Positions 1 to 64,000 of a stretch of 64,000 nucleotides of DNA are shown piece by piece. Within the stretch, counting starts at the first letter, position 1. Each line of letters opens with the position of its first letter. The stretch is taken from positions 1,178,001 through 1,242,000 of the forward strand of contig NZ_CP041165.1 of the NCBI RefSeq assembly GCF_014905095.1. The letters run 5' to 3'. The notes below the pieces were generated by a model, which was given only the letters and a program-made list of their open reading frames with translations, was not told the DNA's origin and did no database searches. The DNA comes from Sulfurimonas marina. Lineage in GTDB: Bacteria; Campylobacterota; Campylobacteria; Campylobacterales; Sulfurimonadaceae. A program made the translations under genes and the position numbers.

Positions 1-2242
1 GCTCCTCTATTCGTCTTGAGAAAAGTTTTCGATCGTAAGCTGATTCCACGCCGCTTACATTGAGGTATCCGATCTCATCATCCATCCCAAAAAGAGCAAC
101 TGCGGCATACACCTGCATACTGGCAACTTCAAGGTCGTTGATAGCTCCAGTCTCCATCCCCTCTTCTCCAAACTTCTCCATTTTTGCTATACGTCCGGCT
201 AAAAGGACACACACATCGTTAAAAAGTTCCTCTTTTGAAGTAGCATCGACATAGTCATCGTTATGGTACGATACAAACCCCAAAGTCTCGCTTCTTGGAG
301 CTACCGTTACCTGCTCTATTTTAATATCGGGCAGTAAGAAGAAAGAGAGCACTGCATGTCCCGCTTCATGGTACGCAGTTTTTGCCATTGACTTCTCGAT
401 ATCCCGGATCTGTTTGTTCTCTAATTTAGCTCCATATTTTATAATATTAATTTGCTCTAATAAGATCTCTTCTGTAAGTTCTTTAAGCCCTTTTCGTGCG
501 GCTTGCAGGGCTGCTTCTTGCCCTATACGTTGCAGTTCGTTTCCGCTGAGACCTGAAATGTAGCGAACAACTTTCTCCACATCTATCTTTTTGTCATGCG
601 GTTTTTTGAGTACCTCCTCTATGAAAAAGCGTCTTGCTTCCATATCAAGCTTCGGTACCTCTATCCGGATATCTATACGTCCCGCTTTACTAAGTTCTTC
701 AGGAATATTTTCAACATTGCTAAGTGTTGCTATTGTAAACACAGGAGATTCAAAACTCCCGTTTAAAACATCTAGCTCCTCTTCAACAGGATGGGTACTC
801 ATAAGAGAGATTACACCGCTCATCACTCCCGGTGTGTCTATATCTTCTAAAAGTACGATTGCAGGAGCTGCAGCAAATGCCTGTGCATATGCTTTATGAA
901 TTTTCGCTGCATCAAAAAGTTCCGCACCGCTTACAACAATGTAGGGCATATCGCTCTCGTTAGCAAAAGCACGTGCCAAAAGCTTTTTTCCCATACCATG
1001 AGGACCGTATAAGAACATCCCCTTAGGCGGTGTCATATCGAACTGTTTTAGACGATCCGGCTCTTTTAAAAGAGCAAGTACCTCTTTAAGCTCATCTTTC
1101 ACCCGCTGTTGTCCCGCAACATCTGAGAACTTAATATCTGAAACATGTAGAGCATCGGGAGTTAAGATGGAGAGCTTCTCTTTTGCGTAAAAAGCGTTTT
1201 TGATCTTACACGTTACACTTTTATTCTCTTGTGTAATTTCCCAATCAAGAGTGATGCGCATATGTTGTTGAGAGATCTTTTTAATGAAAAGGTGCTGCTC
1301 TTTAAGCACATTGTTTACAAACTCCATTGCTTCATCTAAAACATCAAAATGGATCCCTTCAAGCTCAGGTGTTACTTTGAGAGCTTCATATACCTGTGTA
1401 AATATAAGCTCCGGTATTTTTTGAATAATATGTCTAGCATTTATGTAAGGTGAGAGTGAGAGTGTCAGCAATGATGCAAACTTGTCAAAGTTTGAGTACT
1501 CGATCTCCATTTTTGAATCTTTTGCAAAGTGCTGTGACATCTCATGAATCGTTCTTGCAGCTATCTTGATAAGTGCTGAGAGAGAAAGACGGTTAAACGG
1601 GATAACAGTATACTCATTTAAAAGTGAAAGCAGCTTTTTATCAAAAGCCTCCTCTTTCATACCGTTTACCATTACATACTCTTGGGCAAGCTTCTCCATA
1701 AGGTAAGTGTGTGCTTGAAGCCTATCTGTTTTTAGAAGCTCTTTAAAGTCTTGTCTCTGTACAATTGAGCCAAGCTTTGTAGTTGTCATAATAACAACAA
1801 CCTGAGAGAAATCAATTTCATTTACCTCATTACCGCCAAAGAGCGAGTACAAAGCCAGCTGTGTTTGAAAATCCCCTTTTTCTATATCTTCAAAGATCAA
1901 TATAGATTTTGGATTTTCTCTGACAAATTCAACTACTTCGGAAGAGATAGATGGCAGGGAAAACTGCTCCATTCCCATAGAGACATTACCGCTGTATTGT
2001 TCCATATTGAATGTCTTGATATTTTGAAGTTCTTTATCTGCTTGTAAAAGTGTTTGTGCAAGATAGTGTTTCCCGCTGTTTGCAAGTCCAATGAAGGTAA
2101 AAAGTGCCCTTACCTTTTTTTTCGATTTTAGTAAACTTGATTGCAGTAAACTTTTTGTCAGTGTACTTACGGCCTCTTGTTGATCAAAAATTTTTTCGTT
2201 TAATAACTCTTCGATTGAATTGTCATAACTTGAATTTTGCAT
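1..2242 (-). CDS. Clp-like/FtsH-like double AAA protein with M41 zinc protease domain (3' end outside window)
   Basis: This frame is open from an ATG at 2242 to the window edge, about 747 codons. The N-terminal part is a Clp-type AAA module, with a Walker A-like GLANSGKH at residues 52-59 and a Walker B-like ILIFEDIEK near 110. A second module resembles the FtsH AAA domain: it begins around FSDVAGQ (about 372) and has GPHGMGKK (413-420) and IVLLEDID. It is followed by an M41 peptidase domain with an intact HEAGH zinc motif at 625-629 and a downstream INDLEVAS segment that carries the expected third zinc ligand. I see no transmembrane segment before the AAA domains, unlike true FtsH. In both AAA modules the Walker A Ser/Thr is replaced (His, Lys) and the Walker B Asp-Glu order is swapped to Glu-Asp. 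It is probably a soluble protease or chaperone with altered ATPase activity; the substrate is unknown. Confidence 0.85.
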   Translation of the reverse strand, partial: MQNSSYDNSIEELLNEKIFDQQEAVSTLTKSLLQSSLLKSKKKVRALFTFIGLANSGKHYLAQTLLQADKELQNIKTFNMEQYSGNVSMGMEQFSLPSISSEVVEFVRENPKSILIFEDIEKGDFQTQLALYSLFGGNEVNEIDFSQVVVIMTTTKLGSIVQRQDFKELLKTDRLQAHTYLMEKLAQEYVMVNGMKEEAFDKKLLSLLNEYTVIPFNRLSLSALIKIAARTIHEMSQHFAKDSKMEIEYSNFDKFASLLTLSLSPYINARHIIQKIPELIFTQVYEALKVTPELEGIHFDVLDEAMEFVNNVLKEQHLFIKKISQQHMRITLDWEITQENKSVTCKIKNAFYAKEKLSILTPDALHVSDIKFSDVAGQQRVKDELKEVLALLKEPDRLKQFDMTPPKGMFLYGPHGMGKKLLARAFANESDMPYIVVSGAELFDAAKIHKAYAQAFAAAPAIVLLEDIDTPGVMSGVISLMSTHPVEEELDVLNGSFESPVFTIATLSNVENIPEELSKAGRIDIRIEVPKLDMEARRFFIEEVLKKPHDKKIDVEKVVRYISGLSGNELQRIGQEAALQAARKGLKELTEEILLEQINIIKYGAKLENKQIRDIEKSMAKTAYHEAGHAVLSFFLLPDIKIEQVTVAPRSETLGFVSYHNDDYVDATSKEELFNDVCVLLAGRIAKMEKFGEEGMETGAINDLEVASMQVYAAVALFGMDDEIGYLNVSGVESAYDRKLFSRRIEE

Positions 2243-2325
2243 TTCTTACCCTACTTTATTCTAAAGCTTTGCGCTACTTACTCAAAGTATATCGAAAACT
2301 AACTCTCATTTTATAACTTATTAAT

Positions 2326-2331
2326 TATAAT
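2326..2331 (+). promoter_or_regulatory. -10 box for the octanoyltransferase-lipA-lpd operon
   Basis: A perfect TATAAT lies only 10 nt before the ATG at 2342, in the short divergent gap that also serves the AAA/M41 gene. There is no good -35 and no clear ribosome binding site. If this box is used, the leader would be only a few nucleotides long. Confidence 0.5.
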
Positions 2332-2341
2332 AGCCAGTAAT

Positions 2342-3133
2342 ATGCAAAAGATTCTAAAGAAATTTCGTTTATTGGATACACCTGTAGCAAACGCTTCATA
2401 CAATATGGCTGTAGATGAGGTACTCCTGCAAAGTTCCATAGAGAGTGGCATGCCTGTTTTAAGAGTCTATGAGTGGGAAGATGCACTCAGTTTTGGACGT
2501 TTTAACAAAGTCCACGAAATTCTTGATCTCAAAGCTGTAGATCTAAATGGGCTCTCATATGCTCGACGTTTAACGGGTGGCGGTGTACTGGTTCATGGAG
2601 GGGATATATCTTATTCATTGATTATGCCGCAAACTGCCCTTAATGATTTAAGCCCAAAAGAGAGTTACAGATACCTTTGCAGTTTTTTGCTTCACTTTTA
2701 TAAAAGGCTGGGACTTGAGCCAAAGTTTGCACAAGATCAAGATCTAACTATCTCAAAGTCAACTATCTGCACCGCTTCAAATGAACCGTACGATATTACG
2801 ATCAATGGTAAAAAGATAGGGGGCAATGCACAAAGATACAGTAAAAAGACTCTTTTTCAACACGGTTCTATTCCTATTAGAGTAGATACTAAACTTTTTA
2901 AAGAACTATTTTTAGAAAATGCTAATTTAGAAGATATAAACACATTAGAGAAGCTTGATATATTTTCAAGTAAAGATGAATTAAAAAAACTAATGATACA
3001 CTCATTTATAGAAAGTTTCAATGTAGAGCTTATAGATGATACTCTAACAGAGCAAGAGCTTCAAAAAATTGATGAGCTTCAAAAGACAAAGTATGACACT
3101 TATAAATGGAATATAGATGCAATACAGCTTTAA
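2342..3133 (+). CDS. LplA-fold lipoyl/octanoyl transferase, probably LipM-like octanoyltransferase
   Basis: This 263-residue protein belongs to the biotin/lipoate A/B protein ligase family. It has RRLTGGG at 75-81 and the lysine motif NGKKIGGNAQR around 155-165. It lacks the C-terminal accessory domain of E. coli LplA (about 338 residues), and a cysteine (C143) sits just before the lysine motif, where LipM-type octanoyl-ACP:GcvH transferases carry their nucleophile. The likely role is therefore transfer of octanoate to the E2 lipoyl domain, although a lipoate ligase is not excluded. The 3' end overlaps lipA by 17 nt, and lpd follows, so lipoylation and E3 genes are co-transcribed opposite the PDH operon. 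Confidence 0.85.
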   Translation: MQKILKKFRLLDTPVANASYNMAVDEVLLQSSIESGMPVLRVYEWEDALSFGRFNKVHEILDLKAVDLNGLSYARRLTGGGVLVHGGDISYSLIMPQTALNDLSPKESYRYLCSFLLHFYKRLGLEPKFAQDQDLTISKSTICTASNEPYDITINGKKIGGNAQRYSKKTLFQHGSIPIRVDTKLFKELFLENANLEDINTLEKLDIFSSKDELKKLMIHSFIESFNVELIDDTLTEQELQKIDELQKTKYDTYKWNIDAIQL

Positions 3134-3980
3134 AAGAAAGCCTGAGTGGCTGAGAAAGAAGATTAGTTTTAGCATAAATAAAGAGCTTGAATCGCTCTTG
3201 GAGCAACACAATATAAGTACAGTGTGCCAAGAAGCGATGTGCCCTAACATTAGTGAGTGCTTTTCAAAAAAACAGGCTACTTTTTTCATTATGGGTACCG
3301 AGTGTACAAGGCGATGTACCTTCTGTGCGGTTGATAAGGGTCATCCAAAACCATTAGATCATCAAGAGCCTGCAAACATTGCCAAAGCAGTAAAAATCAT
3401 GGGCTTAAGACATGTAGTAATTACAAGCCCTACCCGTGATGATCTCTCTGATGGGGGAGCCCAGCACTTCTGCAAAACTGTACAGGCGATAAAAGATATG
3501 GATAACTCCATTGTCGTTGAGATTCTCATCCCTGATCTTCAAGAAGATAAAGATTCGATCAAACAGATCGCAAATAGTGATGCAGACATAGTTGCTCATA
3601 ACCTTGAGACTATTCCCAGACTTTACCACATAAGAAAAGGGGCTTCCTACAAGCGCTCACTAAATGTTCTAAAAATGTTAAAAGAGTACAACTCCAAAAT
3701 AGCTACAAAAAGCGGGATTATGGTAGGTCTTGGTGAAAAACGCGATGAGGTTTTAGAGCTGATGCAACACCTCTTAGATGTAGGATGTGAGTATTTCAGC
3801 ATCGGACAATATCTCCAACCAACTCAAAAACATGAAAACATAGTAGAATATGTACATCCAAGCGAGTTTGAAACACTCAGAATAATAGGGCTTGATATGG
3901 GGTTTAGATATATACAAAGTTCCCCATATACAAGAAGCAGTTATATGGCACACGAGTATTTGGAGCATCAAAATGGATAG
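3117..3980 (+). CDS. lipA: Lipoyl synthase
   Basis: A radical-SAM enzyme that inserts two sulfurs into protein-bound octanoyl groups. The auxiliary-cluster cysteines C37, C42 and C48 (C-x4-C-x5-C) and the radical-SAM cysteines C63, C67 and C70 (C-x3-C-x2-C) are present, as is the C-terminal RSSY motif (273-276) that supplies the auxiliary-cluster serine. The length of 287 residues is normal. It starts inside the end of the octanoyltransferase gene and ends inside lpdA, giving a tightly coupled three-gene operon. Together with the preceding gene it forms a complete octanoyl-to-lipoyl pathway for the E2 encoded in the converging operon. Confidence 0.96.
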   Translation: MQYSFKRKPEWLRKKISFSINKELESLLEQHNISTVCQEAMCPNISECFSKKQATFFIMGTECTRRCTFCAVDKGHPKPLDHQEPANIAKAVKIMGLRHVVITSPTRDDLSDGGAQHFCKTVQAIKDMDNSIVVEILIPDLQEDKDSIKQIANSDADIVAHNLETIPRLYHIRKGASYKRSLNVLKMLKEYNSKIATKSGIMVGLGEKRDEVLELMQHLLDVGCEYFSIGQYLQPTQKHENIVEYVHPSEFETLRIIGLDMGFRYIQSSPYTRSSYMAHEYLEHQNG

Positions 3981-5322
3981 ATATGAAGTAGTAATAATCG
4001 GAGCAGGCCCAGGTGGCTATCAGGCGGCATTAGAACTTGGCAATGCAGGTAAAAAAGTGTTACTCATTGACAAAGCAAAAAAGAATATAGGCGGGGTTTG
4101 TTTAAATGTCGGTTGTATCCCTACAAAAAACTATCTTCATAATGCTGAATTTATCTCTAAAATAGAGCATTTTATGGATTCTGGTGTAAATCTTCAGTAC
4201 GAGGGGCTCAATCTGGGACGCCTGCAAACAAAAACTACAGCACTTATAGATGAGATAAGAAGTGGTGTTGTGTGGATGCTTGATCAAAACAGTGTTGAGC
4301 TGCTTTATGGAGAGGTAACATTTCTCGATCAACAAACCATTAAAGTTGACAATACAATCATAGAGTTTGACAAGTGTATAGTAGCTACCGGTTCAAAACC
4401 CAGAGAACTTGAATTCTTACCGTTTGACGGCAAACAGATCATATCAAGCAATGAGCTTTTTACCCTTGAAGCACTTCCAAAATCTATCACAATAGTTGGA
4501 AGCGGTGCCATAGGGTGTGAAGCTGCATCTTTTTTCAATGCTTTTGGGGTAAAAGTAACACTTCTAAGCAGAGGTGAGATGATACTTTCCAAAGAGGATA
4601 TCGATGTTGCAAAAGCACTTAAACGTGTATTTAAAAGAGGTGGTATAGAGCTCATCGATTCAGCTTCTATCAAAAGCGTCAACAAGTTTACTGAAGGTGT
4701 GGAACTAACGATCGAATCAGGTAATGAAGAGCAAGTGCTAAAAAGTGATGTAGTTTTAAGTGTCTCAGGTCGTATTCCAAATACTTCTGAACTGAACTTA
4801 GAAAATGCAGGTATAAAGCTTGACACAAAAGGTTTTATAGAGATAAATGAAGCATTTCAAACGACAAATAGTAATATCTATGCCGTGGGTGATTGTATAG
4901 ATACTCCGGGACTAGCCCATACAGCGTATAAAGAGGGGAAAATAACCGCTTATAACATCATAAACTCTACTTCAAAAGCAAATACACACATATCACCTTC
5001 TACAGTTTATACAAACCCGCAAGTAGCAACCTGTGGATTAAAAGAGAGCGATGCACAAAATAAAAATATTGATATAGACGTAAAGAAGGTATATTTCAAG
5101 GCCAATGCAAAAGCAAAAATATTAGGCGATGACTCCGGTTTTGCAAAAGTAATAGTTTCAAAAGAAGATAGAACAATTTTAGGAGCAGCTATTATAGGTG
5201 TAGAAGCTACGGAGATTATCCATGAGCTTGTATTTTCCGTAGAGAAAAAACTCACAATAGATGAGCTTAGAGATGTGATCCACGCTCATCCAAGTGTGTC
5301 GGAGATTATAAGTTATCTATAA
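3973..5322 (+). CDS. lpdA: Dihydrolipoamide dehydrogenase (E3)
   Basis: A flavoprotein of 449 residues that reoxidises dihydrolipoyl groups with NAD. I chose the ATG at 3973, which overlaps the end of lipA, because the FAD-binding motif IIGAGPGGYQ then starts at residue 8; a longer frame from 3892 adds only non-homologous residues. The redox disulfide is C43-x4-C48 in GGVCLNVGCIPT, the NAD-binding Rossmann motif GSGAIGCE follows, and the C-terminal catalytic HAHPSVSE is present. The last 17 nt overlap the 3' end of the converging ACP gene. Context makes it the E3 of the neighbouring pyruvate dehydrogenase. Confidence 0.95.
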   Translation: MDRYEVVIIGAGPGGYQAALELGNAGKKVLLIDKAKKNIGGVCLNVGCIPTKNYLHNAEFISKIEHFMDSGVNLQYEGLNLGRLQTKTTALIDEIRSGVVWMLDQNSVELLYGEVTFLDQQTIKVDNTIIEFDKCIVATGSKPRELEFLPFDGKQIISSNELFTLEALPKSITIVGSGAIGCEAASFFNAFGVKVTLLSRGEMILSKEDIDVAKALKRVFKRGGIELIDSASIKSVNKFTEGVELTIESGNEEQVLKSDVVLSVSGRIPNTSELNLENAGIKLDTKGFIEINEAFQTTNSNIYAVGDCIDTPGLAHTAYKEGKITAYNIINSTSKANTHISPSTVYTNPQVATCGLKESDAQNKNIDIDVKKVYFKANAKAKILGDDSGFAKVIVSKEDRTILGAAIIGVEATEIIHELVFSVEKKLTIDELRDVIHAHPSVSEIISYL

Positions 5323-5548
5323 AATAGTTTGCCATCTCCTCCACTGAACCCACTTTTGCATAATCTGCTTCAGGCACTTCGACACCAGTTTTTTCATGCA
5401 TAGCAGTAAGTATCTTTAGAAAATCAAACGAATCTATCTCTAGTGAACGTTGAATGTTTGCAGTTAATTCTATCTCCTCCTCTTCAACATCAGGTGCGAT
5501 CTCAAGTATCGCTTTTATGATCATAGTTTGTAGTTCCTCTTTTGTCAT
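5306..5548 (-). CDS. Acyl carrier protein
   Basis: An 80-residue acidic four-helix carrier protein. S40 in EIDSFDF is the expected phosphopantetheine site; most ACPs have DSL, so the Phe is a small variation. It is the last gene of the acs-PDH operon, overlapping the E2 catalytic gene by 4 nt, and its own end overlaps lpdA. It is far from any fatty-acid synthesis gene. Because LipM/LipB-type enzymes take octanoate from octanoyl-ACP, a dedicated ACP for lipoylation is an attractive reading, but this is inference from position. Confidence 0.88.
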
Positions 5549-6282
5549 AACATCTCCTTTGGATTTTGTAATATAGTATTTAATGTGTCTAAAAATTTTG
5601 CACCGATTCTACCATCGGTTGCACGGTGGTCCCCTGCAAGTGTAGCCTGCATCACTTTTCTCACACAAAGTGCATCACCTTCGGCCCAAGGAGCATCTTT
5701 TATAATCCCAAAGCCTATTACTGCAACTTGCGGTGGATAGATAACGCCAAACACGCTGTCAACTCCTAAGTCACCGAGATTTGTGATCGTAATAGTTTGT
5801 GCCATCAACTCACTTGAACGCAATTTACTTGCACGAGTCCTTGTTATCAAATCACCTAAAGACTCCATAGTATCGTTTAGATTTTTAATATCTGCATGTA
5901 AAAGTGCAGGTGTTATCAAACCGCCCTTTCTTAGAGCTATTGCAATTCCAGGATGTATCGCTTCACTGATATGTAGCTCATCCTCATGCCAAAAACCGTT
6001 TAACTCAGGTACCTTTTTTAAGGCTACAACAGCTGCTCGTATAAGCATTGCAGCAGGCAAAATTCTATTTTGTATATCTCTTTGTTTATTAAGCTCTTCG
6101 AGGTACTCTAAAGCAGGCGTCATATTGATTGTTGTTGAGAGATAATAGTGTGGTATCTCGGCATTTGACTTGCTCATGGCAGCTGCAATCGCCTGACGCA
6201 TACCATCTTTAGTCTCTTTAGCTTTAGTCTCTTTAGCAACTGCTGTTTCCTGCTCTTTTGGTTTTTCTTCATCAACAGCCAC
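5545..6282 (-). CDS. 2-oxoacid dehydrogenase E2 acyltransferase, catalytic domain (C-terminal part of a frameshifted gene)
   Basis: This 245-residue frame holds the whole acetyltransferase domain, with the catalytic motif [11 protein letters not shown] (H219, D223) near the C-terminus. The nominal start is a GTG with no good ribosome binding site, because the frame is the continuation of the lipoyl-domain gene just upstream (6285-6824). Between them the coding sense passes through a third frame that reads [16 protein letters not shown], so two small indels separate the halves. In an intact relative these would be one E2 of about 425 residues. It is followed by the ACP gene with a 4-nt overlap. 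Confidence 0.85.
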
Positions 6283-6284
6283 TT

Positions 6285-6824
6285 TTATCTCTTGCGGGAG
6301 TTAAAGCTTCCAACTGAGCAAGTTGTATAACACCGTTTTTTCGGAGTTATGCTAGAGAGATCTATACCTAACTCTTCAGCTTTTTTTCTAGCTGCAGGTG
6401 ATACTTTAACATCGCTACTTTGCATCTTTAGAGGTGCTTCTGCTTTTATATTCGGCTTTTGCTCTTCTTCAGGCTCTATCTCTTTTTGCTCTTTCATCTC
6501 TTCTTCAGGCTCTATCTCTTTTTGCTCTTTCATCTCTTCTTTTGGTTCAGGTTTAGGCTCTTCTACTTTTACTTCTACACTCTCATTTGCATCTGAACTT
6601 ATAATTGCCAAAGGGGTACCCACTTTACACTCGGTCTCTTCCTCTACCAAAAGCTTCTCAACAATACCCTCTTCAAAAACCTCAATCTCTATAACACCTT
6701 TAGAGGTCTCAACTTCAGCGATCACATCACCTTTGCTAACTTTGTCACCCTCTTTTACATGCCACTCCATTAAAACAGCTGATTCCATATCGGCACCGAG
6801 ACTCGGCATTACAAATTCACTCAT
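6285..6824 (-). CDS. 2-oxoacid dehydrogenase E2, lipoyl domain and start of E1/E3-binding domain (N-terminal part of a frameshifted gene)
   Basis: Residues 1-75 form a biotinyl/lipoyl domain with K42 in VETSKGVIE as the lipoylation site. A Glu/Lys/Pro-rich flexible linker contains a 12-residue repeat ([12 protein letters not shown], period 36 bp at 6462-6540). A peripheral-subunit-binding domain begins with [15 protein letters not shown] and then breaks off. After TPKK the frame turns into Cys/Arg-rich nonsense and stops; deleting one A from the A6 run restores a sensible PSBD. The lipoyl Lys is the substrate for the neighbouring LipM-like enzyme and LipA. The start overlaps the end of the E1 beta gene by 4 nt. 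Confidence 0.85.
6462..6540 (-). repeat. 36-bp tandem repeat in the E2 linker
   Basis: Two full copies plus a 7-nt partial copy of a 36-bp unit encode the acidic/basic linker between the lipoyl and subunit-binding domains. The repeat keeps frame, so copy-number change would only lengthen or shorten the swinging arm. Confidence 0.85.
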
Positions 6825-7801
6825 GATACACCTACCGTTTTTATAGCAGCTTCAACTATTTTGTCCGCCTGTGGCAATGCTGCATCTTCAAGATGTTTAG
6901 CATAAGGTAACGGTACCTCTGCCGTACATACTCTACTCATTGGAGCATCTAACTCATAAAAAGCCTGCTCGTTAATACGTGCCATAATCTCGGCAGATAA
7001 ACTCCCGCTTTTCCACCCCTCGTCAACTATAACCACTTTATGCGTCTTTGCTATTGAGGCCATAATGGTTTCATCATCTAACGGACGAAGCGAGCGCAGA
7101 TCTATCACCTCTGCATCGATCCCCTCTTTTGCCAAAGACTCGGCTGCTTCAAGTGCTTTAAACACACTTATTCCATATGTAAGGATCGTTACATCTTTAC
7201 CCTCTTTTTCTACTTTTGCTTTGCCTATTTCAAGAGGTATGGCATCTAAATCTAGTTCACCTTTTGCATTATACAAAAGTGCATTTTCAAATATAAGTAC
7301 AGGATCAGGGTCTTGTAATGCCAGACCAACCATATCGTATGCATCTTGCACAGTTGCCGGAGTTAAGATCTTTAAACCGGGAATATGTGCGAACCAGCCT
7401 TCAAGTGAGTGTGAATGCTGAGCTCCAAGTTGCTTGCCCCCACCTGTCGCCATACGAATTACCAATGGAACATTAAACTGTCCACCCGACATATGTAAAA
7501 GTGTTGCGGCATTATTCATTATCTGATCGAGTGCCAAAAGGCTGAAGTTCACCGTCATTATCTCTACGATCGGACGCATACCGTTAAGTGCTGCACCTAT
7601 TCCGGCACCTGTAAATGTAGACTCACTCAGAGGAGTGTCAATAATTCTTTGCTCGCCAAACTTCTCTAAAAGTCCCATACTCACAGCATAACACCCACCG
7701 TAGTGACCTACATCTTCCCCCATTAAAAATACTCGCTCATCAGCACTCATAGCATCATCTATAGCCGCCCTTACAGCTTCACGGTATGTTGTCTCAGCCA
7801 T
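6821..7801 (-). CDS. pdhB: Pyruvate dehydrogenase E1 component, beta subunit
   Basis: A 326-residue protein of the transketolase pyrimidine-binding and C-terminal domains. It starts [17 protein letters not shown] and contains [20 protein letters not shown] and the C-terminal transketolase segment [12 protein letters not shown], all typical of PDH/acetoin E1 beta. It pairs with the alpha subunit encoded immediately upstream (8-nt overlap) to decarboxylate a 2-oxoacid with thiamine diphosphate. Pyruvate is the most likely substrate; acetoin dehydrogenase E1 is closely related and cannot be excluded by eye. Confidence 0.9.
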
Positions 7802-8768
7802 TACTCACCTCCGAGTATACAAATTTTTCCAGATCTTCTAAAGGTTCTAACTCAGAGTTTTCCGCAAATGTAACAGCGTCATCTATAGTATCTTTTATCT
7901 CTGCTTCTATCGCTTCAATGTCAAGCTCAGACCACAATCCAAGCTCTTTTAATTTTTGCTCGAAAACAACTAACGGGCCTTTTTCTTTCCACTCTTTTAC
8001 TTCTTCTTTTTCACGGTAAAGCTCTGCATCAAACATCGAATGGGCACGGAAACGATAAGTCAGACACTCTAAAAATACAGGTTTGGAACTATCTTTTATA
8101 TCTTCAACTGCCCGAGCAGCAGCTTTAGCAATCTCTATAACATCCATCCCGTCAACCTGTTTTGCATGTATGTTATACGACTCCGCTTTTTTATAGATAT
8201 CTGTCTGAGATTCCGTATATTGCAGTGCTGTACCCATTGCATAACGGTTATTCTCACATACAAAAAGTATAGGCAGTTCCCATAATGCTGCAAGATTAAG
8301 CGACTCATGAAATTCACCCTCGGCAACTGCACCGTCACCAAAAATAGCTACGGTCACTCTTTTTCTGTTTTGCATCTTGTCAGCTAATGCCATCCCCACA
8401 GCCAGAGGAAGACCACCGCCAACTATGGCACTCCCTCCGTAAAATCTGCTTTTAGCATCAAAAAGGTGCATCGAACCACCGCGTCCACGCGAACACCCAT
8501 CCACTTTTCCATACATTTCCGCCATAATACTTTTTGCACCCACACCCCGAATAAGTGCATGGCCGTGTTCTCTGTATGTTGCGAGTATCGCATCATCTTC
8601 GCTCAGGGCATCCATCAATCCAACAGCTACTGCTTCTTCCCCAATATACAGATGTAAAAAACCGCGTATCTTTTGTGCCGAATAAAGCTCTATACACTTC
8701 TCTTCAAAACGCCTAATTAAAAGCATCTTTGAGTAAAACTCTTTTGCTTTTTCTATGGTTAAGTTCAT
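7794..8768 (-). CDS. pdhA: Pyruvate dehydrogenase E1 component, alpha subunit
   Basis: A 324-residue thiamine-diphosphate subunit. The ThDP motif runs from [15 protein letters not shown] to VCENN, preceded by [11 protein letters not shown], and the phosphorylation-loop region [12 protein letters not shown] is PDH-like. Genes overlap head to tail (acs, 9-nt gap, alpha, beta, E2, ACP), implying one transcript. Most Campylobacterota use pyruvate:ferredoxin oxidoreductase, so a full PDH is a noteworthy alternative route to acetyl-CoA plus NADH. Confidence 0.9.
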
Positions 8769-8777
8769 ATTAGTCCT

Positions 8778-10529
8778 TTACGATTCCAAAGTGGAAGTGT
8801 CACCCTCCGGTAATCCCATCTCTCTGGCTTTAAGCAAGCGTCTCATGATTTTTCCGCTTCTGGTCTTTGGCAGATTCTCTTGGAACTCTATCTCTTTTGG
8901 AGCGACTGCAGCTCCCAGTTTTTTACGCCCAAAACCTATCAGCTCGCGTTGTAAATCCTCACTCGGTTCATAACCCGGTTTTAGAGATACAAATGCTTTT
9001 ACAAGCTGCCCTATCATCTCATCAGGTTTGCCTATAACTCCGGCCTCAGCAACGGCTTCATGCTCCATCAAGGCACTCTCAACCTCAAAAGGCCCAACCA
9101 TGTGCCCTGATGTTTTAATAATATCATCCGCACGTCCTACAAACCAAAAGTATCCATCTTCATCTCGATAGGCCAAATCACCTGAGATGTACCATCCATC
9201 TTTGAAACATTTATCGTACTTCTCTTGGTTATGCAGATACATTCTAAACATAGAGGGCCATCCTGCTTTTAAAGCCAAATCACCTTCAACGTTCGGCTCT
9301 GTAACCTCTGTAACACTGCCGTCATCATTTTGACGTAAAATCGTAGCACTTATTCCAGGCAGCGGTCTTCCCATAGAACCTGGACGTATAGTTTGAGATG
9401 CATAGTTTGAGATCATAATGCCACCCGTTTCACTCTGCCACCAGTTATCGTGTATAGGTAAGTTTAGTTTTTCATTTCCCCATACAACAGCTTCCGGATT
9501 TAAAGGTTCTCCAACGCTTAAGATAAGACGCAGATGAGACAAGTCGTACTCTTTTAAAGGCTCATTATCTATTCTCATAAGTCTTCTGATCGCAGTAGGT
9601 GCCGTGTACCATACACTCACCTTTTCATCTTGAAGTATCTTATACCATCTTGAGGCATCAAACTCCGCTTCATCTACGATATTTGTAATTCCATGTACCC
9701 AAGGGGTTATGATTCCATATGAGGTTCCCGTAACCCAGCCGGGATCTGCCGTACACCAGTAGATATCATCTTCATGCATATCGAGTGCATATTTACCGCT
9801 TAGATAGTGTGTATATACAGCCTTATGGACATGCACAACACCCTTTGGCATCCCTGTAGTACCGCTTGTAAAGTGCAGAACCGACATATCTTCTTCATCT
9901 GTTTTTAGAATTTCAAACTCTTCAGATGCAACCTCCATCAATTTGTTATACGAGAGTACACTTTCACTCTCATGCTCATCTGCATCAAAAAGGATGATAT
10001 ATTTTAGTGTTGTCAGTTTGTCTAGGATTGGAGTAATTTTCTTTTTGTAGAGTTTTTGTGTAGTTAGTATTACTTTTGCATCGCCAGAGCTTAGTCGCTG
10101 CAATATCGGTTCAGGACCAAACTGGGAAAAGAGTGGACACATAACGTTTTGATTTTTAAGTATCCCAATGGCAGATATATAAAGCTCGCTTTTACGGGTT
10201 GAGAGTGTAAAGACCCTCTCCCCTTTGGCAATACCTAAAGTTTTTAAAACATTTGCAAACTTTGCACTGGATCTTTTTATATCCAGATAAGAGAAAGTTT
10301 TACGCTCCCCCTCTTCTGAAAGCCATATAAGTGCCGTTTTATCTCTGTTTTTACCTTCGGCGTGCCTATCTATAGCTTCATAAGCTATATTCAACCCACC
10401 GCTTGGCAAATAATCAAACGCTTTTGAGACATCATCCCACTTAAACTTCTCATACTCTGTCTCGTAATCAAGCAGATTAGGTTTAATAGGAAGCGAGTCT
10501 AAATCTTTTGTAATCCACGTACTATCCAT
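8778..10529 (-). CDS. acsA: Acetyl-CoA synthetase-like AMP-forming acyl-CoA ligase
   Basis: A 583-residue ANL-superfamily enzyme, the size of the shorter AcsA type. Visible motifs are [15 protein letters not shown] (phosphate loop), [15 protein letters not shown], the adenylate-binding segment ending [13 protein letters not shown], the hinge [16 protein letters not shown] and the C-terminal acetylation-site region [11 protein letters not shown]. It probably activates acetate to acetyl-CoA. As first gene of the PDH operon it links acetate uptake to the same acetyl-CoA pool. The ATG is preceded by AAGGGA 7 nt upstream. I did not find a PDZ-like or fused domain. Confidence 0.92.
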
Positions 10530-10622
10530 ATCAGATCCCTTACTTTAATTAAGTATCTATAAATAACAGTTTTATGTATCATAGCACATAATACAAAAAA
10601 TGGATAGTAGTTTTTCTTATAT

Positions 10623-11708
10623 TTACTGATGTGTGCTTTTAAATGCGTTATAAAGCTCTTCAAAACCTTTTTCACTGGAATGTTCAACAGATTTCATTGT
10701 CTCTACTGCTTTATCAAACTCATTTCCTTTCCATAAATCCATAGCTTCTTTGATCGAGTTATGTACATTTGCATGGTGTGTAGATACACTGCTGATCACG
10801 TTTGGTACATTTTTAATCTGCTCTTTATTTTCATCGAACCATTTTCCAAATATACAACTGTGTTCATCACCTATAGTTGGACTATCTCCGTTAATAAAGG
10901 CATTGTAACCAAGTAGTTTTAAAAGGATATGGTCAAGCTTACCGTTTCCGATACCTATCTCATGAGTAATATTTGAAGTAATTTGGGTAATTCTTTGTGA
11001 ATTACTAATGACAAATTCCAACTCTGTAAAAAATTCAGATAAAGTTTCCGTCATCTGGTTTGTATTATCTCTAAAAAGCTCAGAAATATCTTGAATATCG
11101 GATGTGTTTTGTTTTAGCTGGCTGATGCTTATCTCAACCTCTTGCGTTGCCTTTTGTGTACGTTCAGCTAGTTTTCTAACTTCATCTGCAACCACGGCAA
11201 ATCCACGTCCGTGTTCACCTGCACGTGCCGCTTCAATGGCAGCATTAAGTGCTAAAAGGTTCGTTTGATCAGAGATATCTTTAATAAGGCTAATAATATC
11301 ACCGATAGAAGAAACACTGTTATTTAGTGATGCAGCACCGTTATCTAAGTTTACGGCCTCTTGTGCAATTTGTTCAATAGATTCATTGATCGTACTACCA
11401 TCTTTTTGCACAGTCTCTATTCTGTTACTTGTTCTTCCGTTTAGATCACCCGCTTCATCAAGTGCATCAACAGAAGATTGTAATATATTTCTTACAAAAC
11501 CTACACCACTTTTATATGATAGTAAAAGCATTTGAATGATTTCATCACGAGCTACAGTCTCTTTTGAAACTGTATGAGCACTACTGCTTTGCTCTTTTTG
11601 TGCAAGTAAAGATCTAAGTTCATCTACCTCTTGTCTAAGTCTTTCATTCTCACTTTGAAGCTCTTGTACTTTTGCCTTTTCTCCGTCACAATTACTAAAA
11701 AATCCCAC
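10623..11708 (-). CDS. Soluble methyl-accepting chemotaxis protein with CZB zinc domain (TlpD-like)
   Basis: This 361-residue receptor has no transmembrane segment. An N-terminal coiled coil (10-40) leads into the MCP signalling domain, whose hairpin tip is around 150-180 ([19 protein letters not shown]). The C-terminus is a chemoreceptor zinc-binding domain with likely ligands H260, C285 (SCIFGKWF) and H312/H316. This architecture matches H. pylori TlpD, which senses oxidants and redox stress from the cytoplasm. The start is a GTG at 11708 with GGAG 8 nt upstream. The gene is monocistronic, divergent from the AlkD-like gene. Confidence 0.92.
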
Positions 11709-11830
11709 GTAAAATCTCCATATATTTTATTACTTGGGTATATGATATATAAATAACCATTAATCCAATCTTTAGTCTAAACCCCCTAAAATATGTGAAA
11801 GTATCACTATCTCATATCTTGGGTGCTAAA

Positions 11831-12541
11831 ATGTTTGAACAAATATCTATAGAACTTCAAAACTATATAAATAAAACCTATCAAGAAAGCTACAAAAGTT
11901 TTTTCAAAACAAAAAAGGGTGAGTATAGTGCAGAAGATATTTTCTTAGGGATCAAAGTCCCCAAGCTTCGTAAATCTGTTCGAAAACACTTTAAAACACT
12001 TTCTTTTGAAGATATAAAAAAGTTTTTATACTCACCCTATCATGAGTATAGGCTTTTTGCTCTTTTGGTTTTAGTTGCCAAGTATCAAGACAAAAACAGT
12101 TCAAAAGAGGAACAAAAGAGGATCTATGATTTCTATGTAGAAAATATTTCTCAGGTGAATAACTGGGACTTGGTTGATGTTACAACTTCACACATCATCG
12201 GGAAGTATCTATACGGAAAAGAGAAATCAATTCTTTACGATTTTGCCAACTCAAACGATCTATGGCAAAAGAGAATTGCTATTGTAAGTACTTTTTATTT
12301 TATCAAACAAGGTTCTTACGAAGATACGCTGAACATTGCAGATATCCTTCTTAACGATACACACGATCTGATCCATAAAGCAGTCGGCTGGGCGATTAGA
12401 AACGTTGGAAATAAAAATGAGCAGATTATGTTGGAGTATCTTCAATCGCGATACAAAACTATGCCGAGAACGACACTCCGTTACGCAATTGAGAAATTAG
12501 ATAAAGAGATACGACAAAAATATCTCAAAGGATTAATATAA
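11831..12541 (+). CDS. DNA alkylation repair enzyme, AlkD-like HEAT-repeat glycosylase
   Basis: A helical HEAT-repeat protein of 236 residues. The segment NNWDLVDVTTSHIIG carries the Trp and Asp expected at the alkylbase-binding site of AlkD, and AEDIFLGIKVPKLRK is a family hallmark. It would excise positively charged alkylated bases. I prefer the ATG at 11831; a GTG at 11795 in the same frame would add 12 residues with no family resemblance. A small inverted repeat (TAGTAT/ATACTA) follows the stop. Confidence 0.88.
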   Translation: MFEQISIELQNYINKTYQESYKSFFKTKKGEYSAEDIFLGIKVPKLRKSVRKHFKTLSFEDIKKFLYSPYHEYRLFALLVLVAKYQDKNSSKEEQKRIYDFYVENISQVNNWDLVDVTTSHIIGKYLYGKEKSILYDFANSNDLWQKRIAIVSTFYFIKQGSYEDTLNIADILLNDTHDLIHKAVGWAIRNVGNKNEQIMLEYLQSRYKTMPRTTLRYAIEKLDKEIRQKYLKGLI

Positions 12542-12564
12542 AAAAATATATAGTATTTTATATA

Positions 12565-12753
12565 CTAGTCTGAGAGAATAACATTGTCAGCATAAAAAGC
12601 GAACTCAATCAATACTCCGCCTACTAAAGAAACAATAGCCAACTCGTTGGTAGTTAAATCAATCAACGATAAGTTCTCCAACGCCATTAGACATAGAAAC
12701 ATAACGAACGAAAAACCAAACCATAAAGCGACAATACCAAAAAACTTTCTCAT
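12565..12753 (-). CDS. Small hydrophobic membrane protein
   Basis: A 62-residue protein with two predicted membrane helices (about residues 5-25 and 38-55) and a short acidic tail. A strong ribosome binding site (GGGGAGA, 5-7 nt before the ATG) supports it as a real gene. I do not recognise the family. It stands alone between an AlkD-like gene and flgA, on the opposite strand from both. Confidence 0.65.
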   Translation of the reverse strand: MRKFFGIVALWFGFSFVMFLCLMALENLSLIDLTTNELAIVSLVGGVLIEFAFYADNVILSD

Positions 12754-12853
12754 CTATCTCCCCTTCTCTTTTCACTATATTATCACAATCATTTATAAAA
12801 AATGCTAGAATATTATAAATCTTTTTAAAAATAGGATATTTCACTCAATAATT

Positions 12854-13729
12854 ATGTATATCAAAATCATCTTTTTATTACTTTTTGCACTACAACTCTC
12901 TGCACTTGAACTGCAAAGAAACTACTTTATCAAAGAAGACACAATAAAACTCTCTCATATCATAGAGGGTGTAAATAGTTCTGATGATCGTGTACTTTTT
13001 TCCCTTTCAAATAATAAACATATCAAAAGAGTAACTGCAAAAAAGCTTATCGGTATGCTAAAAAAACTCGGCTACAAAGATATTCATTCAAAATATCCGT
13101 ATATCCAGTTTAATAAAATAAGCCCTATAGATACAACAAAGGTCAAAGAGTATGTCATAGAACACTATAAGGAAAAGTATAAAGGTATTCTTGTCAAAGA
13201 TGTTAAGATATATCCTCGTACCTATATGGATACAATGCCTAAAAACTATACTCTGGTAAAACTGCGTTCAAGGGAACATCTCTCAAACGATGGTATTGTA
13301 GCAATTAAAACAGATAAAAATAAAAAAATATTTTTCAATTACACGATCCAAGCATATGTAAATACCTTTGTATTAAGAAACGATCTTCAAAGAGATGGGG
13401 AGTTATCTACACTAAACACGAGAAAAAATAGTATAATTCTAGACAAATTCAGGGCTATGCCGGTTCAAACGATAGAAAACGGCACTTTAGAGCTTAAACA
13501 TACAATGAAAAAAGGGGAACTCTTAACTCTGCGTGATGTTGAGTCCCTTGCTTTGATCAGACGAGATTCCTCTGTCAATGTCACCTTACAAAATGGTTCA
13601 ATTGTGATCTCATTTAGTGCACGAGCACTCCAAGACGGTAGAAAAGGTGATGTTATCTTTGTAGAAAACGACAAAGGGAAGAAGATCAAAGTAGTTGTTG
13701 TAGGAAAAAACAAGGCAAAAGTAAAATGA
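12854..13729 (+). CDS. flgA: Flagellar basal body P-ring formation protein FlgA
   Basis: A 291-residue exported protein: a hydrophobic signal peptide (1-18), an N-terminal region with TAKKLIGMLKKLGY, then a SAF-type domain and the C-terminal beta-clip with LQDGRKGDVIFVEN and KKIKVVVVG. FlgA is the periplasmic chaperone for P-ring assembly around the flagellar rod. It overlaps ubiX by 4 nt, and coaD and tmk follow, so a flagellar gene leads a housekeeping operon. An extended -10 (TGCTAGAAT at about 12801-12809) lies 44 nt upstream. Confidence 0.9.
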   Translation: MYIKIIFLLLFALQLSALELQRNYFIKEDTIKLSHIIEGVNSSDDRVLFSLSNNKHIKRVTAKKLIGMLKKLGYKDIHSKYPYIQFNKISPIDTTKVKEYVIEHYKEKYKGILVKDVKIYPRTYMDTMPKNYTLVKLRSREHLSNDGIVAIKTDKNKKIFFNYTIQAYVNTFVLRNDLQRDGELSTLNTRKNSIILDKFRAMPVQTIENGTLELKHTMKKGELLTLRDVESLALIRRDSSVNVTLQNGSIVISFSARALQDGRKGDVIFVENDKGKKIKVVVVGKNKAKVK

Positions 13730-14244
13730 AAATAGTAGTCGCAACAAGCGGAGCAAGCGGAGTAAACCTCGGATTAAAGACGTTAGAGTTACTCCCTGAT
13801 GAAATAGAAAAACATTTTATTATGAGTGAAAACTCAAAAACCGTACTGCAAAAAGAGCAAAATATCACCTACCACGACAATTCAGATATCTCCGCTAGTG
13901 TCGCTTCTGGCTCTTTCGGAGTTGATGCCATGATCATAGCACCATGCAGCATGAATACCTTAGCAAAGATTGCATGCGGGATCAGCGACAACCTTATTAC
14001 AAGATGTGCAGCAGTGATGATCAAAGAGCAGAAAAAACTGATTTTGGCACCTCGCGAGATCCCTTTTTCGGCTATCGCACTAGAAAATATGCACAAACTT
14101 GCAAGCTTGGGGATCATCATTGCTCCCCCTGTAATGGCTTACTACTCCGAACAACAAAACCTCGATGAGATGGAAAACTTTGTGATCGGAAAATGGTTTG
14201 ATCTACTTGGAATACAAAATAATTTATACAAAAGATGGGAGTAA
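13726..14244 (+). CDS. ubiX: UbiX-type flavin prenyltransferase
   Basis: A flavoprotein of 172 residues that prenylates FMN to make the cofactor for UbiD-type decarboxylases. It starts with VVATSGASGVNLG (FMN-binding), has APCSMNTLAKIACGISDNL in the middle and LAPREIPFSAIALENM, all UbiX signatures. The start codon overlaps the flgA stop (ATGA arrangement). It is slightly shorter than E. coli UbiX (189). No UbiD is encoded in the window. Confidence 0.93.
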   Translation: MKIVVATSGASGVNLGLKTLELLPDEIEKHFIMSENSKTVLQKEQNITYHDNSDISASVASGSFGVDAMIIAPCSMNTLAKIACGISDNLITRCAAVMIKEQKKLILAPREIPFSAIALENMHKLASLGIIIAPPVMAYYSEQQNLDEMENFVIGKWFDLLGIQNNLYKRWE

Positions 14245-14254
14245 GAGACTTTAA

Positions 14255-14746
14255 ATGAATACTATAGCACTTTATCCAGGGACATTTGATCCGATTACAA
14301 ACGGACATTATGACATTATAGAACGGGCAAAAAAGATGTTTGATCACGTTGTTGTTGCTGTTGCAGTTTCTGTAGATAAAAAACCTATGTTTACTCTAGA
14401 AGAAAGAATACAAATGGCAGAAGCGGCAACTGCACATTTAGAAGGGGTAAGTGTTGTAGGTTTTGACAATCTAACAATAGAATTAGCAAACGAACACAAT
14501 GCAAAAGTACTTATCCGCGGGCTTCGAGCCGTTAGTGACTTTGAGTATGAACTACAACTGGGCTATTTAAATAACTCTCTTGATGATACAATTGAGACAG
14601 TATATTTAATGCCAAAGCTAAAACACGCATTTGTAAGCTCTTCAATCGTGCGAAATCTTTTAAAATTCAACGGTAAAACAGAACATCTTTTACCGCCTGA
14701 GGTCCAAAAAATCATTGGGAGTATGAACTCATGTACATTGCAATAG
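14255..14746 (+). CDS. coaD: Phosphopantetheine adenylyltransferase
   Basis: A 163-residue enzyme for the penultimate step of CoA synthesis. The nucleotidyltransferase motif GTFDPITNGHYD is at residues 9-20, and the C-terminal substrate loop contains HAFVSSSIVR. It starts 10 nt after ubiX, and its end overlaps the tmk start by 16 nt. Confidence 0.97.
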   Translation: MNTIALYPGTFDPITNGHYDIIERAKKMFDHVVVAVAVSVDKKPMFTLEERIQMAEAATAHLEGVSVVGFDNLTIELANEHNAKVLIRGLRAVSDFEYELQLGYLNNSLDDTIETVYLMPKLKHAFVSSSIVRNLLKFNGKTEHLLPPEVQKIIGSMNSCTLQ

Positions 14747-15306
14747 AGGGGATCGATACTGCCGGGAAAAGTACACAGATAGCTGCACTTGAAAACAGAT
14801 TTCCAGATGCCGTTATCACTAAAGAACCGGGTGCAACAGAGTTAGGTAAAGAGATACGGGAGCTTGTACTCTCAGCTCGTGCAAAAAGTAAAAAAGCAGA
14901 ATTCCTACTCTTTTTAGCCGATCGTGCCGAACATCTAAAAGAGGTGATCGAACCAAATATAGATACAAAAATGATCATCTCCGATCGCAGTGCGATCAGC
15001 GGTGTGGCATATGCACTGATTCATAATGAAATAGCCCAAGAAGAGCTGGTACACCTAAACAACTTTGCTACAAACAACACCTATCCTGAAAAAGTTTTTT
15101 TGCTTCAACTCACAAAAGAGGAGCTTGAGTTCAGACTTTCTCAAAAAGAGCTTGACGGTATAGAACTTCGCGGGAGTGAATATCTTCTTGGAATACAAAA
15201 TGCAATAATAAAAGCAGCAAAACTTTTAAATATCGAGCTTATCACGATCGATGCAACACAAAGCATAGAGAGTATTACAGAAGAAATATTAACTAATATC
15301 AACTAG
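14731..15306 (+). CDS. tmk: Thymidylate kinase
   Basis: A 191-residue dTMP kinase. The P-loop is EGIDTAGKST (6-15) and the DR-type motif is ISDRSAISGVAYAL; a LID-region RGSEYL follows. The usual GxDGxGKST glycine is Thr-Ala here, a common variation. It is the last gene of the flgA-ubiX-coaD-tmk operon. A 73-nt AT-rich gap separates it from hisS, which has its own ribosome binding site. Confidence 0.94.
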   Translation: MYIAIEGIDTAGKSTQIAALENRFPDAVITKEPGATELGKEIRELVLSARAKSKKAEFLLFLADRAEHLKEVIEPNIDTKMIISDRSAISGVAYALIHNEIAQEELVHLNNFATNNTYPEKVFLLQLTKEELEFRLSQKELDGIELRGSEYLLGIQNAIIKAAKLLNIELITIDATQSIESITEEILTNIN

Positions 15307-15379
15307 CATAAAATATTTTATAAAGATAAAAATGGTATCCTTTCATACTTTTTTATAACACCAATTAGTAAGGCAAAAA

Positions 15380-16594
15380 ATGATTAAATCTCTTCGTGGA
15401 ATGAATGATATTTTAAATGATGACGAGTATAAAAGATACACATATTTTTTAAAAACAGCTACTCAGATTGCTACTCGTTACGGATTCCATTTTATTGAAA
15501 CACCGATATTAGAAGAAACAGCACTTTTTAAACGTTCAGTAGGTGAGTCTAGTGATATCGTCGGTAAAGAGATGTATCAGTTTACAGACAAAGGTGAAAA
15601 TGACGTTTGTATGCGCCCTGAAGGTACTGCAGGTGTTGTTCGTGCATTTATCCAAAATAAATTTGATCGTGCAGGCGGAATCCACAGATATTTTTACCAC
15701 GGACCGATGTTTCGTTATGAAAGACCGCAAAAAGGTCGTTTAAGACAATTCCATCAGTTTGGATGTGAGAGTTTCGGAGTAGATTCTGTTTATGAAGATG
15801 CTACTATTATCATGATGATTAGCGACATTTTAAAAGAGCTTGGAATCGGCTACCGTCTTCAACTTAACTCTTTAGGTGATCACAACTGTATGCCTGAGTA
15901 TCGTCAAAACCTTGTCAACTTTATTGAAAGTGTTGAAGATGAGATCTGTGAAGATTGTGTAAGAAGAAAATCAACAAACCCTATCCGTGTACTTGATTGT
16001 AAGAACGATAAATGTAAATCTCTATACGTTAAAGCTCCGAGACTGATCGATTCTTTATGTGAAACTTGTGAAAGCGACTTTGAACAACTCAAAAAGATCT
16101 TAGATAAAAGCGGCATCGAATACGAGATCGATACAAACCTTGTTCGCGGACTGGATTACTACTCAAAAACTGCTTTTGAGTTTGTAAGTGATAATATCGG
16201 ATCTCAGAGTGCAATTGCAGGTGGTGGTAGATATGACAGACTTGTAGAGTTCTTAGATGGACGCGCAACTGCTGCCGTTGGTTTTGCAATGGGAATTGAG
16301 AGACTTTTAGAGCTCATCGAGATGCCAGAGGAGAAACGCAGCGGTTACTACATCGGTGCTATGGATGATGAAGCGCTTGAGCTTGTATTGAACATTACAC
16401 ATAAAAAAAGAGCTACAAAACAAGTTACTTGTGAATATAAAACTAAAAACCTGAAAAACCACCTCAAAGGTGCAGACAAAGTTAATGCAAGATTTTGTTG
16501 TGTTATCGGGACAAACGAAATAGAAAATAAAACTATATGGGTGAAAGACTTAGAAACTAAAACGGAAGAGACAATTAAACTAGAGGACTTCTAA
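15380..16594 (+). CDS. hisS: Histidyl-tRNA synthetase
   Basis: A class II synthetase of 404 residues. Motif 2 (FRYERPQKGRLRQFHQF), the His-specific segment RGLDYYSKTAFE and motif 3 (AVGFAMGIERLLELIE) are visible, followed by an anticodon-binding domain. AAGG is upstream of the ATG. The speA frame begins with a TTG immediately after the hisS stop. Confidence 0.96.
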   Translation: MIKSLRGMNDILNDDEYKRYTYFLKTATQIATRYGFHFIETPILEETALFKRSVGESSDIVGKEMYQFTDKGENDVCMRPEGTAGVVRAFIQNKFDRAGGIHRYFYHGPMFRYERPQKGRLRQFHQFGCESFGVDSVYEDATIIMMISDILKELGIGYRLQLNSLGDHNCMPEYRQNLVNFIESVEDEICEDCVRRKSTNPIRVLDCKNDKCKSLYVKAPRLIDSLCETCESDFEQLKKILDKSGIEYEIDTNLVRGLDYYSKTAFEFVSDNIGSQSAIAGGGRYDRLVEFLDGRATAAVGFAMGIERLLELIEMPEEKRSGYYIGAMDDEALELVLNITHKKRATKQVTCEYKTKNLKNHLKGADKVNARFCCVIGTNEIENKTIWVKDLETKTEETIKLEDF

Positions 16595-17443
16595 TTGAAA
16601 AATTTCGGTATTGACATCTGGTCAAATAAAAACTTTTTAATCGAAAACGGTGAGATCAAGCTCAACTACAAATCTATGCCTTCACTATACGAAATCATAA
16701 ATAATATTCGTGAAAAAAATGTTAAGGGACCTACAGTTCTGAGGTTCCCGCACCTTATTAAAAAGCAAATCTCAACTCTTTATAATTACTTTGAAAAAGC
16801 GATTAAAGAGAATAATTATGAAGGAAAATTTCAAGCAGTTTTTCCCCTCAAAGTAAATCAGTTTCCTGCTGTTGTAGAAGCTATTACTCTTAAAGGCGAA
16901 GAGTACAACTACGGCCTTGAAGCCGGGAGTAAAGCTGAACTTATCCTTGCAATGGCAAAGACTCCAAAAGAAGCCAATATCACTGTAAACGGTTTCAAAG
17001 ATGAAGAGATGATTACACTTGGTTTTATGGCTGCACAAAGCGGTCATAAAATCACTATTACGATCGAAGGGCTAAATGAACTTGAGACGATCATAGAAGT
17101 TGCGAAAAAATCAACACTGAAAGTTCCAAATATCGGTATCCGTATACGTCTTCACAGTGCCGGTAGCGGTATTTGGGCAAAAAGTGGCGGTATGGATGCA
17201 AAATTCGGTCTTACTTCTACTGAAATTTTAGAAGCTGTAAAACTTTTGAAAGAAGCTGACCTGCTTGACAGTTTAAGCATGATCCACTTTCATATCGGCT
17301 CACAAATGGCAGATATTGCCCCTTTGAAAAAAGCGTTACGTGAAGCTGGACATATCTATGCAGAACTAAAAATGATGGGTGCAAACGGCTTGAAAAACAT
17401 CAATATCGGTGGTGGACTTGCTGTTGAATATGATCAACAATGA
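16595..17443 (+). CDS. speA: Biosynthetic arginine decarboxylase, N-terminal part (frameshifted)
   Basis: This 282-residue frame holds the fold-III PLP barrel of SpeA, including the cofactor lysine in FPLKVNQFPAVVEA and GGLAVEYDQ just before a premature stop. The rest of the enzyme follows in the +1-related frame at 17409-18425. The two pieces add to about 620 residues, the usual SpeA length of roughly 610-630. Removing one base (or adding two) around 17438 rejoins them. The start is a TTG directly after the hisS stop, which implies translational coupling. Confidence 0.85.
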   Translation: MKNFGIDIWSNKNFLIENGEIKLNYKSMPSLYEIINNIREKNVKGPTVLRFPHLIKKQISTLYNYFEKAIKENNYEGKFQAVFPLKVNQFPAVVEAITLKGEEYNYGLEAGSKAELILAMAKTPKEANITVNGFKDEEMITLGFMAAQSGHKITITIEGLNELETIIEVAKKSTLKVPNIGIRIRLHSAGSGIWAKSGGMDAKFGLTSTEILEAVKLLKEADLLDSLSMIHFHIGSQMADIAPLKKALREAGHIYAELKMMGANGLKNINIGGGLAVEYDQQ

Positions 17444-18425
17444 AACTTCATGCACACGCAACTACTCTATAGATGAATTTTCAAGTTCTGTTGTATTTCT
17501 CATTGGTGAAATTATGAACTCTAAAGGGGTTGAACATCCAGATATCTTTACGGAATCTGGACGTTTTATAGTCGCTTCACATGCAGTGCTTATAACACCG
17601 GTTCTTGAACTCTTTTCTCAAGATTATCAGGAAAAATCTCTAGATTTCAAAGAGTTAAATCCACCTCTTGTTGAAGAACTTATTGAGCTAAATCGTCTCT
17701 TAACTAATGCGAACTGTATTGAGTACCTTCACGATGCACTTGATCATATGGAATCACTTTTTACACTTTTTGATCTCGGTTACATCGACTTACAAGACAG
17801 ATCAAATGCAGAGATTTTAGTACATAACATTATCAAAAAAGCGCTTTACCTGAAATCTTCTAATCCAACAAATGAGTTAGAACAGCTGCAAAACCAGCTT
17901 CAGGAACGCTACTTGATCAATGCATCTATCTTCCAATCTTTACCGGATTATTGGGGTCTGGGGCAATATTTTCCTGTAATGCCGATCCATCACCTTAATA
18001 CTCCCCCACTTCGTGCTGCATCACTTTGGGATATTACATGTGACAGTGACGGTGAAATAGAATTTGATCCTGAACGTCCTTTATACCTGCATGATATAAA
18101 TATTGATGAAGATGATTATTTTCTGGCATTTTTTAATGTCGGTGCATATCAAGAGACTCTAGGAATGCAACATAATCTTTTTACAAAACCTAATGAGTAT
18201 ACAGTAGAGATTGATGATAACGGATATAAAATCATTAATGAAATAGAATCAAAGAACATCCTTGATATCCTCGATGATATCGGTTATAACAAAGAAGAAA
18301 TTTTAAATAAGCTTAAAAGTGATCTCGAAAGTAGCAGTTTTATCACAGAGAAAGAAAAAAGTGATACACTATCGAAGCTAGAGATATATTTGAATCAAAA
18401 CGGCTATTTAAGAACTACAAACTAA
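17409..18425 (+). CDS. speA: Biosynthetic arginine decarboxylase, C-terminal part (frameshifted)
   Basis: This is the continuation of the SpeA frame interrupted near 17438; homologous sequence starts at about NNETSCTRNYSIDEF. It contains ESGRFIVASHAVLI, the C-terminal beta domain with WDITCDSDGEIEFD (the active-site Cys region) and FNVGAYQETLGMQHNLF. The apparent start at 17409 lies in overlapping sequence and is probably not used. SpeA makes agmatine for polyamine synthesis; cysE follows 8 nt later. Confidence 0.85.
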   Translation: MVDLLLNMINNETSCTRNYSIDEFSSSVVFLIGEIMNSKGVEHPDIFTESGRFIVASHAVLITPVLELFSQDYQEKSLDFKELNPPLVEELIELNRLLTNANCIEYLHDALDHMESLFTLFDLGYIDLQDRSNAEILVHNIIKKALYLKSSNPTNELEQLQNQLQERYLINASIFQSLPDYWGLGQYFPVMPIHHLNTPPLRAASLWDITCDSDGEIEFDPERPLYLHDINIDEDDYFLAFFNVGAYQETLGMQHNLFTKPNEYTVEIDDNGYKIINEIESKNILDILDDIGYNKEEILNKLKSDLESSSFITEKEKSDTLSKLEIYLNQNGYLRTTN

Positions 18426-18433
18426 GGTATTTT

Positions 18434-19135
18434 ATGGGTATTTTCGCGCTAATTAAAGAAGACTTTTCCAATGCTTACAAAAACGATCCGGCATTAAGTT
18501 CTAAACTCGAGTTCTTATTTAATTATCCAGGTGTTTGGGCTATTGCATGGTACAGAGTTGCACATAAACTGTATATGTCAAACTTTAAAGGGTTAGCCAG
18601 AATTTTAATGGGGCTTGCTCAAATAATGACAAATATTGACATCCACCCCGGAGCACAAATAGGTAGACGTGTATTTATCGATCACGGTACAGGTGTAGTT
18701 ATCGGGCCAACGACTATTATTGAAGATGATGTACTGATCTATCAAGGGGTAACACTAGGTGGTGTATCTCTTACTCACGGAAAACGTCACCCTACTATTA
18801 GAAAAGGTGTAGTTATAGGTGCCGGTGCTAAAGTTCTCGGTAATATTGAGATTGGTCAAGATGCAAAGATAGGTGCAAATTCTGTTGTTGTAAAAGCTGT
18901 TCCATCTTGTTCAACTGCTATCGGCATCCCTGCACACGTGATAGAAAAAGGAAGATGTAAAGATCCGTTTATGCACAATATGCTTCCGGATATCAATAAA
19001 GAGATGTTTGAGTACCTGCTTAAACGTGTTGCAATACTTGAACATATTCTTGTTGAAGACAATAAAGAGCTTCTCGATCAAGATCTAGAGCTTGAACATA
19101 TCTACGACTCTTTTATTAAATCGATGAAAAGTTAA
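18434..19135 (+). CDS. cysE: Serine O-acetyltransferase
   Basis: A 233-residue left-handed beta-helix acetyltransferase that makes O-acetylserine for cysteine synthesis. The hexapeptide-repeat domain spans about 70-170, with DIHPGAQIG, FIDHGTGVVIG and TLGGVSLTHGKRHPTI, the standard CysE active-site motifs. It starts 8 nt after speA and is probably in the same transcript. Its stop codon lies in a strong hairpin shared with the converging ferritin gene. Confidence 0.95.
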   Translation: MGIFALIKEDFSNAYKNDPALSSKLEFLFNYPGVWAIAWYRVAHKLYMSNFKGLARILMGLAQIMTNIDIHPGAQIGRRVFIDHGTGVVIGPTTIIEDDVLIYQGVTLGGVSLTHGKRHPTIRKGVVIGAGAKVLGNIEIGQDAKIGANSVVVKAVPSCSTAIGIPAHVIEKGRCKDPFMHNMLPDINKEMFEYLLKRVAILEHILVEDNKELLDQDLELEHIYDSFIKSMKS

Positions 19136-19154
19136 TGAGAAAAACTCATTAACT
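19130..19154. terminator. Bidirectional hairpin between cysE and the ferritin-like gene
   Basis: A perfect 10-bp stem, AGTTAATGAG at 19130-19139 paired with CTCATTAACT at 19145-19154, closes a 5-A loop. It overlaps both converging stop codons. There is no long T tract on either side, so it may terminate weakly or protect 3' ends. Confidence 0.6.
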
Positions 19155-19668
19155 AATTCATATTTGATTTAATACTTTCAATAAAATCAGCTATATCATC
19201 GTGAAGTGCTTGTAAGTCTTCTTCATGTTCCACTTCATCGGCTAAAATCTCATTGACCATATTATAAGTGATAATATCTTTATCTTTTACAATCTCAGCA
19301 ATGTTAGAATAAGTACTAATTGCACACTGTTCCCCTTTGATCGAATCATCTAATATTGCTACAACATCAAAGTTCTTCGGTTCTTCGTAACCGCAATTTG
19401 TTTGAGTAAACCACTCTTTTGGATTTAAGATAGGGGTACCTCCAAGTTGCAAAATTCTATCTGCAACCATATTGGCATGTCGAAGTTCATCAGTAGCATG
19501 TTGTGTCAACTCTGCAATTGCGGCATCTTTCATAATCCCCTTGACAACTTTTGCTTCTATAAAGTACTGATAGTATGCAAGCCATTCATCTGCATAGGCT
19601 TTGTTTAAAAGTCTTATAACTTCATCAATTTCTACACCCTTGATTATCGAGTTTCCACGTACAGCCAT
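19153..19668 (-). CDS. Ferritin-like diiron protein (Dps-like/DPSL type)
   Basis: A four-helix ferritin-like protein of 171 residues with two Glu-x-x-His elements (DELRH near 82 and DEVEHEEDL near 150) and further carboxylate ligands (ADEWLAYYQY). Two cysteines, in TNCGYEEP and IKGEQCAIS, match the Cys pair of thermophilic Dps-like (DPSL) proteins. The likely role is iron storage with peroxide detoxification. A strong AAGGAG precedes the ATG. An AT-rich Fur/PerR-like palindrome lies 65 nt upstream. A plain bacterioferritin is the alternative; no haem-ligand Met is obvious. Confidence 0.85.
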   Translation of the reverse strand: MAVRGNSIIKGVEIDEVIRLLNKAYADEWLAYYQYFIEAKVVKGIMKDAAIAELTQHATDELRHANMVADRILQLGGTPILNPKEWFTQTNCGYEEPKNFDVVAILDDSIKGEQCAISTYSNIAEIVKDKDIITYNMVNEILADEVEHEEDLQALHDDIADFIESIKSNMN

Positions 19669-19732
19669 CTGATCTCCTTCTAATTTTCATTGTTTGTATC
19701 CATAAACTATATAACACCCACCCTTAAAGGAA

Positions 19733-19742
19733 AATAATTATT
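19733..19742. promoter_or_regulatory. Possible Fur/PerR-like box upstream of the ferritin-like gene
   Basis: The palindrome AATAATTATT, extended by TATC, resembles the GATAAT/ATTATC elements of epsilonproteobacterial Fur and PerR boxes. It lies in the divergent gap between the ferritin-like gene and aspC. The match is short and AT-rich, so support is modest. Confidence 0.3.
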
Positions 19743-19804
19743 ATCTACCAATTATTTTAGTAAAAATTGTTCGAAAAAAGAGTCTCACTTAAGCAATATA
19801 TTTG

Positions 19805-19810
19805 TATAAT
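19805..19810 (+). promoter_or_regulatory. -10 box for the aspartate aminotransferase gene
   Basis: A perfect TATAAT lies 29 nt before the ATG, with AAAGG at the ribosome binding site about 8 nt upstream of the start. No convincing -35 is seen, which is usual for this phylum. Confidence 0.5.
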
Positions 19811-19839
19811 TGCTGATTATTTTCACCTAAAGGGTTGTA

Positions 19840-21009
19840 ATGCTAACAAATCGCATAAATACACTATCTGAATCTATTACTATAGCTATTTCTACATTAG
19901 CTCAGGAACTAAAAGCAGAAGGGAAAGATATCCTTAGCTTTTCTGCCGGTGAACCGGACTTTGATACACCGCAAGTTATTAAAGATGCTGCTATTAAAGC
20001 TATTAATGATGGTTTTACAAAATATACTGCTGTTGATGGTATTCCAGCGCTTAAAAATGCTGTTATAGACAAACTTAAAAGAGAAAACGGGATCACTTAC
20101 GCACCGAACCAAGTAATTGTAAACAATGGTGCAAAGCATTCACTTTTCAATCTTTTTTCTGCAACTATTGAAGAAGGTGATGAAGTTATTATCCCAGCTC
20201 CGTATTGGGTAACTTATCCAGAGTTAGTAAAATACTGTGGCGGTACTGTAGTTGAGATTGAAACTCAAGATACTACAGGTTTTAAGATCACTCCGGAGCA
20301 GTTAAAAGCTGCTATCACAGATAAAACGAAAATGTTAATTTTAACTACTCCGTCAAATCCAACAGGTGCAGTATATTCAAAAGCTGAACTAGAAGCGTTA
20401 GCGGAAGTGTTAAAGGGTACAGATATTTTAGTAGCATCTGATGAGATGTATGAAAAACTTGTATATGATGGAGAATTTACATCAGCTGCAAGCATTAGTG
20501 ATGATATGTTTAAACGTACGATTACGATCAACGGTTTATCAAAATCGGTTGCAATGACTGGATGGCGTTTTGGTTATATGGCTGCAGCAGATGCGGAGCT
20601 AATCAAAGCTACTAAAAAATTACAGTCTCAAAGTACGTCAAACATCTCTTCTATTACTCAAATGGCAGCGATTACAGGTCTTGACGGTTCTGCTGATGCT
20701 GATATTGAGATGATGAGAAAAGAGTTTGCAGCACGTCGTGATGAAGCTGTAAAACTTTTTAACGAAGTAGACGGTTTAAGTGTACTTAAACCAGACGGTG
20801 CATTTTATCTATTTGTAAATATTAAAGAGGTAAGTAACGATTCTCTTACATTTGCGAAAGATCTTCTAGCTAAGAAAAATGTTGCTGTTGTACCGGGCGT
20901 TGGTTTTGGTAGTGAAGGTTACTTCAGATTTTCATTCGCAACAGATATCAACTCAATCAGAGAAGGTATCAAAAGAATCGAAGAGTTTGTAAAAGAATTC
21001 AAAGCATAA
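19840..21009 (+). CDS. aspC: Aspartate aminotransferase (class I)
   Basis: A PLP enzyme of 389 residues. The substrate loop SAGEPDFDTP, the N194-type motif TTPSNPTGAVYSK and the PLP lysine motif NGLSKSVAMTGWRFGYM are present. It interconverts aspartate and oxaloacetate. The 3' end is notable: about 37 nt of it recurs, degraded, near 22461, beyond the next two genes. A 10-bp stem hairpin follows the stop. Confidence 0.93.
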   Translation: MLTNRINTLSESITIAISTLAQELKAEGKDILSFSAGEPDFDTPQVIKDAAIKAINDGFTKYTAVDGIPALKNAVIDKLKRENGITYAPNQVIVNNGAKHSLFNLFSATIEEGDEVIIPAPYWVTYPELVKYCGGTVVEIETQDTTGFKITPEQLKAAITDKTKMLILTTPSNPTGAVYSKAELEALAEVLKGTDILVASDEMYEKLVYDGEFTSAASISDDMFKRTITINGLSKSVAMTGWRFGYMAAADAELIKATKKLQSQSTSNISSITQMAAITGLDGSADADIEMMRKEFAARRDEAVKLFNEVDGLSVLKPDGAFYLFVNIKEVSNDSLTFAKDLLAKKNVAVVPGVGFGSEGYFRFSFATDINSIREGIKRIEEFVKEFKA

Positions 21010-21027
21010 TAATTATATCTTTTAAGT

Positions 21028-21051
21028 ATATCTGTTGCTTACAACAGATAT
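21028..21051. terminator. Hairpin between aspC and the converging membrane-protein gene
   Basis: A perfect 10-bp stem, ATATCTGTTG at 21028-21037 paired with CAACAGATAT at 21042-21051, has a 4-nt loop. It separates convergent genes. The T-rich tract (TTTTTCTT) comes about 11 nt later, so it is an imperfect intrinsic terminator. Confidence 0.55.
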
Positions 21052-21068
21052 GCTAAGATATATTTTTC

Positions 21069-21464
21069 TTACTCCTTATCAAAACTATCAACAACGATAG
21101 CTCCCATAGACGCAGGCATAGTAATCAAAATCAATCTCTTTATAGCTATAAGCGGCTCATCGATAAGTGGAAACTTATTTAAAGAAAACAACACTAAAGC
21201 AACCACCAAAGCAGCTATAAAATAAGCAATAAAGATTCTTAAAATAAAGATATAGTAACGTTTTGACACTATCCCCTGAAATACACTGTAATATGCATAA
21301 GTTCCTAAAAATGATATTGACAAAAGAAATACTACCAATAAATTAACTACAGGAAGAGTCTCCCCCATTCTCCAAGCCTCTTCCGAAAAAGAGATGGGAA
21401 CAGCCAAAGCAAATGCCCCTATCGCTATTTGACTAATATCTTCAGAGTTAATACTAAGATTCAC
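21069..21464 (-). CDS. Integral membrane protein, DUF2391-like
   Basis: A 131-residue protein with about four membrane helices. The N-terminal segment IAIGAFALAVPISFSEEAW resembles the DUF2391/TIGR02587 family; this is from memory of the motif, not a search. It is 15 nt downstream of the TPR gene and probably co-transcribed with it. No function is known. Confidence 0.7.
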   Translation of the reverse strand: MNLSINSEDISQIAIGAFALAVPISFSEEAWRMGETLPVVNLLVVFLLSISFLGTYAYYSVFQGIVSKRYYIFILRIFIAYFIAALVVALVLFSLNKFPLIDEPLIAIKRLILITMPASMGAIVVDSFDKE

Positions 21465-21479
21465 AGCAGACTCCCCATA

Positions 21480-22361
21480 TTATGTATTTTTAGTTTGATA
21501 CCGGCTTAAAAGCTTTTGAAAACGTTCATTTTCATGCAGGTCTATAAACTCTTTTTCACTTAATATCTCGTCTGTATAGTTTTCGTTCAACTCTAATGCT
21601 TTTTCAAGATCATCAATCGCATTATCTGAGAACTTTAAAACCGAGTATGCACAAGCTCTTTGATAATAAGCATTGGGATATTCCGGATCGATATTTATAG
21701 ACTGATTAGAAAGGCTTAATGCCCAGTTAGCTTCCCCTAAATCAAGTGCCGCATCAGCTTTATAACTGATAGCTTCAGGATCTTGAGGTCTTATTTTCAA
21801 TATTTGATCGTAGATTTCTATTTTTCCATATGGAGTTTGTTCTAATCCTGCACGCATCCAAAGTGAATGAATAGTGTTTGTCTTGGCAATCTCCTCCTGA
21901 TTACTTAACACTTGGCGCGATCTCCTTTCCAAATCATGCTCAAGCAACTGCATTCTTTTCTCATTTTCATCAATCACTTTACTGATGCGTTCATCTACAG
22001 TTATTCGAATACGTTCATTAATATCTCGAAAAGAGTTCCAGCCTAAAAACACAAGAATAGAAGTAGCTGCAGCAATAATGTAAAACATATTGTTAATTGT
22101 TGACGTCGCATAATCTATCGCTTTGTTTGAAACACTCAACTCTTTTTCAGTCAGTGTTTCATGCATCTCCACACCCAGTTTTCTATTTTCTTCCCTAAGC
22201 GTTTTTATCTCGTTTAAAATATAGTTTTCAACAAACGGAGTGTAAAGTGGCTTGTCAAGTTGCTCTATCTTTTCAGGCACTTTCGTTTCATTGGCTGTAG
22301 CAGCAAACACAGATATACTAAAGAGAAATAATAAGCTCGAAATCAGGATATTTTTTAACAT
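21480..22361 (-). CDS. Exported/membrane-anchored TPR-repeat protein
   Basis: A 293-residue protein with an N-terminal signal-like helix (1-22), a predicted coiled-coil segment, a second hydrophobic helix around 92-112 (YIIAAATSILVFLGW), another coiled coil (130-165), and then three TPR units from about 185 to 270. The last TPR contains YYQRACAYSVLKFSDNAIDDL. It is likely a membrane-bound scaffold; its partners are unknown. With the downstream DUF2391-like gene it forms a pair that lies between aspC and a degraded copy of the aspC 3' end. Confidence 0.75.
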   Translation of the reverse strand: MLKNILISSLLFLFSISVFAATANETKVPEKIEQLDKPLYTPFVENYILNEIKTLREENRKLGVEMHETLTEKELSVSNKAIDYATSTINNMFYIIAAATSILVFLGWNSFRDINERIRITVDERISKVIDENEKRMQLLEHDLERRSRQVLSNQEEIAKTNTIHSLWMRAGLEQTPYGKIEIYDQILKIRPQDPEAISYKADAALDLGEANWALSLSNQSINIDPEYPNAYYQRACAYSVLKFSDNAIDDLEKALELNENYTDEILSEKEFIDLHENERFQKLLSRYQTKNT

Positions 22362-22460
22362 GGAACGAGTATAACATAGTTATTTAAATTTTTCATATTT
22401 TGAAAATAAAAATGCTAAATGCTCAAAATGAGATATAAAGAGACTATAAAATATATCTAA

Positions 22461-22501
22461 GGTATCAAAACACAATCGAAGAGTTTGTAAAGGAACTGTA
22501 A
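22461..22501 (+). pseudogene. Degraded duplicate of the aspC 3' end
   Basis: The sequence from GGTATCAAAA to GTTTGTAAAGGAACTG closely matches the last codons of aspC (20965-21000), with a 2-nt insertion and a few substitutions, and then ends in TAA. In one frame it still reads IEEFVKEL, as aspC reads IEEFVKEF. An intrinsic terminator follows 12 nt later. It looks like a leftover of a duplication or of an insertion at the aspC 3' end. Confidence 0.6.
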
Positions 22502-22512
22502 CTATTCTGTAA

Positions 22513-22540
22513 ATAAGGGCTCTTCACCCCTTATCTATTT
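22513..22540 (+). terminator. Intrinsic terminator after the aspC-like remnant
   Basis: The stem ATAAGGG (22513-22519) pairs with CCCTTAT (22528-22534), with an 8-nt loop, followed by CTATTTTTA. There is no intact plus-strand gene immediately upstream, which fits the idea that this was the original aspC terminator. Confidence 0.5.
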
Positions 22541-22588
22541 TTATCTCCCCTATTTTCACAAAAAATCCCATTTTTATATCCCTGTAAG

Positions 22589-22617
22589 TTGACTAGATGT
22601 ACACTCATATATATTAC
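22589..22617 (+). promoter_or_regulatory. Sigma-70 promoter for the Lys-rich protein
   Basis: TTGACT at 22589-22594 is followed after 17 nt by TATTAC at 22612-22617 (TATATT two bases earlier is an alternative). The predicted leader is about 25 nt and contains AAAAAGG before the ATG. Confidence 0.55.
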
Positions 22618-22649
22618 TTTTAGTAATAAAATTACAAAAAGGTTACATT

Positions 22650-22868
22650 ATGGCTAAAGCTAAGAAAAAAGAGGAAGAAAAAGAGGCTCTTAAAAAAGCT
22701 AAGAAGAAAGCTGCTAAAAAAGCAAAAAAGAAAGCAGAGAAAAAAGAGAAAGAAAAAAAGGCCAAAAAGAAAAAAGTTGCTGCAAAGAAAAAAGTAAAAG
22801 CAGAAAAAAAAGAGAAGAAAAAAAATCGTGACAAAAAAAAGTCTAAAGAGAAAAAATCTAAGAAGTAG
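22650..22868 (+). CDS. Very Lys-rich histone H1-like small basic protein
   Basis: A protein of 72 residues, 41 of them Lys by my count, in KKAKKK and KKEKEKK blocks with Ala and Glu between. This resembles the tails of bacterial histone H1-like and other Lys/Ala-rich nucleoid proteins. A good promoter, AAAAAGG ribosome binding site and a perfect downstream terminator support expression. The antisense Phe/Leu-rich frames are shadows. DNA or RNA binding is likely from charge alone; no fold is predicted. Confidence 0.75.
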   Translation: MAKAKKKEEEKEALKKAKKKAAKKAKKKAEKKEKEKKAKKKKVAAKKKVKAEKKEKKKNRDKKKSKEKKSKK

Positions 22869-22879
22869 TTCTTTCAACT

Positions 22880-22907
22880 AAAAAGAGGAAACTTCTTCCC
22901 TCTTTTT
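22880..22907. terminator. Bidirectional intrinsic terminator
   Basis: AAAAAGAGG (22880-22888) pairs perfectly with CCTCTTTTT (22899-22907), giving an A tract on one side and a T tract on the other, between the convergent Lys-rich gene and the 67-residue gene. Confidence 0.85.
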
Positions 22908-22926
22908 AACCCCTTTGTTATTAAAA

Positions 22927-23130
22927 TTATTTTATAGCTTTTAGAGCTTCAATAACTTCATCTACATTTGCTAAAGGGATATGTACTTTCCATTCAGGAT
23001 TATCTGCATTACCATCTAACGAGATACCGATACTCGCAACTGTAGCACTGTTAGGACCATATGGTTCTTCAATTTTTGTTACAGATATAACACCGTTATT
23101 TGTTCCACTTAAAGCAATAGTTTGAGACAT
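22927..23130 (-). CDS. Conserved-looking small protein, function unknown
   Basis: A 67-residue acidic protein with a beta-rich first half and a C-terminal helix (VDEVIEALKAIK). An ideal AGGAGG precedes the ATG by 7 nt. It sits 48 nt downstream of lpxD and may share its transcript. I do not recognise the family, and there is no signal peptide or Cys motif. Confidence 0.75.
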   Translation of the reverse strand: MSQTIALSGTNNGVISVTKIEEPYGPNSATVASIGISLDGNADNPEWKVHIPLANVDEVIEALKAIK

Positions 23131-23178
23131 AACAAACCTCCTAAATTGATTATAGGATTAGTTTATCTAATAATCTAT

Positions 23179-24132
23179 TTACTTTTTCAAAAGTCTGGAA
23201 AGTGTCCCTTGTAGTTTTAACCACATTTTATGATCCATTAATGGAAAGCCTGCAAAAGTTTTACCACTTTCTGTGATAGTTTTTGTCACGCCGCTACGTG
23301 CCGCAAAAGTGTTAAAATCACCTGTATGTAAATGCCCTGCCGTACCACTTTGTGCACCGAAAACGTTGTTACGTCCTATAATAGATGAACCAGCCATACC
23401 TGTTTGAGCAGCAAATACACTTCCCTCACCTATTACACAGTTATGTGCAACCTGGATCAGATTATCAAGTCTTGCACCTTTTTTGATATGAGTGGAACCA
23501 AAAACAGCTCTGTCGATAGAAACGTTTGAACCAATCTCAACATCATCTTCAATTACAACATTACCGTTATGATAGATCTTTTTATGTTGCCCTAGTCTGT
23601 TTGATGCAAAACCAAAACCGTCACTTCCAACTACAGTACCTGCATGGATAATACAATCAGAACCAACTTTACAATCTCTGTATACCACTACATTTGGATA
23701 AAGGATAGTATTGTCCCCGATCTCAGATCCAGAACCTACATATACTCCAGCCATGATTGTACAGTTATTACCGATCTTTGCGCCATTTGCAATCTCGGCT
23801 TTTTCTGAGATATCACACCCTTCGCCTATAACAGCTTTTAAAACATCTTTATCTTCAACAGGGGCAGAAAAGTATTTTGACAACACTGCCATCTGCCAGT
23901 ATGTATCTTCAACTACTAAAGCAACACAACCCTCAGGTACATACTCTTTTGTTTTTTCATTTACGATAATAGCAGCAGCCTTTGAAGCTGCCATATCTTT
24001 TACGTACTTTGCATTAGCGATAAAAGAGAGCTGCTCTTCTGTTGCATCTTTAAGTGTATTCATAGAGCTGATTTCACGATCAGCTCCAGAAAATTCAGCA
24101 CCGATTATTTGTGCGATTTCACTTAACTTCAT
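23179..24132 (-). CDS. lpxD: UDP-3-O-acylglucosamine N-acyltransferase
   Basis: A 317-residue trimeric beta-helix acyltransferase of lipid A synthesis. The N-terminal uridine-binding domain (1-95, with LSFIANAKYVKDM) precedes about ten hexapeptide coils. The catalytic His is in LIQVAHNCVIGEGSVFAAQ, and the DGFGFA motif is present. It is 1 nt after ilvH on the minus strand. Confidence 0.95.
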   Translation of the reverse strand: MKLSEIAQIIGAEFSGADREISSMNTLKDATEEQLSFIANAKYVKDMAASKAAAIIVNEKTKEYVPEGCVALVVEDTYWQMAVLSKYFSAPVEDKDVLKAVIGEGCDISEKAEIANGAKIGNNCTIMAGVYVGSGSEIGDNTILYPNVVVYRDCKVGSDCIIHAGTVVGSDGFGFASNRLGQHKKIYHNGNVVIEDDVEIGSNVSIDRAVFGSTHIKKGARLDNLIQVAHNCVIGEGSVFAAQTGMAGSSIIGRNNVFGAQSGTAGHLHTGDFNTFAARSGVTKTITESGKTFAGFPLMDHKMWLKLQGTLSRLLKK

Positions 24133-24133
24133 A

Positions 24134-24610
24134 CTATCTCTCTAATGCTACTGCACCGCTTCTTACGATCTCTTTTGGATTGTATCTTTTCATAGAGTTT
24201 AAGAAGTTGTCGATTCTTTTTGGCTCATCTGCAACCATTGCGATCACTGTTGTTTCACCTGCATTTACGATCTTTCCGTTATATGCTTCACAAATAGTAT
24301 TAATATCACTTAAGTTTTCAGTGATATCAAATTTAACAAGTGCCATCTCTTTTTCAACCATATCTTCATGCTCATATACACGAAGAACAGGAATAAGTTT
24401 ATGCAGCTGCTTTGTGATCTGCTCCATAGTTTTTACAGAACCCAAAGTTGCAATCGTAATACGAGAGTACTTTGTATCAGGGATAGGTGCAACAGTTAAT
24501 GATGAGATGTTATATCCACGTCCAGAGAAAAGGTCTGTAATACGAGATAATACACTCGCTTCATTAACTACGATAACTGAGATTACTCTCCTTGCATTAT
24601 CAGTCGTCAT
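24134..24610 (-). CDS. ilvH: Acetolactate synthase small (regulatory) subunit
   Basis: A 158-residue protein with an N-terminal ACT domain (RRVISVIVVNEASVLSRI, then FSGRGYNISSLTV) and a C-terminal ALS_ss_C domain. It confers valine feedback on the large subunit, whose stop overlaps this start by 1 nt. Confidence 0.95.
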   Translation of the reverse strand: MTTDNARRVISVIVVNEASVLSRITDLFSGRGYNISSLTVAPIPDTKYSRITIATLGSVKTMEQITKQLHKLIPVLRVYEHEDMVEKEMALVKFDITENLSDINTICEAYNGKIVNAGETTVIAMVADEPKRIDNFLNSMKRYNPKEIVRSGAVALER

Positions 24611-26307
24611 TACTTATCCTCCTTTTTCTCTAATAACATCATATTAAATAAACTTCCTCCGGCAGGAACCATTGGAAGAACGTTCTCAAATCTCTCAACA
24701 ACAACATCGATAAATGCAACAACATTTTTCTCTACAGCATCTTTAAGTGCTGCATCAAATTCCTCTTTTGTACTAACTCTGTAACCTACTCCGCCAAATG
24801 CCTCTGCAAGTTTTACAAAGTCCGGCTGCATAGAAAGGTCAGTTTCTGAGTGACGCTTATCGTAGAAAAGTGTCTGCCACTGACGTACCATACCTAAGAA
24901 GTTGTTGTTTAGAATAATATTGATAACCGGAAGTTTCTTTTCAACTGCCGTCATTAATTCTTGAACATTCATAAGGATTGAACCGTCACCCGTAAAGTTT
25001 ACACTTACTTTTTCAGGCGCTGCAGATTTTACACCCATTGCAGCAGGGAAACCAAATCCCATAGTACCTAATCCACCAGAACTTGCAAACTGACGAGGTC
25101 TGCTAAACGGATAGAACTGTGCTGTCCACATTTGGTGCTGTCCAACGTCCGTAGAGATATTTGCATCGTCACCAAGAAGCTCTCCAACTCTTTGAATAAC
25201 CCATTGCGGTTTAATTCTCTCACTATCTTCATGGAAAGTTAGAGGATGAAGTGCATCAAAATTCTCAATAGTTTCTCTCCAAGACTCATATCTTGAACCA
25301 TCTATAGAGTCAGCTTGTGCTAACATCTCATTAACAACATTTTTAACATCACCAACGATTGGAAAGTCAGCATTTACAAGCTTCGAGATACTTGCCGGAT
25401 CGATATCTACATGGATAACTCCCGCATTTTTAGCAAATTCGCTTAGTTTACCAGTTACACGGTCATCAAATCTAGCCCCTAAAGCAATGATAAGGTCAGT
25501 TTCACTCATCGCCATATTTGAAGCGTATGAACCATGCATACCGAGCATTCCTACAAGGTACTTATCATCATGTGACAATGTACCGCGAGCCATGAAAGTT
25601 TCAACTGCAGGGATCTGAGTCTTATTTACAAGCTCTCTTACATCATATGCTGCATTTGAGTTAATAACACCACCACCAAGGTAGAAAAGCGGACGTTTAG
25701 CACTTGCTATCGCTTCCATAGCTTTTTTAATCTGGCGAGGATTTCCCTTAACATTTGGCTTGTATGTCTCTAAATCTAGTTCAATATCATAGTTGAACTC
25801 TTCGATCTGAGCCGTAACATCTTTTGGAATATCAACATGAACAGGACCCGGACGACCTGAAGAAGCGATATAAAAAGCTTCTTTAAGTACACGAGGCAAA
25901 TCTTTTGCATCTGTAACTAAATAGTTGTGTTTAGTACAAGAGCGGCTGATTCCAACTGCATCGATCTCCTGAAACGCATCTGTTCCGATTAAACTCATAG
26001 GAACCTGTCCTGAGATAACAACTAAAGGGATTGAATCCATATACGCATCAGCTAAACCTGTAACTGCATTCGTAAAACCAGGTCCACTTGTAATCATAGC
26101 GACGCCGACTTTTCCACTAGCTTTTGAATATCCTTCTGCAGCATGTACTGCTGCTTGTTCATGACGAGTAAGAATGTGTTGAAAACCATCTTGTTTGTAT
26201 ATCTCGTCATAGACATTCATTATCGCTCCACCAGGGTAGCCAAAAACTGTGTCTACACCTTCGGCGATTAGTGCTTCGATAACCATCTGTGCGCCACTAA
26301 TTTGCAT
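24610..26307 (-). CDS. ilvI: Acetolactate synthase large (catalytic) subunit
   Basis: A ThDP enzyme of 565 residues that starts branched-chain amino-acid synthesis. The catalytic Glu lies in YPGGAIMNVYDEIYK to RHEQAAVHAAEGY, and the ThDP/Mg motif is GDGSILMNVQELMTA. The flavin region RFDDRVTGKL is present. A good AGGAG precedes the ATG by 8 nt. It heads an ilvI-ilvH-lpxD operon. Confidence 0.95.
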   Translation of the reverse strand: MQISGAQMVIEALIAEGVDTVFGYPGGAIMNVYDEIYKQDGFQHILTRHEQAAVHAAEGYSKASGKVGVAMITSGPGFTNAVTGLADAYMDSIPLVVISGQVPMSLIGTDAFQEIDAVGISRSCTKHNYLVTDAKDLPRVLKEAFYIASSGRPGPVHVDIPKDVTAQIEEFNYDIELDLETYKPNVKGNPRQIKKAMEAIASAKRPLFYLGGGVINSNAAYDVRELVNKTQIPAVETFMARGTLSHDDKYLVGMLGMHGSYASNMAMSETDLIIALGARFDDRVTGKLSEFAKNAGVIHVDIDPASISKLVNADFPIVGDVKNVVNEMLAQADSIDGSRYESWRETIENFDALHPLTFHEDSERIKPQWVIQRVGELLGDDANISTDVGQHQMWTAQFYPFSRPRQFASSGGLGTMGFGFPAAMGVKSAAPEKVSVNFTGDGSILMNVQELMTAVEKKLPVINIILNNNFLGMVRQWQTLFYDKRHSETDLSMQPDFVKLAEAFGGVGYRVSTKEEFDAALKDAVEKNVVAFIDVVVERFENVLPMVPAGGSLFNMMLLEKKEDK

Positions 26308-26435
26308 GAAAAGTCTCCTAATTTTTTTATATTTATGTAAAAGTTTTGGATTATACTTAAATGAAGCTATATTTTAAGTTAAAAATTCAGACTTCTTGTA
26401 AAACTATATAAAGTATGAGGAAAATATAAATTTAT

Positions 26436-28565
26436 CTACTCTAAAATAGATCTCATTATCATAGAAGGTCTCCAACGTGACTGAGAGCCTTTTGGAAGTA
26501 GTTCGAGATTGAGTTTTGTTTCCGGATAATATTCTTTAAAAGTCTCGTAAAAGTTATCTATCTGATCTGTTTCACCAAATAAAGAGAGGTAGTTTTTGAC
26601 ACCTTTTTCAATACTGCTTTGCACAACTCTATTATTTACGGCATTTTCTAACTGAGAGATATAACACCAAGAAAAAATTGTCGCTAGTGACATATGTTTA
26701 GAGTTGATGTTTAGATACTTTTCAAGCACTTTTTTAACACCTATTACATCTCCTGTAACCGCATAGGTATTAGCTATACTTACATCTTCATTCCATTGGT
26801 CTTGAAGCCATTTCCCTTCTGGAGTCTCTTGAATATCTTCAAGCTGAGCCATTGCATCGTAAGCATCTGCCATATTATTGGATTTTACGGCTAAATAAAA
26901 TTTTTGTTTTACTTCAATATCTTTAAGGATCTCCAGTGATTCCTCTTTAAAATCATCAAAATCTTTTAAAACACTCAAAAGTTTTCCCGCAGTATGTAAA
27001 TCTTCTTGTGCGAGCGCATCATGAGCTTTTATATACAGGTTGTCTGAAAAACTCATTAATGTCGTATATTCAGGCAATTCTGTTAAAAAAGGATTTTGTT
27101 TAATCAGCTGCATTGCGATTTTAAAATCTTTTTTAGAGATAGACTCTCTAAATCTTAAATAGATAGCTGATTTTGTAAATAGTTCTTGAATAAACTTCGT
27201 CTTTTCACTGATCCCACGATACGGCATCAGCATATCTTTTGCACTTTGTAAAGTTTTTGGATTGAGCATCATTTTCTGTGCTTTTGCAAATGAAGTTTTC
27301 CATTTTGTCTCAAGAGCTCTGTAGATTTTTGTATCTTTATATACAGGAAAAGAGTTAGCCAAAGAGTATGCAAGAGCCAACTTATTGTTTCTCGCATTAT
27401 CTACAAACTTTGGATACTGTGCATAGTCCAGATAAAGCTTTTGTATTATTTTATTTTTTGAAGGGATATCTTTAAACTGGTTAAGTAACAGTTCTGCTCT
27501 GCTTCTGTCTCCGTTTTCAAGTGCAATTTTCGCTTTTTCTAATGTTTTTTCCCATAAGTTTGAAACAAGTTCATATACATTTGTGTATCTTAAAAGCGGA
27601 TTTTTTTCTATCTCATCCTGAATCGCTTCAAACTTCTTATTTTTAAGCAAATTCTTGATCTCTTCAAGCCCTTCAAAGATATCATAATAGATTAAAAAAC
27701 CATCTTCCGTACCAATGATAAGCTCATTTTTTTCTCCGTCAAACTCCATCGCCGTAATAGGTGATGTCATTTTAATAAACCTAGTAGATATAGCCTCATA
27801 AGTGTTGAGATCATACACAAGTACATACCCTAAATGTGTCCCTAAGAACAGGAACCTTTCATCCTCACTGATCACCATCTGACGAACTTCGTCATGGATA
27901 CCTTGTAATCTTGTGATCACTTTTGATGTGTGGATATTCCATATGATGGCTTTTGAATCTTTATCTATACTAATAAGCTTGTTTTTATTAAAGAACTTAA
28001 TCTTCATTACCGGAGCCCCGTGAGCTCTAAGCCGATCTTTATGTGTCATTGTAACAAGGTTATAAACAGATATTTTTCTGTCATAACTAGCCGTTGCTAC
28101 CCAATTGGCATTTTTTGAAAATGTAATATCGTTAATAGTATCTATATGGGAAGGAAGCGTAAACATCAGCTTGCCGCTTTTTACATCGACAGCAAAGATT
28201 TTTCCGTCATCGCCGCCTGAGAGCATAAATCTGTTTAAAGGGTCAATTGCTACACACGATGCCTCACCGTGATGTCTATCAACTTTAGCTACAAGTTTCT
28301 TTGTTTTTGCATTGTAAAGTCTGGACTCTCTGGCATCAGCAGACAAAGAGGCAAGATAGTACTGATCCTGACTAAAATCAACAACATTTGTCCTATAGTC
28401 TTTATGCTCAATACCCGCTTTAAATCCATCAATAAGAGAGAGTGAATCGTTATTAAAAAATCGGATGGTAGTTTCATTATCTATTACTAAAAGTGTGTTG
28501 CCTTCTTTATACAGTTTTAACAATAAGACAGGTTTAACAACACTTTTACTTTTGATAACTTTCAT
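26436..28565 (-). CDS. WD40-repeat protein with long helical C-terminal half
   Basis: A protein of 709 residues. The first 300 or so form a beta-propeller of about six or seven WD40-like repeats, such as INDITFSKNANWVATASYDR and MVISEDERFLFLGTHLGYVL. The remaining 400 residues are predicted alpha-helical, with TPR-like spacing, and there is no enzyme motif. No signal peptide or membrane segment is seen, so it is probably a cytoplasmic scaffold. It starts 3 nt after ilvA and is co-transcribed with it, which gives no clear functional hint. Confidence 0.8.
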   Translation of the reverse strand: MKVIKSKSVVKPVLLLKLYKEGNTLLVIDNETTIRFFNNDSLSLIDGFKAGIEHKDYRTNVVDFSQDQYYLASLSADARESRLYNAKTKKLVAKVDRHHGEASCVAIDPLNRFMLSGGDDGKIFAVDVKSGKLMFTLPSHIDTINDITFSKNANWVATASYDRKISVYNLVTMTHKDRLRAHGAPVMKIKFFNKNKLISIDKDSKAIIWNIHTSKVITRLQGIHDEVRQMVISEDERFLFLGTHLGYVLVYDLNTYEAISTRFIKMTSPITAMEFDGEKNELIIGTEDGFLIYYDIFEGLEEIKNLLKNKKFEAIQDEIEKNPLLRYTNVYELVSNLWEKTLEKAKIALENGDRSRAELLLNQFKDIPSKNKIIQKLYLDYAQYPKFVDNARNNKLALAYSLANSFPVYKDTKIYRALETKWKTSFAKAQKMMLNPKTLQSAKDMLMPYRGISEKTKFIQELFTKSAIYLRFRESISKKDFKIAMQLIKQNPFLTELPEYTTLMSFSDNLYIKAHDALAQEDLHTAGKLLSVLKDFDDFKEESLEILKDIEVKQKFYLAVKSNNMADAYDAMAQLEDIQETPEGKWLQDQWNEDVSIANTYAVTGDVIGVKKVLEKYLNINSKHMSLATIFSWCYISQLENAVNNRVVQSSIEKGVKNYLSLFGETDQIDNFYETFKEYYPETKLNLELLPKGSQSRWRPSMIMRSILE

Positions 28566-28568
28566 AAT

Positions 28569-29768
28569 CTACCTGATATACCCTTCCGATTTTAAAGCTG
28601 CATAGATCTCATCTTGATGCTCTTTACCTTTTGTTTCCACATGTACAGTTACATTCGCATCACCATAATCAAGTGACACTGATGTTCTATCGTATGCAAT
28701 ATGAACTATATTTGCATTTAAACCATTTAAAATCTCTGTAAAACGCATCAATGAACCCGGCTTATCTATCAGCGTAACAGTTAGATTCATTTTACGATGT
28801 GATTTGATCAAACCTTTTTCGATGATCACTGAAAGCAAGGTCACATCCATGTTACCGCCGCTTAAAACAACAGCTACATTTTTATCTTTTATATCTTTTA
28901 CTTTATCGTGTAAAAGTGCTGCAACACCAACTGCTCCAGCACCTTCTACAACAAGTTTTTGCTTCTCTAAAAGGTATAAAATTGCACTTGCGATCTCTTC
29001 ATCATCTACACTGATTACTTCATCTACATATTGCAGGGCATAGTCAAGTGTTATTTTTGATGTATCACGAACAGCTATACCATCGGCAATTGTGCGAACT
29101 TTTGTAGTATCTACGGCAGTTTTCAACTCATATGATTGTTTAAATGCAGGTGCTCCACTTGCACTAACACCTATCACTTTGGTACTTGGAGAGAGTGCTT
29201 TGATCGCAGTTGCAATACCTGCGATCAGACCACCACCACCAATAGGGATGATCACAGCGTCAAGTTTGTCGCAGTTCTCTAAGATCTCTAAACCAACTGT
29301 ACCCTGTCCTGCGATTACATCTTCATCTTCAAAAGGATGAACAAATGTCAGATCGTTCTTTTGTGCATAATCCATTGCATAACCGTATGCTTCATCATAG
29401 TTTGTTCCGTGCAGTACAACTTCTGCACCGTAATGTTTTACACCGTTTACTTTTGTCAGCGGTGTAGATTCCGGCATTACAATTACCGCTTTAATTCCAA
29501 AACGACTAGCTGAAAGAGCTACACCCTGTGCATGGTTCCCGGCACTAGCAGCTATTACACCTTTTGCACGTTCGTCATCAGAAAGAGAGGCTATTTTATT
29601 GTAAGCGCCGCGAATTTTAAAAGCACCCGTGATTTGAAGGTTCTCTTTTTTTAAAAAGATATTTGCGTTTGTTACTTCACTCAAATATGGTGCAGAAGCA
29701 AGAGGAGTCTTAACAACAACTCCCTCAATGCGCTTCTGTGCTTGTTTTATAGTTTCTAAATTTACCAA
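28569..29768 (-). CDS. ilvA: Threonine dehydratase (biosynthetic type with one ACT-like domain)
   Basis: A 399-residue fold-II PLP enzyme that deaminates threonine to 2-oxobutyrate for isoleucine. The PLP lysine lies in ITGAFKIRGAYNKI, the Gly-rich phosphate loop is IPIGGGGLIAG, and a C-terminal ACT-like regulatory domain follows (KMNLTVTLIDKPGSLMRF). It is the short form with a single regulatory domain. Confidence 0.93.
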   Translation of the reverse strand: MVNLETIKQAQKRIEGVVVKTPLASAPYLSEVTNANIFLKKENLQITGAFKIRGAYNKIASLSDDERAKGVIAASAGNHAQGVALSASRFGIKAVIVMPESTPLTKVNGVKHYGAEVVLHGTNYDEAYGYAMDYAQKNDLTFVHPFEDEDVIAGQGTVGLEILENCDKLDAVIIPIGGGGLIAGIATAIKALSPSTKVIGVSASGAPAFKQSYELKTAVDTTKVRTIADGIAVRDTSKITLDYALQYVDEVISVDDEEIASAILYLLEKQKLVVEGAGAVGVAALLHDKVKDIKDKNVAVVLSGGNMDVTLLSVIIEKGLIKSHRKMNLTVTLIDKPGSLMRFTEILNGLNANIVHIAYDRTSVSLDYGDANVTVHVETKGKEHQDEIYAALKSEGYIR

Positions 29769-29776
29769 AAATATCC

Positions 29777-30208
29777 CTAGCTACAAAGGTTTCTATGATC
29801 AACCATTGCACATTGATTCTGTACAACTTTCATACCGGCATTTTTTGCTTTCTCAGCAGCAGCATTGTTTACTATACCTTTTTGCGCCCAAAAAACATCA
29901 ATGTCACCACGCTCAATACATGCATCTGCAATCGGGTCTAACGCATTAGGCTTTCTAAAAATATTTACCATATCTACTTTAAATGGGATCTCTTTTAAAC
30001 TTCTATATACTTTTTCACCAAGAATCTCATCCTCTTTTGGATAAACAGGTACTATTTTATACCCTTGAGCCTGCATATAAGCCGCTACTCTATGAGAATC
30101 TTTTTCAGGATTTGGAGACAAACCTAAAACTGCAATAGTTTTAACACTATCAAAAATCTCTTTCACTTCATCCATATTAGAATTTACCGTTGGAAATTCG
30201 CACTCCAT
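29777..30208 (-). CDS. CoA-binding protein (YccU/DUF-type Rossmann fold)
   Basis: A 143-residue CoA-binding-domain protein with TIAVLGLSPNPEKDSHRVAA (Rossmann CoA site) and VDMVNIFRKPNAL, as in YccU-like proteins. The stop lies 8 nt upstream of ilvA. The physiological role of this family is unclear. Confidence 0.85.
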   Translation of the reverse strand: MECEFPTVNSNMDEVKEIFDSVKTIAVLGLSPNPEKDSHRVAAYMQAQGYKIVPVYPKEDEILGEKVYRSLKEIPFKVDMVNIFRKPNALDPIADACIERGDIDVFWAQKGIVNNAAAEKAKNAGMKVVQNQCAMVDHRNLCS

Positions 30209-30278
30209 AATTATCCTTTACTTTCTGTTTTTAATGTGATTATATCGAAAATTCTTGAAGATTTACAGGTAATAGGCG

Positions 30279-30620
30279 TTATTGCATCTCTAAACTCATA
30301 AGATACATATCTTCGCCGTCTATCACCTCTACATTTGTAGATTCGCACTCAGGGCAGCAATAATGGATTTTTTCCAGAGTGTTTTCTTCACCACATGAAT
30401 TACAGCGGATCACAACAGGCTGTATCTGTATGATAAATTCAGCCTCTTCACAGATGGTTTTCTCTTTAAAACTATTAAAGGCGACTTCAAACAGATGGAT
30501 TTCAATACCGCTCATCACCCCTATTTTTGTAACGATTTTTGTGACCTTTGAAGCTTGATTCTCTTTTGCAAGATCTTCAACTTGTTCCAACAAAGCCTGT
30601 ACTACGCTATATTCATGCAC
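30279..30620 (-). CDS. hypA: Hydrogenase nickel insertion protein HypA
   Basis: A 113-residue metallochaperone. The N-terminal Met-His-Glu supplies the nickel site, and two CxxC pairs (CNSC and CPEC region, after HYC) form the zinc site. It works with HypB to load Ni into the hydrogenase large subunit. It is the last gene of the hypB-C-D-E-A operon. Confidence 0.95.
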   Translation of the reverse strand: MHEYSVVQALLEQVEDLAKENQASKVTKIVTKIGVMSGIEIHLFEVAFNSFKEKTICEEAEFIIQIQPVVIRCNSCGEENTLEKIHYCCPECESTNVEVIDGEDMYLMSLEMQ

Positions 30621-30641
30621 AACATGTTCCCTTGAAGCTTT

Positions 30642-31640
30642 TTAACATATTCTAGGTAAGAGTTCACCTGTGGGCATCTCAAGAAATCTTTTTGTGCCGT
30701 GTCCGCTTTTAAGTATCACTTTAGCGGGATATTCCTGTGTCACCTCTGCTATCTCAACAGAGTTTGCAGAGTTCTCAAACCTCTGAAGAACATTGATCGC
30801 TTTAGCTGCATCGGCTTTTGGTATTGCTAAGATGAAAGTCCCCTCGTTTGCCAGATTCAAAGCCTCAAAACCGAGCATTTCACAAAGACCGTACACCTCT
30901 TGCGATACAGGGATCTTCTCCTCTTGCACCTCTATACAGATATTTGACTGTTTCGCCCACTCGTTTAGCACGGCACTCACACCTCCGCGCGTTGCATCAC
31001 GCATGGCAGTAATTTGCACACCCTCTTTGATAAGGGCCTGCACTTGAATACTCAAAGATGCACAATCGCTTTGCAGGTTGCTTGAAAGCTCCATCCCTTC
31101 ACGTGCCGTAAAGATTGTCGCCCCGTGACATCCTATATCTCGTGAGAGTAAAATAACATCATCTTCGGAGATTTTATTAGCACTTAGTCCTTTTTGCTCG
31201 ATCTCACCTATTCCCGTCGTGTTTATAAAGATCTTATCGACACTCCCTTTGGGAACCACCTTTGTATCACCGCTTACAATTACGGCATTGTTTATTGCCA
31301 ACTCTTTTTTCATAGAGTCTACAACCTTCTCAAGTTCCTCTAGAGAAAAACCCTCCTCTATGATCACCGAACAGGTAAGGTATTTCGGTTTTGCACCCAT
31401 CATTGCCAGATCGTTACAAGTTCCGCAAATTGCCAGTTTGCCGATATCTCCACCGGGGAAAAAGATCGGAGAAACCGTAAAACTGTCCGTTGAAAATGCC
31501 AGCTCACCGTTATGGATCACCGCTGCATCTTCACTTTTTTCCAAAATATCGTTTGCAAAAGCTTTGTAGAAAACTTTGGAAATCAATTCGTTATTCTCTT
31601 CACCGCCATTTCCCATAGCTAGAGTTATTTGCTTATTCAT
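30642..31640 (-). CDS. hypE: Hydrogenase maturation protein HypE
   Basis: A 332-residue PurM-like ATP-dependent dehydratase that turns the carbamoyl group into the cyanide ligand of the active-site iron. It starts at the operon overlap with hypD, contains AMGNGGEENNELI and SGDTKVVPKG, and ends in the essential PRIC, whose terminal Cys carries the thiocarbamate. Confidence 0.96.
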   Translation of the reverse strand: MNKQITLAMGNGGEENNELISKVFYKAFANDILEKSEDAAVIHNGELAFSTDSFTVSPIFFPGGDIGKLAICGTCNDLAMMGAKPKYLTCSVIIEEGFSLEELEKVVDSMKKELAINNAVIVSGDTKVVPKGSVDKIFINTTGIGEIEQKGLSANKISEDDVILLSRDIGCHGATIFTAREGMELSSNLQSDCASLSIQVQALIKEGVQITAMRDATRGGVSAVLNEWAKQSNICIEVQEEKIPVSQEVYGLCEMLGFEALNLANEGTFILAIPKADAAKAINVLQRFENSANSVEIAEVTQEYPAKVILKSGHGTKRFLEMPTGELLPRIC

Positions 31641-32761
31641 AAAAGCTTCCCGTATTTATAATATGCCGCACAAGCACCCTCACTGCTTACCATACAACTT
31701 CCCATCGGAGTAGACGGTTTACATGCAGTGCCAAAGATAGAACACTGTGGAGGAGTTGCCTTGCCTTTAAGAATATCTCCGCAAATACAGAGTTTATGGT
31801 CCTCGATCGGCTCGCTTTTAAGCAGCTCTTCGTAAAGCACTTCCGCATTATATTTATTATATTCATCCCGAAGTTTCAATCCGCTGTTTGGAATATCTCC
31901 CAAACCTCTAAATCTGAACTTTTGCGCTTTTTCAAAGTATTTCTCATTTAATGCCTGAGCTTTTAGATTGCCTTCATGATTCACAGCCCGTTTGTACTGC
32001 ACTTCAAGTTCAGACCGCTTTTCAACAAACTGTTTGACAACCATTGCAATTGATTCCATCACGTCAACAGGCTCAAACCCCGCAACAACTACGGGTTTTT
32101 TATACTCATGGGGAAACTTCTTATAGATCTGACTCCCGCTTATAACGCTCACATGACTCGGCCCTAAAAATGCGTCAATACTACACTCTTCATCGGATAA
32201 AAGCAGCTCCATAGCTTCTGGAACAGTTACATGGTTTATATGAAACAAGATATTTTCAATCCCCTGCTTTATAACTACATCTAAAAGTGCCGCAGTCATC
32301 GGTGTAGTTGTTTCAAAACCAATCGCAAAGAAGATTACTTTTTTATCTTGATTTTCTTTGGCAATTTTCAAGGTATCAAGCGGCGAGTATACAAAACGCA
32401 CATCAGCCCCGCGTGCACGTGCATCTTGCAAACTCCCTTTAGAACCCGGGACTTTTATCATATCCCCTAAAGTGACAAGGATTACATCCTCCTGCATTGC
32501 CAATATATAGGCATGATCTATCCGCTCTTTGGGCATTATGCAAACCGGACATCCAGGCCCATGGAGAAAGTTGATATTTTCAGGCAGCAGCTGTTGTAAT
32601 CCATACTTCATGATCGTATGTGTATGACCGCCACACACCTCCATAATATTTATGAGATTTGGCAGTTTTTTTGCCTCTTCTTCGATCAGCTTTGCATACC
32701 CTTGGATAACCTCAGGATCTCTAAAACCCGTATAGAGGTCTTTGAGCTGTAACTCACCCAT
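31637..32761 (-). CDS. hypD: Hydrogenase maturation protein HypD
   Basis: A 374-residue iron-sulfur scaffold on which Fe(CN)2CO is assembled with HypC. C43 in EVCGGHTHT and C71/C74 in GPGCPVCIMP are conserved, and the C-terminal [4Fe-4S] cysteines lie in HKLCICGDILKG, PPQCSIFGTAC and GSCMVSSEGAC. It overlaps hypE by 4 nt and touches hypC. Confidence 0.97.
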   Translation of the reverse strand: MGELQLKDLYTGFRDPEVIQGYAKLIEEEAKKLPNLINIMEVCGGHTHTIMKYGLQQLLPENINFLHGPGCPVCIMPKERIDHAYILAMQEDVILVTLGDMIKVPGSKGSLQDARARGADVRFVYSPLDTLKIAKENQDKKVIFFAIGFETTTPMTAALLDVVIKQGIENILFHINHVTVPEAMELLLSDEECSIDAFLGPSHVSVISGSQIYKKFPHEYKKPVVVAGFEPVDVMESIAMVVKQFVEKRSELEVQYKRAVNHEGNLKAQALNEKYFEKAQKFRFRGLGDIPNSGLKLRDEYNKYNAEVLYEELLKSEPIEDHKLCICGDILKGKATPPQCSIFGTACKPSTPMGSCMVSSEGACAAYYKYGKLL

Positions 32762-33051
32762 TATCTGCCTCTATTAGGACAATTATCATCCTCTTCGACC
32801 AAGTTTTGCCGCTCTTGTTCATCCATCTTCTCAACTAGTTCGCTGTACACTTTTAAAGACTCCAGAGCATCCGCTTCATCTAGCTTGTTCATAATAAAAC
32901 CGATGTGTAAAAGTACATAATCCCCTACTTTTACATCATCCTCTTCCATCAGATCCAAACCCGCTTCACGAGTAATACCCATAGTATCTACCGTTACTAC
33001 GTTTCTCTCTTTATCTATCTTTACAACTTTGCTTGGAATTGAAAGGCACAT
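32761..33051 (-). CDS. hypC: Hydrogenase maturation chaperone HypC
   Basis: A 96-residue HypC/HupF protein whose N-terminal MCLSIPSKV bears the essential Cys2. It shuttles iron from HypD to the large subunit. The tail, with VEEDDNCPNRG, is longer than usual. It overlaps hypD by 1 nt. Confidence 0.95.
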   Translation of the reverse strand: MCLSIPSKVVKIDKERNVVTVDTMGITREAGLDLMEEDDVKVGDYVLLHIGFIMNKLDEADALESLKVYSELVEKMDEQERQNLVEEDDNCPNRGR

Positions 33052-33052
33052 C

Positions 33053-33850
33053 CTAAGCTCTCATTTTACGTTTAAATTCGATCCACTCTATCACTCTTTG
33101 AACAGATGAAGGGTCTTTTACGCTTACCTCTAAAATGTCAACACCCGGTTTGATTTTTCGTGCCTCTTTTTTTTCATGTTCGAGGTCATAATCAAAGTGC
33201 TCTATTAGGTCCATCTTAGTTATTAAGATCAGATCAGCCTGCCGAAACATTACGGGGTATTTCTCTATCTTGTCGCTGCCCTCGGGAACTGAAACCAGAA
33301 CAATGTTTAAATGGGTTCCGACATCATACGAAGCGGGACACACAAGATTGCCGACATTCTCTACAAAACACAGATCAATCTCATCCAGCGGCATCGCATG
33401 CAATCCCTTATGTACCATGAAAGCATCCAAATGGCATGCTGAGCCTGTTTGTATCTGATAGGCAGGGATCCCTTTTGCTTTCATTCGATCGGCATCACGT
33501 GAAGTCTCCAAATCCCCTTCAATCACACCAAATTTAAACTCTGCCAAATCCGCCATAGCTTCAAGCAGTGCAGTTTTTCCGCTTCCCGGTGAGCTCATAA
33601 GGTTAATGCCGAGAACTTTGTGGTTATCAAAGTGGCTGCGGTTATGCGCTGCTTCATGGTTGTTTTTATCTAAAATCTTTGTAATGACACTTATAGTTTT
33701 CGCATCGTTTAACTGCGGGTTATGGTGCAGTGTTTCATGCGCAGCCTGATGCTCGTGTGAGTGATCATGAGTATGTTCATGATGATGATGATGCTCGTGC
33801 CCATCTCCTAAAGTTGTTCCTGTTATACTACATCCACAATCTGCACACAT
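33053..33850 (-). CDS. hypB: Hydrogenase nickel GTPase HypB
   Basis: A GTPase of 265 residues. The N-terminal MCADCGC (high-affinity Ni site of the C-x2-C-x-C type) is followed by a His-rich stretch (about residues 18-44) that probably stores nickel. The P-loop is SSPGSGKTALLEAM (86-99), and NLVCPASYDVG and ITKMDLIEH follow. It leads the hypB-C-D-E-A part of the operon and has a NiCoT-like permease gene 22 nt upstream. Confidence 0.96.
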   Translation of the reverse strand: MCADCGCSITGTTLGDGHEHHHHHEHTHDHSHEHQAAHETLHHNPQLNDAKTISVITKILDKNNHEAAHNRSHFDNHKVLGINLMSSPGSGKTALLEAMADLAEFKFGVIEGDLETSRDADRMKAKGIPAYQIQTGSACHLDAFMVHKGLHAMPLDEIDLCFVENVGNLVCPASYDVGTHLNIVLVSVPEGSDKIEKYPVMFRQADLILITKMDLIEHFDYDLEHEKKEARKIKPGVDILEVSVKDPSSVQRVIEWIEFKRKMRA

Positions 33851-33872
33851 ATATTTTAATCCCTTTAATTAT

Positions 33873-34514
33873 TTATGCCAAAAGCATATTTGTTCCAACT
33901 GCCACAGAAACTATTCCGGCCGTTGCAAACACTCTTCTTACATTTCTTTGGTTTGTCAAAAACTCTTTGTTGATATATAAAATAACTACCCCGAAGCTTA
34001 AAAAAACAACACTTACACCAAATACAAAAGCAAGTACCATAGAAAAATCTACCACCTGATTTTCCAAAGCGCCCAGAGTGACAAGCATTCCGCGAACTCC
34101 GCCTATTCCCATAAGTGCGCCCATAGTCCATGCCGATGTCGATGCATAGGAACTGTTATGGGAGTGCTCTTTTCCAAAATAGATGTGCATATGTTCTTTG
34201 TCATCATGGGTGTGTTTGTTGAGATGTATTTTGTTTGATACAACCATATACAAAAGATATACACCCATAGCGATAATTACGCTTGAAGCTATTATATCTC
34301 CGTACATAGTAACATTTTCGGGTAAATTATAGCTCTGTAAAATTTTTGCAAATAGAAAAAGTGTGATCCCGTGACCAAAAGCAAACATGATCGTAATCAT
34401 CATCGTTTTTTTGATGGATTTTCCTATGGAAAAATCGGCTATAGCAGTTAAGTGATCCGCTCCAAATGCATGTAAGATTCCATACCAGAGCATGAGAAAA
34501 TAAGCCGTTTCCAT
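33873..34514 (-). CDS. NiCoT-like nickel permease
   Basis: A membrane protein of 213 residues with about six helices. The first helix carries HAFGADHLTAIADFSIGKS, an H-x4-D-H metal-transport signature, and a cytoplasmic or periplasmic loop around 95-120 is His-rich (HTHDDKEHMH, KEHSH). It directly precedes hypB, so it very likely brings in nickel for hydrogenase maturation. Direction of transport cannot be proven from sequence; a UreH/RcnA-like efflux role is the alternative. Confidence 0.82.
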   Translation of the reverse strand: METAYFLMLWYGILHAFGADHLTAIADFSIGKSIKKTMMITIMFAFGHGITLFLFAKILQSYNLPENVTMYGDIIASSVIIAMGVYLLYMVVSNKIHLNKHTHDDKEHMHIYFGKEHSHNSSYASTSAWTMGALMGIGGVRGMLVTLGALENQVVDFSMVLAFVFGVSVVFLSFGVVILYINKEFLTNQRNVRRVFATAGIVSVAVGTNMLLA

Positions 34515-34654
34515 ATATGAGTCCTTATACCGCGTGCGTATATATTCAATTTTAAAAGATTTTATATTACATTACGTAAAACAAACATAAAAAAGCCAAT
34601 TTCTTAGGTATAAGTAGTTAAACTTTTAATAAAACAGCATCTCAAAGGAAAAAT

Positions 34655-35209
34655 GTGAAAGAGTTAGTAGTTTTAGGTGTCGGAAATATCTTACAGCATG
34701 ATGACGCTATAGCGGTATATGCCTCACAGTATATAAGCGACAACTACACTTTTTCACCCGACATAGATATTATAAACGGCGGTGTTGAGGGTATAAACCT
34801 TCTCAACTTTTTTATGGAATACAAATACATCCTCATCCTTGATGCTATAGAGATAGAAGATGAAGCGGGAGCTATTTACCATATCCCCTCAGAGGAGCTT
34901 ACAGGTTTTGGAGTGAATTCCGGCAGTGCGCACGACATCGGAGTACTTCAATGCTTTGAACTTTTGGAACTGATGGGAAAAAAGGCACCAAAGTCTAGTG
35001 TTCTCGGGATCGTACCACATAAAATAGATACACATATAGGTCTAAGCGACACACTCTACTCAAAGTTTGACACCTATATCCAAACGCTTGTTGCTGTTTT
35101 AAAAGATCTTAATATAGAGGCTGTAAAGAACGATGCCAACCTCTCCCTTGATGATGTGATCGAGAAGTTTAATAACCCTAGAGCTAGCACCCCAAATTTG
35201 CCTCTGTAA
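34655..35209 (+). CDS. hupD: Hydrogenase maturation endopeptidase (HyaD/HupD family)
   Basis: A 184-residue nickel-dependent protease that trims the large-subunit C-terminus. Of the HybD nickel ligands E16, D62 and H93, the equivalents here are Asp (LQHDDAIAV), Asp (ILILDAIE) and His (GSAHDIGV): all present, one Glu changed to Asp. The start is a GTG with AAAGGA upstream. Its 3' end carries one copy of a direct repeat that recurs after the unknown gene next door. The matching large subunit ends with a cleavable extension. Confidence 0.88.
   Translation: MKELVVLGVGNILQHDDAIAVYASQYISDNYTFSPDIDIINGGVEGINLLNFFMEYKYILILDAIEIEDEAGAIYHIPSEELTGFGVNSGSAHDIGVLQCFELLELMGKKAPKSSVLGIVPHKIDTHIGLSDTLYSKFDTYIQTLVAVLKDLNIEAVKNDANLSLDDVIEKFNNPRASTPNLPL
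35162..35186. repeat. Direct repeat, left copy
   Basis: GAGAAGTTTAATAACCCTAG followed by AGCTA, inside the 3' end of the maturation protease gene. The right copy at 35985-36011 differs by two substitutions and a 2-nt insertion. The pair encloses the unknown gene at 35280-35921. Confidence 0.5.
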
Positions 35210-35237
35210 GTTATTTTTGTTTTTTTAAGTTTTTATA

Positions 35238-35243
35238 TATAAT
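35238..35243 (+). promoter_or_regulatory. -10 box for the unknown gene in the hydrogenase island
   Basis: A perfect TATAAT follows a run of T-rich blocks (typical Campylobacterota upstream pattern), 36 nt before the ATG at 35280. Confidence 0.5.
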
Positions 35244-35279
35244 CTTTATTGAATAAATAGTTAGATATGAAAGAAGATA

Positions 35280-35921
35280 ATGTCCCAAGCTGAAGCAGTA
35301 GAAATATATCTTAATAACATGAGAGATGTCAAAAAAAGAATTGAATATGCCGAAAACCAGCTGAGTGTATTTAACACAACACATGACTATCTTCTATTGG
35401 AAAATGCATTGTTACACACTAGGAAAGCTCTTGAATGTATCGCATATGCTTCTATCGCACCTAATAAAAATGCCTATTCAAAGTTCCGTTCTGAAGCTAA
35501 AATTCCAGCAGATTTTAGAAAAGATTATCATGGAGGAAAAATCCTCAAACAATTAGAACGTGTCAATAAAGATTTTTATCCACTTCCATTGGTTAAACCA
35601 AAACTAGTTGCTGAAAGGCAGTGGCACTTTGATAGGCTTAGTTCTGGTTATTTAACCAAGAAACAGTATAGTAATCTTTATGATAGGCTCGGAAAATTCC
35701 TGCATTCAGATAACCCTTGGGATAATGACAAGGGATATCTGAATTTAGCTAATGATATGCCGGAAAACTTTCAAAGAATAAAGTCTTTATTACAGATACA
35801 TGCTACTTTCGTTCAGGACAATAAATCTCGATACGCTTTTGTTGTAGACATGGGTTCTAAAGAAAAAGATGTGTCTGTGATAACAGCGATAGCAGGTGGG
35901 CCATTTAATGTGGACATCTAG
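35280..35921 (+). CDS. Unknown protein inserted in the hydrogenase island
   Basis: A 213-residue protein I do not recognise. The first two-thirds is helical and polar (paired helices around 10-70 include ALLHTRKALECIAYA), and the C-terminus is beta-like (YAFVVDMGSKEKDVSVITAI). There is no signal peptide, membrane helix or metal motif. The helical bundle is vaguely HEPN-like, but no R-x4-6-H motif is evident, so I make no such claim. It has its own promoter, faces against the hydrogenase genes, and is bracketed by near-identical direct repeats, which suggests it is a later insertion. Confidence 0.7.
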   Translation: MSQAEAVEIYLNNMRDVKKRIEYAENQLSVFNTTHDYLLLENALLHTRKALECIAYASIAPNKNAYSKFRSEAKIPADFRKDYHGGKILKQLERVNKDFYPLPLVKPKLVAERQWHFDRLSSGYLTKKQYSNLYDRLGKFLHSDNPWDNDKGYLNLANDMPENFQRIKSLLQIHATFVQDNKSRYAFVVDMGSKEKDVSVITAIAGGPFNVDI

Positions 35922-35984
35922 CAAGACATTGGAGACCAATCAAAAATCCATAAGCGAATTTTTAATTGATCATTTTAAACGTTA

Positions 35985-36011
35985 GAAAAGTTTACTAACC
36001 CTAGAAAGCTA
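35985..36011. repeat. Direct repeat, right copy
   Basis: GAAAAGTTTACTAACCCTAG followed by AAAGCTA, overlapping the last codons of the hydrogenase large subunit on the other strand. It matches 35162-35186 at 23 of 25 bases apart from a 2-nt insertion. Confidence 0.5.
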
Positions 36012-37683
36012 CATTAGTAGTTTTATACTTCGCAAGTTCTTTCCCTTTTGCATCTATAACATGTACGGCACATGCCAGACATGGATCAAAAGAGTGGATT
36101 ACACGTAAAACCTCTAACGGCTTTTCTCTGTCTTCTATCTTTAAACCGATTAACCCTTCTTCGTATGCACCTCTGAGCCCGTCAAAGTTTTTCGGTGTAG
36201 CATTCCAGGTTGTCGGTGCTATTACCGAATAGTTTTGTATCTTTGCATCTTTTATGTTGATAAAGTGAGAAAGCATCCCTCTTGGCACTTCCAAAAATGC
36301 CCTTCCCTGCGTTTGTGTTTCCAAGGTCTCAAAACTGTACTTTGTCCAAGTATCGGTATCGTAGTATTTTATATTTTGCAGTAACTCTGAAGCAATCTTG
36401 AAAATATACTCACATACATAAATGCTCTCAATTGCGCGGGCTGCATTTCTCCCTACAGATGTACAAAGATCGATGAGTTCCAAATCGGTCTCTTTTAAGA
36501 ACTCATCTACAAATGAGATAATCAAAGGATTCTTTTTAGAGTAGCTTATGAGCAGTCGTGCAAGCGGCCCCGTCTCCATCGGTTGCTTATCGTAGCGCGG
36601 TGCTTTGATCCACGAGTACTTGTCATCATTTTTCGCCGTTTTTAAAGAGCCGTCACTGTTTAGATCGGTATATTTTACTTCCTGTTCTGGAGTACTGCCG
36701 TCATACCAAGCTCGATCTACCTCTTCTGTGATCTTACTCGGATCAAAATCTTGTATATTTTCAAAATCGTGCTTGTAGATTACACCGTCGCTAAAAAGTT
36801 TTCTCTCCCCTTCAAAGCTGTAACCGCCCGATGACATGTAGTTCCCGTTCGCTCTTCCGATGCCCGCTTTTATCTCATCACGATACACTATCGCCAAGAG
36901 TTTTGCATCTGGAAGGTATGCCCGCTGGATAAACTCCTGTGCCTCTTTCATAATAAAAAGATAGTCATTCACCCTTTGCGGATTTAACATATCTGCTACA
37001 CTTGTCACCCCGCCGACTACCAAAGTTTGAGGATGGGGAGTTTTAGCGCCGAAAATCGCTACCGCTTTGGAGATCTTTGTTTGAAATTTGAGCGCTTCAA
37101 GATAATGAGAAATAAGAATTAAGTTCTGCTCTGCCGAGAGCTTGTATGCACCATGTCCCCAGTAGCCGTTGGCAAACGGTCCGAGCTTTCCACTTTTTAC
37201 AAAAGTGTCCAGTTTTTTCAGTGTCTCTTCATAGTGAGCATGGGAGTTTCTAAAAGGGTTTTCATGGTACTTGTGTGCCTCTTTGGATGTCATCTTCGGA
37301 TCAGCTTTTAGGGCACTTGTTACATCCACATAGTCTAAAGAGTGCAGATGGTAAAAATGAACCACATGATCCTGAATAAACAGTGCCATAGCCATAAGAT
37401 CACGAATGATCTCGGCATTTTTAGGAATCTTAAGAGAGTATGCATCTTCAACACACGTTATAGCCCCGCGAAAATGGGAGTTTGTACACACACCGCAAAT
37501 ACGCCCCGCCATCAATCCCGCATCTCTTGGATCGCGACCTTGTAGTATGGTCTCTATTCCTCGAAACAGCTGTCCGCTAGCCCAGGCATCTTGAACGACA
37601 TTATTTTCATCCACCTCAACTTCTACACGCAGATGTCCCTCTATTCTCGTGATTGGATCGATAACAATTTTTTTAAGACTCAT
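36001..37683 (-). CDS. hupL: [NiFe] hydrogenase large subunit
   Basis: A catalytic subunit of 560 residues. The N-terminal NiFe ligands are C63 and C66 in GRICGVCTNSH, and the C-terminal ligands are C535 and C538 in DPCLACAVH. Nineteen residues follow H541, the extension that a maturation protease removes after nickel insertion. There is no export partner, and the small subunit lacks a Tat signal, so the enzyme is cytoplasmic. The start overlaps the 3' end of the fused small-subunit gene by 11 nt, ensuring coupled synthesis. The features fit a group 2-type hydrogenase; exact subgroup needs a phylogeny. Confidence 0.95.
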   Translation of the reverse strand: MSLKKIVIDPITRIEGHLRVEVEVDENNVVQDAWASGQLFRGIETILQGRDPRDAGLMAGRICGVCTNSHFRGAITCVEDAYSLKIPKNAEIIRDLMAMALFIQDHVVHFYHLHSLDYVDVTSALKADPKMTSKEAHKYHENPFRNSHAHYEETLKKLDTFVKSGKLGPFANGYWGHGAYKLSAEQNLILISHYLEALKFQTKISKAVAIFGAKTPHPQTLVVGGVTSVADMLNPQRVNDYLFIMKEAQEFIQRAYLPDAKLLAIVYRDEIKAGIGRANGNYMSSGGYSFEGERKLFSDGVIYKHDFENIQDFDPSKITEEVDRAWYDGSTPEQEVKYTDLNSDGSLKTAKNDDKYSWIKAPRYDKQPMETGPLARLLISYSKKNPLIISFVDEFLKETDLELIDLCTSVGRNAARAIESIYVCEYIFKIASELLQNIKYYDTDTWTKYSFETLETQTQGRAFLEVPRGMLSHFINIKDAKIQNYSVIAPTTWNATPKNFDGLRGAYEEGLIGLKIEDREKPLEVLRVIHSFDPCLACAVHVIDAKGKELAKYKTTNVAF

Positions 37684-40099
37684 CTTCTACTTCCTCTTCA
37701 TACTTTCTCTCATTGGCAAACTTGTCAAAAAAACCGGCCTCTACACACCCCATACAACCATGACCCGCTTGAACAGGCCAACTTGTACCACCGTTAAACT
37801 TCATAGTCGGGCAGTTTGCATTTGCATAAGGACCTTTACATCCCATCTCAAAAAGGCAGTACCCTTTTTTGGCACCCTCATCGCCCCACTCTTTTACAAA
37901 CTCACCAAGTTCATAGTGTCCGCGTCTCTCACAGTTGTCATGGATTCTCCCCTCATAAGCCCACAGAGGTCTGTTGAACGAATCCAGCGGCGGCAACTCT
38001 TCAAACATCAGGTACGAAAGAAGCGTGCCCACAATATTTGTCGGGTTTGTAGGACAACCCGGTATGTTTATAACATCGTCACGCCCAAGTGCTTCAGCCA
38101 CTCCGACAGCACCTGTTGGATTTGGAGCAGCAGCTACCACTCCGCCGTCAAAAGCACAACTCCCAACCGCCATAATGAGTGCCGCATCCTTCGCCGTATT
38201 TTGTAAAAGCTCAAGTCCCGTTGTACCGTTTGGACCTATTCTTAGATACTTTCCATCCATTGCAAGCGGAACAGCCCCCTCTACTATAAGGACATATTCC
38301 CCTTTTTGATTTTTAACGATATCTTCTAAAACTGTTTCACTCTGATCACCACTTGGACTCATTAACAGCTCATGATAATCCAGCGATACATAATCAAATA
38401 TCAGATCCTCTATTGCCGGGTTTTCCGATTTTATAAAAGCTTCCGAGTTCCCGCTACAGTCAGCTAGCTCCAGCCAAATAATGGGTACGCGGTTGAGTGT
38501 TTTGATCCCTCTTTCTACAACCTCTTCAAAATTGGGGTGCAGTTGCATATTTGCAGTTACCATAGAGATCCAACTGTTTACTTGATGTTTCTCGATCTCT
38601 ATCGACTCTAAAGCATTCTCCAAATTCTCTGCAGATAAGTTGTTTCTCGGATGTAAAGTGTTAAATTTATCAAGACGTTTTTGTACAGCTTGTATCTCTT
38701 TTTCTCTTTGTAGCTCTTCGGGTGTTTTTCTCACCATATTTGGATCAATTAGATCTTGCGAATCTTTTATGATATCTTGTACCATCACCTTACATTTTCC
38801 ACATACACGACCCGCCTGGGAAAACGGTGCCAACTCAGAAAATGAAGCGATTCCTGTCTCTTTTACAATATCTACAAGGTCTTGCTGATACACATGCTCA
38901 CAACTACATACAAGTCTTCCGCGCTCACCTACAAGTCTGTTCTCATAAAGGTAGTTAATATCTACTTTTTGTCCGCTATCCATAAGCGTCTCTAGATACC
39001 CTACATCAACATTTGAGTTTATCCCTATAAAGCGTGTCAGTTTATCCCCGTTGAAAAAGTACTCATCTATTCGGTTGTCTTTTTTCGATGTTATTAAAAC
39101 CTTTTCATACTCACTCGTAAATGTGGGAGAACGTACCTCTATAAGATCGAAGTTTCCAACTTTGAGCATATCTACATCGATCTCACGCTTGAACTCTTTT
39201 TTCTCCAGGTTTAATATGTGTGAAATGGCACAATCAGCCTGAAGTGTACACGCTTTTACATGCCCCGCTATAAAGTTAAACTCTTCCACTTCGGCACACT
39301 CACCTATGGCATAGATATTTTCATCTTCGGTTTGCATATAGTTGTTTGTAAGAAGCCCTTTGTTGGACTTGAGGACATCACGGAATAGTTCTATATTTGG
39401 TTTTATTCCCACTCCAAAAACAACAAAAGGATTTTCAATTTTCATCTTCTTGGTTTGGATCGAAGTTATCTCAGAGTTTTCTACTGTTTTATCTACAATC
39501 TCATCCTCATACGAGATAGAGACTTTTCCATTGTCGGTGTAAGAGTTTTCTATAGTTTTAATAGCATCGATCGAGAGGTCTTTACTGTAAAGAGCGTCAG
39601 AGCGCACAAGAAGTGTAATATGCTTGACCGCATCCATATCACTCAATGTTTCAAGCAGTTCGAGTGCTATCGGTCCGGCACCTACGATCACAACCTCTCT
39701 GCCCTGGACACCCTCATGGATCTTTTTACAATCACGGGCACTTCTAAAAACGGTAGCATTTGAGATATTTTGTATATCAAAGAGTGTAATAGGCAAAGAG
39801 CCTGTAGCGATAATGAGCTTGTCGTAACCGTACATTGCATCCTCGGTTAGTACACGCTTATGCTCTCTGTCAATAGATGTAATTTTTTGACGCAGTTCCA
39901 GTTTTATCTTAGGGTGGAGCGGGATGGCAATATCATCAACCTCATCAGAGTCGTCTACCAAACGGCATAAGTGGATTCTGTCATACGAGGGATACTCTTC
40001 ATCACTTAAAAGAACTATATCTAAAGAGATATCTTCTTGTATCAGTTTATTTGCAATATAAGCACCTGCAATCCCCGCACCGATAATTACAACTCTCAT
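37673..40099 (-). CDS. Fusion of NirB-like FAD/NAD(P) oxidoreductase, BFD [2Fe-2S] domain and [NiFe] hydrogenase small subunit
   Basis: One open frame of 808 residues. Residues 1-380 form a pyridine-nucleotide-disulfide-type flavoprotein, with GAGIAG at 7-12 (FAD), GAGPIA at 140-145 and the FAD-closing IYAIGECAE near 262. R166 at the end of the second NAD-domain strand may favour NADP. Residues 390-445 are a BFD-like [2Fe-2S] domain (C398, C400, C433, C436). After a helical linker (445-535) comes a hydrogenase small subunit: proximal cluster C548, N551, C648 and C682; distal H720, C723, C748 and C754; medial C763, C782 and C785. There is no Tat signal or C-terminal anchor. The layout suggests electron flow from H2 through the clusters to flavin and NAD(P). 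Confidence 0.9.
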   Translation of the reverse strand: MRVVIIGAGIAGAYIANKLIQEDISLDIVLLSDEEYPSYDRIHLCRLVDDSDEVDDIAIPLHPKIKLELRQKITSIDREHKRVLTEDAMYGYDKLIIATGSLPITLFDIQNISNATVFRSARDCKKIHEGVQGREVVIVGAGPIALELLETLSDMDAVKHITLLVRSDALYSKDLSIDAIKTIENSYTDNGKVSISYEDEIVDKTVENSEITSIQTKKMKIENPFVVFGVGIKPNIELFRDVLKSNKGLLTNNYMQTEDENIYAIGECAEVEEFNFIAGHVKACTLQADCAISHILNLEKKEFKREIDVDMLKVGNFDLIEVRSPTFTSEYEKVLITSKKDNRIDEYFFNGDKLTRFIGINSNVDVGYLETLMDSGQKVDINYLYENRLVGERGRLVCSCEHVYQQDLVDIVKETGIASFSELAPFSQAGRVCGKCKVMVQDIIKDSQDLIDPNMVRKTPEELQREKEIQAVQKRLDKFNTLHPRNNLSAENLENALESIEIEKHQVNSWISMVTANMQLHPNFEEVVERGIKTLNRVPIIWLELADCSGNSEAFIKSENPAIEDLIFDYVSLDYHELLMSPSGDQSETVLEDIVKNQKGEYVLIVEGAVPLAMDGKYLRIGPNGTTGLELLQNTAKDAALIMAVGSCAFDGGVVAAAPNPTGAVGVAEALGRDDVINIPGCPTNPTNIVGTLLSYLMFEELPPLDSFNRPLWAYEGRIHDNCERRGHYELGEFVKEWGDEGAKKGYCLFEMGCKGPYANANCPTMKFNGGTSWPVQAGHGCMGCVEAGFFDKFANERKYEEEVEDES

Positions 40100-40136
40100 G
40101 ACTCACCTCATATAACATTTCTATGCTCTTATTGTA

Positions 40137-40670
40137 TCAAGAATTAAAGTAACTCGCTACTATCTCATCCAATTCTATAACATTTTCTCTTTGCTTGGCT
40201 TCAATTCCCAACAATTTCATTTGCCCAAGCACACTTTGAATATACTTTTTCCACTCTCTTCTTAAAACGTCACTCACTCCAACCTCTACACTCATAATAT
40301 CATCAGGAACTATACTTATAACTGTTGTTTTAGCTACAGTTCCGGATAAAGAGCATACTTGCAACATCTCTGCTATTTCAACTTCACTTGCCGTCTTTTT
40401 GACTATGTCACCCTCTAAGAACTGTTCCGTGTTCTTTATGATTATCTCACCTGCATCTCTGTTTTGCTCCGAAGAGGTATTAACGATAAGCACCTCATCA
40501 TACTCTTGCAGCAGCTCTAAGAGTTTAAGTCCTAAAGTCCCGCCCTCTATTATCTCAAAGGGGATAGAAAAGTCGTAGTTCTCTTTTATATAGCGCACGG
40601 CATACACGCCTATACCCTCATCTTTAAAAAGAACGTTTCCCGAACCCACCAGTACTATGTTTTTTCCCAT
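40137..40670 (-). CDS. Hydrogenase maturation protease paralogue with degenerate nickel site
   Basis: A 177-residue HyaD/HybD-family protein. I start it at the ATG at 40670, one base past the hypF stop, because MGKNIVLVGSGNVLFKDEGIG is the family N-terminus; a longer frame adds hypF antisense-like residues. The Glu ligand is kept (KDEGIG), but the equivalent of HybD D62 is Asn (LIVNTSS) and that of H93 is Ser (TASEVEIAEML). It may be a non-proteolytic chaperone, or it may use other residues. It lies between hypF and the small-subunit fusion. Confidence 0.85.
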   Translation of the reverse strand: MGKNIVLVGSGNVLFKDEGIGVYAVRYIKENYDFSIPFEIIEGGTLGLKLLELLQEYDEVLIVNTSSEQNRDAGEIIIKNTEQFLEGDIVKKTASEVEIAEMLQVCSLSGTVAKTTVISIVPDDIMSVEVGVSDVLRREWKKYIQSVLGQMKLLGIEAKQRENVIELDEIVASYFNS

Positions 40671-40671
40671 C

Positions 40672-42903
40672 TTATCTCTCTTTTGCCATATGGAGTGCAT
40701 AGTAGGCTTGACCAAGAGATATACCACCGTCATTGATCGCAGTTTTACTCTGGAAATAGTAGCGTATATTGTTCTTCTCGAAAGCTGCAATAGTTTTTTC
40801 AAGCAAGGTTTTGTTTTGAAATACACCGCCGCTCAAAATCACAGGCAACTCTGGATGTTTAAGTGCGATCTCAACTATAATGTTTTTGAGTGTATTTATA
40901 AACTTTGAGGCGATCAGAGCCTTCTCTTTTTCATTTAATATCTCCACAACCATCTCTTTAAACTCTATTATCTCATTGTTGATTCTATAGGGGTAACTTG
41001 CATCACTTTTATGCTCTTGTGCACACTTCTCAACGATCAGCCCGCTTTCCCCCTCATAACTTAGGTCATTTAGGTTAGCGCCAAAAACATAGATAGCATC
41101 AAACAATCTGCCGATCGAACTGCTCTTTGGAGAGTTTAGCTGTTTTGTATGCATGAGGTGGTAATTTTCTATCTCCTCTTTTGAAAAGGAATTAACTACC
41201 TCATGCTCCATCTTCAAGATCTCCTCTTTAGTAAAAGATTCAAACAACAATGAAAGTGCTACACGTTTGGGCTCTTTTACAGCCTTTTCCCCGCCTAGCA
41301 GTGATAACTGTTGAAGATGATAGAGGCGTTTATACTCACTTGGGCTCACACGTAAAACTTCACCGCCCCACAAAGTAGCGTCATCCCCGTAACCAGTACC
41401 GTCAAAACAAAATGCTAAAGCCTCATCTTCCAAGTTATACTCTGCCATACACGCCAGTGCATGTGCATAATGGTGTTGCACCTCCAAAAGCTCCACATCT
41501 TTATGCTCAGCAATGTAGCTTTTTGCCCATTTACTCGTTTCATAGTGTGGATGCTTGTCGCATACAATGATGTCGGGTTCAAAGTTGTAAAGTCGTTTAA
41601 AAGTATCTAGTGTACGTAAAAAGTACTCAAAAGCTTCGAGCGAATTTAGATCGCCTATGTGGGGAGAGAGGATCATATGGTTTTCAAACGCCAAAGTGAT
41701 GGTACTTTTTTGATGCCCACCGAGAGCGAGTATCTTTTTAGCAGAGGTGTGCTTTTGATGAAAACTCTGCGGTGTAAATCCGCGGGCATCTCGTAAAACC
41801 ATCTGCTTCTCTTCAATACTGCAAACCACACTGTCATCACAGGCGTTTACTATCTCTCTGTTGTGTGAAAGTGCCTTATAAAGAAACGGAAGCTTTTTGT
41901 ACAACTCCTCTTCATCGGTAATGATAGGCTCATCACCCAAGTTTGCACTAGTTGCCACTATAGGATGCTCAAGCTTTTCTAGGATCAGCTCATGCAGAGG
42001 GGTATAAGGTAAAAACACCCCTACTCTGTCAATATACGGCGCTATGAGAGAGGATAGAGAGCTATTCTCTTTTTTTCTCACTATAACTATCGGGCGCTCT
42101 TTTGAGAGGATCAGCTCCTCATCTTTTTCGCTCAAGTAAGCTACATTTTTAATTGCTTCAATATCTTTAAACATCACCGCAAAAGGTTTCGTCGGACGGT
42201 TTTTATGTTTTCTTAGCTCCTGCACCGCTTGATCGTTTGTAGCATCACACACTATATGGAACCCGCCTAACCCTTTGAGCGCCAAGATTTTGCCATCGTT
42301 AATATAACTGACAAACTCCTCTATAGAAAAGTTTAGTGCAGGCCCGCAATGAAAACAAGATATCGGCTGTGCATGAAAACGGCGATCTGTCGGCTCGCCA
42401 TACTCTTTTTGACACTCTAAGCACATCTCAAACTCTTGCATTGAGGTGTTCTTTCTATCATAGGGCAGCTCTTTAACTATGCTGTATCTCGGTCCGCAGT
42501 TTGTGCAGTTGATAAAGGGGTATTTGTAACGTCTGTTTGTAGGGTCTTGCATCTCATCCCTGCAATCTTGGCACATTGAGATATCTGGCGAGAGCATTGT
42601 AGTGACATCGGTATTATTTGAGCGGACAATTGAAAACTCTTGCGTGTTTTGGAGTTCAAGTGTTTGTAGCTCGATCCTGTCTATGCGAGCCAATGGCGGG
42701 TGTTTCTCTTTTAGCTCTTCTAAAAAACTCTCTATAGAGCTATTTAGCCCTTCAACCTCTATAACTACACCCTCGCCGCTGTTTAATACATATCCTGACA
42801 ATGAGTGCTTAAGTGAGAGCTGATATACAAACGGGCGAAATCCGACACCTTGTACCACCCCTGCTATATCCAGTCTTAATCGTTTTTTAGAGATATTTTT
42901 CAT
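40672..42903 (-). CDS. hypF: Carbamoyltransferase HypF
   Basis: A protein of 743 residues that makes the carbamoyl donor for CN ligands. Domains in order are acylphosphatase (1-90, with VQGVGFRPFV), two C4 zinc fingers (CQDCRDE, CTNCGPRYS; CLECQKE, CFHCGP), a YrdC-like domain (GLGGFHIVCDA), and a Kae1-like carbamoyltransferase domain (VQHHYAHALACMAEY and FDGTGYGDDATLWGGE). Its ATG is only 7 nt downstream of a TATAAT, in a 37-nt gap shared with the divergent MOSC gene. Confidence 0.96.
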   Translation of the reverse strand: MKNISKKRLRLDIAGVVQGVGFRPFVYQLSLKHSLSGYVLNSGEGVVIEVEGLNSSIESFLEELKEKHPPLARIDRIELQTLELQNTQEFSIVRSNNTDVTTMLSPDISMCQDCRDEMQDPTNRRYKYPFINCTNCGPRYSIVKELPYDRKNTSMQEFEMCLECQKEYGEPTDRRFHAQPISCFHCGPALNFSIEEFVSYINDGKILALKGLGGFHIVCDATNDQAVQELRKHKNRPTKPFAVMFKDIEAIKNVAYLSEKDEELILSKERPIVIVRKKENSSLSSLIAPYIDRVGVFLPYTPLHELILEKLEHPIVATSANLGDEPIITDEEELYKKLPFLYKALSHNREIVNACDDSVVCSIEEKQMVLRDARGFTPQSFHQKHTSAKKILALGGHQKSTITLAFENHMILSPHIGDLNSLEAFEYFLRTLDTFKRLYNFEPDIIVCDKHPHYETSKWAKSYIAEHKDVELLEVQHHYAHALACMAEYNLEDEALAFCFDGTGYGDDATLWGGEVLRVSPSEYKRLYHLQQLSLLGGEKAVKEPKRVALSLLFESFTKEEILKMEHEVVNSFSKEEIENYHLMHTKQLNSPKSSSIGRLFDAIYVFGANLNDLSYEGESGLIVEKCAQEHKSDASYPYRINNEIIEFKEMVVEILNEKEKALIASKFINTLKNIIVEIALKHPELPVILSGGVFQNKTLLEKTIAAFEKNNIRYYFQSKTAINDGGISLGQAYYALHMAKER

Positions 42904-42910
42904 TGGTTTG

Positions 42911-42934
42911 ATTATACCTTATCTATGCTATACT
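42911..42934. promoter_or_regulatory. Back-to-back -10 boxes of hypF and the MOSC gene
   Basis: On the minus strand TATAAT (42916-42911) lies 7 nt from the hypF ATG; on the plus strand TGC followed by TATACT (42929-42934) lies 6 nt from the MOSC ATG at 42941. Both transcripts would start at or next to the start codon. No ribosome binding sites are visible. Confidence 0.5.
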
Positions 42935-42940
42935 TCAAAG

Positions 42941-43477
42941 ATGTATAACCATTCGTATCCAGTTTTTATCCACCATATTTTTACATCTCCCAAACACAAC
43001 TACTTTACAAGAGAAAAGTTTGACGTAGGCGATGCACCGACCATAGAACACTCAAAAATAAAACTTACTAAAGATCAAGGGCTAGAGGGTGACCGATTTG
43101 AGTTTTCGAAGTATCCGATCACACTCATCTCTGCCGAAGTAATAAATGAAATCTCTAAAGAGTTAGACTTTGAGGTAGATCCGAAACTGTTTCGCCGAAA
43201 CATTATCATAAGCGGAATACATCTAAATTCTCTGATCGGAAAAAGATTTAAACTTGGAAATGTAGAGTGTGAAGGGTTAGCGCATTGTGCACCCTGTACC
43301 TGGATGAATGCCGTGATCGCAAAAAATACCTACAAACTTATGAAAGGTCGAGGCGGTCTGCGCATAAGAGTTTTAAGTGACGGTGAATTGGAACTTGGAA
43401 GTACTATGATCGCTACCGATGAAGCAATCACACTTGAACCCATTACTCCCCTTAGCACTCCAAAAATACCAACTTAA
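42941..43477 (+). CDS. MOSC domain protein
   Basis: A 178-residue protein with the MOSC (molybdenum cofactor sulfurase C-terminal) beta-barrel: GLEGDRFE, FRRNIIISGIHLN and the Cys motif HCAPCTWMNA. MOSC proteins bind sulfur or molybdenum cofactor species. I use the ATG at 42941; the TTG at 42908 would extend it into the promoter gap. It is adjacent to the hydrogenase genes, but a role there is not indicated. Confidence 0.85.
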   Translation: MYNHSYPVFIHHIFTSPKHNYFTREKFDVGDAPTIEHSKIKLTKDQGLEGDRFEFSKYPITLISAEVINEISKELDFEVDPKLFRRNIIISGIHLNSLIGKRFKLGNVECEGLAHCAPCTWMNAVIAKNTYKLMKGRGGLRIRVLSDGELELGSTMIATDEAITLEPITPLSTPKIPT

Positions 43478-43498
43478 ATATTTAAAATAGTATATAGT

Positions 43499-43945
43499 TT
43501 ACAACATACTTCGAAGTATGATCGCATAATGCAGTACTACGAGATTTAAAAACAGTACCATTAAAGAGGAACTGCGTGAAAGAAAGTTTTGCAGTTTTGT
43601 GCGGCATTTTCCGTTTGTTTTAAAGGCCACGACAAAGTGTATGATAGTAAAAAGTATTACAAAGGCTACAAGCATCATTTTATTAAAAAAGACAGTTCCT
43701 AGCGGGCTTGTATCACCATCTAAGAGTGCATATATAAGCCCTTTGTCATCTGCCATTAAGATACCGCTAACAAGCAGGATTACAAGTGATACAATCTCAA
43801 AATAGCCGAAAATCGGGCCAATATTTGGATACACCTCTTTTTGTTTCGATTTATCTCGAAGCGATACTCCCAAAACAAACATAAAGATCGAACCGCCGAT
43901 CCAAGCCATAGCTGCCATGAGGTGAAAGTGTATTAAAAACTCCAA
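43499..43945 (-). CDS. CopD-like integral membrane protein
   Basis: A 148-residue protein with four membrane helices: FHLMAAMAWIGGSIFMF (1-25), then around 47-65, 85-107 and 125-143. His and Trp residues on the first helix resemble CopD/DUF2269-type proteins that may bind haem or copper. It lies 10 nt downstream of the TIGR02757 gene. The 3' end includes a perfect 16-bp palindrome at 43504-43519. Confidence 0.75.
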   Translation of the reverse strand: MEFLIHFHLMAAMAWIGGSIFMFVLGVSLRDKSKQKEVYPNIGPIFGYFEIVSLVILLVSGILMADDKGLIYALLDGDTSPLGTVFFNKMMLVAFVILFTIIHFVVAFKTNGKCRTKLQNFLSRSSSLMVLFLNLVVLHYAIILRSML

Positions 43946-43955
43946 ATATTTCCCT

Positions 43956-44699
43956 TTAAACTATTTTCTCTTGCCCTAAGCGGTACAACGCGAAATCGTA
44001 TTTTAACGGATCTTCATTGTCAAACCCTTTAAGTGTCTCCGTCAACTCAATCGCAGCATGAAGATCATACGTTTTTCTCTTGAGCAAACCCAGTTTACGA
44101 CTTACGTTAAAAGTATGGGTATCTAGCGGCATAATAAGGTGAGCCTTATCTACCCTGCTCCATAACCCAAGGTCTATCTCATCTGAACGAACCATCCATC
44201 GCAGCCACATCATCCAACGCTTTAGTGCTCCGGTACCCTTTGTTTTTGTTGTTATTTTTCCAACCAAAAAAGTATAGCCTCTTGAGCTGTATGGATAAAG
44301 TTCATAGAGTTTTTCTATGATCGCATTGATCCCCTCTATAACACTGTAATTATTTTTGTATCCTCTTACAAAAACATCCTCTAAAGTGGTGTGTTCCTCT
44401 AAACGCTTGAGCGCTATAAACAAAGCGATCACATCAGCATTTGTTTGAAATCTGTAGTAGTGTTTTTTTAACCCCTCTTCGATCTCCTGCTCGCTCTTTT
44501 GTAACAGTGAGAAATCTAAAGAGTCTAAAAATTTTACGATCTGCTTTACGTTTCCATAGGCAAAAAGGGAGCATATTAGGGCTATTACATCGCTATTGTA
44601 TTTTCGTGCAACTATAATGGGATCAAGCTTCTCCTCACACACCTCTTCATAAGAGTTACGGAGTGCGACCTCACGATCGAGCAGCTCTTTTACATTCAA
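43956..44699 (-). CDS. TIGR02757/DUF2400 family protein
   Basis: A 247-residue helical protein whose C-terminal half contains LIMPLDTHTFNVSRKLGLL and FDNEDPLKYDFALYRLG, the hallmark of this family, which is distantly related to HhH DNA glycosylases. The function is unknown. It overlaps rpoN by 4 nt. Confidence 0.85.
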   Translation of the reverse strand: MNVKELLDREVALRNSYEEVCEEKLDPIIVARKYNSDVIALICSLFAYGNVKQIVKFLDSLDFSLLQKSEQEIEEGLKKHYYRFQTNADVIALFIALKRLEEHTTLEDVFVRGYKNNYSVIEGINAIIEKLYELYPYSSRGYTFLVGKITTKTKGTGALKRWMMWLRWMVRSDEIDLGLWSRVDKAHLIMPLDTHTFNVSRKLGLLKRKTYDLHAAIELTETLKGFDNEDPLKYDFALYRLGQEKIV

Positions 44700-45973
44700 G
44701 AGAGACCTAGTTGGTAGAGTTTCTTTCTCTCACTTGAACCCGCGATATTGAGCTGTTTACGATACTTTGCGATCGTACGGCGCACCATTTTTACTTTGAA
44801 CTTCTCTTGGATAAGATCAAGCAGCTTCATATCGCTCAGAGGCTTTTCACGACTCTCCGCTTTTACAAGCCCTACTAAAAACTCTTTGATTGCCGCGTTA
44901 CTGACATCTTCGTCAATTGCCGTAGTAAAAAAGTCTTTCATCGCAAGTACACCGCGATCGCAGGCGATATATTTGTTTGCAATGGCACGCGAGATCGTTG
45001 AAGGATTATGCCCAAACTCGTCTGCCAAAGTTTTAAGAGTAAGCGGCATAATCTGCCCGCCGATAAAAAAGTCGTACTGATACTCGACGATCATAAGTCC
45101 AACTTTATAGAGTGTCGCTTTTCTCATCTCAAGGGCATCTACCAACGATTTCGCCTCTTTTATCTTCTGGCTTACAAAGTCGTGTTCAACTCCGTAAGAT
45201 GTATCTATGTTGATCGCAGGATAGTAAGCATCGTTAAGCTTTACTTCGATCTGCTGCTCATCGTTAAAGTAGATCATAAGATCGGGTACAACGTGGCTGG
45301 AATCTTCCTGATACTCAATGTTCGGTGGGTTTTTAAATGTAGAGATGATATGCATCACCTCTGAGAAATGTTCTCTGTTTGAATAGCTATGGATATTTTG
45401 CAGATCGTTTATCATCTCTACGCCAAGTGGATAAGCTTCATTTGAGATCTCCGAGTTATCAAGCTGAAATAAAAATGACTCTGAAAGATCTTTTGCACCG
45501 ATTCCCATAGGCTCAATATGTGCAAATCGCAGACGAACTTTTTCAAAAGCATCAAGGTCTATATTATGCTCTTGACAAAACTCATCACTCTCCCCTTCAT
45601 AGTAACCGTTTTCATCCAGATTTGCTACTACAAACTGTGCTATTTCTTGAGAGATAGGCGTAGGAAATAGTGGAGCTTCAAGCTGCTCATCCAACACCTC
45701 ATACAAACTTTTACTCTGAATAGTAAGCGCTTCTATCTGTTCAGTTCTTGAGTTGTTTACACCGCTGCCAGATACGATCTTTTTTGGGATCTTCTTTTCA
45801 AAATCCTCTTCATATCCCGACTTTACCTCTACAACAGGATTTGCACTGACAAAGGGCTCCATAGCCTCACCCAGGTCTGAAAGACTCGAATGAAGGATAG
45901 GAAGCCAGTTTCTCAGTGTATTTGAGAGTTTATGCTTGTTTTCAACACTTTGCGATTGCCTAAGAACTGCCAA
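44696..45973 (-). CDS. rpoN: RNA polymerase sigma-54 factor
   Basis: A 425-residue sigma factor, which in this phylum controls middle and late flagellar genes. The N-terminal activator-binding region (HKLSNTLRNWLPILHSSL), the core-binding middle, and the C-terminal HTH and RpoN box (VRRTIAKYRKQLN) are present. The start is a TTG with AGGG upstream, placed by alignment of the N-terminal motif; no ATG fits. It is downstream of lptB, as is common in relatives. Confidence 0.95.
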   Translation of the reverse strand: MAVLRQSQSVENKHKLSNTLRNWLPILHSSLSDLGEAMEPFVSANPVVEVKSGYEEDFEKKIPKKIVSGSGVNNSRTEQIEALTIQSKSLYEVLDEQLEAPLFPTPISQEIAQFVVANLDENGYYEGESDEFCQEHNIDLDAFEKVRLRFAHIEPMGIGAKDLSESFLFQLDNSEISNEAYPLGVEMINDLQNIHSYSNREHFSEVMHIISTFKNPPNIEYQEDSSHVVPDLMIYFNDEQQIEVKLNDAYYPAINIDTSYGVEHDFVSQKIKEAKSLVDALEMRKATLYKVGLMIVEYQYDFFIGGQIMPLTLKTLADEFGHNPSTISRAIANKYIACDRGVLAMKDFFTTAIDEDVSNAAIKEFLVGLVKAESREKPLSDMKLLDLIQEKFKVKMVRRTIAKYRKQLNIAGSSERKKLYQLGLS

Positions 45974-45981
45974 CGTTCACC

Positions 45982-46704
45982 CTACAACTTGAAGTTTTCA
46001 CCGAGATAGTGTGTACGAACATCTTCGTTTTGTCCGATCTCTTCACTTGTTCCGCTTGCAAGCAGTTCACCCGATTTAATAACATACGCGCGATCACATA
46101 CATCAAGCGTTTCACGAACATTATGGTCAGTGATGAGTACACCGATATCGTAAGAAACAAGCTGATGGATAACTTTTTGAATATCCATAACCGCGATTGG
46201 GTCAACCCCCGCAAAAGGTTCATCAAGAAGTAAAAACTTCGGATGGTTTACCAATGCACGAGCGATCTCAACACGACGGCGCTCACCACCTGAGAGAGAT
46301 ATACCTTTACGGTAACGGATCGGCTCAATATTGAACATATCAAGCAGTTCTAAAATACGCGCTTCCTGCGCAGCTTTGTCTTTGATCCCAACCTGTGCAG
46401 CGATCATAAGATTGTCTTCAACACTGAGGTCTTTAAAGATAGAAGCCTCCTGAGGCAAATACCCTATCCCTTTTAGAGCTCTTTGATGCAGTGGCATACC
46501 CGTGAGTTCATCTCCATCAAAGAACACCTTTCCGTCACTTGCAGCCACAAGCCCGCAGATCATATAGAAAGTTGTAGTTTTCCCTGCTCCGTTTGGTCCA
46601 AGAAGCCCGACAACTTCACCGCTTTTTACCTCTAAACTAATCCCTTTAACAATGTTAAGGTCTTTAATACTCTTTTTTAATTCAACCGCTTTTAGCGTAT
46701 GCAT
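45982..46704 (-). CDS. lptB: LPS export ABC transporter ATPase LptB
   Basis: An ABC ATPase of 240 residues: Walker [14 protein letters not shown] (36-48), the LptB-type Q-loop (YLPQEASIF), signature [15 protein letters not shown] and Walker [17 protein letters not shown]. It powers LptB2FG extraction of LPS from the inner membrane. It overlaps tsaE by 13 nt. Confidence 0.95.
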
Positions 46705-47111
46705 ACAGTGTACTCTCTCTTATCATCTGAAATCTTGTCTATATCGATCGAAACTACGTCAAATCCCGCTGCATCGAGTATCTTTTCTAGCTCGTCATTG
46801 CCCCACTCTATAAAATGTAGTCCCGGCTTTTCAAGCTCTTCAAGCATCCCCAGAGCTACAAAATGATCAAGCCCTTTGTTATAGATATCGTAATGGTACG
46901 TATCTTCTCCGTAACATTGCTGGAGTGAGAATGTAGGTGATGTAACATCATCACAAATCCCTTTGAGTTTTGCTATAGTTTTTACCAGAGTCGTTTTTCC
47001 TGCAGCAACGTCACCTTTTAAGATCACGACACCTTCACTAAAACGGTCCAAAAACTCAGACGCAAATCCATCTAATTCCGATAATCCCAATGTATATGTT
47101 GTCTCTTTCAT
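46692..47111 (-). CDS. tsaE: tRNA threonylcarbamoyladenosine biosynthesis ATPase TsaE
   Basis: A 139-residue P-loop protein with [27 protein letters not shown] and the C-terminal HFIEWGND motif. It works with TsaB/TsaD to make t6A37 in tRNA. Confidence 0.95.
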
Positions 47112-47122
47112 AGCCTACTCTT

Positions 47123-48109
47123 TCACAGCTTATTTGATATCTCAACAATCTGTTTTAATTTTTTCTTTGCACGTGCGTTTGCAAGTGCTTCTCTAGCCAT
47201 CTCCAAACCATCTTGAATATCACGTGCAAGCCCCTCAACCATCAAAGATGCTGCAGTATTTAAAAGCACAATGTCTCTTTGTGCAGTTGTTGCATTGTTA
47301 TTGAAGATGTCAAGCATAATCTTTGCATTCTCTTTAGCATCGCCCCCTTTGATAGCTTCTAACGGTGCGACTTCTAAACCATAATTTTGAGGGTCTATTT
47401 CAAACTCTTTAATCATACCGTTTTCTAAGCGTGTTGCATAGGTAATATCACTGATTCCTATCTCATCCATCCCCTCTTTAGAACTTACAACTAAAGCTGA
47501 TGTAGCACCATTCATTTTTAGTGCTTCAGCCATTTTTGTCGTAAAGCTTTTATCGAATACTCCCAGCATATACTTTTTGATATCTGCCGGATTTGTTAGA
47601 GGTCCTAAAACATTGAAAATAGTTTTATGATCGATAGACTTACGAATAGGCATAATAAATTTCATTGCCGGATGATGGTTCTGAGCGAACATAAAACACC
47701 AGCCCGCTTCTTCGAGTAATCTTGCGTTTTGCTCTATTCCTAAAGAGAGATTTACACCTAAAGCCTCTAGAACATCTGCACTTCCACTTTTTGAAGTGAT
47801 AGAGCGATTTCCGTGTTTTGCAACCATACCGCCGCAAGCAGCTGTGAGTATTGAAGTTGTAGAGGAGATATTGAAACTCCCTATCTTGTCTCCACCTGTA
47901 CCAACAATATCGATCGCTCTATTTCTAATCTCCTCAGATACAGGAAGTTTAACAGCATGTGCGCGCATCACTTCAGTAGCTGCTGCAATCTCATCAACCG
48001 GTGTAGTAGCATCAAGAGCCATACTCTCTAAAAACTCTTTCATCTGCGCATCATCCATCTGATGCTCAAACAGTTGGGTAAATTTTATTTTTGCTTCTTC
48101 ATAAGTCAT
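47123..48109 (-). CDS. trpD: Anthranilate phosphoribosyltransferase
   Basis: A 328-residue tryptophan-synthesis enzyme. GTGGDKIGSFNISSTTS (PRPP loop), KHGNRSITSKSGSADVLEALG and NVLGPLTNPA are diagnostic. It stands apart from other trp genes and is 1 nt after the S4 gene. Confidence 0.96.
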   Translation of the reverse strand: MTYEEAKIKFTQLFEHQMDDAQMKEFLESMALDATTPVDEIAAATEVMRAHAVKLPVSEEIRNRAIDIVGTGGDKIGSFNISSTTSILTAACGGMVAKHGNRSITSKSGSADVLEALGVNLSLGIEQNARLLEEAGWCFMFAQNHHPAMKFIMPIRKSIDHKTIFNVLGPLTNPADIKKYMLGVFDKSFTTKMAEALKMNGATSALVVSSKEGMDEIGISDITYATRLENGMIKEFEIDPQNYGLEVAPLEAIKGGDAKENAKIMLDIFNNNATTAQRDIVLLNTAASLMVEGLARDIQDGLEMAREALANARAKKKLKQIVEISNKL

Positions 48110-48110
48110 C

Positions 48111-48356
48111 TTAGAGTTCCTCTACATATTGATGTTGTAATGATTTTGGTGTTGATTTTGTTGTAGGTATCTGTAATACTTTATATTTTTTCGGCTCTTT
48201 TAAATAGTTAATCGTAATAATATTTCCAACTTCAACATTTTTACTCGCTTTTACTACAATCTCATTTATAAGCACAACACCGTTTGCTATCATATCTTGG
48301 GCCACGGATCGTCTTTTTGTAATATTTACTGCATTTAAAAATTTATCTATTCTCAT
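48111..48356 (-). CDS. S4-domain RNA-binding protein
   Basis: An 81-residue protein, essentially one S4 domain (MRIDKFLNAVNITKRRSVAQDM, then GVVLINEIVVKASKNVEVGN), similar to Hsp15/RluB-type RNA-binding modules. Its ATGA start overlaps the stop of a 19-codon open tail upstream that looks like the end of a lost gene. Confidence 0.9.
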   Translation of the reverse strand: MRIDKFLNAVNITKRRSVAQDMIANGVVLINEIVVKASKNVEVGNIITINYLKEPKKYKVLQIPTTKSTPKSLQHQYVEEL

Positions 48357-48412
48357 GTATCTAATTTATCCAGTTCTTCGTCTATAAACTTTTTCAAGCT
48401 TTCTTGTGAAGC
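48353..48412 (-). pseudogene. Possible remnant C-terminus of a lost upstream gene
   Basis: Upstream of the S4 gene, in the ATGA-overlapping frame, 19 sense codons read ASQESLKKFIDEELDKLDT. They look protein-like and end at the coupled stop, but the frame hits a stop at 48413-48415. It may be the stump of a gene once coupled to the S4 gene. Confidence 0.3.
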
Positions 48413-48454
48413 TCAGACCGTAGGGAGGATTTGCCTTCGCAAGAGAGCTTGAAA
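48392..48454. repeat. Long imperfect inverted repeat upstream of the S4 gene
   Basis: TTTCAAGCTTTCTTGTGAAG at 48392-48411 pairs with the complement at 48435-48454, with only two mismatched positions in 20, around a 23-nt loop containing GACCGTAGGGAGGA. It lies between the S4 operon and the ars operon. It has no T tract in either direction. Confidence 0.55.
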
Positions 48455-48539
48455 CAAGTCGCTATTATTTCCTTCTTATTGTAGGGAAAAAAAACTAAAA
48501 GTTTCGTAAGTGTTGGAACTTTTTTTGCTATAACAACAC

Positions 48540-48581
48540 ATATCAATATATCTTGATATATAAATAGTATTGTGCTATACT
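48540..48581 (+). promoter_or_regulatory. ArsR operator and sigma-70 promoter of the ars operon
   Basis: The inverted repeat ATATCAA (48540-48546) / TTGATAT (48553-48559), with a 6-nt spacer, is a typical ArsR/SmtB operator. TTGATA (48553-48558) is also a good -35, 17 nt before TATACT (48576-48581) with an upstream TG. Bound ArsR would cover the -35. The predicted transcription start coincides with the ATG at 48588. Confidence 0.75.
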
Positions 48582-48587
48582 CTTTTT

Positions 48588-48899
48588 ATGGAAATATTTT
48601 TACAAACAATCGGCTCTATTAATGATGAAACCAGAATTAAAATACTGAGATTTATCAACGAAAACGGTGAAGTGTGTGTCTGTGACATAGAAAGCTCTTT
48701 TAATATGATTCAGTCACGTATATCGAGACATCTTAAGATTTTAAGGGACGGCGGTTTTTTAAAAGTTCGACGTGAAGGACGCTGGGCTTACTACTCTATA
48801 CGTTCTCCTATAGATAAATTTCGAGAAAATGTTTTAAACGAGATCGCTTGTCTTGATCTTGAAATCCCTCAATTAAAAAAAGGTTGTGAAATTGAATAA
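48588..48899 (+). CDS. arsR: ArsR-family arsenic-responsive repressor
   Basis: A 103-residue winged-helix repressor. C30 and C32 in GEVCVCDIE form the As(III)/Sb(III) site of ArsR proteins. The recognition helix is SRISRHLKILRDGGFLKVRR. I use the ATG at 48588, since the upstream TTG would sit inside the promoter. The end overlaps arsC by 14 nt. Confidence 0.93.
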   Translation: MEIFLQTIGSINDETRIKILRFINENGEVCVCDIESSFNMIQSRISRHLKILRDGGFLKVRREGRWAYYSIRSPIDKFRENVLNEIACLDLEIPQLKKGCEIE

Positions 48900-49296
48900 A
48901 AAAGTTTTAATACTCTGTACAGGAAACAGTTGCCGCTCAATTATGGCAGAAGCATTGATAAATGCGAAACTAGGTGAGTGCGTAGAAGCTCAAAGTTCGG
49001 GTGTAAAAGCAAGCGGTACGGTAAATCCAAATGCACAAGCTCTACTAGAGTCAAAAGGATACTGGAGAGATGAGTATCACTCAAAAGTAATCGAGACGGT
49101 TTTAGATACTCCATTTGACCTAGTTGTAACTGTATGTGATCATGCGAAAGAGACATGTCCTATGTTTCCAAAAGCCGTTAAAACTATACACATAGGTTTT
49201 GATGATCCTTCAGGTAAAGCGGTAGAAGAGTATGAAAAAACACTCAATTTAATTGAGAAAGAACTTTTACCTGTAGTGAAAGAGGAGCTGTGCTAA
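48886..49296 (+). CDS. arsC: Thioredoxin-coupled arsenate reductase (LMW phosphatase type)
   Basis: A 136-residue enzyme. The P-loop C11-TGNSC-R (LCTGNSCRS) and the resolving pair C84/C91 (VCDHAKETCPMF) match pI258-type ArsC, which uses a Cys relay and thioredoxin to reduce arsenate to arsenite. The start is a GTG within arsR. Thioredoxin-like genes sit downstream in the same operon. Confidence 0.93.
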   Translation: MKLNKKVLILCTGNSCRSIMAEALINAKLGECVEAQSSGVKASGTVNPNAQALLESKGYWRDEYHSKVIETVLDTPFDLVVTVCDHAKETCPMFPKAVKTIHIGFDDPSGKAVEEYEKTLNLIEKELLPVVKEELC

Positions 49297-50241
49297 ATGT
49301 GGTATGAGCTCTCAAAAGAATTTATTTACAATGTCGTAGGGCTCGAAGGCAAGTTAGCTGATGCTACTCATTTTTTTATCTATGACACGATAAAGATTTG
49401 GTTTTTACTTCTAACAATCATCTTTGCCGTTTCTTTTTTACGTACATGGGTAAATACCGAATATGTACGTGCCCACCTGCAAGGAAAATCTGCACTTTAT
49501 GGTCATGTAGGTGCTTCACTTTTTGGAATCATCACACCGTTTTGTTCTTGTTCTGCGATTCCTCTATTTTTAGGTTTTATTCAGGCACGTATACCTATCG
49601 GGGTTACTTTTAGTTATCTGATCTCAGCACCTATGAATAATGAGATTGCCATTGCTATGCTTTTTGGTATCTTTGGCTGGCAGATAACGTCTATCTATAT
49701 CGCTTTTGGTTTAACGGTTGCTATCCTTGGCGGTTGGCTCATAGGAAGACTGGGTATGGAAAAAGAGGTACTCATGGATGTCAAGCCGATCGAAGGTGAA
49801 CTTGAAGCTACACTGGTAAAACTCTCTTTTAAAGACAGAGCCAAAGAAGCATGGAATTACACATTAGATATTTTCAAAAAAATCTATATCTATGTAATGA
49901 TTGGTGTAGGTGCAGGTGCATGGATCCACGGTTATATCCCGACAGACTTTATAGCTACATACACAGGTGAAGGAAATCCGTTTGCAGTAATTGTCGCTGT
50001 ACTTATGGGGATACCGATGTATTCAAATGCAGCAGGTGTAATGCCGTTAGTTGAAGTTCTGACAAGCAAAGGGATGCTTTTGGGGACAGCGCTAAGTTTT
50101 ATGATGGCAGTTACAGCACTGAGTCTGCCCGAAGCATTGATACTAAAAAAAATCATTTCACTCAAACTTATCGGTATATTTTTTGCCATTGTAGGCAGTG
50201 GGATCATTGCTATCGGGTATCTATTTAATATCATTTTATAA
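49297..50241 (+). CDS. arsP: ArsP-like permease (DUF318/PF03773)
   Basis: A 314-residue membrane protein with about eight helices. The conserved PFCSCSAIPLFLGF (C83, C85) and APMNNEIAIAMLFG motifs mark the DUF318 permease family. ArsP exports trivalent organoarsenicals, while relatives may handle other metal(loid)s. It starts with the ATG right after the arsC stop (TAA-ATG), so the two are coupled. No ArsB or Acr3 is encoded here, so this is the only candidate arsenic exporter. Confidence 0.88.
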   Translation: MWYELSKEFIYNVVGLEGKLADATHFFIYDTIKIWFLLLTIIFAVSFLRTWVNTEYVRAHLQGKSALYGHVGASLFGIITPFCSCSAIPLFLGFIQARIPIGVTFSYLISAPMNNEIAIAMLFGIFGWQITSIYIAFGLTVAILGGWLIGRLGMEKEVLMDVKPIEGELEATLVKLSFKDRAKEAWNYTLDIFKKIYIYVMIGVGAGAWIHGYIPTDFIATYTGEGNPFAVIVAVLMGIPMYSNAAGVMPLVEVLTSKGMLLGTALSFMMAVTALSLPEALILKKIISLKLIGIFFAIVGSGIIAIGYLFNIIL

Positions 50242-50250
50242 AGGAAAATC

Positions 50251-50496
50251 ATGTTTAAAGTAAACAATACACAAAACGGTGTTAAAGCATTTCTAGGCGG
50301 CTTCAAAGCTGAGGATGTAAATGTAAAAGTTCAAGAGTGTAAAGATGGAAACTGCAGTTGCAATTGCGATCCGCAGATGATGGAAAAAATCGAAAACATC
50401 GAAGTATCAAGTGAAGAAAACGGAGCAAGCATTACAATTACGGGTGATGTAAAAGCCGAAGAGTTAGAACCAATGATGAAGGAGTGTTTATTATGA
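50251..50496 (+). CDS. Small Cys-cluster protein of the ars operon
   Basis: An 81-residue protein with C30, C35, C37 and C39 (QECKDGNCSCNCDP) and another Cys near the C-terminus. The rest is a small alpha/beta fold rich in Glu. AAAGGA precedes the ATG. It is embedded between the permease and a thioredoxin-like gene, overlapping the latter. Metalloid binding or delivery to ArsP is plausible but inferred. I do not recognise a named family. Confidence 0.75.
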   Translation: MFKVNNTQNGVKAFLGGFKAEDVNVKVQECKDGNCSCNCDPQMMEKIENIEVSSEENGASITITGDVKAEELEPMMKECLL

Positions 50497-50726
50497 AAAT
50501 AGAAATATTAGGAACAGGATGTTCAAAATGTGCTCAATTAGAAGCAGTAGTAAAAGAAGCAGTTGCTAAAAGCGGTAAATTTGTTCAGATAGAAAAAGTA
50601 GATGACATCATGAAAATCATGGAGTATCAGGTAATAAGTACTCCGGGACTGGTCATTGATGGAAAAGTGGTAAGTACCGGAAAAGTTCTAAGTGTAGACG
50701 AAGTTCTTGCCTTAATGGAAGCATAA
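50493..50726 (+). CDS. Small thioredoxin-fold protein (redox-active disulfide protein type)
   Basis: A 77-residue thioredoxin-fold protein. G-T-G-C-S-K-C near the N-terminus is the CxxC site, and the cis-Pro motif is STPGLVIDG, as in TIGR00412-type proteins. I start it at the ATG at 50493, overlapping the previous gene; 50484 is an in-frame alternative. It could reduce ArsC or pass electrons to CcdA. Confidence 0.88.
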   Translation: MKIEILGTGCSKCAQLEAVVKEAVAKSGKFVQIEKVDDIMKIMEYQVISTPGLVIDGKVVSTGKVLSVDEVLALMEA

Positions 50727-50728
50727 TC

Positions 50729-51430
50729 TTGCAAGAAGCTGTTCTAGCCCTTCTTGAATCAAATTCAATCTTAGCATTTATCGGTGCATTTGGTGCGGGC
50801 AGTATCACTGCCATTGCACCATGTTCACTGGTCTCAGTACCACTATTAGTAGGTACTTCAGTAGCTCTAAATAAAGACTTAGAGGGTAAAAAGAAAGTTT
50901 TATATACATATCTATTTGCCTCACTGTTTGCCCTTGGTGTTATGGTAAGCTTTTCAATTTTAGGTTTTATTGTTGCAAAATTTGGCGGCTTTTTCTCAAT
51001 AGCCCCTATATGGGCGTATATTTTAGCTGGAATTTTCAGTATACTGATTGGGTTATATGCATGGGGGATTTTTGGAGAAGTAAATAAATCCTCAATAATG
51101 ACACACCTTATAAAATACAGACTTTTCGGTGGTTTTTTGATAGGTATTGTCTTTGGTTTAGTAAGTACTCCGTGTGCCTCTGCTCCCCTTGTAGCTATTA
51201 TTACCGTTGCTGCAAACAGCGGCTATATATACGCCTACGGGCTTATATTGACATTTGCACTGGGTCACTCACTGTTGCTTTTAATAGCGGGGGTTTCAGT
51301 AGGTTTTACTCAAAGTATTACATCAAACCGAGTTCTTGCAAATGTATCAAATTACATTAATAAAGGTTTTGCCCTTATGCTCATAGGTATAGGTATCTAT
51401 TTTGCATGGCAAGCCTATTTACAGTTTTAG
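50729..51430 (+). CDS. ccdA: CcdA-like thiol-disulfide membrane transporter
   Basis: A 233-residue, six-helix protein. Cys in IAPCSLVSVPLL and in STPCASAPLVA are the two transport cysteines of CcdA. It moves reducing equivalents from cytoplasmic thioredoxin to periplasmic thiol proteins. The start is a TTG 3 nt after the previous stop. A periplasmic thioredoxin-like gene follows. Confidence 0.9.
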   Translation: MQEAVLALLESNSILAFIGAFGAGSITAIAPCSLVSVPLLVGTSVALNKDLEGKKKVLYTYLFASLFALGVMVSFSILGFIVAKFGGFFSIAPIWAYILAGIFSILIGLYAWGIFGEVNKSSIMTHLIKYRLFGGFLIGIVFGLVSTPCASAPLVAIITVAANSGYIYAYGLILTFALGHSLLLLIAGVSVGFTQSITSNRVLANVSNYINKGFALMLIGIGIYFAWQAYLQF

Positions 51431-51439
51431 GAGAAAAAG

Positions 51440-51817
51440 ATGAAATTGTTTTCAATACTGTTATTACTTTTGAGCCTCAATGCCATGGCAGATGAGCAGA
51501 TGTTACAAGAGAGTAAATATAAATATGTTCAGATGAGCATTGGAAAAGGAAAACCCTTTTTCTTAGAAGTTGGTGCAGAGAGCTGTCATAGCTGTGTAGT
51601 GATGGGTAAAACGCTTTATAAGGTAGTAAAAAAGCATCCTGAGTATAATATCCATTTTATCAATGTTCAAAAAGAGAGAGATGCTGCTTATGAGTTAAAG
51701 GTTAGAATGATACCTACTCAAATAATTTTTGATAAAAATGGAAAAGAGGTATATCGCCACATTGGAGTTTTAAGCACTGATGAGCTGAATAAGCTATTTC
51801 AAACTTATTCATTCTAA
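51440..51817 (+). CDS. Exported thioredoxin-like protein
   Basis: A 125-residue protein with a signal peptide (1-18) and a thioredoxin fold. The active site is ESCHSCVVM (CHSC), and RMIPTQIIFD holds the cis-Pro. It is the likely acceptor of electrons from CcdA. The stop overlaps the converging GGDEF/EAL gene by 4 nt. Confidence 0.88.
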   Translation: MKLFSILLLLLSLNAMADEQMLQESKYKYVQMSIGKGKPFFLEVGAESCHSCVVMGKTLYKVVKKHPEYNIHFINVQKERDAAYELKVRMIPTQIIFDKNGKEVYRHIGVLSTDELNKLFQTYSF

Positions 51818-53649
51818 AAAAGAGCTTCAAAATCCTCCTGATTTAAAGGTTTGTAGAACAGATATCCTTGATAGAGGTCACAGTCTAACTCTTCAAGGAA
51901 ATCTTTTTGATATTTTTCCTCCACCCCTTCAGCAACAATCGAGAGATTCATATTTCTCGAGATCTCTATAATACTTTTTACAAGTAATGCTTGTTGTTCA
52001 TCATCAAGTTTCGAAACAAACGATTTATCTATTTTGAGTTCATCAATCGGCATCTCACGAAGATAACTAAGCGATGAATAACCAGTCCCGAAATCATCCA
52101 TAGAGAACTTAATACCGAAGTTTTTGAGTTTATTTATAACATCTACAATCTTTTTAAGATTATCTGACGTACTTGTTTCTGTAATCTCAAAAATCACCTG
52201 TGTTTTAAAACTATAAATATTGTAACGGTCAAAAAGTTTTTCCACCATATCTATAAAACTGTTGTCCAAAAACTGTCTCATACTGATATTTACCGAAATC
52301 TGTGCGAGTCTTATACCACTGCGATCCCATTTTACAAGTGCTTGAAGTGCACGCTCAAGTATATACTCACCCAGTTCTATAATATAGCCGGTATTTTCAG
52401 CTATTGGGATAAAAACATCCGGTGATACATCCCCTATATGCTCATTATGCCATCTTGCAAGTACCTCACATCCTATTACCTTGCCTTGTGCATTTACCTG
52501 CGGCTGGTACTGCAGTTTTACTTCACTGTTATCAACTGCAAAATGTAGATATCTTTCAATTTCAAGTTTCTTCTCTATGATCTTACAAAGTTCGTCATTG
52601 AATATTATAATCCCGTCACGACCTTTATTTTTTGCTTCATACATAGCAATATCTGCTTCTTTTAAAAACTCGTTTGCCTGAAGTCTTGGATTGTTTATAA
52701 TACTTATACCGATACTTGAACTGATAAAAAGATGGTTATTATCAATTATGTACGAGCACTTGATCATATCAAGCAGCTCCTGCGCAAACTCTTTAGCATC
52801 GTCAAGACACTCTTGGTTTGTATTAAACCCTCGACTTAAGATACAAAATTCATCCCCACCCAAACGAGCTACGAAATGTTTTCCCCCTTTTGCAAGCCCT
52901 GTCATTCTTTTAGAAACTTCTATTAGAAGCTCATCACCTACATCATGTCCGAGTGTATCGTTGATCGTCTTAAAGTGGTCAAGGTCAATGAGCAAAAGGT
53001 ATGTAAAACGATCTTTATTCTCCTTTACGGAGCTCTCCAACATCTCTATAAAAAACCTTCTGTTTCCAAGACCTGTCAAATAATCATGGTATGCCTGAAA
53101 TCTGCTTTTTGTAAGGTATTCGTGTGTGTTTTTTGCAGCATAGAGTAATACAATACTCAAGATCACTGTAAAAAATGCAAGAATATAACTATATGTAGAG
53201 CCAACTATAATAAGATAAAGTGTAATAGGCAGCATTAATGTAATTACGGTTGAGATAACCAGTTTCTTCTGCGATGCCAAGATTGTAGCGGCAACAACGG
53301 TACAGCCAAGTTGTGTAGCTATTGCCATATAGTGCATATCTATAATAGGATGCTTGACATAATAAGCAAACATCACGGTCCAAGCAGAGAAATAAAGGAA
53401 CATAAAACGACGTACTTTGCCTAACCACATCTCTTGTTGCTCTATTGTCTCACATTTTTTGTACTTTTCATACAATATATACCCGTATACCGAGATTACG
53501 AGGATTGAAAAAAACCACCACAGTTCCACAATCATATCGGTATAAATATATCCTGTTATAAGATATCCGGGAGAGGTTCCGACCAAAAGTGCTATAACAA
53601 CCAAAATTTGTCGGTGCATAAATTTATAAAAACTTATATTTTCATTCAT
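51814..53649 (-). CDS. Membrane GGDEF-EAL protein
   Basis: A protein of 611 residues. About six N-terminal membrane helices (15-175) form a MASE-like sensor. The GGDEF domain keeps LGGDEFCIL but lacks an RxxD inhibitory site. The EAL domain has CEVLARW, DDFGTGYSSLSYLR and QGYLFYKPL, so phosphodiesterase activity is likely. It may act in either direction on c-di-GMP. It is divergent from the methyltransferase gene. Confidence 0.9.
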   Translation of the reverse strand: MNENISFYKFMHRQILVVIALLVGTSPGYLITGYIYTDMIVELWWFFSILVISVYGYILYEKYKKCETIEQQEMWLGKVRRFMFLYFSAWTVMFAYYVKHPIIDMHYMAIATQLGCTVVAATILASQKKLVISTVITLMLPITLYLIIVGSTYSYILAFFTVILSIVLLYAAKNTHEYLTKSRFQAYHDYLTGLGNRRFFIEMLESSVKENKDRFTYLLLIDLDHFKTINDTLGHDVGDELLIEVSKRMTGLAKGGKHFVARLGGDEFCILSRGFNTNQECLDDAKEFAQELLDMIKCSYIIDNNHLFISSSIGISIINNPRLQANEFLKEADIAMYEAKNKGRDGIIIFNDELCKIIEKKLEIERYLHFAVDNSEVKLQYQPQVNAQGKVIGCEVLARWHNEHIGDVSPDVFIPIAENTGYIIELGEYILERALQALVKWDRSGIRLAQISVNISMRQFLDNSFIDMVEKLFDRYNIYSFKTQVIFEITETSTSDNLKKIVDVINKLKNFGIKFSMDDFGTGYSSLSYLREMPIDELKIDKSFVSKLDDEQQALLVKSIIEISRNMNLSIVAEGVEEKYQKDFLEELDCDLYQGYLFYKPLNQEDFEALF

Positions 53650-53732
53650 TAATTTTTTCCATAATTTATAACTTTTACTTATTGTATCACATTTTTATCA
53701 ATCCGACTTTTAGATTCAGGAATGTTTTTTGC

Positions 53733-54647
53733 ATGTTACCGCTTATGTTAAGTATATACTCAAAACCGCTTTTAGAAATTATTGAAATATTAAAAAATAA
53801 AATAGATACTATAAATGAGCATGATACCATTGCTTTTAAGGTCTATAATCCTGACAAAGAAAGTTCAGACTCGATTATAATCCATACTTATAAAACATGG
53901 GTAGATTTGGCTCAGATATTAAAATGTAGGATGTTGACGCCACAGATTATAGATGAGGAGTATGTTGCGATCAGATATAAAAAACTCTCACATGACAGTT
54001 TTCATGCTGTAGATGCCGATAAAGAGGAAAAATACGGCAGTGATTCTATTTTTGCCCAGATCAACAAGAACGAAGAGGCATCGTTTATATACCACTATGT
54101 TCAAGCTCTGGAAAATGTAAAACTCGATCAAAGGGTAAGAGTTTTAAATCTCGGTGTCAATAACGGCGATGAGTTTGAAGTGATAGAGAAACTCTCTACA
54201 AACTTTGAAAATCTAGAACTTTTAGGGATTGATTACTGTGAATCTGCGATCAAAGATGCAAAAGTAAAATTTCAAGGAAAAGAGAATGTTCAATTTTTAC
54301 AAGCCGATATCAATAAGCTAAACTCTTTAGAGCTTGGAGAGTTTGACCTTATTATCAGCATTGGGACACTGCAAAGCTCAAACCTAAATCTCAATAAAAC
54401 GTTTATGTCCATTGTACAAAACCAACTTCGTCCTGAGGGTGCACTAATCTTGGCATTTCCAAACTGCCGCTGGATCGACGGGGAGATGATCTACGGAGCT
54501 ATGATGCGCAACTACAACTACTCTGAGATGTCAAACCTTTATAAAGATGTAGTATTTTGTAAAAAATATCTGCAACAAAAGAAATTTCGTGTTACTATAA
54601 CAGGAAAGGATTACATCTTTTTAACAGCTACATCAATTAGGAAGTGA
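53733..54647 (+). CDS. Class I SAM-dependent methyltransferase
   Basis: A 304-residue protein. The SAM-binding motif I is VLNLGVNNGDEFEVIE, followed by LLGIDYCESAIKDAK and FLQADINKL. The N-terminal part (1-120) is not recognisable and may bind substrate. I prefer the ATG at 53733, with AGGA 12 nt upstream. It is 1 nt from the phosphoesterase gene. The substrate is unknown. Confidence 0.8.
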   Translation: MLPLMLSIYSKPLLEIIEILKNKIDTINEHDTIAFKVYNPDKESSDSIIIHTYKTWVDLAQILKCRMLTPQIIDEEYVAIRYKKLSHDSFHAVDADKEEKYGSDSIFAQINKNEEASFIYHYVQALENVKLDQRVRVLNLGVNNGDEFEVIEKLSTNFENLELLGIDYCESAIKDAKVKFQGKENVQFLQADINKLNSLELGEFDLIISIGTLQSSNLNLNKTFMSIVQNQLRPEGALILAFPNCRWIDGEMIYGAMMRNYNYSEMSNLYKDVVFCKKYLQQKKFRVTITGKDYIFLTATSIRK

Positions 54648-54648
54648 T

Positions 54649-55752
54649 ATGAAAAGTTACATATTTTTCTCCGTCTTATCTATTTTGTTTGTATCACTCC
54701 ATGCACTTTTCTACCTTAGAGTGATACGAAGGCTTCTCGTAAGTTCTCAAATAAAAAAAACTCTAACTTCTTTACTCATTCTAAATTTTTTACTCAACCT
54801 CTCCTACTTTTTTATACGATATAGTGATCTACTTCCTTATGAGCTTTTATACCTCTCTTCAACGTCGATTGGAATTACTTTCGTCTTGCTTTTGTATCTT
54901 ATTTTGCATGAATTACTCAATGTTTTTCATTTTTCACTCAAAAAAGTACAGCGTTCAAAAAGGGACTTTATGAAAAAAACAGGTGATGGAGCCCTGCTCG
55001 CACTTGCAACCTCCTATGTAACGGCAGGAGTATATGAGGGGAGTAAAGAACCTGTTATCAATGTTGTAAAAGCAAATCTTTTTGATTTTTCGGTTGTACA
55101 GATAAGCGATCTGCATATTGGCGGCTTAATAGATCAAGGGTATGTAAAAGAGAGTGTTATCAAGATCAATACGCTCAACCCTAATCTTGTAATGATTACA
55201 GGTGATCTGATCGATACTAAGATAGAAGCTATTGCAGATATCATTTTAGAGTTAAATAAAATCGAATCTAAATATGGAATCTATATGGTTTTAGGAAACC
55301 ACGAATATTTTCATAATCCTTATAAAATTATAGACTTTATCAAAACAAATACAAAGGTCAAACTGCTTCTCAATGAATCTGTTACGATCGAAGCATTGCA
55401 AGCGAATATTGTAGGTGTAAACGACCTCTTTGGATACCGCACAGGTGTCTTAAAACCGGACTTTTTTAAAGCATTCAGTCATATAAATAAAGAGTACCCT
55501 ACGATCTTGCTTTCACATCAGCCAAAATCGATCGAAAATTTAGGCCCTTTCAAACCTGAACTTATTTTAAGCGGACATACCCACGGAGGGCAGATCTGGC
55601 CTTTTAACCACTTGGTGATGCTACAACAACCGTACCTAAAAGGTTTACATACTTTAGATTACGGCGGGAAGATCTATGTAAATTCAGGGATAGGATTTTG
55701 GGGACCACCTATGCGTCTTGGTTCTCAAGCCGAGATTGCGTATATTATTTAG
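54649..55752 (+). CDS. Membrane-anchored metallophosphoesterase (YaeI-like)
   Basis: A 367-residue protein. Three or four N-terminal helices (1-100) are followed by a Tat-like or stop-transfer region and a calcineurin-type domain with ISDLHIGG, ITGDLID, VLGNHEYF, LSHQPK and SGHTHGGQIW. It probably acts on lipid-linked or periplasmic phosphoesters. Confidence 0.88.
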   Translation: MKSYIFFSVLSILFVSLHALFYLRVIRRLLVSSQIKKTLTSLLILNFLLNLSYFFIRYSDLLPYELLYLSSTSIGITFVLLLYLILHELLNVFHFSLKKVQRSKRDFMKKTGDGALLALATSYVTAGVYEGSKEPVINVVKANLFDFSVVQISDLHIGGLIDQGYVKESVIKINTLNPNLVMITGDLIDTKIEAIADIILELNKIESKYGIYMVLGNHEYFHNPYKIIDFIKTNTKVKLLLNESVTIEALQANIVGVNDLFGYRTGVLKPDFFKAFSHINKEYPTILLSHQPKSIENLGPFKPELILSGHTHGGQIWPFNHLVMLQQPYLKGLHTLDYGGKIYVNSGIGFWGPPMRLGSQAEIAYII

Positions 55753-55760
55753 AGTTACCT

Positions 55761-58193
55761 CTAACTTTCAACACGATCCCGCCCTGCTCTTTTTGCTCTA
55801 TAAAGTGCTTCGTCAGACTCACTGAGCAACTGTGTAAGGGTTTTATCCCCTTCAAGTTCTGCAACCCCTATACTGACCGTAAAAGAGATACGATCCCCTT
55901 TATTGTTTTTATATTCTAAAGCTCTTATCTCTTTTAAAATTTTTTCGGCAAATGCAAGGGCACCTTCATGAGTAGTATTCTGTAAACATATAACAAACTC
56001 TTCACCACCGATACGACCGAAAATATCACTCTCTCTTAAAAGTGAACTGATTTTTTTCGTAAAAAGTTTTAGTACTGAATCTCCCACTTGATGACCGTAA
56101 GTATCGTTTACGTCTTTAAAGTAATCGATATCAAGAGAGAGTATTTGAAATGGAGACTGATTACGTTTAGCAACTTTAAATAACTGCTCTGCTAATTCCA
56201 TAAAATACCCGCGGTTATGTATCCCTGTCAATGCATCTGTATGTGCTAACTCTTTTAATCTATGGTTTGCTTCATACAACTCTTCTGTTCTTTCATGAAC
56301 TTTTCTATCCAACTCAAGATTTACTTTTCTGATATGGATAAATTGGATAATACCTACAATAAGGATAGAGATAAAAACATATATCCAAATAGCATACTTT
56401 TTGAGTACCTCAAAAGGAGTTATATCAATCTTATCATAGGGTTTTATATGCAGTTTTTTTAACACTTCATGAACCGATGAATAATCAAGAGGAACTGTCC
56501 ATCCCCCTATATCTGCTTTAACAGCTTCTACAGAATCTTCAGGCATTCTAATAAGTGCAGTCATAACCTCTTTTGCCGCATTTTCAGAGACATGATTTAA
56601 CTTTGCAAACGGCCATTCCGGATAAAGTTTAGTCGATACCGTATATGGAAAATTTTCATATTGTTTCGGCTCTAAAATCTTCACCTTATCAAAATCTATC
56701 TGCTTTTCCATCGCCATATGTTTTAGCGTGTCACTTCTAACAGTTCCCGCCTCTGCTTCAGAGTTTAAAACAGCATGAACCACGGCATCGTGCGTATTAT
56801 AAAACTTCAACTTAATATCATCTCGATCTATACCGATATCGTGTAAAAATTCATACGCCATAATCCATCCGCCGAACGAATCTTCGTTTACGGCAGCAAA
56901 TTTTCTTCCCTTGAGCATGTTAAGATTTTTAATTTTAGAGTCTTTTTTCGTAAAGATAACACCGCCGAAATAGCTGCAGGCTTCCCCTTGCATCCCCCTA
57001 CTTTTTACAGTAGCGATTCTAGAGATCCCGTACTGATTCTCAAACTGTACATAGTTCACGGTGTTTACAAGTAAAAAATCAATGCTTTTATTTTTGATAT
57101 GCTCTTCTATTTCGTCAAAAGAGAGTGGATGAATCACAACATGATACTCCTCTAAACTACGATTTAGGTAAGTAGCTAAAGGTTCCCATCTCTCTAAAGT
57201 TTTCTCTTCACCCCTTTTTGCAAGAACTCCGATATTTAATCGTTTTTTATTAAACCCCAAAGGATCAATGTAAGGTGAAAAATCATACTTCTCTTTTAAA
57301 AGACCGGTTACTCTGTACCAATTAGTAATCTTATCGATCTGCTCCATACTGATAGTTCCGATATCGCCATTTTTATTGAGGGCAAGTTCTTTTAGAACTT
57401 TCCCTTCAAAAATGAGACTCTTTATAGATTTGTTTTGTGAGTTATATTTATCGTGTATTATTTTTGCAGTCTCTTCTATATGTGCAAAAGCCCATTTCCA
57501 TCCCTCTATAGAAGCTTTATAAAATGCTTCTGCTCGTTTAGGATGATTTTTCAGCTCATCTTCGGATGTAAAAATGATATCTTCATAGAAATCAAAACCG
57601 TAATCTCTTGGATCAAATACTTTGTACGGTATCCCTGCACGTTTAAGAAAGAAAGGTTCATTGGAAAGATAACAGGCCATCGCATCTGTTTTACCGTCTA
57701 TAAGGTCTTTGAGCTTAAAACTATGCTGTTGAAAGTTTATATTTTCATACAATAACCCTTTTGAGAGCAGCATAGCTTTAATAGTAGCCCCGTTTGCCAC
57801 GTCGTTAGTTATCATTATGTTTTTATTATTAAGGTCTTTAAGAGTTTTAATTTTAGGATTTGTAGTAATAAGTACAGATGGTGAATGTTGAAAGATAGCA
57901 CCTAAGAGAACAACCGGATCACCCTCTGCGCGATCAACCAGTAAAGAGGAACGTCCTATGCCGTACTCCGATTTTTTAGAGATAACTTCCTTTACTACAT
58001 CAACATCCGTTTTCATCTCTTTTATAGTTACATCTAGTCCAACTACATCGTAATACCCCCGCTCTTTAGCGATATAGTAACCGGCAAATTGAAACTGATG
58101 TAACCATTCTAACTGTAAAGATATCTTCTCTTTCTCTGCAAAAAGAGAGGTTGTTACTAATAGAATTATTATAAATTTTAATAACATTCTCAT
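55761..58193 (-). CDS. Diguanylate cyclase with tandem periplasmic substrate-binding domains
   Basis: A protein of 810 residues. A signal peptide (1-19) leads to an NMT1/THI5-like domain (about 22-300, with LEWLHQFQFAGYYIAKERG), then a PhnD-like domain (about 315-590), a membrane helix (about 610-632), a short coiled coil and a GGDEF domain (about 650-810). The active site IGGEEFVICL is intact and preceded by a RESD inhibitory site. It should make c-di-GMP in response to a small periplasmic ligand. The ATG lies 3 nt from a TATAAT. Confidence 0.92.
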   Translation of the reverse strand: MRMLLKFIIILLVTTSLFAEKEKISLQLEWLHQFQFAGYYIAKERGYYDVVGLDVTIKEMKTDVDVVKEVISKKSEYGIGRSSLLVDRAEGDPVVLLGAIFQHSPSVLITTNPKIKTLKDLNNKNIMITNDVANGATIKAMLLSKGLLYENINFQQHSFKLKDLIDGKTDAMACYLSNEPFFLKRAGIPYKVFDPRDYGFDFYEDIIFTSEDELKNHPKRAEAFYKASIEGWKWAFAHIEETAKIIHDKYNSQNKSIKSLIFEGKVLKELALNKNGDIGTISMEQIDKITNWYRVTGLLKEKYDFSPYIDPLGFNKKRLNIGVLAKRGEEKTLERWEPLATYLNRSLEEYHVVIHPLSFDEIEEHIKNKSIDFLLVNTVNYVQFENQYGISRIATVKSRGMQGEACSYFGGVIFTKKDSKIKNLNMLKGRKFAAVNEDSFGGWIMAYEFLHDIGIDRDDIKLKFYNTHDAVVHAVLNSEAEAGTVRSDTLKHMAMEKQIDFDKVKILEPKQYENFPYTVSTKLYPEWPFAKLNHVSENAAKEVMTALIRMPEDSVEAVKADIGGWTVPLDYSSVHEVLKKLHIKPYDKIDITPFEVLKKYAIWIYVFISILIVGIIQFIHIRKVNLELDRKVHERTEELYEANHRLKELAHTDALTGIHNRGYFMELAEQLFKVAKRNQSPFQILSLDIDYFKDVNDTYGHQVGDSVLKLFTKKISSLLRESDIFGRIGGEEFVICLQNTTHEGALAFAEKILKEIRALEYKNNKGDRISFTVSIGVAELEGDKTLTQLLSESDEALYRAKRAGRDRVES

Positions 58194-58262
58194 AAGATTA
58201 TAATAGCATAATAATTCTAAAAGTTATTATCAACAATAAGAAAGTTCCTAACAAGTCACTTA

Positions 58263-61200
58263 TTAATCAAGTTCTCCGTTTTTATAAAACTTTCTCAACC
58301 ATAAGTCTATTGGGTTAATAAGTCTATAAAGTACCGGCACTATAAATAGAGTCAGTAACATCGAAGAGATAAGCCCGCCGATAACCGCTATAGACATCGG
58401 TGCTTTTGTTTCACTTCCAAGTCCATCTGCAATTGCCAACGGTATCATCGCAAAGATCATCGCAAATGTCGTCATAAGTATCGGACGGAGTCTTTTCTCT
58501 CCCGCTTCAATAAGTGCCTCATCTGCACTTTTACCCTTTTGCATAGCAGCATTGGCAAAATCAACAAGAAGTACGGCATTTTTTCCAACCATACCCATCA
58601 GCAGCATAAAACCGATCATTACAAAGAGCGAGAACTGTAAACCGCTAAGATATAGTGCCAACATCACACCGATAATACTAAGCGGCAGGGAAACCATAAT
58701 GATGATCGGTTGTATTAGAGACTCGTATAAAATCGCCAAGATAATATACATAAGTATAATACTCAGCCCTATCGCCGTTGCAAATGCCTGCCCGGTTTTT
58801 CCCATCTCTTCGGCAAATCCCGTAAAACGGTATGTTACACTCTCAGGCATCAACTCATCAATTTTTGCCTGTGTATAACTAATAGCACCACCGAGGTCAA
58901 GCCCAAAGAGATCGGCATATATACTTACCTGTCTTTGTCTGTCATAATGGTAGATCGTAGCTTGAGCTGTTGACTTTTCAATCTCTACAAGCCCGTCTAG
59001 GTACACTAACTCTCCATTGTTTGAACGCAGTTGAATCTTTTTAAGATCCTCTACCCTTTTTCTATCTTCATCATTAAAGCGTAAAGTGATATTATACTGT
59101 TTTGCATTGTCTTCAAAGTATGAGATCTCCATATCACTTGAAAATGCCACCGAAACAGCTTGTGCTATTTGTGAAGCGGTAATCCCTTGACGATTTGCAT
59201 TTTCTCTCAAGATTCTCACCGAGTACTCAGGCTTTGGATCGTCAAGGTTTGTATCGACATCTTTAAAACCATCTTTTGCTCTTAAATACTCTACAAGATT
59301 CTCTTTTGCCATTCTCAAATCTTCAAACGAATCAGATTTAAGTACAATCTGATACGGTACACTAGCCCCTGCTCCTTTGATATTTGGAATAGCTGCAGCA
59401 GTGATGAAAAGATCTTTTGAAAATACCGAAAGTTTCTCTCTGAAGTTCTGAATAATCTGCTCTTGGTTAAGCTCTCTTTTTTGCATCTCTACCAATTTTA
59501 CATAGATCAGTGCTTTATTGATCTCTTGTGAAGATGTATATCCCACGTTTAAAGTGGTAAACTCTACATTTTCATCCTCTTCAACCATAGCCTCAATCAT
59601 TTTACTTTTTTTGATCATCTCCTCTAAAGAGATTCCGGCATCCGCTTTGAGCTTAATCTCAAACTCACTCTTATCCTCTTTAGGGATAAAATCCATTCCT
59701 ATGGCAGGGAAAAGACTTAGTGATGCTATAAATATCCCTACAACACCAATTACTGTTAAAAATTTAAATCTTAATGCACCTTTTAAAAGCACTTCATATA
59801 TTTTGTCAATCACTTTAAATATCGGTTCAGTAATGTCATAAAATCTACTCTCCCCTTTATGTAAAGCTCTTGCACTTAAACTCGGAATAAAGCTCATAGC
59901 TATTGTATATGAGATGATGATCGCAAAACCAACCGTCATTGCAAACGATTCAAAGAATTTTCCAACGATACCCGTCATATTACTTACAGGGATAAATACC
60001 GCTAAAAGCATAGCAGAGATCGCTAAAATGGCAAATGCCATCTCTTTAGCACCCTCATATGCAGCTTCAAATTTACCCATACCCGATTCAAGCTTCTTAT
60101 AGATATTTTCTACAACAACGATAGCATCATCGATGATGATCCCGATCGCCAGAGTAAGTCCGATCAGTGTCATTTTATTGAGTTCATACCCCATGTAGTT
60201 CATCAATGCAAACGTACCGAAAATCGATGAAGGAATCGCTAGAGCCGAAACAAATGTGATCGTAAAGTTACGCAAAAACAGAAATACGATAATAGCCGCT
60301 AAAATAGCTCCGTAGATAAGGTCAAACTCAACATCTTCGAGTGAATGGATAATAAACGGAGTTGTATCTTGAAGCATCTTTACTTCAAAACGATCCCCTG
60401 CAAGTTTTTGCAGCTCAGGCACAACCTCTTTAACACTTTTTACAACATCCAAAGTATTTGTCCCGGAGATCTTTTGCACCTCTAGAGTAACACCCTGTAC
60501 ACCGCTTAAAGATGCATAACTTTTCGGATCGCTGAGTGTATCTTTTACCTCTGCAATATCTTTAAGTCTTACGTCATCTTTAATGATGATGTTTTTAAGT
60601 TCATCTACACTTAAAGCATCCGCTTTTGTTTTTAAAATAAACTCATTAGTGTTTGTAATAACTTTACCCCCACCAATCTTTACATTCTCTTTCTGCACAG
60701 CATCATTAAGTTCTAAAACCGTAATACCGTACTTGTTAAGCGCTTGAATGTTTGGAAAGATCTTGATCTCTCTGTCTCTGTATCCAATGATATTAATAGC
60801 ACCTACACCCATAATCTTTTGCAATGCAGGTTTTGCTTTCTCATCTGCAAACACCATAAGGTTTTGAATTGTGTCGCTTTTTGCCGTTAAAAAGATATTG
60901 ATAACACTCGCACCGCCGATATCCAGTTTACTTACAAGCGGTTTTTTCGCATCTCGCGGCAGTTCAACTGCTGATACTTTGTCCCTTACATCATTCGCCG
61001 CTTCATCAATGTCACGCTCCAAGAAGAACTTTACGGTCACAATACTTACACCATCACTACTTTGTGAAGTGATACTGTCAACACCGCCGATTCTAGAGAT
61101 CGCCTCTTCCACTTTATCCGTTACCTGAGACTCGATCGTACTCGGTTCAGCTCCCGGATAAGCCGTTTTAATAGTTACCAACGGGAAATCAACATTCGGG

Positions 61201-61304
61201 AAGAGTGCCGATGGCATAGATTTAAAACTCATATACCCGAAGATAACCAATGTAATTACATACATCAGTGTCGCTATAGGTCTTTTAATTGCTAATTTAT
61301 ACAT
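58263..61304 (-). CDS. RND efflux transporter, inner membrane permease
   Basis: A 1013-residue HAE1/AcrB-family pump with 12 membrane helices and two large periplasmic loops. It has PTIESQVTDKVEEA-like porter motifs and IGLTLAIGIIIDDAIVVVEN with the proton-relay acids. It is slightly short of AcrB (1049). It is transcribed with the adaptor and TolC-like genes under a TetR repressor. Confidence 0.95.
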   Translation of the reverse strand: MYKLAIKRPIATLMYVITLVIFGYMSFKSMPSALFPNVDFPLVTIKTAYPGAEPSTIESQVTDKVEEAISRIGGVDSITSQSSDGVSIVTVKFFLERDIDEAANDVRDKVSAVELPRDAKKPLVSKLDIGGASVINIFLTAKSDTIQNLMVFADEKAKPALQKIMGVGAINIIGYRDREIKIFPNIQALNKYGITVLELNDAVQKENVKIGGGKVITNTNEFILKTKADALSVDELKNIIIKDDVRLKDIAEVKDTLSDPKSYASLSGVQGVTLEVQKISGTNTLDVVKSVKEVVPELQKLAGDRFEVKMLQDTTPFIIHSLEDVEFDLIYGAILAAIIVFLFLRNFTITFVSALAIPSSIFGTFALMNYMGYELNKMTLIGLTLAIGIIIDDAIVVVENIYKKLESGMGKFEAAYEGAKEMAFAILAISAMLLAVFIPVSNMTGIVGKFFESFAMTVGFAIIISYTIAMSFIPSLSARALHKGESRFYDITEPIFKVIDKIYEVLLKGALRFKFLTVIGVVGIFIASLSLFPAIGMDFIPKEDKSEFEIKLKADAGISLEEMIKKSKMIEAMVEEDENVEFTTLNVGYTSSQEINKALIYVKLVEMQKRELNQEQIIQNFREKLSVFSKDLFITAAAIPNIKGAGASVPYQIVLKSDSFEDLRMAKENLVEYLRAKDGFKDVDTNLDDPKPEYSVRILRENANRQGITASQIAQAVSVAFSSDMEISYFEDNAKQYNITLRFNDEDRKRVEDLKKIQLRSNNGELVYLDGLVEIEKSTAQATIYHYDRQRQVSIYADLFGLDLGGAISYTQAKIDELMPESVTYRFTGFAEEMGKTGQAFATAIGLSIILMYIILAILYESLIQPIIIMVSLPLSIIGVMLALYLSGLQFSLFVMIGFMLLMGMVGKNAVLLVDFANAAMQKGKSADEALIEAGEKRLRPILMTTFAMIFAMIPLAIADGLGSETKAPMSIAVIGGLISSMLLTLFIVPVLYRLINPIDLWLRKFYKNGELD

Positions 61305-61314
61305 ACTTTTTTAC

Positions 61315-62022
61315 CTATTTACTTTGTGTAATGATCGTACCGTCACCAAAAAGGCCAACCATAAGATCTTTTGCTTTTACCTCAGCCTGTACTTTACGGT
61401 TGTTCTTGTTTGCCAGCGGATATATTTTTGAGATAACACCTGTATATACTGTATCTTCTCCATCTATCTTATACTGAAATTTATTACCCACTTTTACATC
61501 TTTATAATACTTTTGGTCAAACTCTAAAACAAGTTTTCTCTCATGCTTGCTTTGGATCTTAAATACGGTTTTTAGCATCATCCCGTTTACGGTATCACCC
61601 ACTTCAATCTCTTTAAAAAAGATCACCCCGTCAAACGGAGCACGAAGATATGTTTTGTCAAATAATGACTGTGTATAGTCCAGCTTTGCTTTTGCACTCT
61701 CATACTTTAAAGCATACGCATCAAACTCAGAGGCATCGATCAGATTTTTAACCTTTTGCTGTCTTTCGTAATCTTTTTGCGCATATTTATACACAACCTT
61801 TGCACTCTCAAGATTTGCTTTTGCATCTCTGTTTTCTAAAGAAGCTAAAACCTCTCCTTTTTTAACAGTGTCTGAGATATCTACGTTGACACGCTCTACT
61901 ATTCCGCCTGCATCAAACGCCAGAGATGCACTTTTTTGTGCCAGAACATTAAACGTCGCATACACTTCGCCTGCCGATAAACTAAAAGCCAGACCAACTA
62001 AACCTATAAATATCTTATTCAT
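61315..62022 (-). CDS. RND efflux periplasmic adaptor (membrane fusion protein)
   Basis: A 235-residue adaptor. After a signal peptide, a barrel-sandwich half (GGIVERVNVDISDTVKKGEVL) is followed by a coiled-coil hairpin (60-105), the other half (YLRAPFDGVIFFKEIEVGDTV) and a beta-barrel. It is short for the family (usually about 350), lacking much of the membrane-proximal domain. It overlaps the TolC gene by 8 nt. Confidence 0.9.
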   Translation of the reverse strand: MNKIFIGLVGLAFSLSAGEVYATFNVLAQKSASLAFDAGGIVERVNVDISDTVKKGEVLASLENRDAKANLESAKVVYKYAQKDYERQQKVKNLIDASEFDAYALKYESAKAKLDYTQSLFDKTYLRAPFDGVIFFKEIEVGDTVNGMMLKTVFKIQSKHERKLVLEFDQKYYKDVKVGNKFQYKIDGEDTVYTGVISKIYPLANKNNRKVQAEVKAKDLMVGLFGDGTIITQSK

Positions 62023-63253
62023 TTAAAAACTCCTCTAAATTTTTTCCGTTGTAAAAGTAATATAAAGCATAGGCAACCTCTAAGTTGTTTAACGCTTCGT
62101 TATATGTAGCTTCAGCTTCCGTATGTGAACTCAGTGCATCGAGATACACCACATTGTCTACGATCTTGTGGTTATATTTTTCCGTAATTGTTTTTAGGGC
62201 ACTTTTTGAAGCTTTTAATGCACTTGCGGCACTTGTAATATTTAACTTTGCCGTTTTTATGCGCTCATATGAAAGCTCAATATTTATCTCTTGCTCTTTT
62301 GTTTTGTACGCTATCTCACTCTCTAAAGCTTTTGCCTGTAAAACCAGTGCCTCTTTTTGCTCACCTAACATTCCAAAATCAAACAAACGGATATTTGCAC
62401 TTAACATCAGCGTGTTTTGATTATCTAAAAGAGGTATAGGCTGTCCATTAAATAATGGTTTATCCTGATACCCGAAAACACTATACGTATCTTCCAACTT
62501 TACTTGTGGATAGTAGTAACTGTCTATAGTTTCAGAACCGTTTATAATAGAGCTTTTTTGGTATTTCAGTGCTTCGATACTATCTAGCTGTTCGCTCTCT
62601 TGAGTCAACTTTTTAAAACTTGATGCTTCAAAACCGTTTATATCTTTCCCCACTTGCAGTTGCAACTGTTTTTTAAGTGAAAGGATCTCAAACTTTAAAG
62701 ACTCTATAGCATAGATGTTTTTATCGTATGCCGATTGCAGTCTGTCTACATCATCGCTTGTTGAGAGTCCCGCTTCAAAAAATCTTTGTATTCTTTGAAG
62801 TTGAGCATTAACCGCTTTTGCAGCTTCTTCACGTGCAATCAGTGTAGCTTCCAAACTCTTAAGCGTATAAAAATTCTGTACAATCTGCAGGGCTAAACTC
62901 TTTTTACTCGCCTCATAGATAGAACTGCTTGAGCTTAACTCATCCTCTTTTTGTTTTTGAGTATAGTATTTCGCCCCGCCGCTATAAAGGTCAAGTGACA
63001 GCTTTGCATAACCTGAGTATGTAGTCCCAGGTGAAAACGGTTGCGGGTCATCATTTCTCTGATAGTTCGCTCCTAAATCAAGTGTTGGAAAGTAAGCGCT
63101 TTTACTACTCTCTAACTCTTGAGATTTTGCATCTTTTTGTAAAGATTTTGATTGCAGCAAGTCGTTGTTTTGTTTTGCATATACGATCAAATCTTTTAAA
63201 GATTCGCTATACAAAAACAAAGGAACACTTAGCAATAACAATGTCTTTTTCAT
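62015..63253 (-). CDS. TolC-family outer membrane efflux protein
   Basis: A 412-residue protein with a signal peptide (1-17) and two OEP repeats of long helices with interspersed beta strands (LDLGANYQRND, LSLDLYSGG; FNEAGL-type and NLEVAYALYYFYNG). It supplies the exit channel of the RND pump. Confidence 0.92.
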   Translation of the reverse strand: MKKTLLLLSVPLFLYSESLKDLIVYAKQNNDLLQSKSLQKDAKSQELESSKSAYFPTLDLGANYQRNDDPQPFSPGTTYSGYAKLSLDLYSGGAKYYTQKQKEDELSSSSSIYEASKKSLALQIVQNFYTLKSLEATLIAREEAAKAVNAQLQRIQRFFEAGLSTSDDVDRLQSAYDKNIYAIESLKFEILSLKKQLQLQVGKDINGFEASSFKKLTQESEQLDSIEALKYQKSSIINGSETIDSYYYPQVKLEDTYSVFGYQDKPLFNGQPIPLLDNQNTLMLSANIRLFDFGMLGEQKEALVLQAKALESEIAYKTKEQEINIELSYERIKTAKLNITSAASALKASKSALKTITEKYNHKIVDNVVYLDALSSHTEAEATYNEALNNLEVAYALYYFYNGKNLEEFLNE

Positions 63254-63847
63254 CTACTTCACCTCCAATAAACTAAATACAGAGTCAATAAAGAGGTTAA
63301 ACTCCTCTTCTAAATCATATATAGTTGTACTTACCACATCAGTAACATACATCCCTTTTCCAACTACAAATAAACCTCGAGACAAGTTGATGGCGTCTGG
63401 AATCAGTTCACCTTTGTCTATACCCTCTTGTACAATAGATTCAAACCATTCATAATAGGTAGAGATACTATTGCTTTGAAACTCAATCATCTCATCAGTC
63501 GGAGTCATCAAAGAGATCGCTGTAAACTCTTTATACATCTCTCTAAGTTCATAATCCTCTTCACTGTAAAAGAACTCTGAAAACTTTTTAACTTTATCTC
63601 TTGTACTCTCTACACTTTCAAGCTTTTTAGTAAGAGCTATACGGTGTTCTTCCATCATAATAGTAATGATCTCAAAAACTATCTCTTCTTTGTTTTGAAA
63701 GTACTCATATATAGTCCCCTTGCCCACTTTCGCAGCTTTTGCAAGGCTTGATACCGTTAATGTATTGATATTGTTTTTTACAACCATATCTTTACATGCA
63801 AGGGCAATATCACGCTTTTTTTGCTCTTTATCTACAATTCTAGCCAT
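63254..63847 (-). CDS. TetR-family regulator of the RND operon
   Basis: A 197-residue repressor with the HTH segment LTVSSLAKAAKVGKGTIYEYF at about 35-55 and a ligand-binding helical half. It is the first gene of the tetR-tolC-mfp-rnd operon. A perfect palindromic operator lies 23 nt upstream, over its own promoter, so it probably autoregulates. Confidence 0.93.
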   Translation of the reverse strand: MARIVDKEQKKRDIALACKDMVVKNNINTLTVSSLAKAAKVGKGTIYEYFQNKEEIVFEIITIMMEEHRIALTKKLESVESTRDKVKKFSEFFYSEEDYELREMYKEFTAISLMTPTDEMIEFQSNSISTYYEWFESIVQEGIDKGELIPDAINLSRGLFVVGKGMYVTDVVSTTIYDLEEEFNLFIDSVFSLLEVK

Positions 63848-63858
63848 ATATTTTTTCC

Positions 63859-63887
63859 TATTTAAAAAATGACTGACCGTCAGTCAA
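63859..63887 (-). promoter_or_regulatory. Promoter of the tetR-RND operon
   Basis: On the minus strand TTGACT (63887-63882) is followed after 17 nt by TAAATA (63864-63859). The TetR operator fills the spacer and -35. The predicted leader is only about 5 nt. Confidence 0.5.
63870..63886. promoter_or_regulatory. TetR operator palindrome
   Basis: TGACTGAC-C-GTCAGTCA is a perfect 8+1+8 inverted repeat, of the type bound by TetR-family repressors. It overlaps the -35 of the operon promoter. Confidence 0.85.
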
Positions 63888-63937
63888 TTAAAAGAAGTAT
63901 AGTTTTTTCTCACTTAAATAGCTCTGAGGAAAAGGAT

Positions 63938-64000
63938 CTAGATCAAACCTTTATAAGAATAGAGAAATTCGACACCGCTCATCTCTTCACACTTTTTTAT
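63938..64000 (-). CDS. Possible C-terminal end of an unidentified gene (5' part outside window)
   Basis: On the minus strand one frame runs from the window edge to a TAG at 63940-63938, reading KKCEEMSGVEFLYSYKGLI at the end. It looks protein-like but is too short to identify. A 50-nt gap separates it from the TetR operator. Confidence 0.35.
   Translation of the reverse strand: MKKCEEMSGVEFLYSYKGLI

Follow-up and report, generated by a model that had tools for sequence, protein, structure and literature searches.

A conserved flavoprotein fusion to a [NiFe]-hydrogenase small subunit in Sulfurimonas marina, a putative cytoplasmic H2:NAD(P)+ oxidoreductase

Fusion of a [NiFe]-hydrogenase small subunit to a flavoprotein has been described in Thiomicrospira (Hydrogenovibrio) crunogena XCL-2, where the protein is named HynS, and in five relatives (Hansen & Perner 2016, citing Scott 2006); the available sections of the papers list T. 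microaerophilum, Sulfuricurvum kujiense, Sulfurovum sp. AR, Sulfurimonas autotrophica, and Arcobacter nitrofigilis as carriers of the fused gene (PMC4744846; PMC6501319). The original prediction for the locus analyzed here, which knew of no common description of this exact fusion, was thus preceded by publication. We assign the Sulfurimonas marina protein to the XCL-2-type fused HynS. Both are of similar length (~813 aa in XCL-2 and 808 aa here), contain a pyridine nucleotide-disulfide oxidoreductase domain, lack a Tat motif and a cytochrome b in the cluster, and are paired with a large subunit carrying group 1b motifs. The available text of the XCL-2 HynS papers reports neither a leader origin of the linker nor a shared Asn at the proximal cluster. 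As far as the accessible portions of the reports go, XCL-2 showed no H2 uptake and no active cell fraction (PMC4744846), and S. autotrophica showed no soluble hydrogenase activity (PMC3035374), did not grow on H2, and lacked uptake activity when extracts were assayed (PMC4584964). The S. autotrophica genome contains one [NiFe] large subunit.

Several other systems share parts of this architecture. Tat-exported group-1 HydA proteins of Campylobacterota with Asn at the second proximal position (Asn-type) are 44–50% identical to the fused protein over the small-subunit domain, and their N-terminal extension and leader are homologous to its linker; in contrast, they keep the RRxF motif, are exported, and have no flavoprotein. 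Putidaredoxin reductase, BphA4 reductases, and the AorC-type subunit of Aromatoleum aldehyde oxidoreductase (8c0z_E) share the fold of the FAD/NAD(P) half, and the last is an FAD subunit that links Fe-S clusters and NAD(P)H by electron exchange; all are separate polypeptides without a hydrogenase. Group 3 Hox-type hydrogenases catalyze the reaction proposed here, but their diaphorase is a separate unit that includes a Complex1_51K subunit, and the large subunit of S. marina fits group-1 models (NCBIfam). Relative to respiratory group 1b enzymes, the Tat signal, the cytochrome b in the cluster, and the fourth proximal Cys (Asn551) are absent. Membership in group 2d was rejected, as the fused protein is 28–32% identical to, and distant in the tree from, two stand-alone small subunits taken for group 2d by judgement rather than by a classifier.

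The fused gene and its conservation

The window is a 64,000-nucleotide stretch of the genome of S. marina, a sulfur-oxidizing bacterium. The fused gene (37673..40099, minus strand, stop codon included) is a single 808-aa frame without an internal stop, recognized as an ORF and by Pfam and NCBIfam models, and is preceded by a Shine-Dalgarno-like AGGTGA. The FAD/NAD(P) pyridine nucleotide-disulfide oxidoreductase domain (residues 1–269; 39293..40099, minus strand; Pyr_redox_2 and fold match) is followed by a BFD [2Fe-2S] domain (residues 396–445; 38765..38914, minus strand; Fer2_BFD) with Cys 398, 400, 433, and 436 identified by alignment. The [NiFe]-hydrogenase small subunit occupies residues 537–797 (37709..38491, minus strand) and is supported by alignment, by Oxidored_q6 (548–695) and NiFe_hyd_SSU_C (715–795), and by NCBIfam hydA TIGR00391 (491–797; 361 bits, above cut-off); the Pfam matches named here all exceed their cut-offs. 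The predicted joining of a flavoprotein resembling the front half of NirB to a complete small subunit in one frame is borne out by these domains and their order. The likeness to NirB holds for the succession of FAD/NAD(P) and BFD [2Fe-2S] domains, but the NirB model TIGR02374 matches residues 3–446 with 152 bits, below its cut-off of 578, the sirohaem/[4Fe-4S] half is absent (no Pfam match), and by fold the front half best matches putidaredoxin reductase and the BphA4 ferredoxin reductases (TMt ~0.8), so that NirB is one relative among several. Met455, suggested earlier as a possible internal start, was rejected because it has no Shine-Dalgarno-like site and is Met in only 25 of 46 relatives.

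Full-length fusions occur in 21/298 Campylobacterota genomes, 35/120 Sulfurimonas genomes, and 6/62 genomes of the Thiomicrospira family, and the S. marina protein is 53–55% identical to six gammaproteobacterial copies. Twenty-nine of 37 relative loci are co-linear, aligning from residue 1 (one from residue 14) to residue 769 or further, as expected of a conserved fusion. The remaining eight comprise three small subunits without the fusion, from records not labeled as Campylobacterota, four loci cut by a contig end, and one with a transposase. Residues 440–535, where a split into two genes was thought possible, are read through in frame in 46 distinct full-length fused proteins and in 18 further ones. 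Breaks were seen elsewhere, at residue ~169 together with a transposase (L027), between ~81 and 149 (L029), and after ~773 (L025). Because the same frame is present in many genomes, an assembly or frameshift artefact is ruled out.

The large subunit and neighboring genes

The large-subunit gene (36001..37683, minus strand; 560 aa; Pfam and motifs) shares an 11-nt overlap with the fused gene. Its product carries RICGVC and DPCLAC motifs, extends 19 residues beyond the final motif His, and matches the group 1b L1 and L2 motifs (RICGVCTNSH and DPCLACAVH) as quoted in the available text of PMC4744846. Two HycI-type maturation proteases, both matched by Pfam and NCBIfam, lie at 34655..35209 (plus strand) and 40137..40826 (minus strand); the real start of the second is probably inside its frame, as the family match begins near residue 57. 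Profile matches also place HypF at 40672..42903 and hypA, hypE, hypD, hypC, and hypB at 30279..33850 (both minus strand), with hypC (~32761–33053) named by eye and HypE from its AIRS domains and position. A possible nickel transporter at 33873..34514 (minus strand) is NicO-like in Pfam, below the family cut-off.

Among 56 fused locus rows, some of which represent the same place, the large-subunit gene is directly downstream in 44. Eight of the other 12 have <1.5 kb of sequence left, and four (L014, L016, L025, and L033) have at least 2 kb. The [NiFe] large subunit that partners the fused protein is the single one in the S. marina genome. No Complex1_51K match was found in this genome, while the control gave matches in 9 of 14 genomes; a Hox-type separate diaphorase is therefore absent, in agreement with the original prediction. 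No cytochrome b subunit was found among the genes examined around the hydrogenase, and the sole Ni_hydr_CYTB match of the genome is ~510 kb from the locus.

Linker, cluster ligands, and coenzyme site

The linker (residues 466–536; 38492..38704, minus strand) is descended from an exported HydA, namely from its N-terminal extension and Tat leader. A leader profile built from exported HydA matches all 46 fused linkers at 21.7–39.3 bits, compared with 6.0 bits for the best of 966 decoys; the reverse test is weaker, with the fused-linker profile matching 21 unfused leaders at 32.1 down to 9.3 bits. In the Tat columns, RR is present in 24 of 25 unfused small subunits and RRxF in 0/46 fused proteins, and the hydrophobicity ranges of the two sets of leader regions do not overlap. 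The small subunit is thus of the exported group-1 type by descent and is now predicted to be cytoplasmic only because the Tat leader, degenerate in the fused protein, has become the linker. The earlier description of a complete cytoplasmic small subunit stands for completeness and the missing Tat motif, but not for ancestry. Our search of open-licence PMC papers, as far as their text was available, met no description of a leader-derived linker; this origin is added by our analysis and makes the fusion a clear example of an export signal that has been put to use as a linker.

Cofactor-binding residues are highly conserved. The four BFD Cys, glycines 7, 9, 140, and 142, and small-subunit Cys 548, 648, 682, 723, 748, 754, and 763 are kept in 46/46 fused proteins, and Cys782 and Cys785 in 44/46, the other two being truncated. 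Where the second Cys of the proximal cluster would be expected, all 46 have Asn551 (codon 38447..38449, minus strand; alignment), which removes a usual ligand of that cluster. The BFD Cys and Asn551 recur in 18/18 further distinct proteins. Of 25 unfused small subunits, 14 have an equivalent Asn, and each of these 14 carries a Tat motif. No account of an Asn common to fused and exported small subunits was met in the available text of open-licence PMC papers, and its presence in all 46 fused proteins and in exported relatives is likewise added here. The puzzle posed in PMC4744846 is thereby narrowed, since one cluster-ligand position differs and exported relatives have the same change. S. denitrificans was rejected as proof of activity in the Asn type, as the HydA of the genome taken for it is of the Cys type. 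The AF2 model, in which pLDDT falls below 50 for much of the small subunit, is too poor for cluster distances, and the small-subunit tree, which carries a long-branch warning, gives no branching order among the fused, Asn-type, and Cys-type groups.

In the second Rossmann fold, residue 166, at the strand end (codon 39602..39604, minus strand; alignment), is Arg in 45/46 fused proteins, and residue 165 is acidic in 0/46. Together these favor NADP(H) over NAD(H), in line with the earlier hint from R166, but three of the six gammaproteobacterial copies have Ile166. The link from Arg166 to NADP(H) draws on work on BphA4; our context for it consists of the titles of BphA4 mutant structures and an alignment to putidaredoxin reductase, and a search of open-licence PMC papers found nothing on the link.

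Proposed reaction and alternatives

The probable explanation is a cytoplasmic, two-polypeptide H2:NAD(P)+ oxidoreductase, a reading in which activity, electron path, direction, and coenzyme are inferred from sequence. H2 would be cleaved at the large-subunit NiFe site. Electrons would then travel along the three small-subunit clusters (proximal, medial, and distal), cross to the [2Fe-2S] cluster of the BFD domain within the same polypeptide, and continue to FAD and NAD(P)H, with NADPH the likelier product. Such an enzyme may have arisen by fusion of a ferredoxin-reductase/NirB-type flavoprotein to the N terminus of an entire HydA precursor; the Tat leader of this precursor would have lost its twin arginines and become the linker. 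We more tentatively propose a minimal two-gene H2:NADP+ oxidoreductase derived from an exported respiratory hydrogenase, with the Tat leader as an internal linker and the proximal cluster held by three Cys and perhaps Asn. We count against the H2:NAD(P)+ reading the missing H2 uptake in XCL-2 and S. autotrophica, Asn551, Ile166 in half of the gammaproteobacterial copies, and the large-subunit gene not adjoining the fused gene in a few genomes. If active, the enzyme would let vent and redoxcline autotrophs make NAD(P)H from H2 by genetically very simple means, with no need for reverse electron transport, and it would be a compact scaffold for recycling cofactors with H2.

Operation in reverse, as a valve that relieves over-reduction by evolving H2 from NAD(P)H, is unlikely, although it would fit the accessible reports in which XCL-2 and S. 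autotrophica neither took up H2 nor grew on it (PMC4744846, PMC3035374, PMC4584964). The NAD(P) module on the hydrogenase chain and the absent Tat motif would also suit a valve. However, group-1 enzymes are mostly known for uptake, and electron transfer from NAD(P)H to H2 is energetically uphill except at very low H2. An inactive or decaying hydrogenase was considered for XCL-2 from the loss of the Tat signal, cytochrome b, and Fe-S sites (PMC4744846, available sections). Asn551, the lack of reported activity in two carriers, and the copies broken by a transposase (one) or frame breaks (two) agree with decay, but it is very improbable given a dN/dS of ~0.045 between two genomes (G000 and G282, each with the partner of the fused protein as its only [NiFe] large subunit), ligands kept in 46/46 except at position 551, the same Asn in Tat-bearing unfused small subunits, and the maturation genes retained next to the fused gene.

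It is also improbable that the flavin end serves another acceptor, i.e., polysulfide, persulfide, CoA-disulfide, or ferredoxin, perhaps together with NAD(P) by electron bifurcation. CoA-disulfide reductases (CoADR) and persulfide reductases are among the sequence and fold relatives of the front half, Cys45 is present in 45/46 fused proteins, and the reductive TCA cycle of the genus requires low-potential electrons according to the available text of PMC4584964 and PMC5401914. Nevertheless, a second electron exit was not seen, and the Cys of CoA-disulfide reductase 3cgb aligns with Ile42 (Ile in 46/46) and not with Cys45. We take this aligned Cys to be the catalytic one, and CoA-disulfide reductase chemistry is weakened by Ile at this flavin-side column. 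A sensory role, for H2 or redox state, in place of a metabolic one, which low or undetected activity in carriers might suggest, is the least credible alternative and highly improbable: no kinase or regulator partner was found among the genes examined around the fused gene, and the large-subunit motifs are those of group 1b, not 2b or 2c, as given in the available sections of PMC4744846 and PMC6501319.

The fused gene and its distribution

The fused flavoprotein–small subunit gene (37673–40099, − strand) is read as one unbroken frame of 808 residues encoding a FAD/NAD(P) domain (residues 1–269, Pfam), a BFD [2Fe-2S] domain (residues 396–445, Pfam) and a whole [NiFe] small subunit (residues 548–695 and 715–795 with Pfam, 491–797 with NCBIfam hydA), as originally predicted for a NirB-like front half joined to a complete small subunit. 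The start of the large-subunit gene (36001–37683) overlaps its 3′ end by 11 nt, and hypA, E, D, C, B, F and two HycI-type proteases surround the pair. The proteases (34655–35209, + strand; 40137–40826, − strand) are distinct from each other, set against one [NiFe] large subunit in the genome. The second shows 52–56% resemblance to proteases near hypF in two related loci, L015 and L078, the latter from a genome that also carries an exported hydrogenase with Asn at the second proximal-cluster cysteine place (Asn type), and it may be a remnant of a lost hydrogenase. A 213-aa frame between the first protease and the large subunit (35280–35921, + strand) matches nothing in Pfam or NCBIfam and is without a relative among the loci compared.

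The fusion is not new, because PMC4744846, in its excerpted text, reports it from Scott et al.; the window adds a member, and the original view that this exact fusion lacks a common description does not stand. Co-linear homologues indicate conservation, with alignment across the whole fusion in 29 of 37 related loci found by searching genome_contigs. Full-length fusions occur in 21/298 Campylobacterota genomes, 35/120 genomes of Sulfurimonas (rows from residue 1 to 769 or beyond), 6/62 genomes from the family that includes Thiomicrospira microaerophila and, in an even draw of its class, 1/274 genomes, which is T. microaerophila itself; these counts leave out fragments at contig ends, and the collections overlap. 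Because the genome_contigs search reaches no further than close relatives, other phyla may contain rarer fusions. The large-subunit gene lies directly downstream in 44 of 56 fused locus rows, several of which represent the same place. In eight of the 12 remaining rows the sequence ends after <1.5 kb; L014, L016 and L033 extend 2 to 5 kb beyond the fused gene without a large-subunit gene, and L025 has one 3 kb beyond. Group-1 large subunits were found on another contig or ~9 kb off in two genomes (G177, the source of L047, and G060). In one Sulfurimonas assembly (L027:4493–8550), the fused gene is frame-broken near residue 169 and interrupted by a DDE transposase frame (5811–6785).

Origin of the linker

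The linker between the BFD domain and the small subunit resembles the Tat leader of HydA, the exported group-1 small subunit. Residues 447–536 were compared with leaders of Campylobacterota exported small subunits, excluding the small-subunit domain. A profile of 21 leaders matches 46/46 fused linkers at 21.7–39.3 bits (best of 966 shuffled or reversed decoys, 6.0 bits), the reverse search with a fused-linker profile gives 9.3–32.1 bits, and profile–profile comparison aligns residues 466–536 (probability 97.6, E 3e-12). The twin-arginine columns, RR in 24/25 unfused small subunits, are Lys504 and His505 in the window protein; the RRxF motif is present in 0/46 fused proteins, and RR occurs elsewhere in the linker in two. 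Trp510, kept in 46/46, aligns with the Trp of the leader's FMKW, and the median value of the hydrophobic stretch falls from 1.39 (0.85 to 1.75) in unfused to 0.37 (−0.05 to 0.74) in fused proteins. The most likely origin of the fusion is therefore that a flavoprotein became attached to a complete HydA precursor, whose export signal then decayed into the linker.

A tree of 52 small subunits places its 22 fused rows together in one clade (97/84) and groups the Asn-type rows with one Glu row in a second (100/98); its branching does not settle the order of the groups. Six gammaproteobacterial copies form a single clade, nested in the Campylobacterota copies under this tree's root (support 93/48), a placement that would fit transfer.

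Cluster ligands and Asn551

Residue counts draw on the fetched loci, which gave 46 different fused proteins of full length and 25 different small subunits without the fusion, leaving out fragments or broken frames (L027, L029, L031, L035, L038, L041 and L061). The BFD cysteines (398, 400, 433 and 436) and small-subunit cysteines 548, 648, 682, 723, 748, 754 and 763 are kept in 46/46 fused proteins, and cysteines 782 and 785 in 44/46, the other two being truncated. Cys45 (codon 39965–39967, − strand) is present in 45/46 and Cys284 in 46/46, neither assignable to a named ligand.

Residue 551 falls in the column of the second cysteine in the proximal motif of HoxK; it is Asn in 46/46 fused proteins and Cys (10), Asn (14) or Glu (1) in the unfused ones. 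A further 18 distinct fused proteins of the genus all have Asn551 and the BFD cysteines, with linker RRxF in 0/18, and the six gammaproteobacterial copies, one already within the 46, agree. Searched as a DNA pattern, the Asn motif turns up in at least 56/298 Campylobacterota genomes, with fused and unfused counted together; this is a lower bound, because the pattern misses the window's own AGC serine. The comment in PMC4744846 on apparently unconserved Fe-S sites can be narrowed to position 551, judged by its excerpted text rather than its motif tables. A missing cysteine is not disabling in itself, since group 1h offers an example of a proximal cluster bearing three Cys and one Asp (PMC8498564, excerpts). 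The accessible portions of the open-licence PMC literature yielded no report of a leader origin of the linker or of an Asn common with exported enzymes. Stand-alone small subunits at L028:9660–10619 and L079:6093–7154, which probably belong to group 2d, carry TCNGN at this site, so the proximal Asn is not confined to group 1. An unfused small subunit adjoining an Asn-type one (L081:2137–3294) lacks twin arginines, carries Glu in the proximal place and may be a further case of lost export.

Likely reaction of the fused enzyme

Published activity data, as excerpted, speak against a working enzyme in two carriers. Sulfurimonas autotrophica showed no soluble hydrogenase activity (PMC3035374) and neither growth on H2 nor H2 uptake in extracts (PMC4584964); Thiomicrospira (Hydrogenovibrio) crunogena XCL-2, carrier of the published fused HynS, consumed no H2 and had no active cell fraction, and the study's authors consider that the enzyme may not be expressed or may no longer function (PMC4744846). 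The cluster is also present in SP-41, but the activity there lay in the membrane, fitting its second, Tat-type hydrogenase (PMC6501319); for S. denitrificans, the cytoplasmic enzyme under discussion, Suden_1437, is reported apart (PMC4149538).

The dN/dS of the fusion is 0.045 between genomes G000 and G282 and between G000 and G143. The only [NiFe] large subunit found is the one beside the fusion in 4/21 fusion genomes (G000, G282, G129 and G126), and T. microaerophila likewise has a single one above the family cut-off, beside the fusion. H2:NAD(P)+ oxidoreduction is, with a modest lean in its favor, the most likely reaction of the fused enzyme. In line with the proposal that no separate diaphorase is involved, Complex1_51K has no match in the window's genome; the one Ni_hydr_CYTB match there is ~510 kb away. 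The fold of the front half resembles putidaredoxin reductase and BphA4. The second Rossmann strand, which ends with Asp-Thr in putidaredoxin reductase, ends in the fusion with a non-acidic residue (46/46) and then Arg (45/46), which speaks for NADP(H) as predicted from Arg166, although Ile replaces this Arg in 3/6 gammaproteobacterial copies. The AF2 model (mean pLDDT 69.9) reaches ~90 across most of the flavoprotein and <50 across much of the small subunit, too low there to judge the predicted electron wire.
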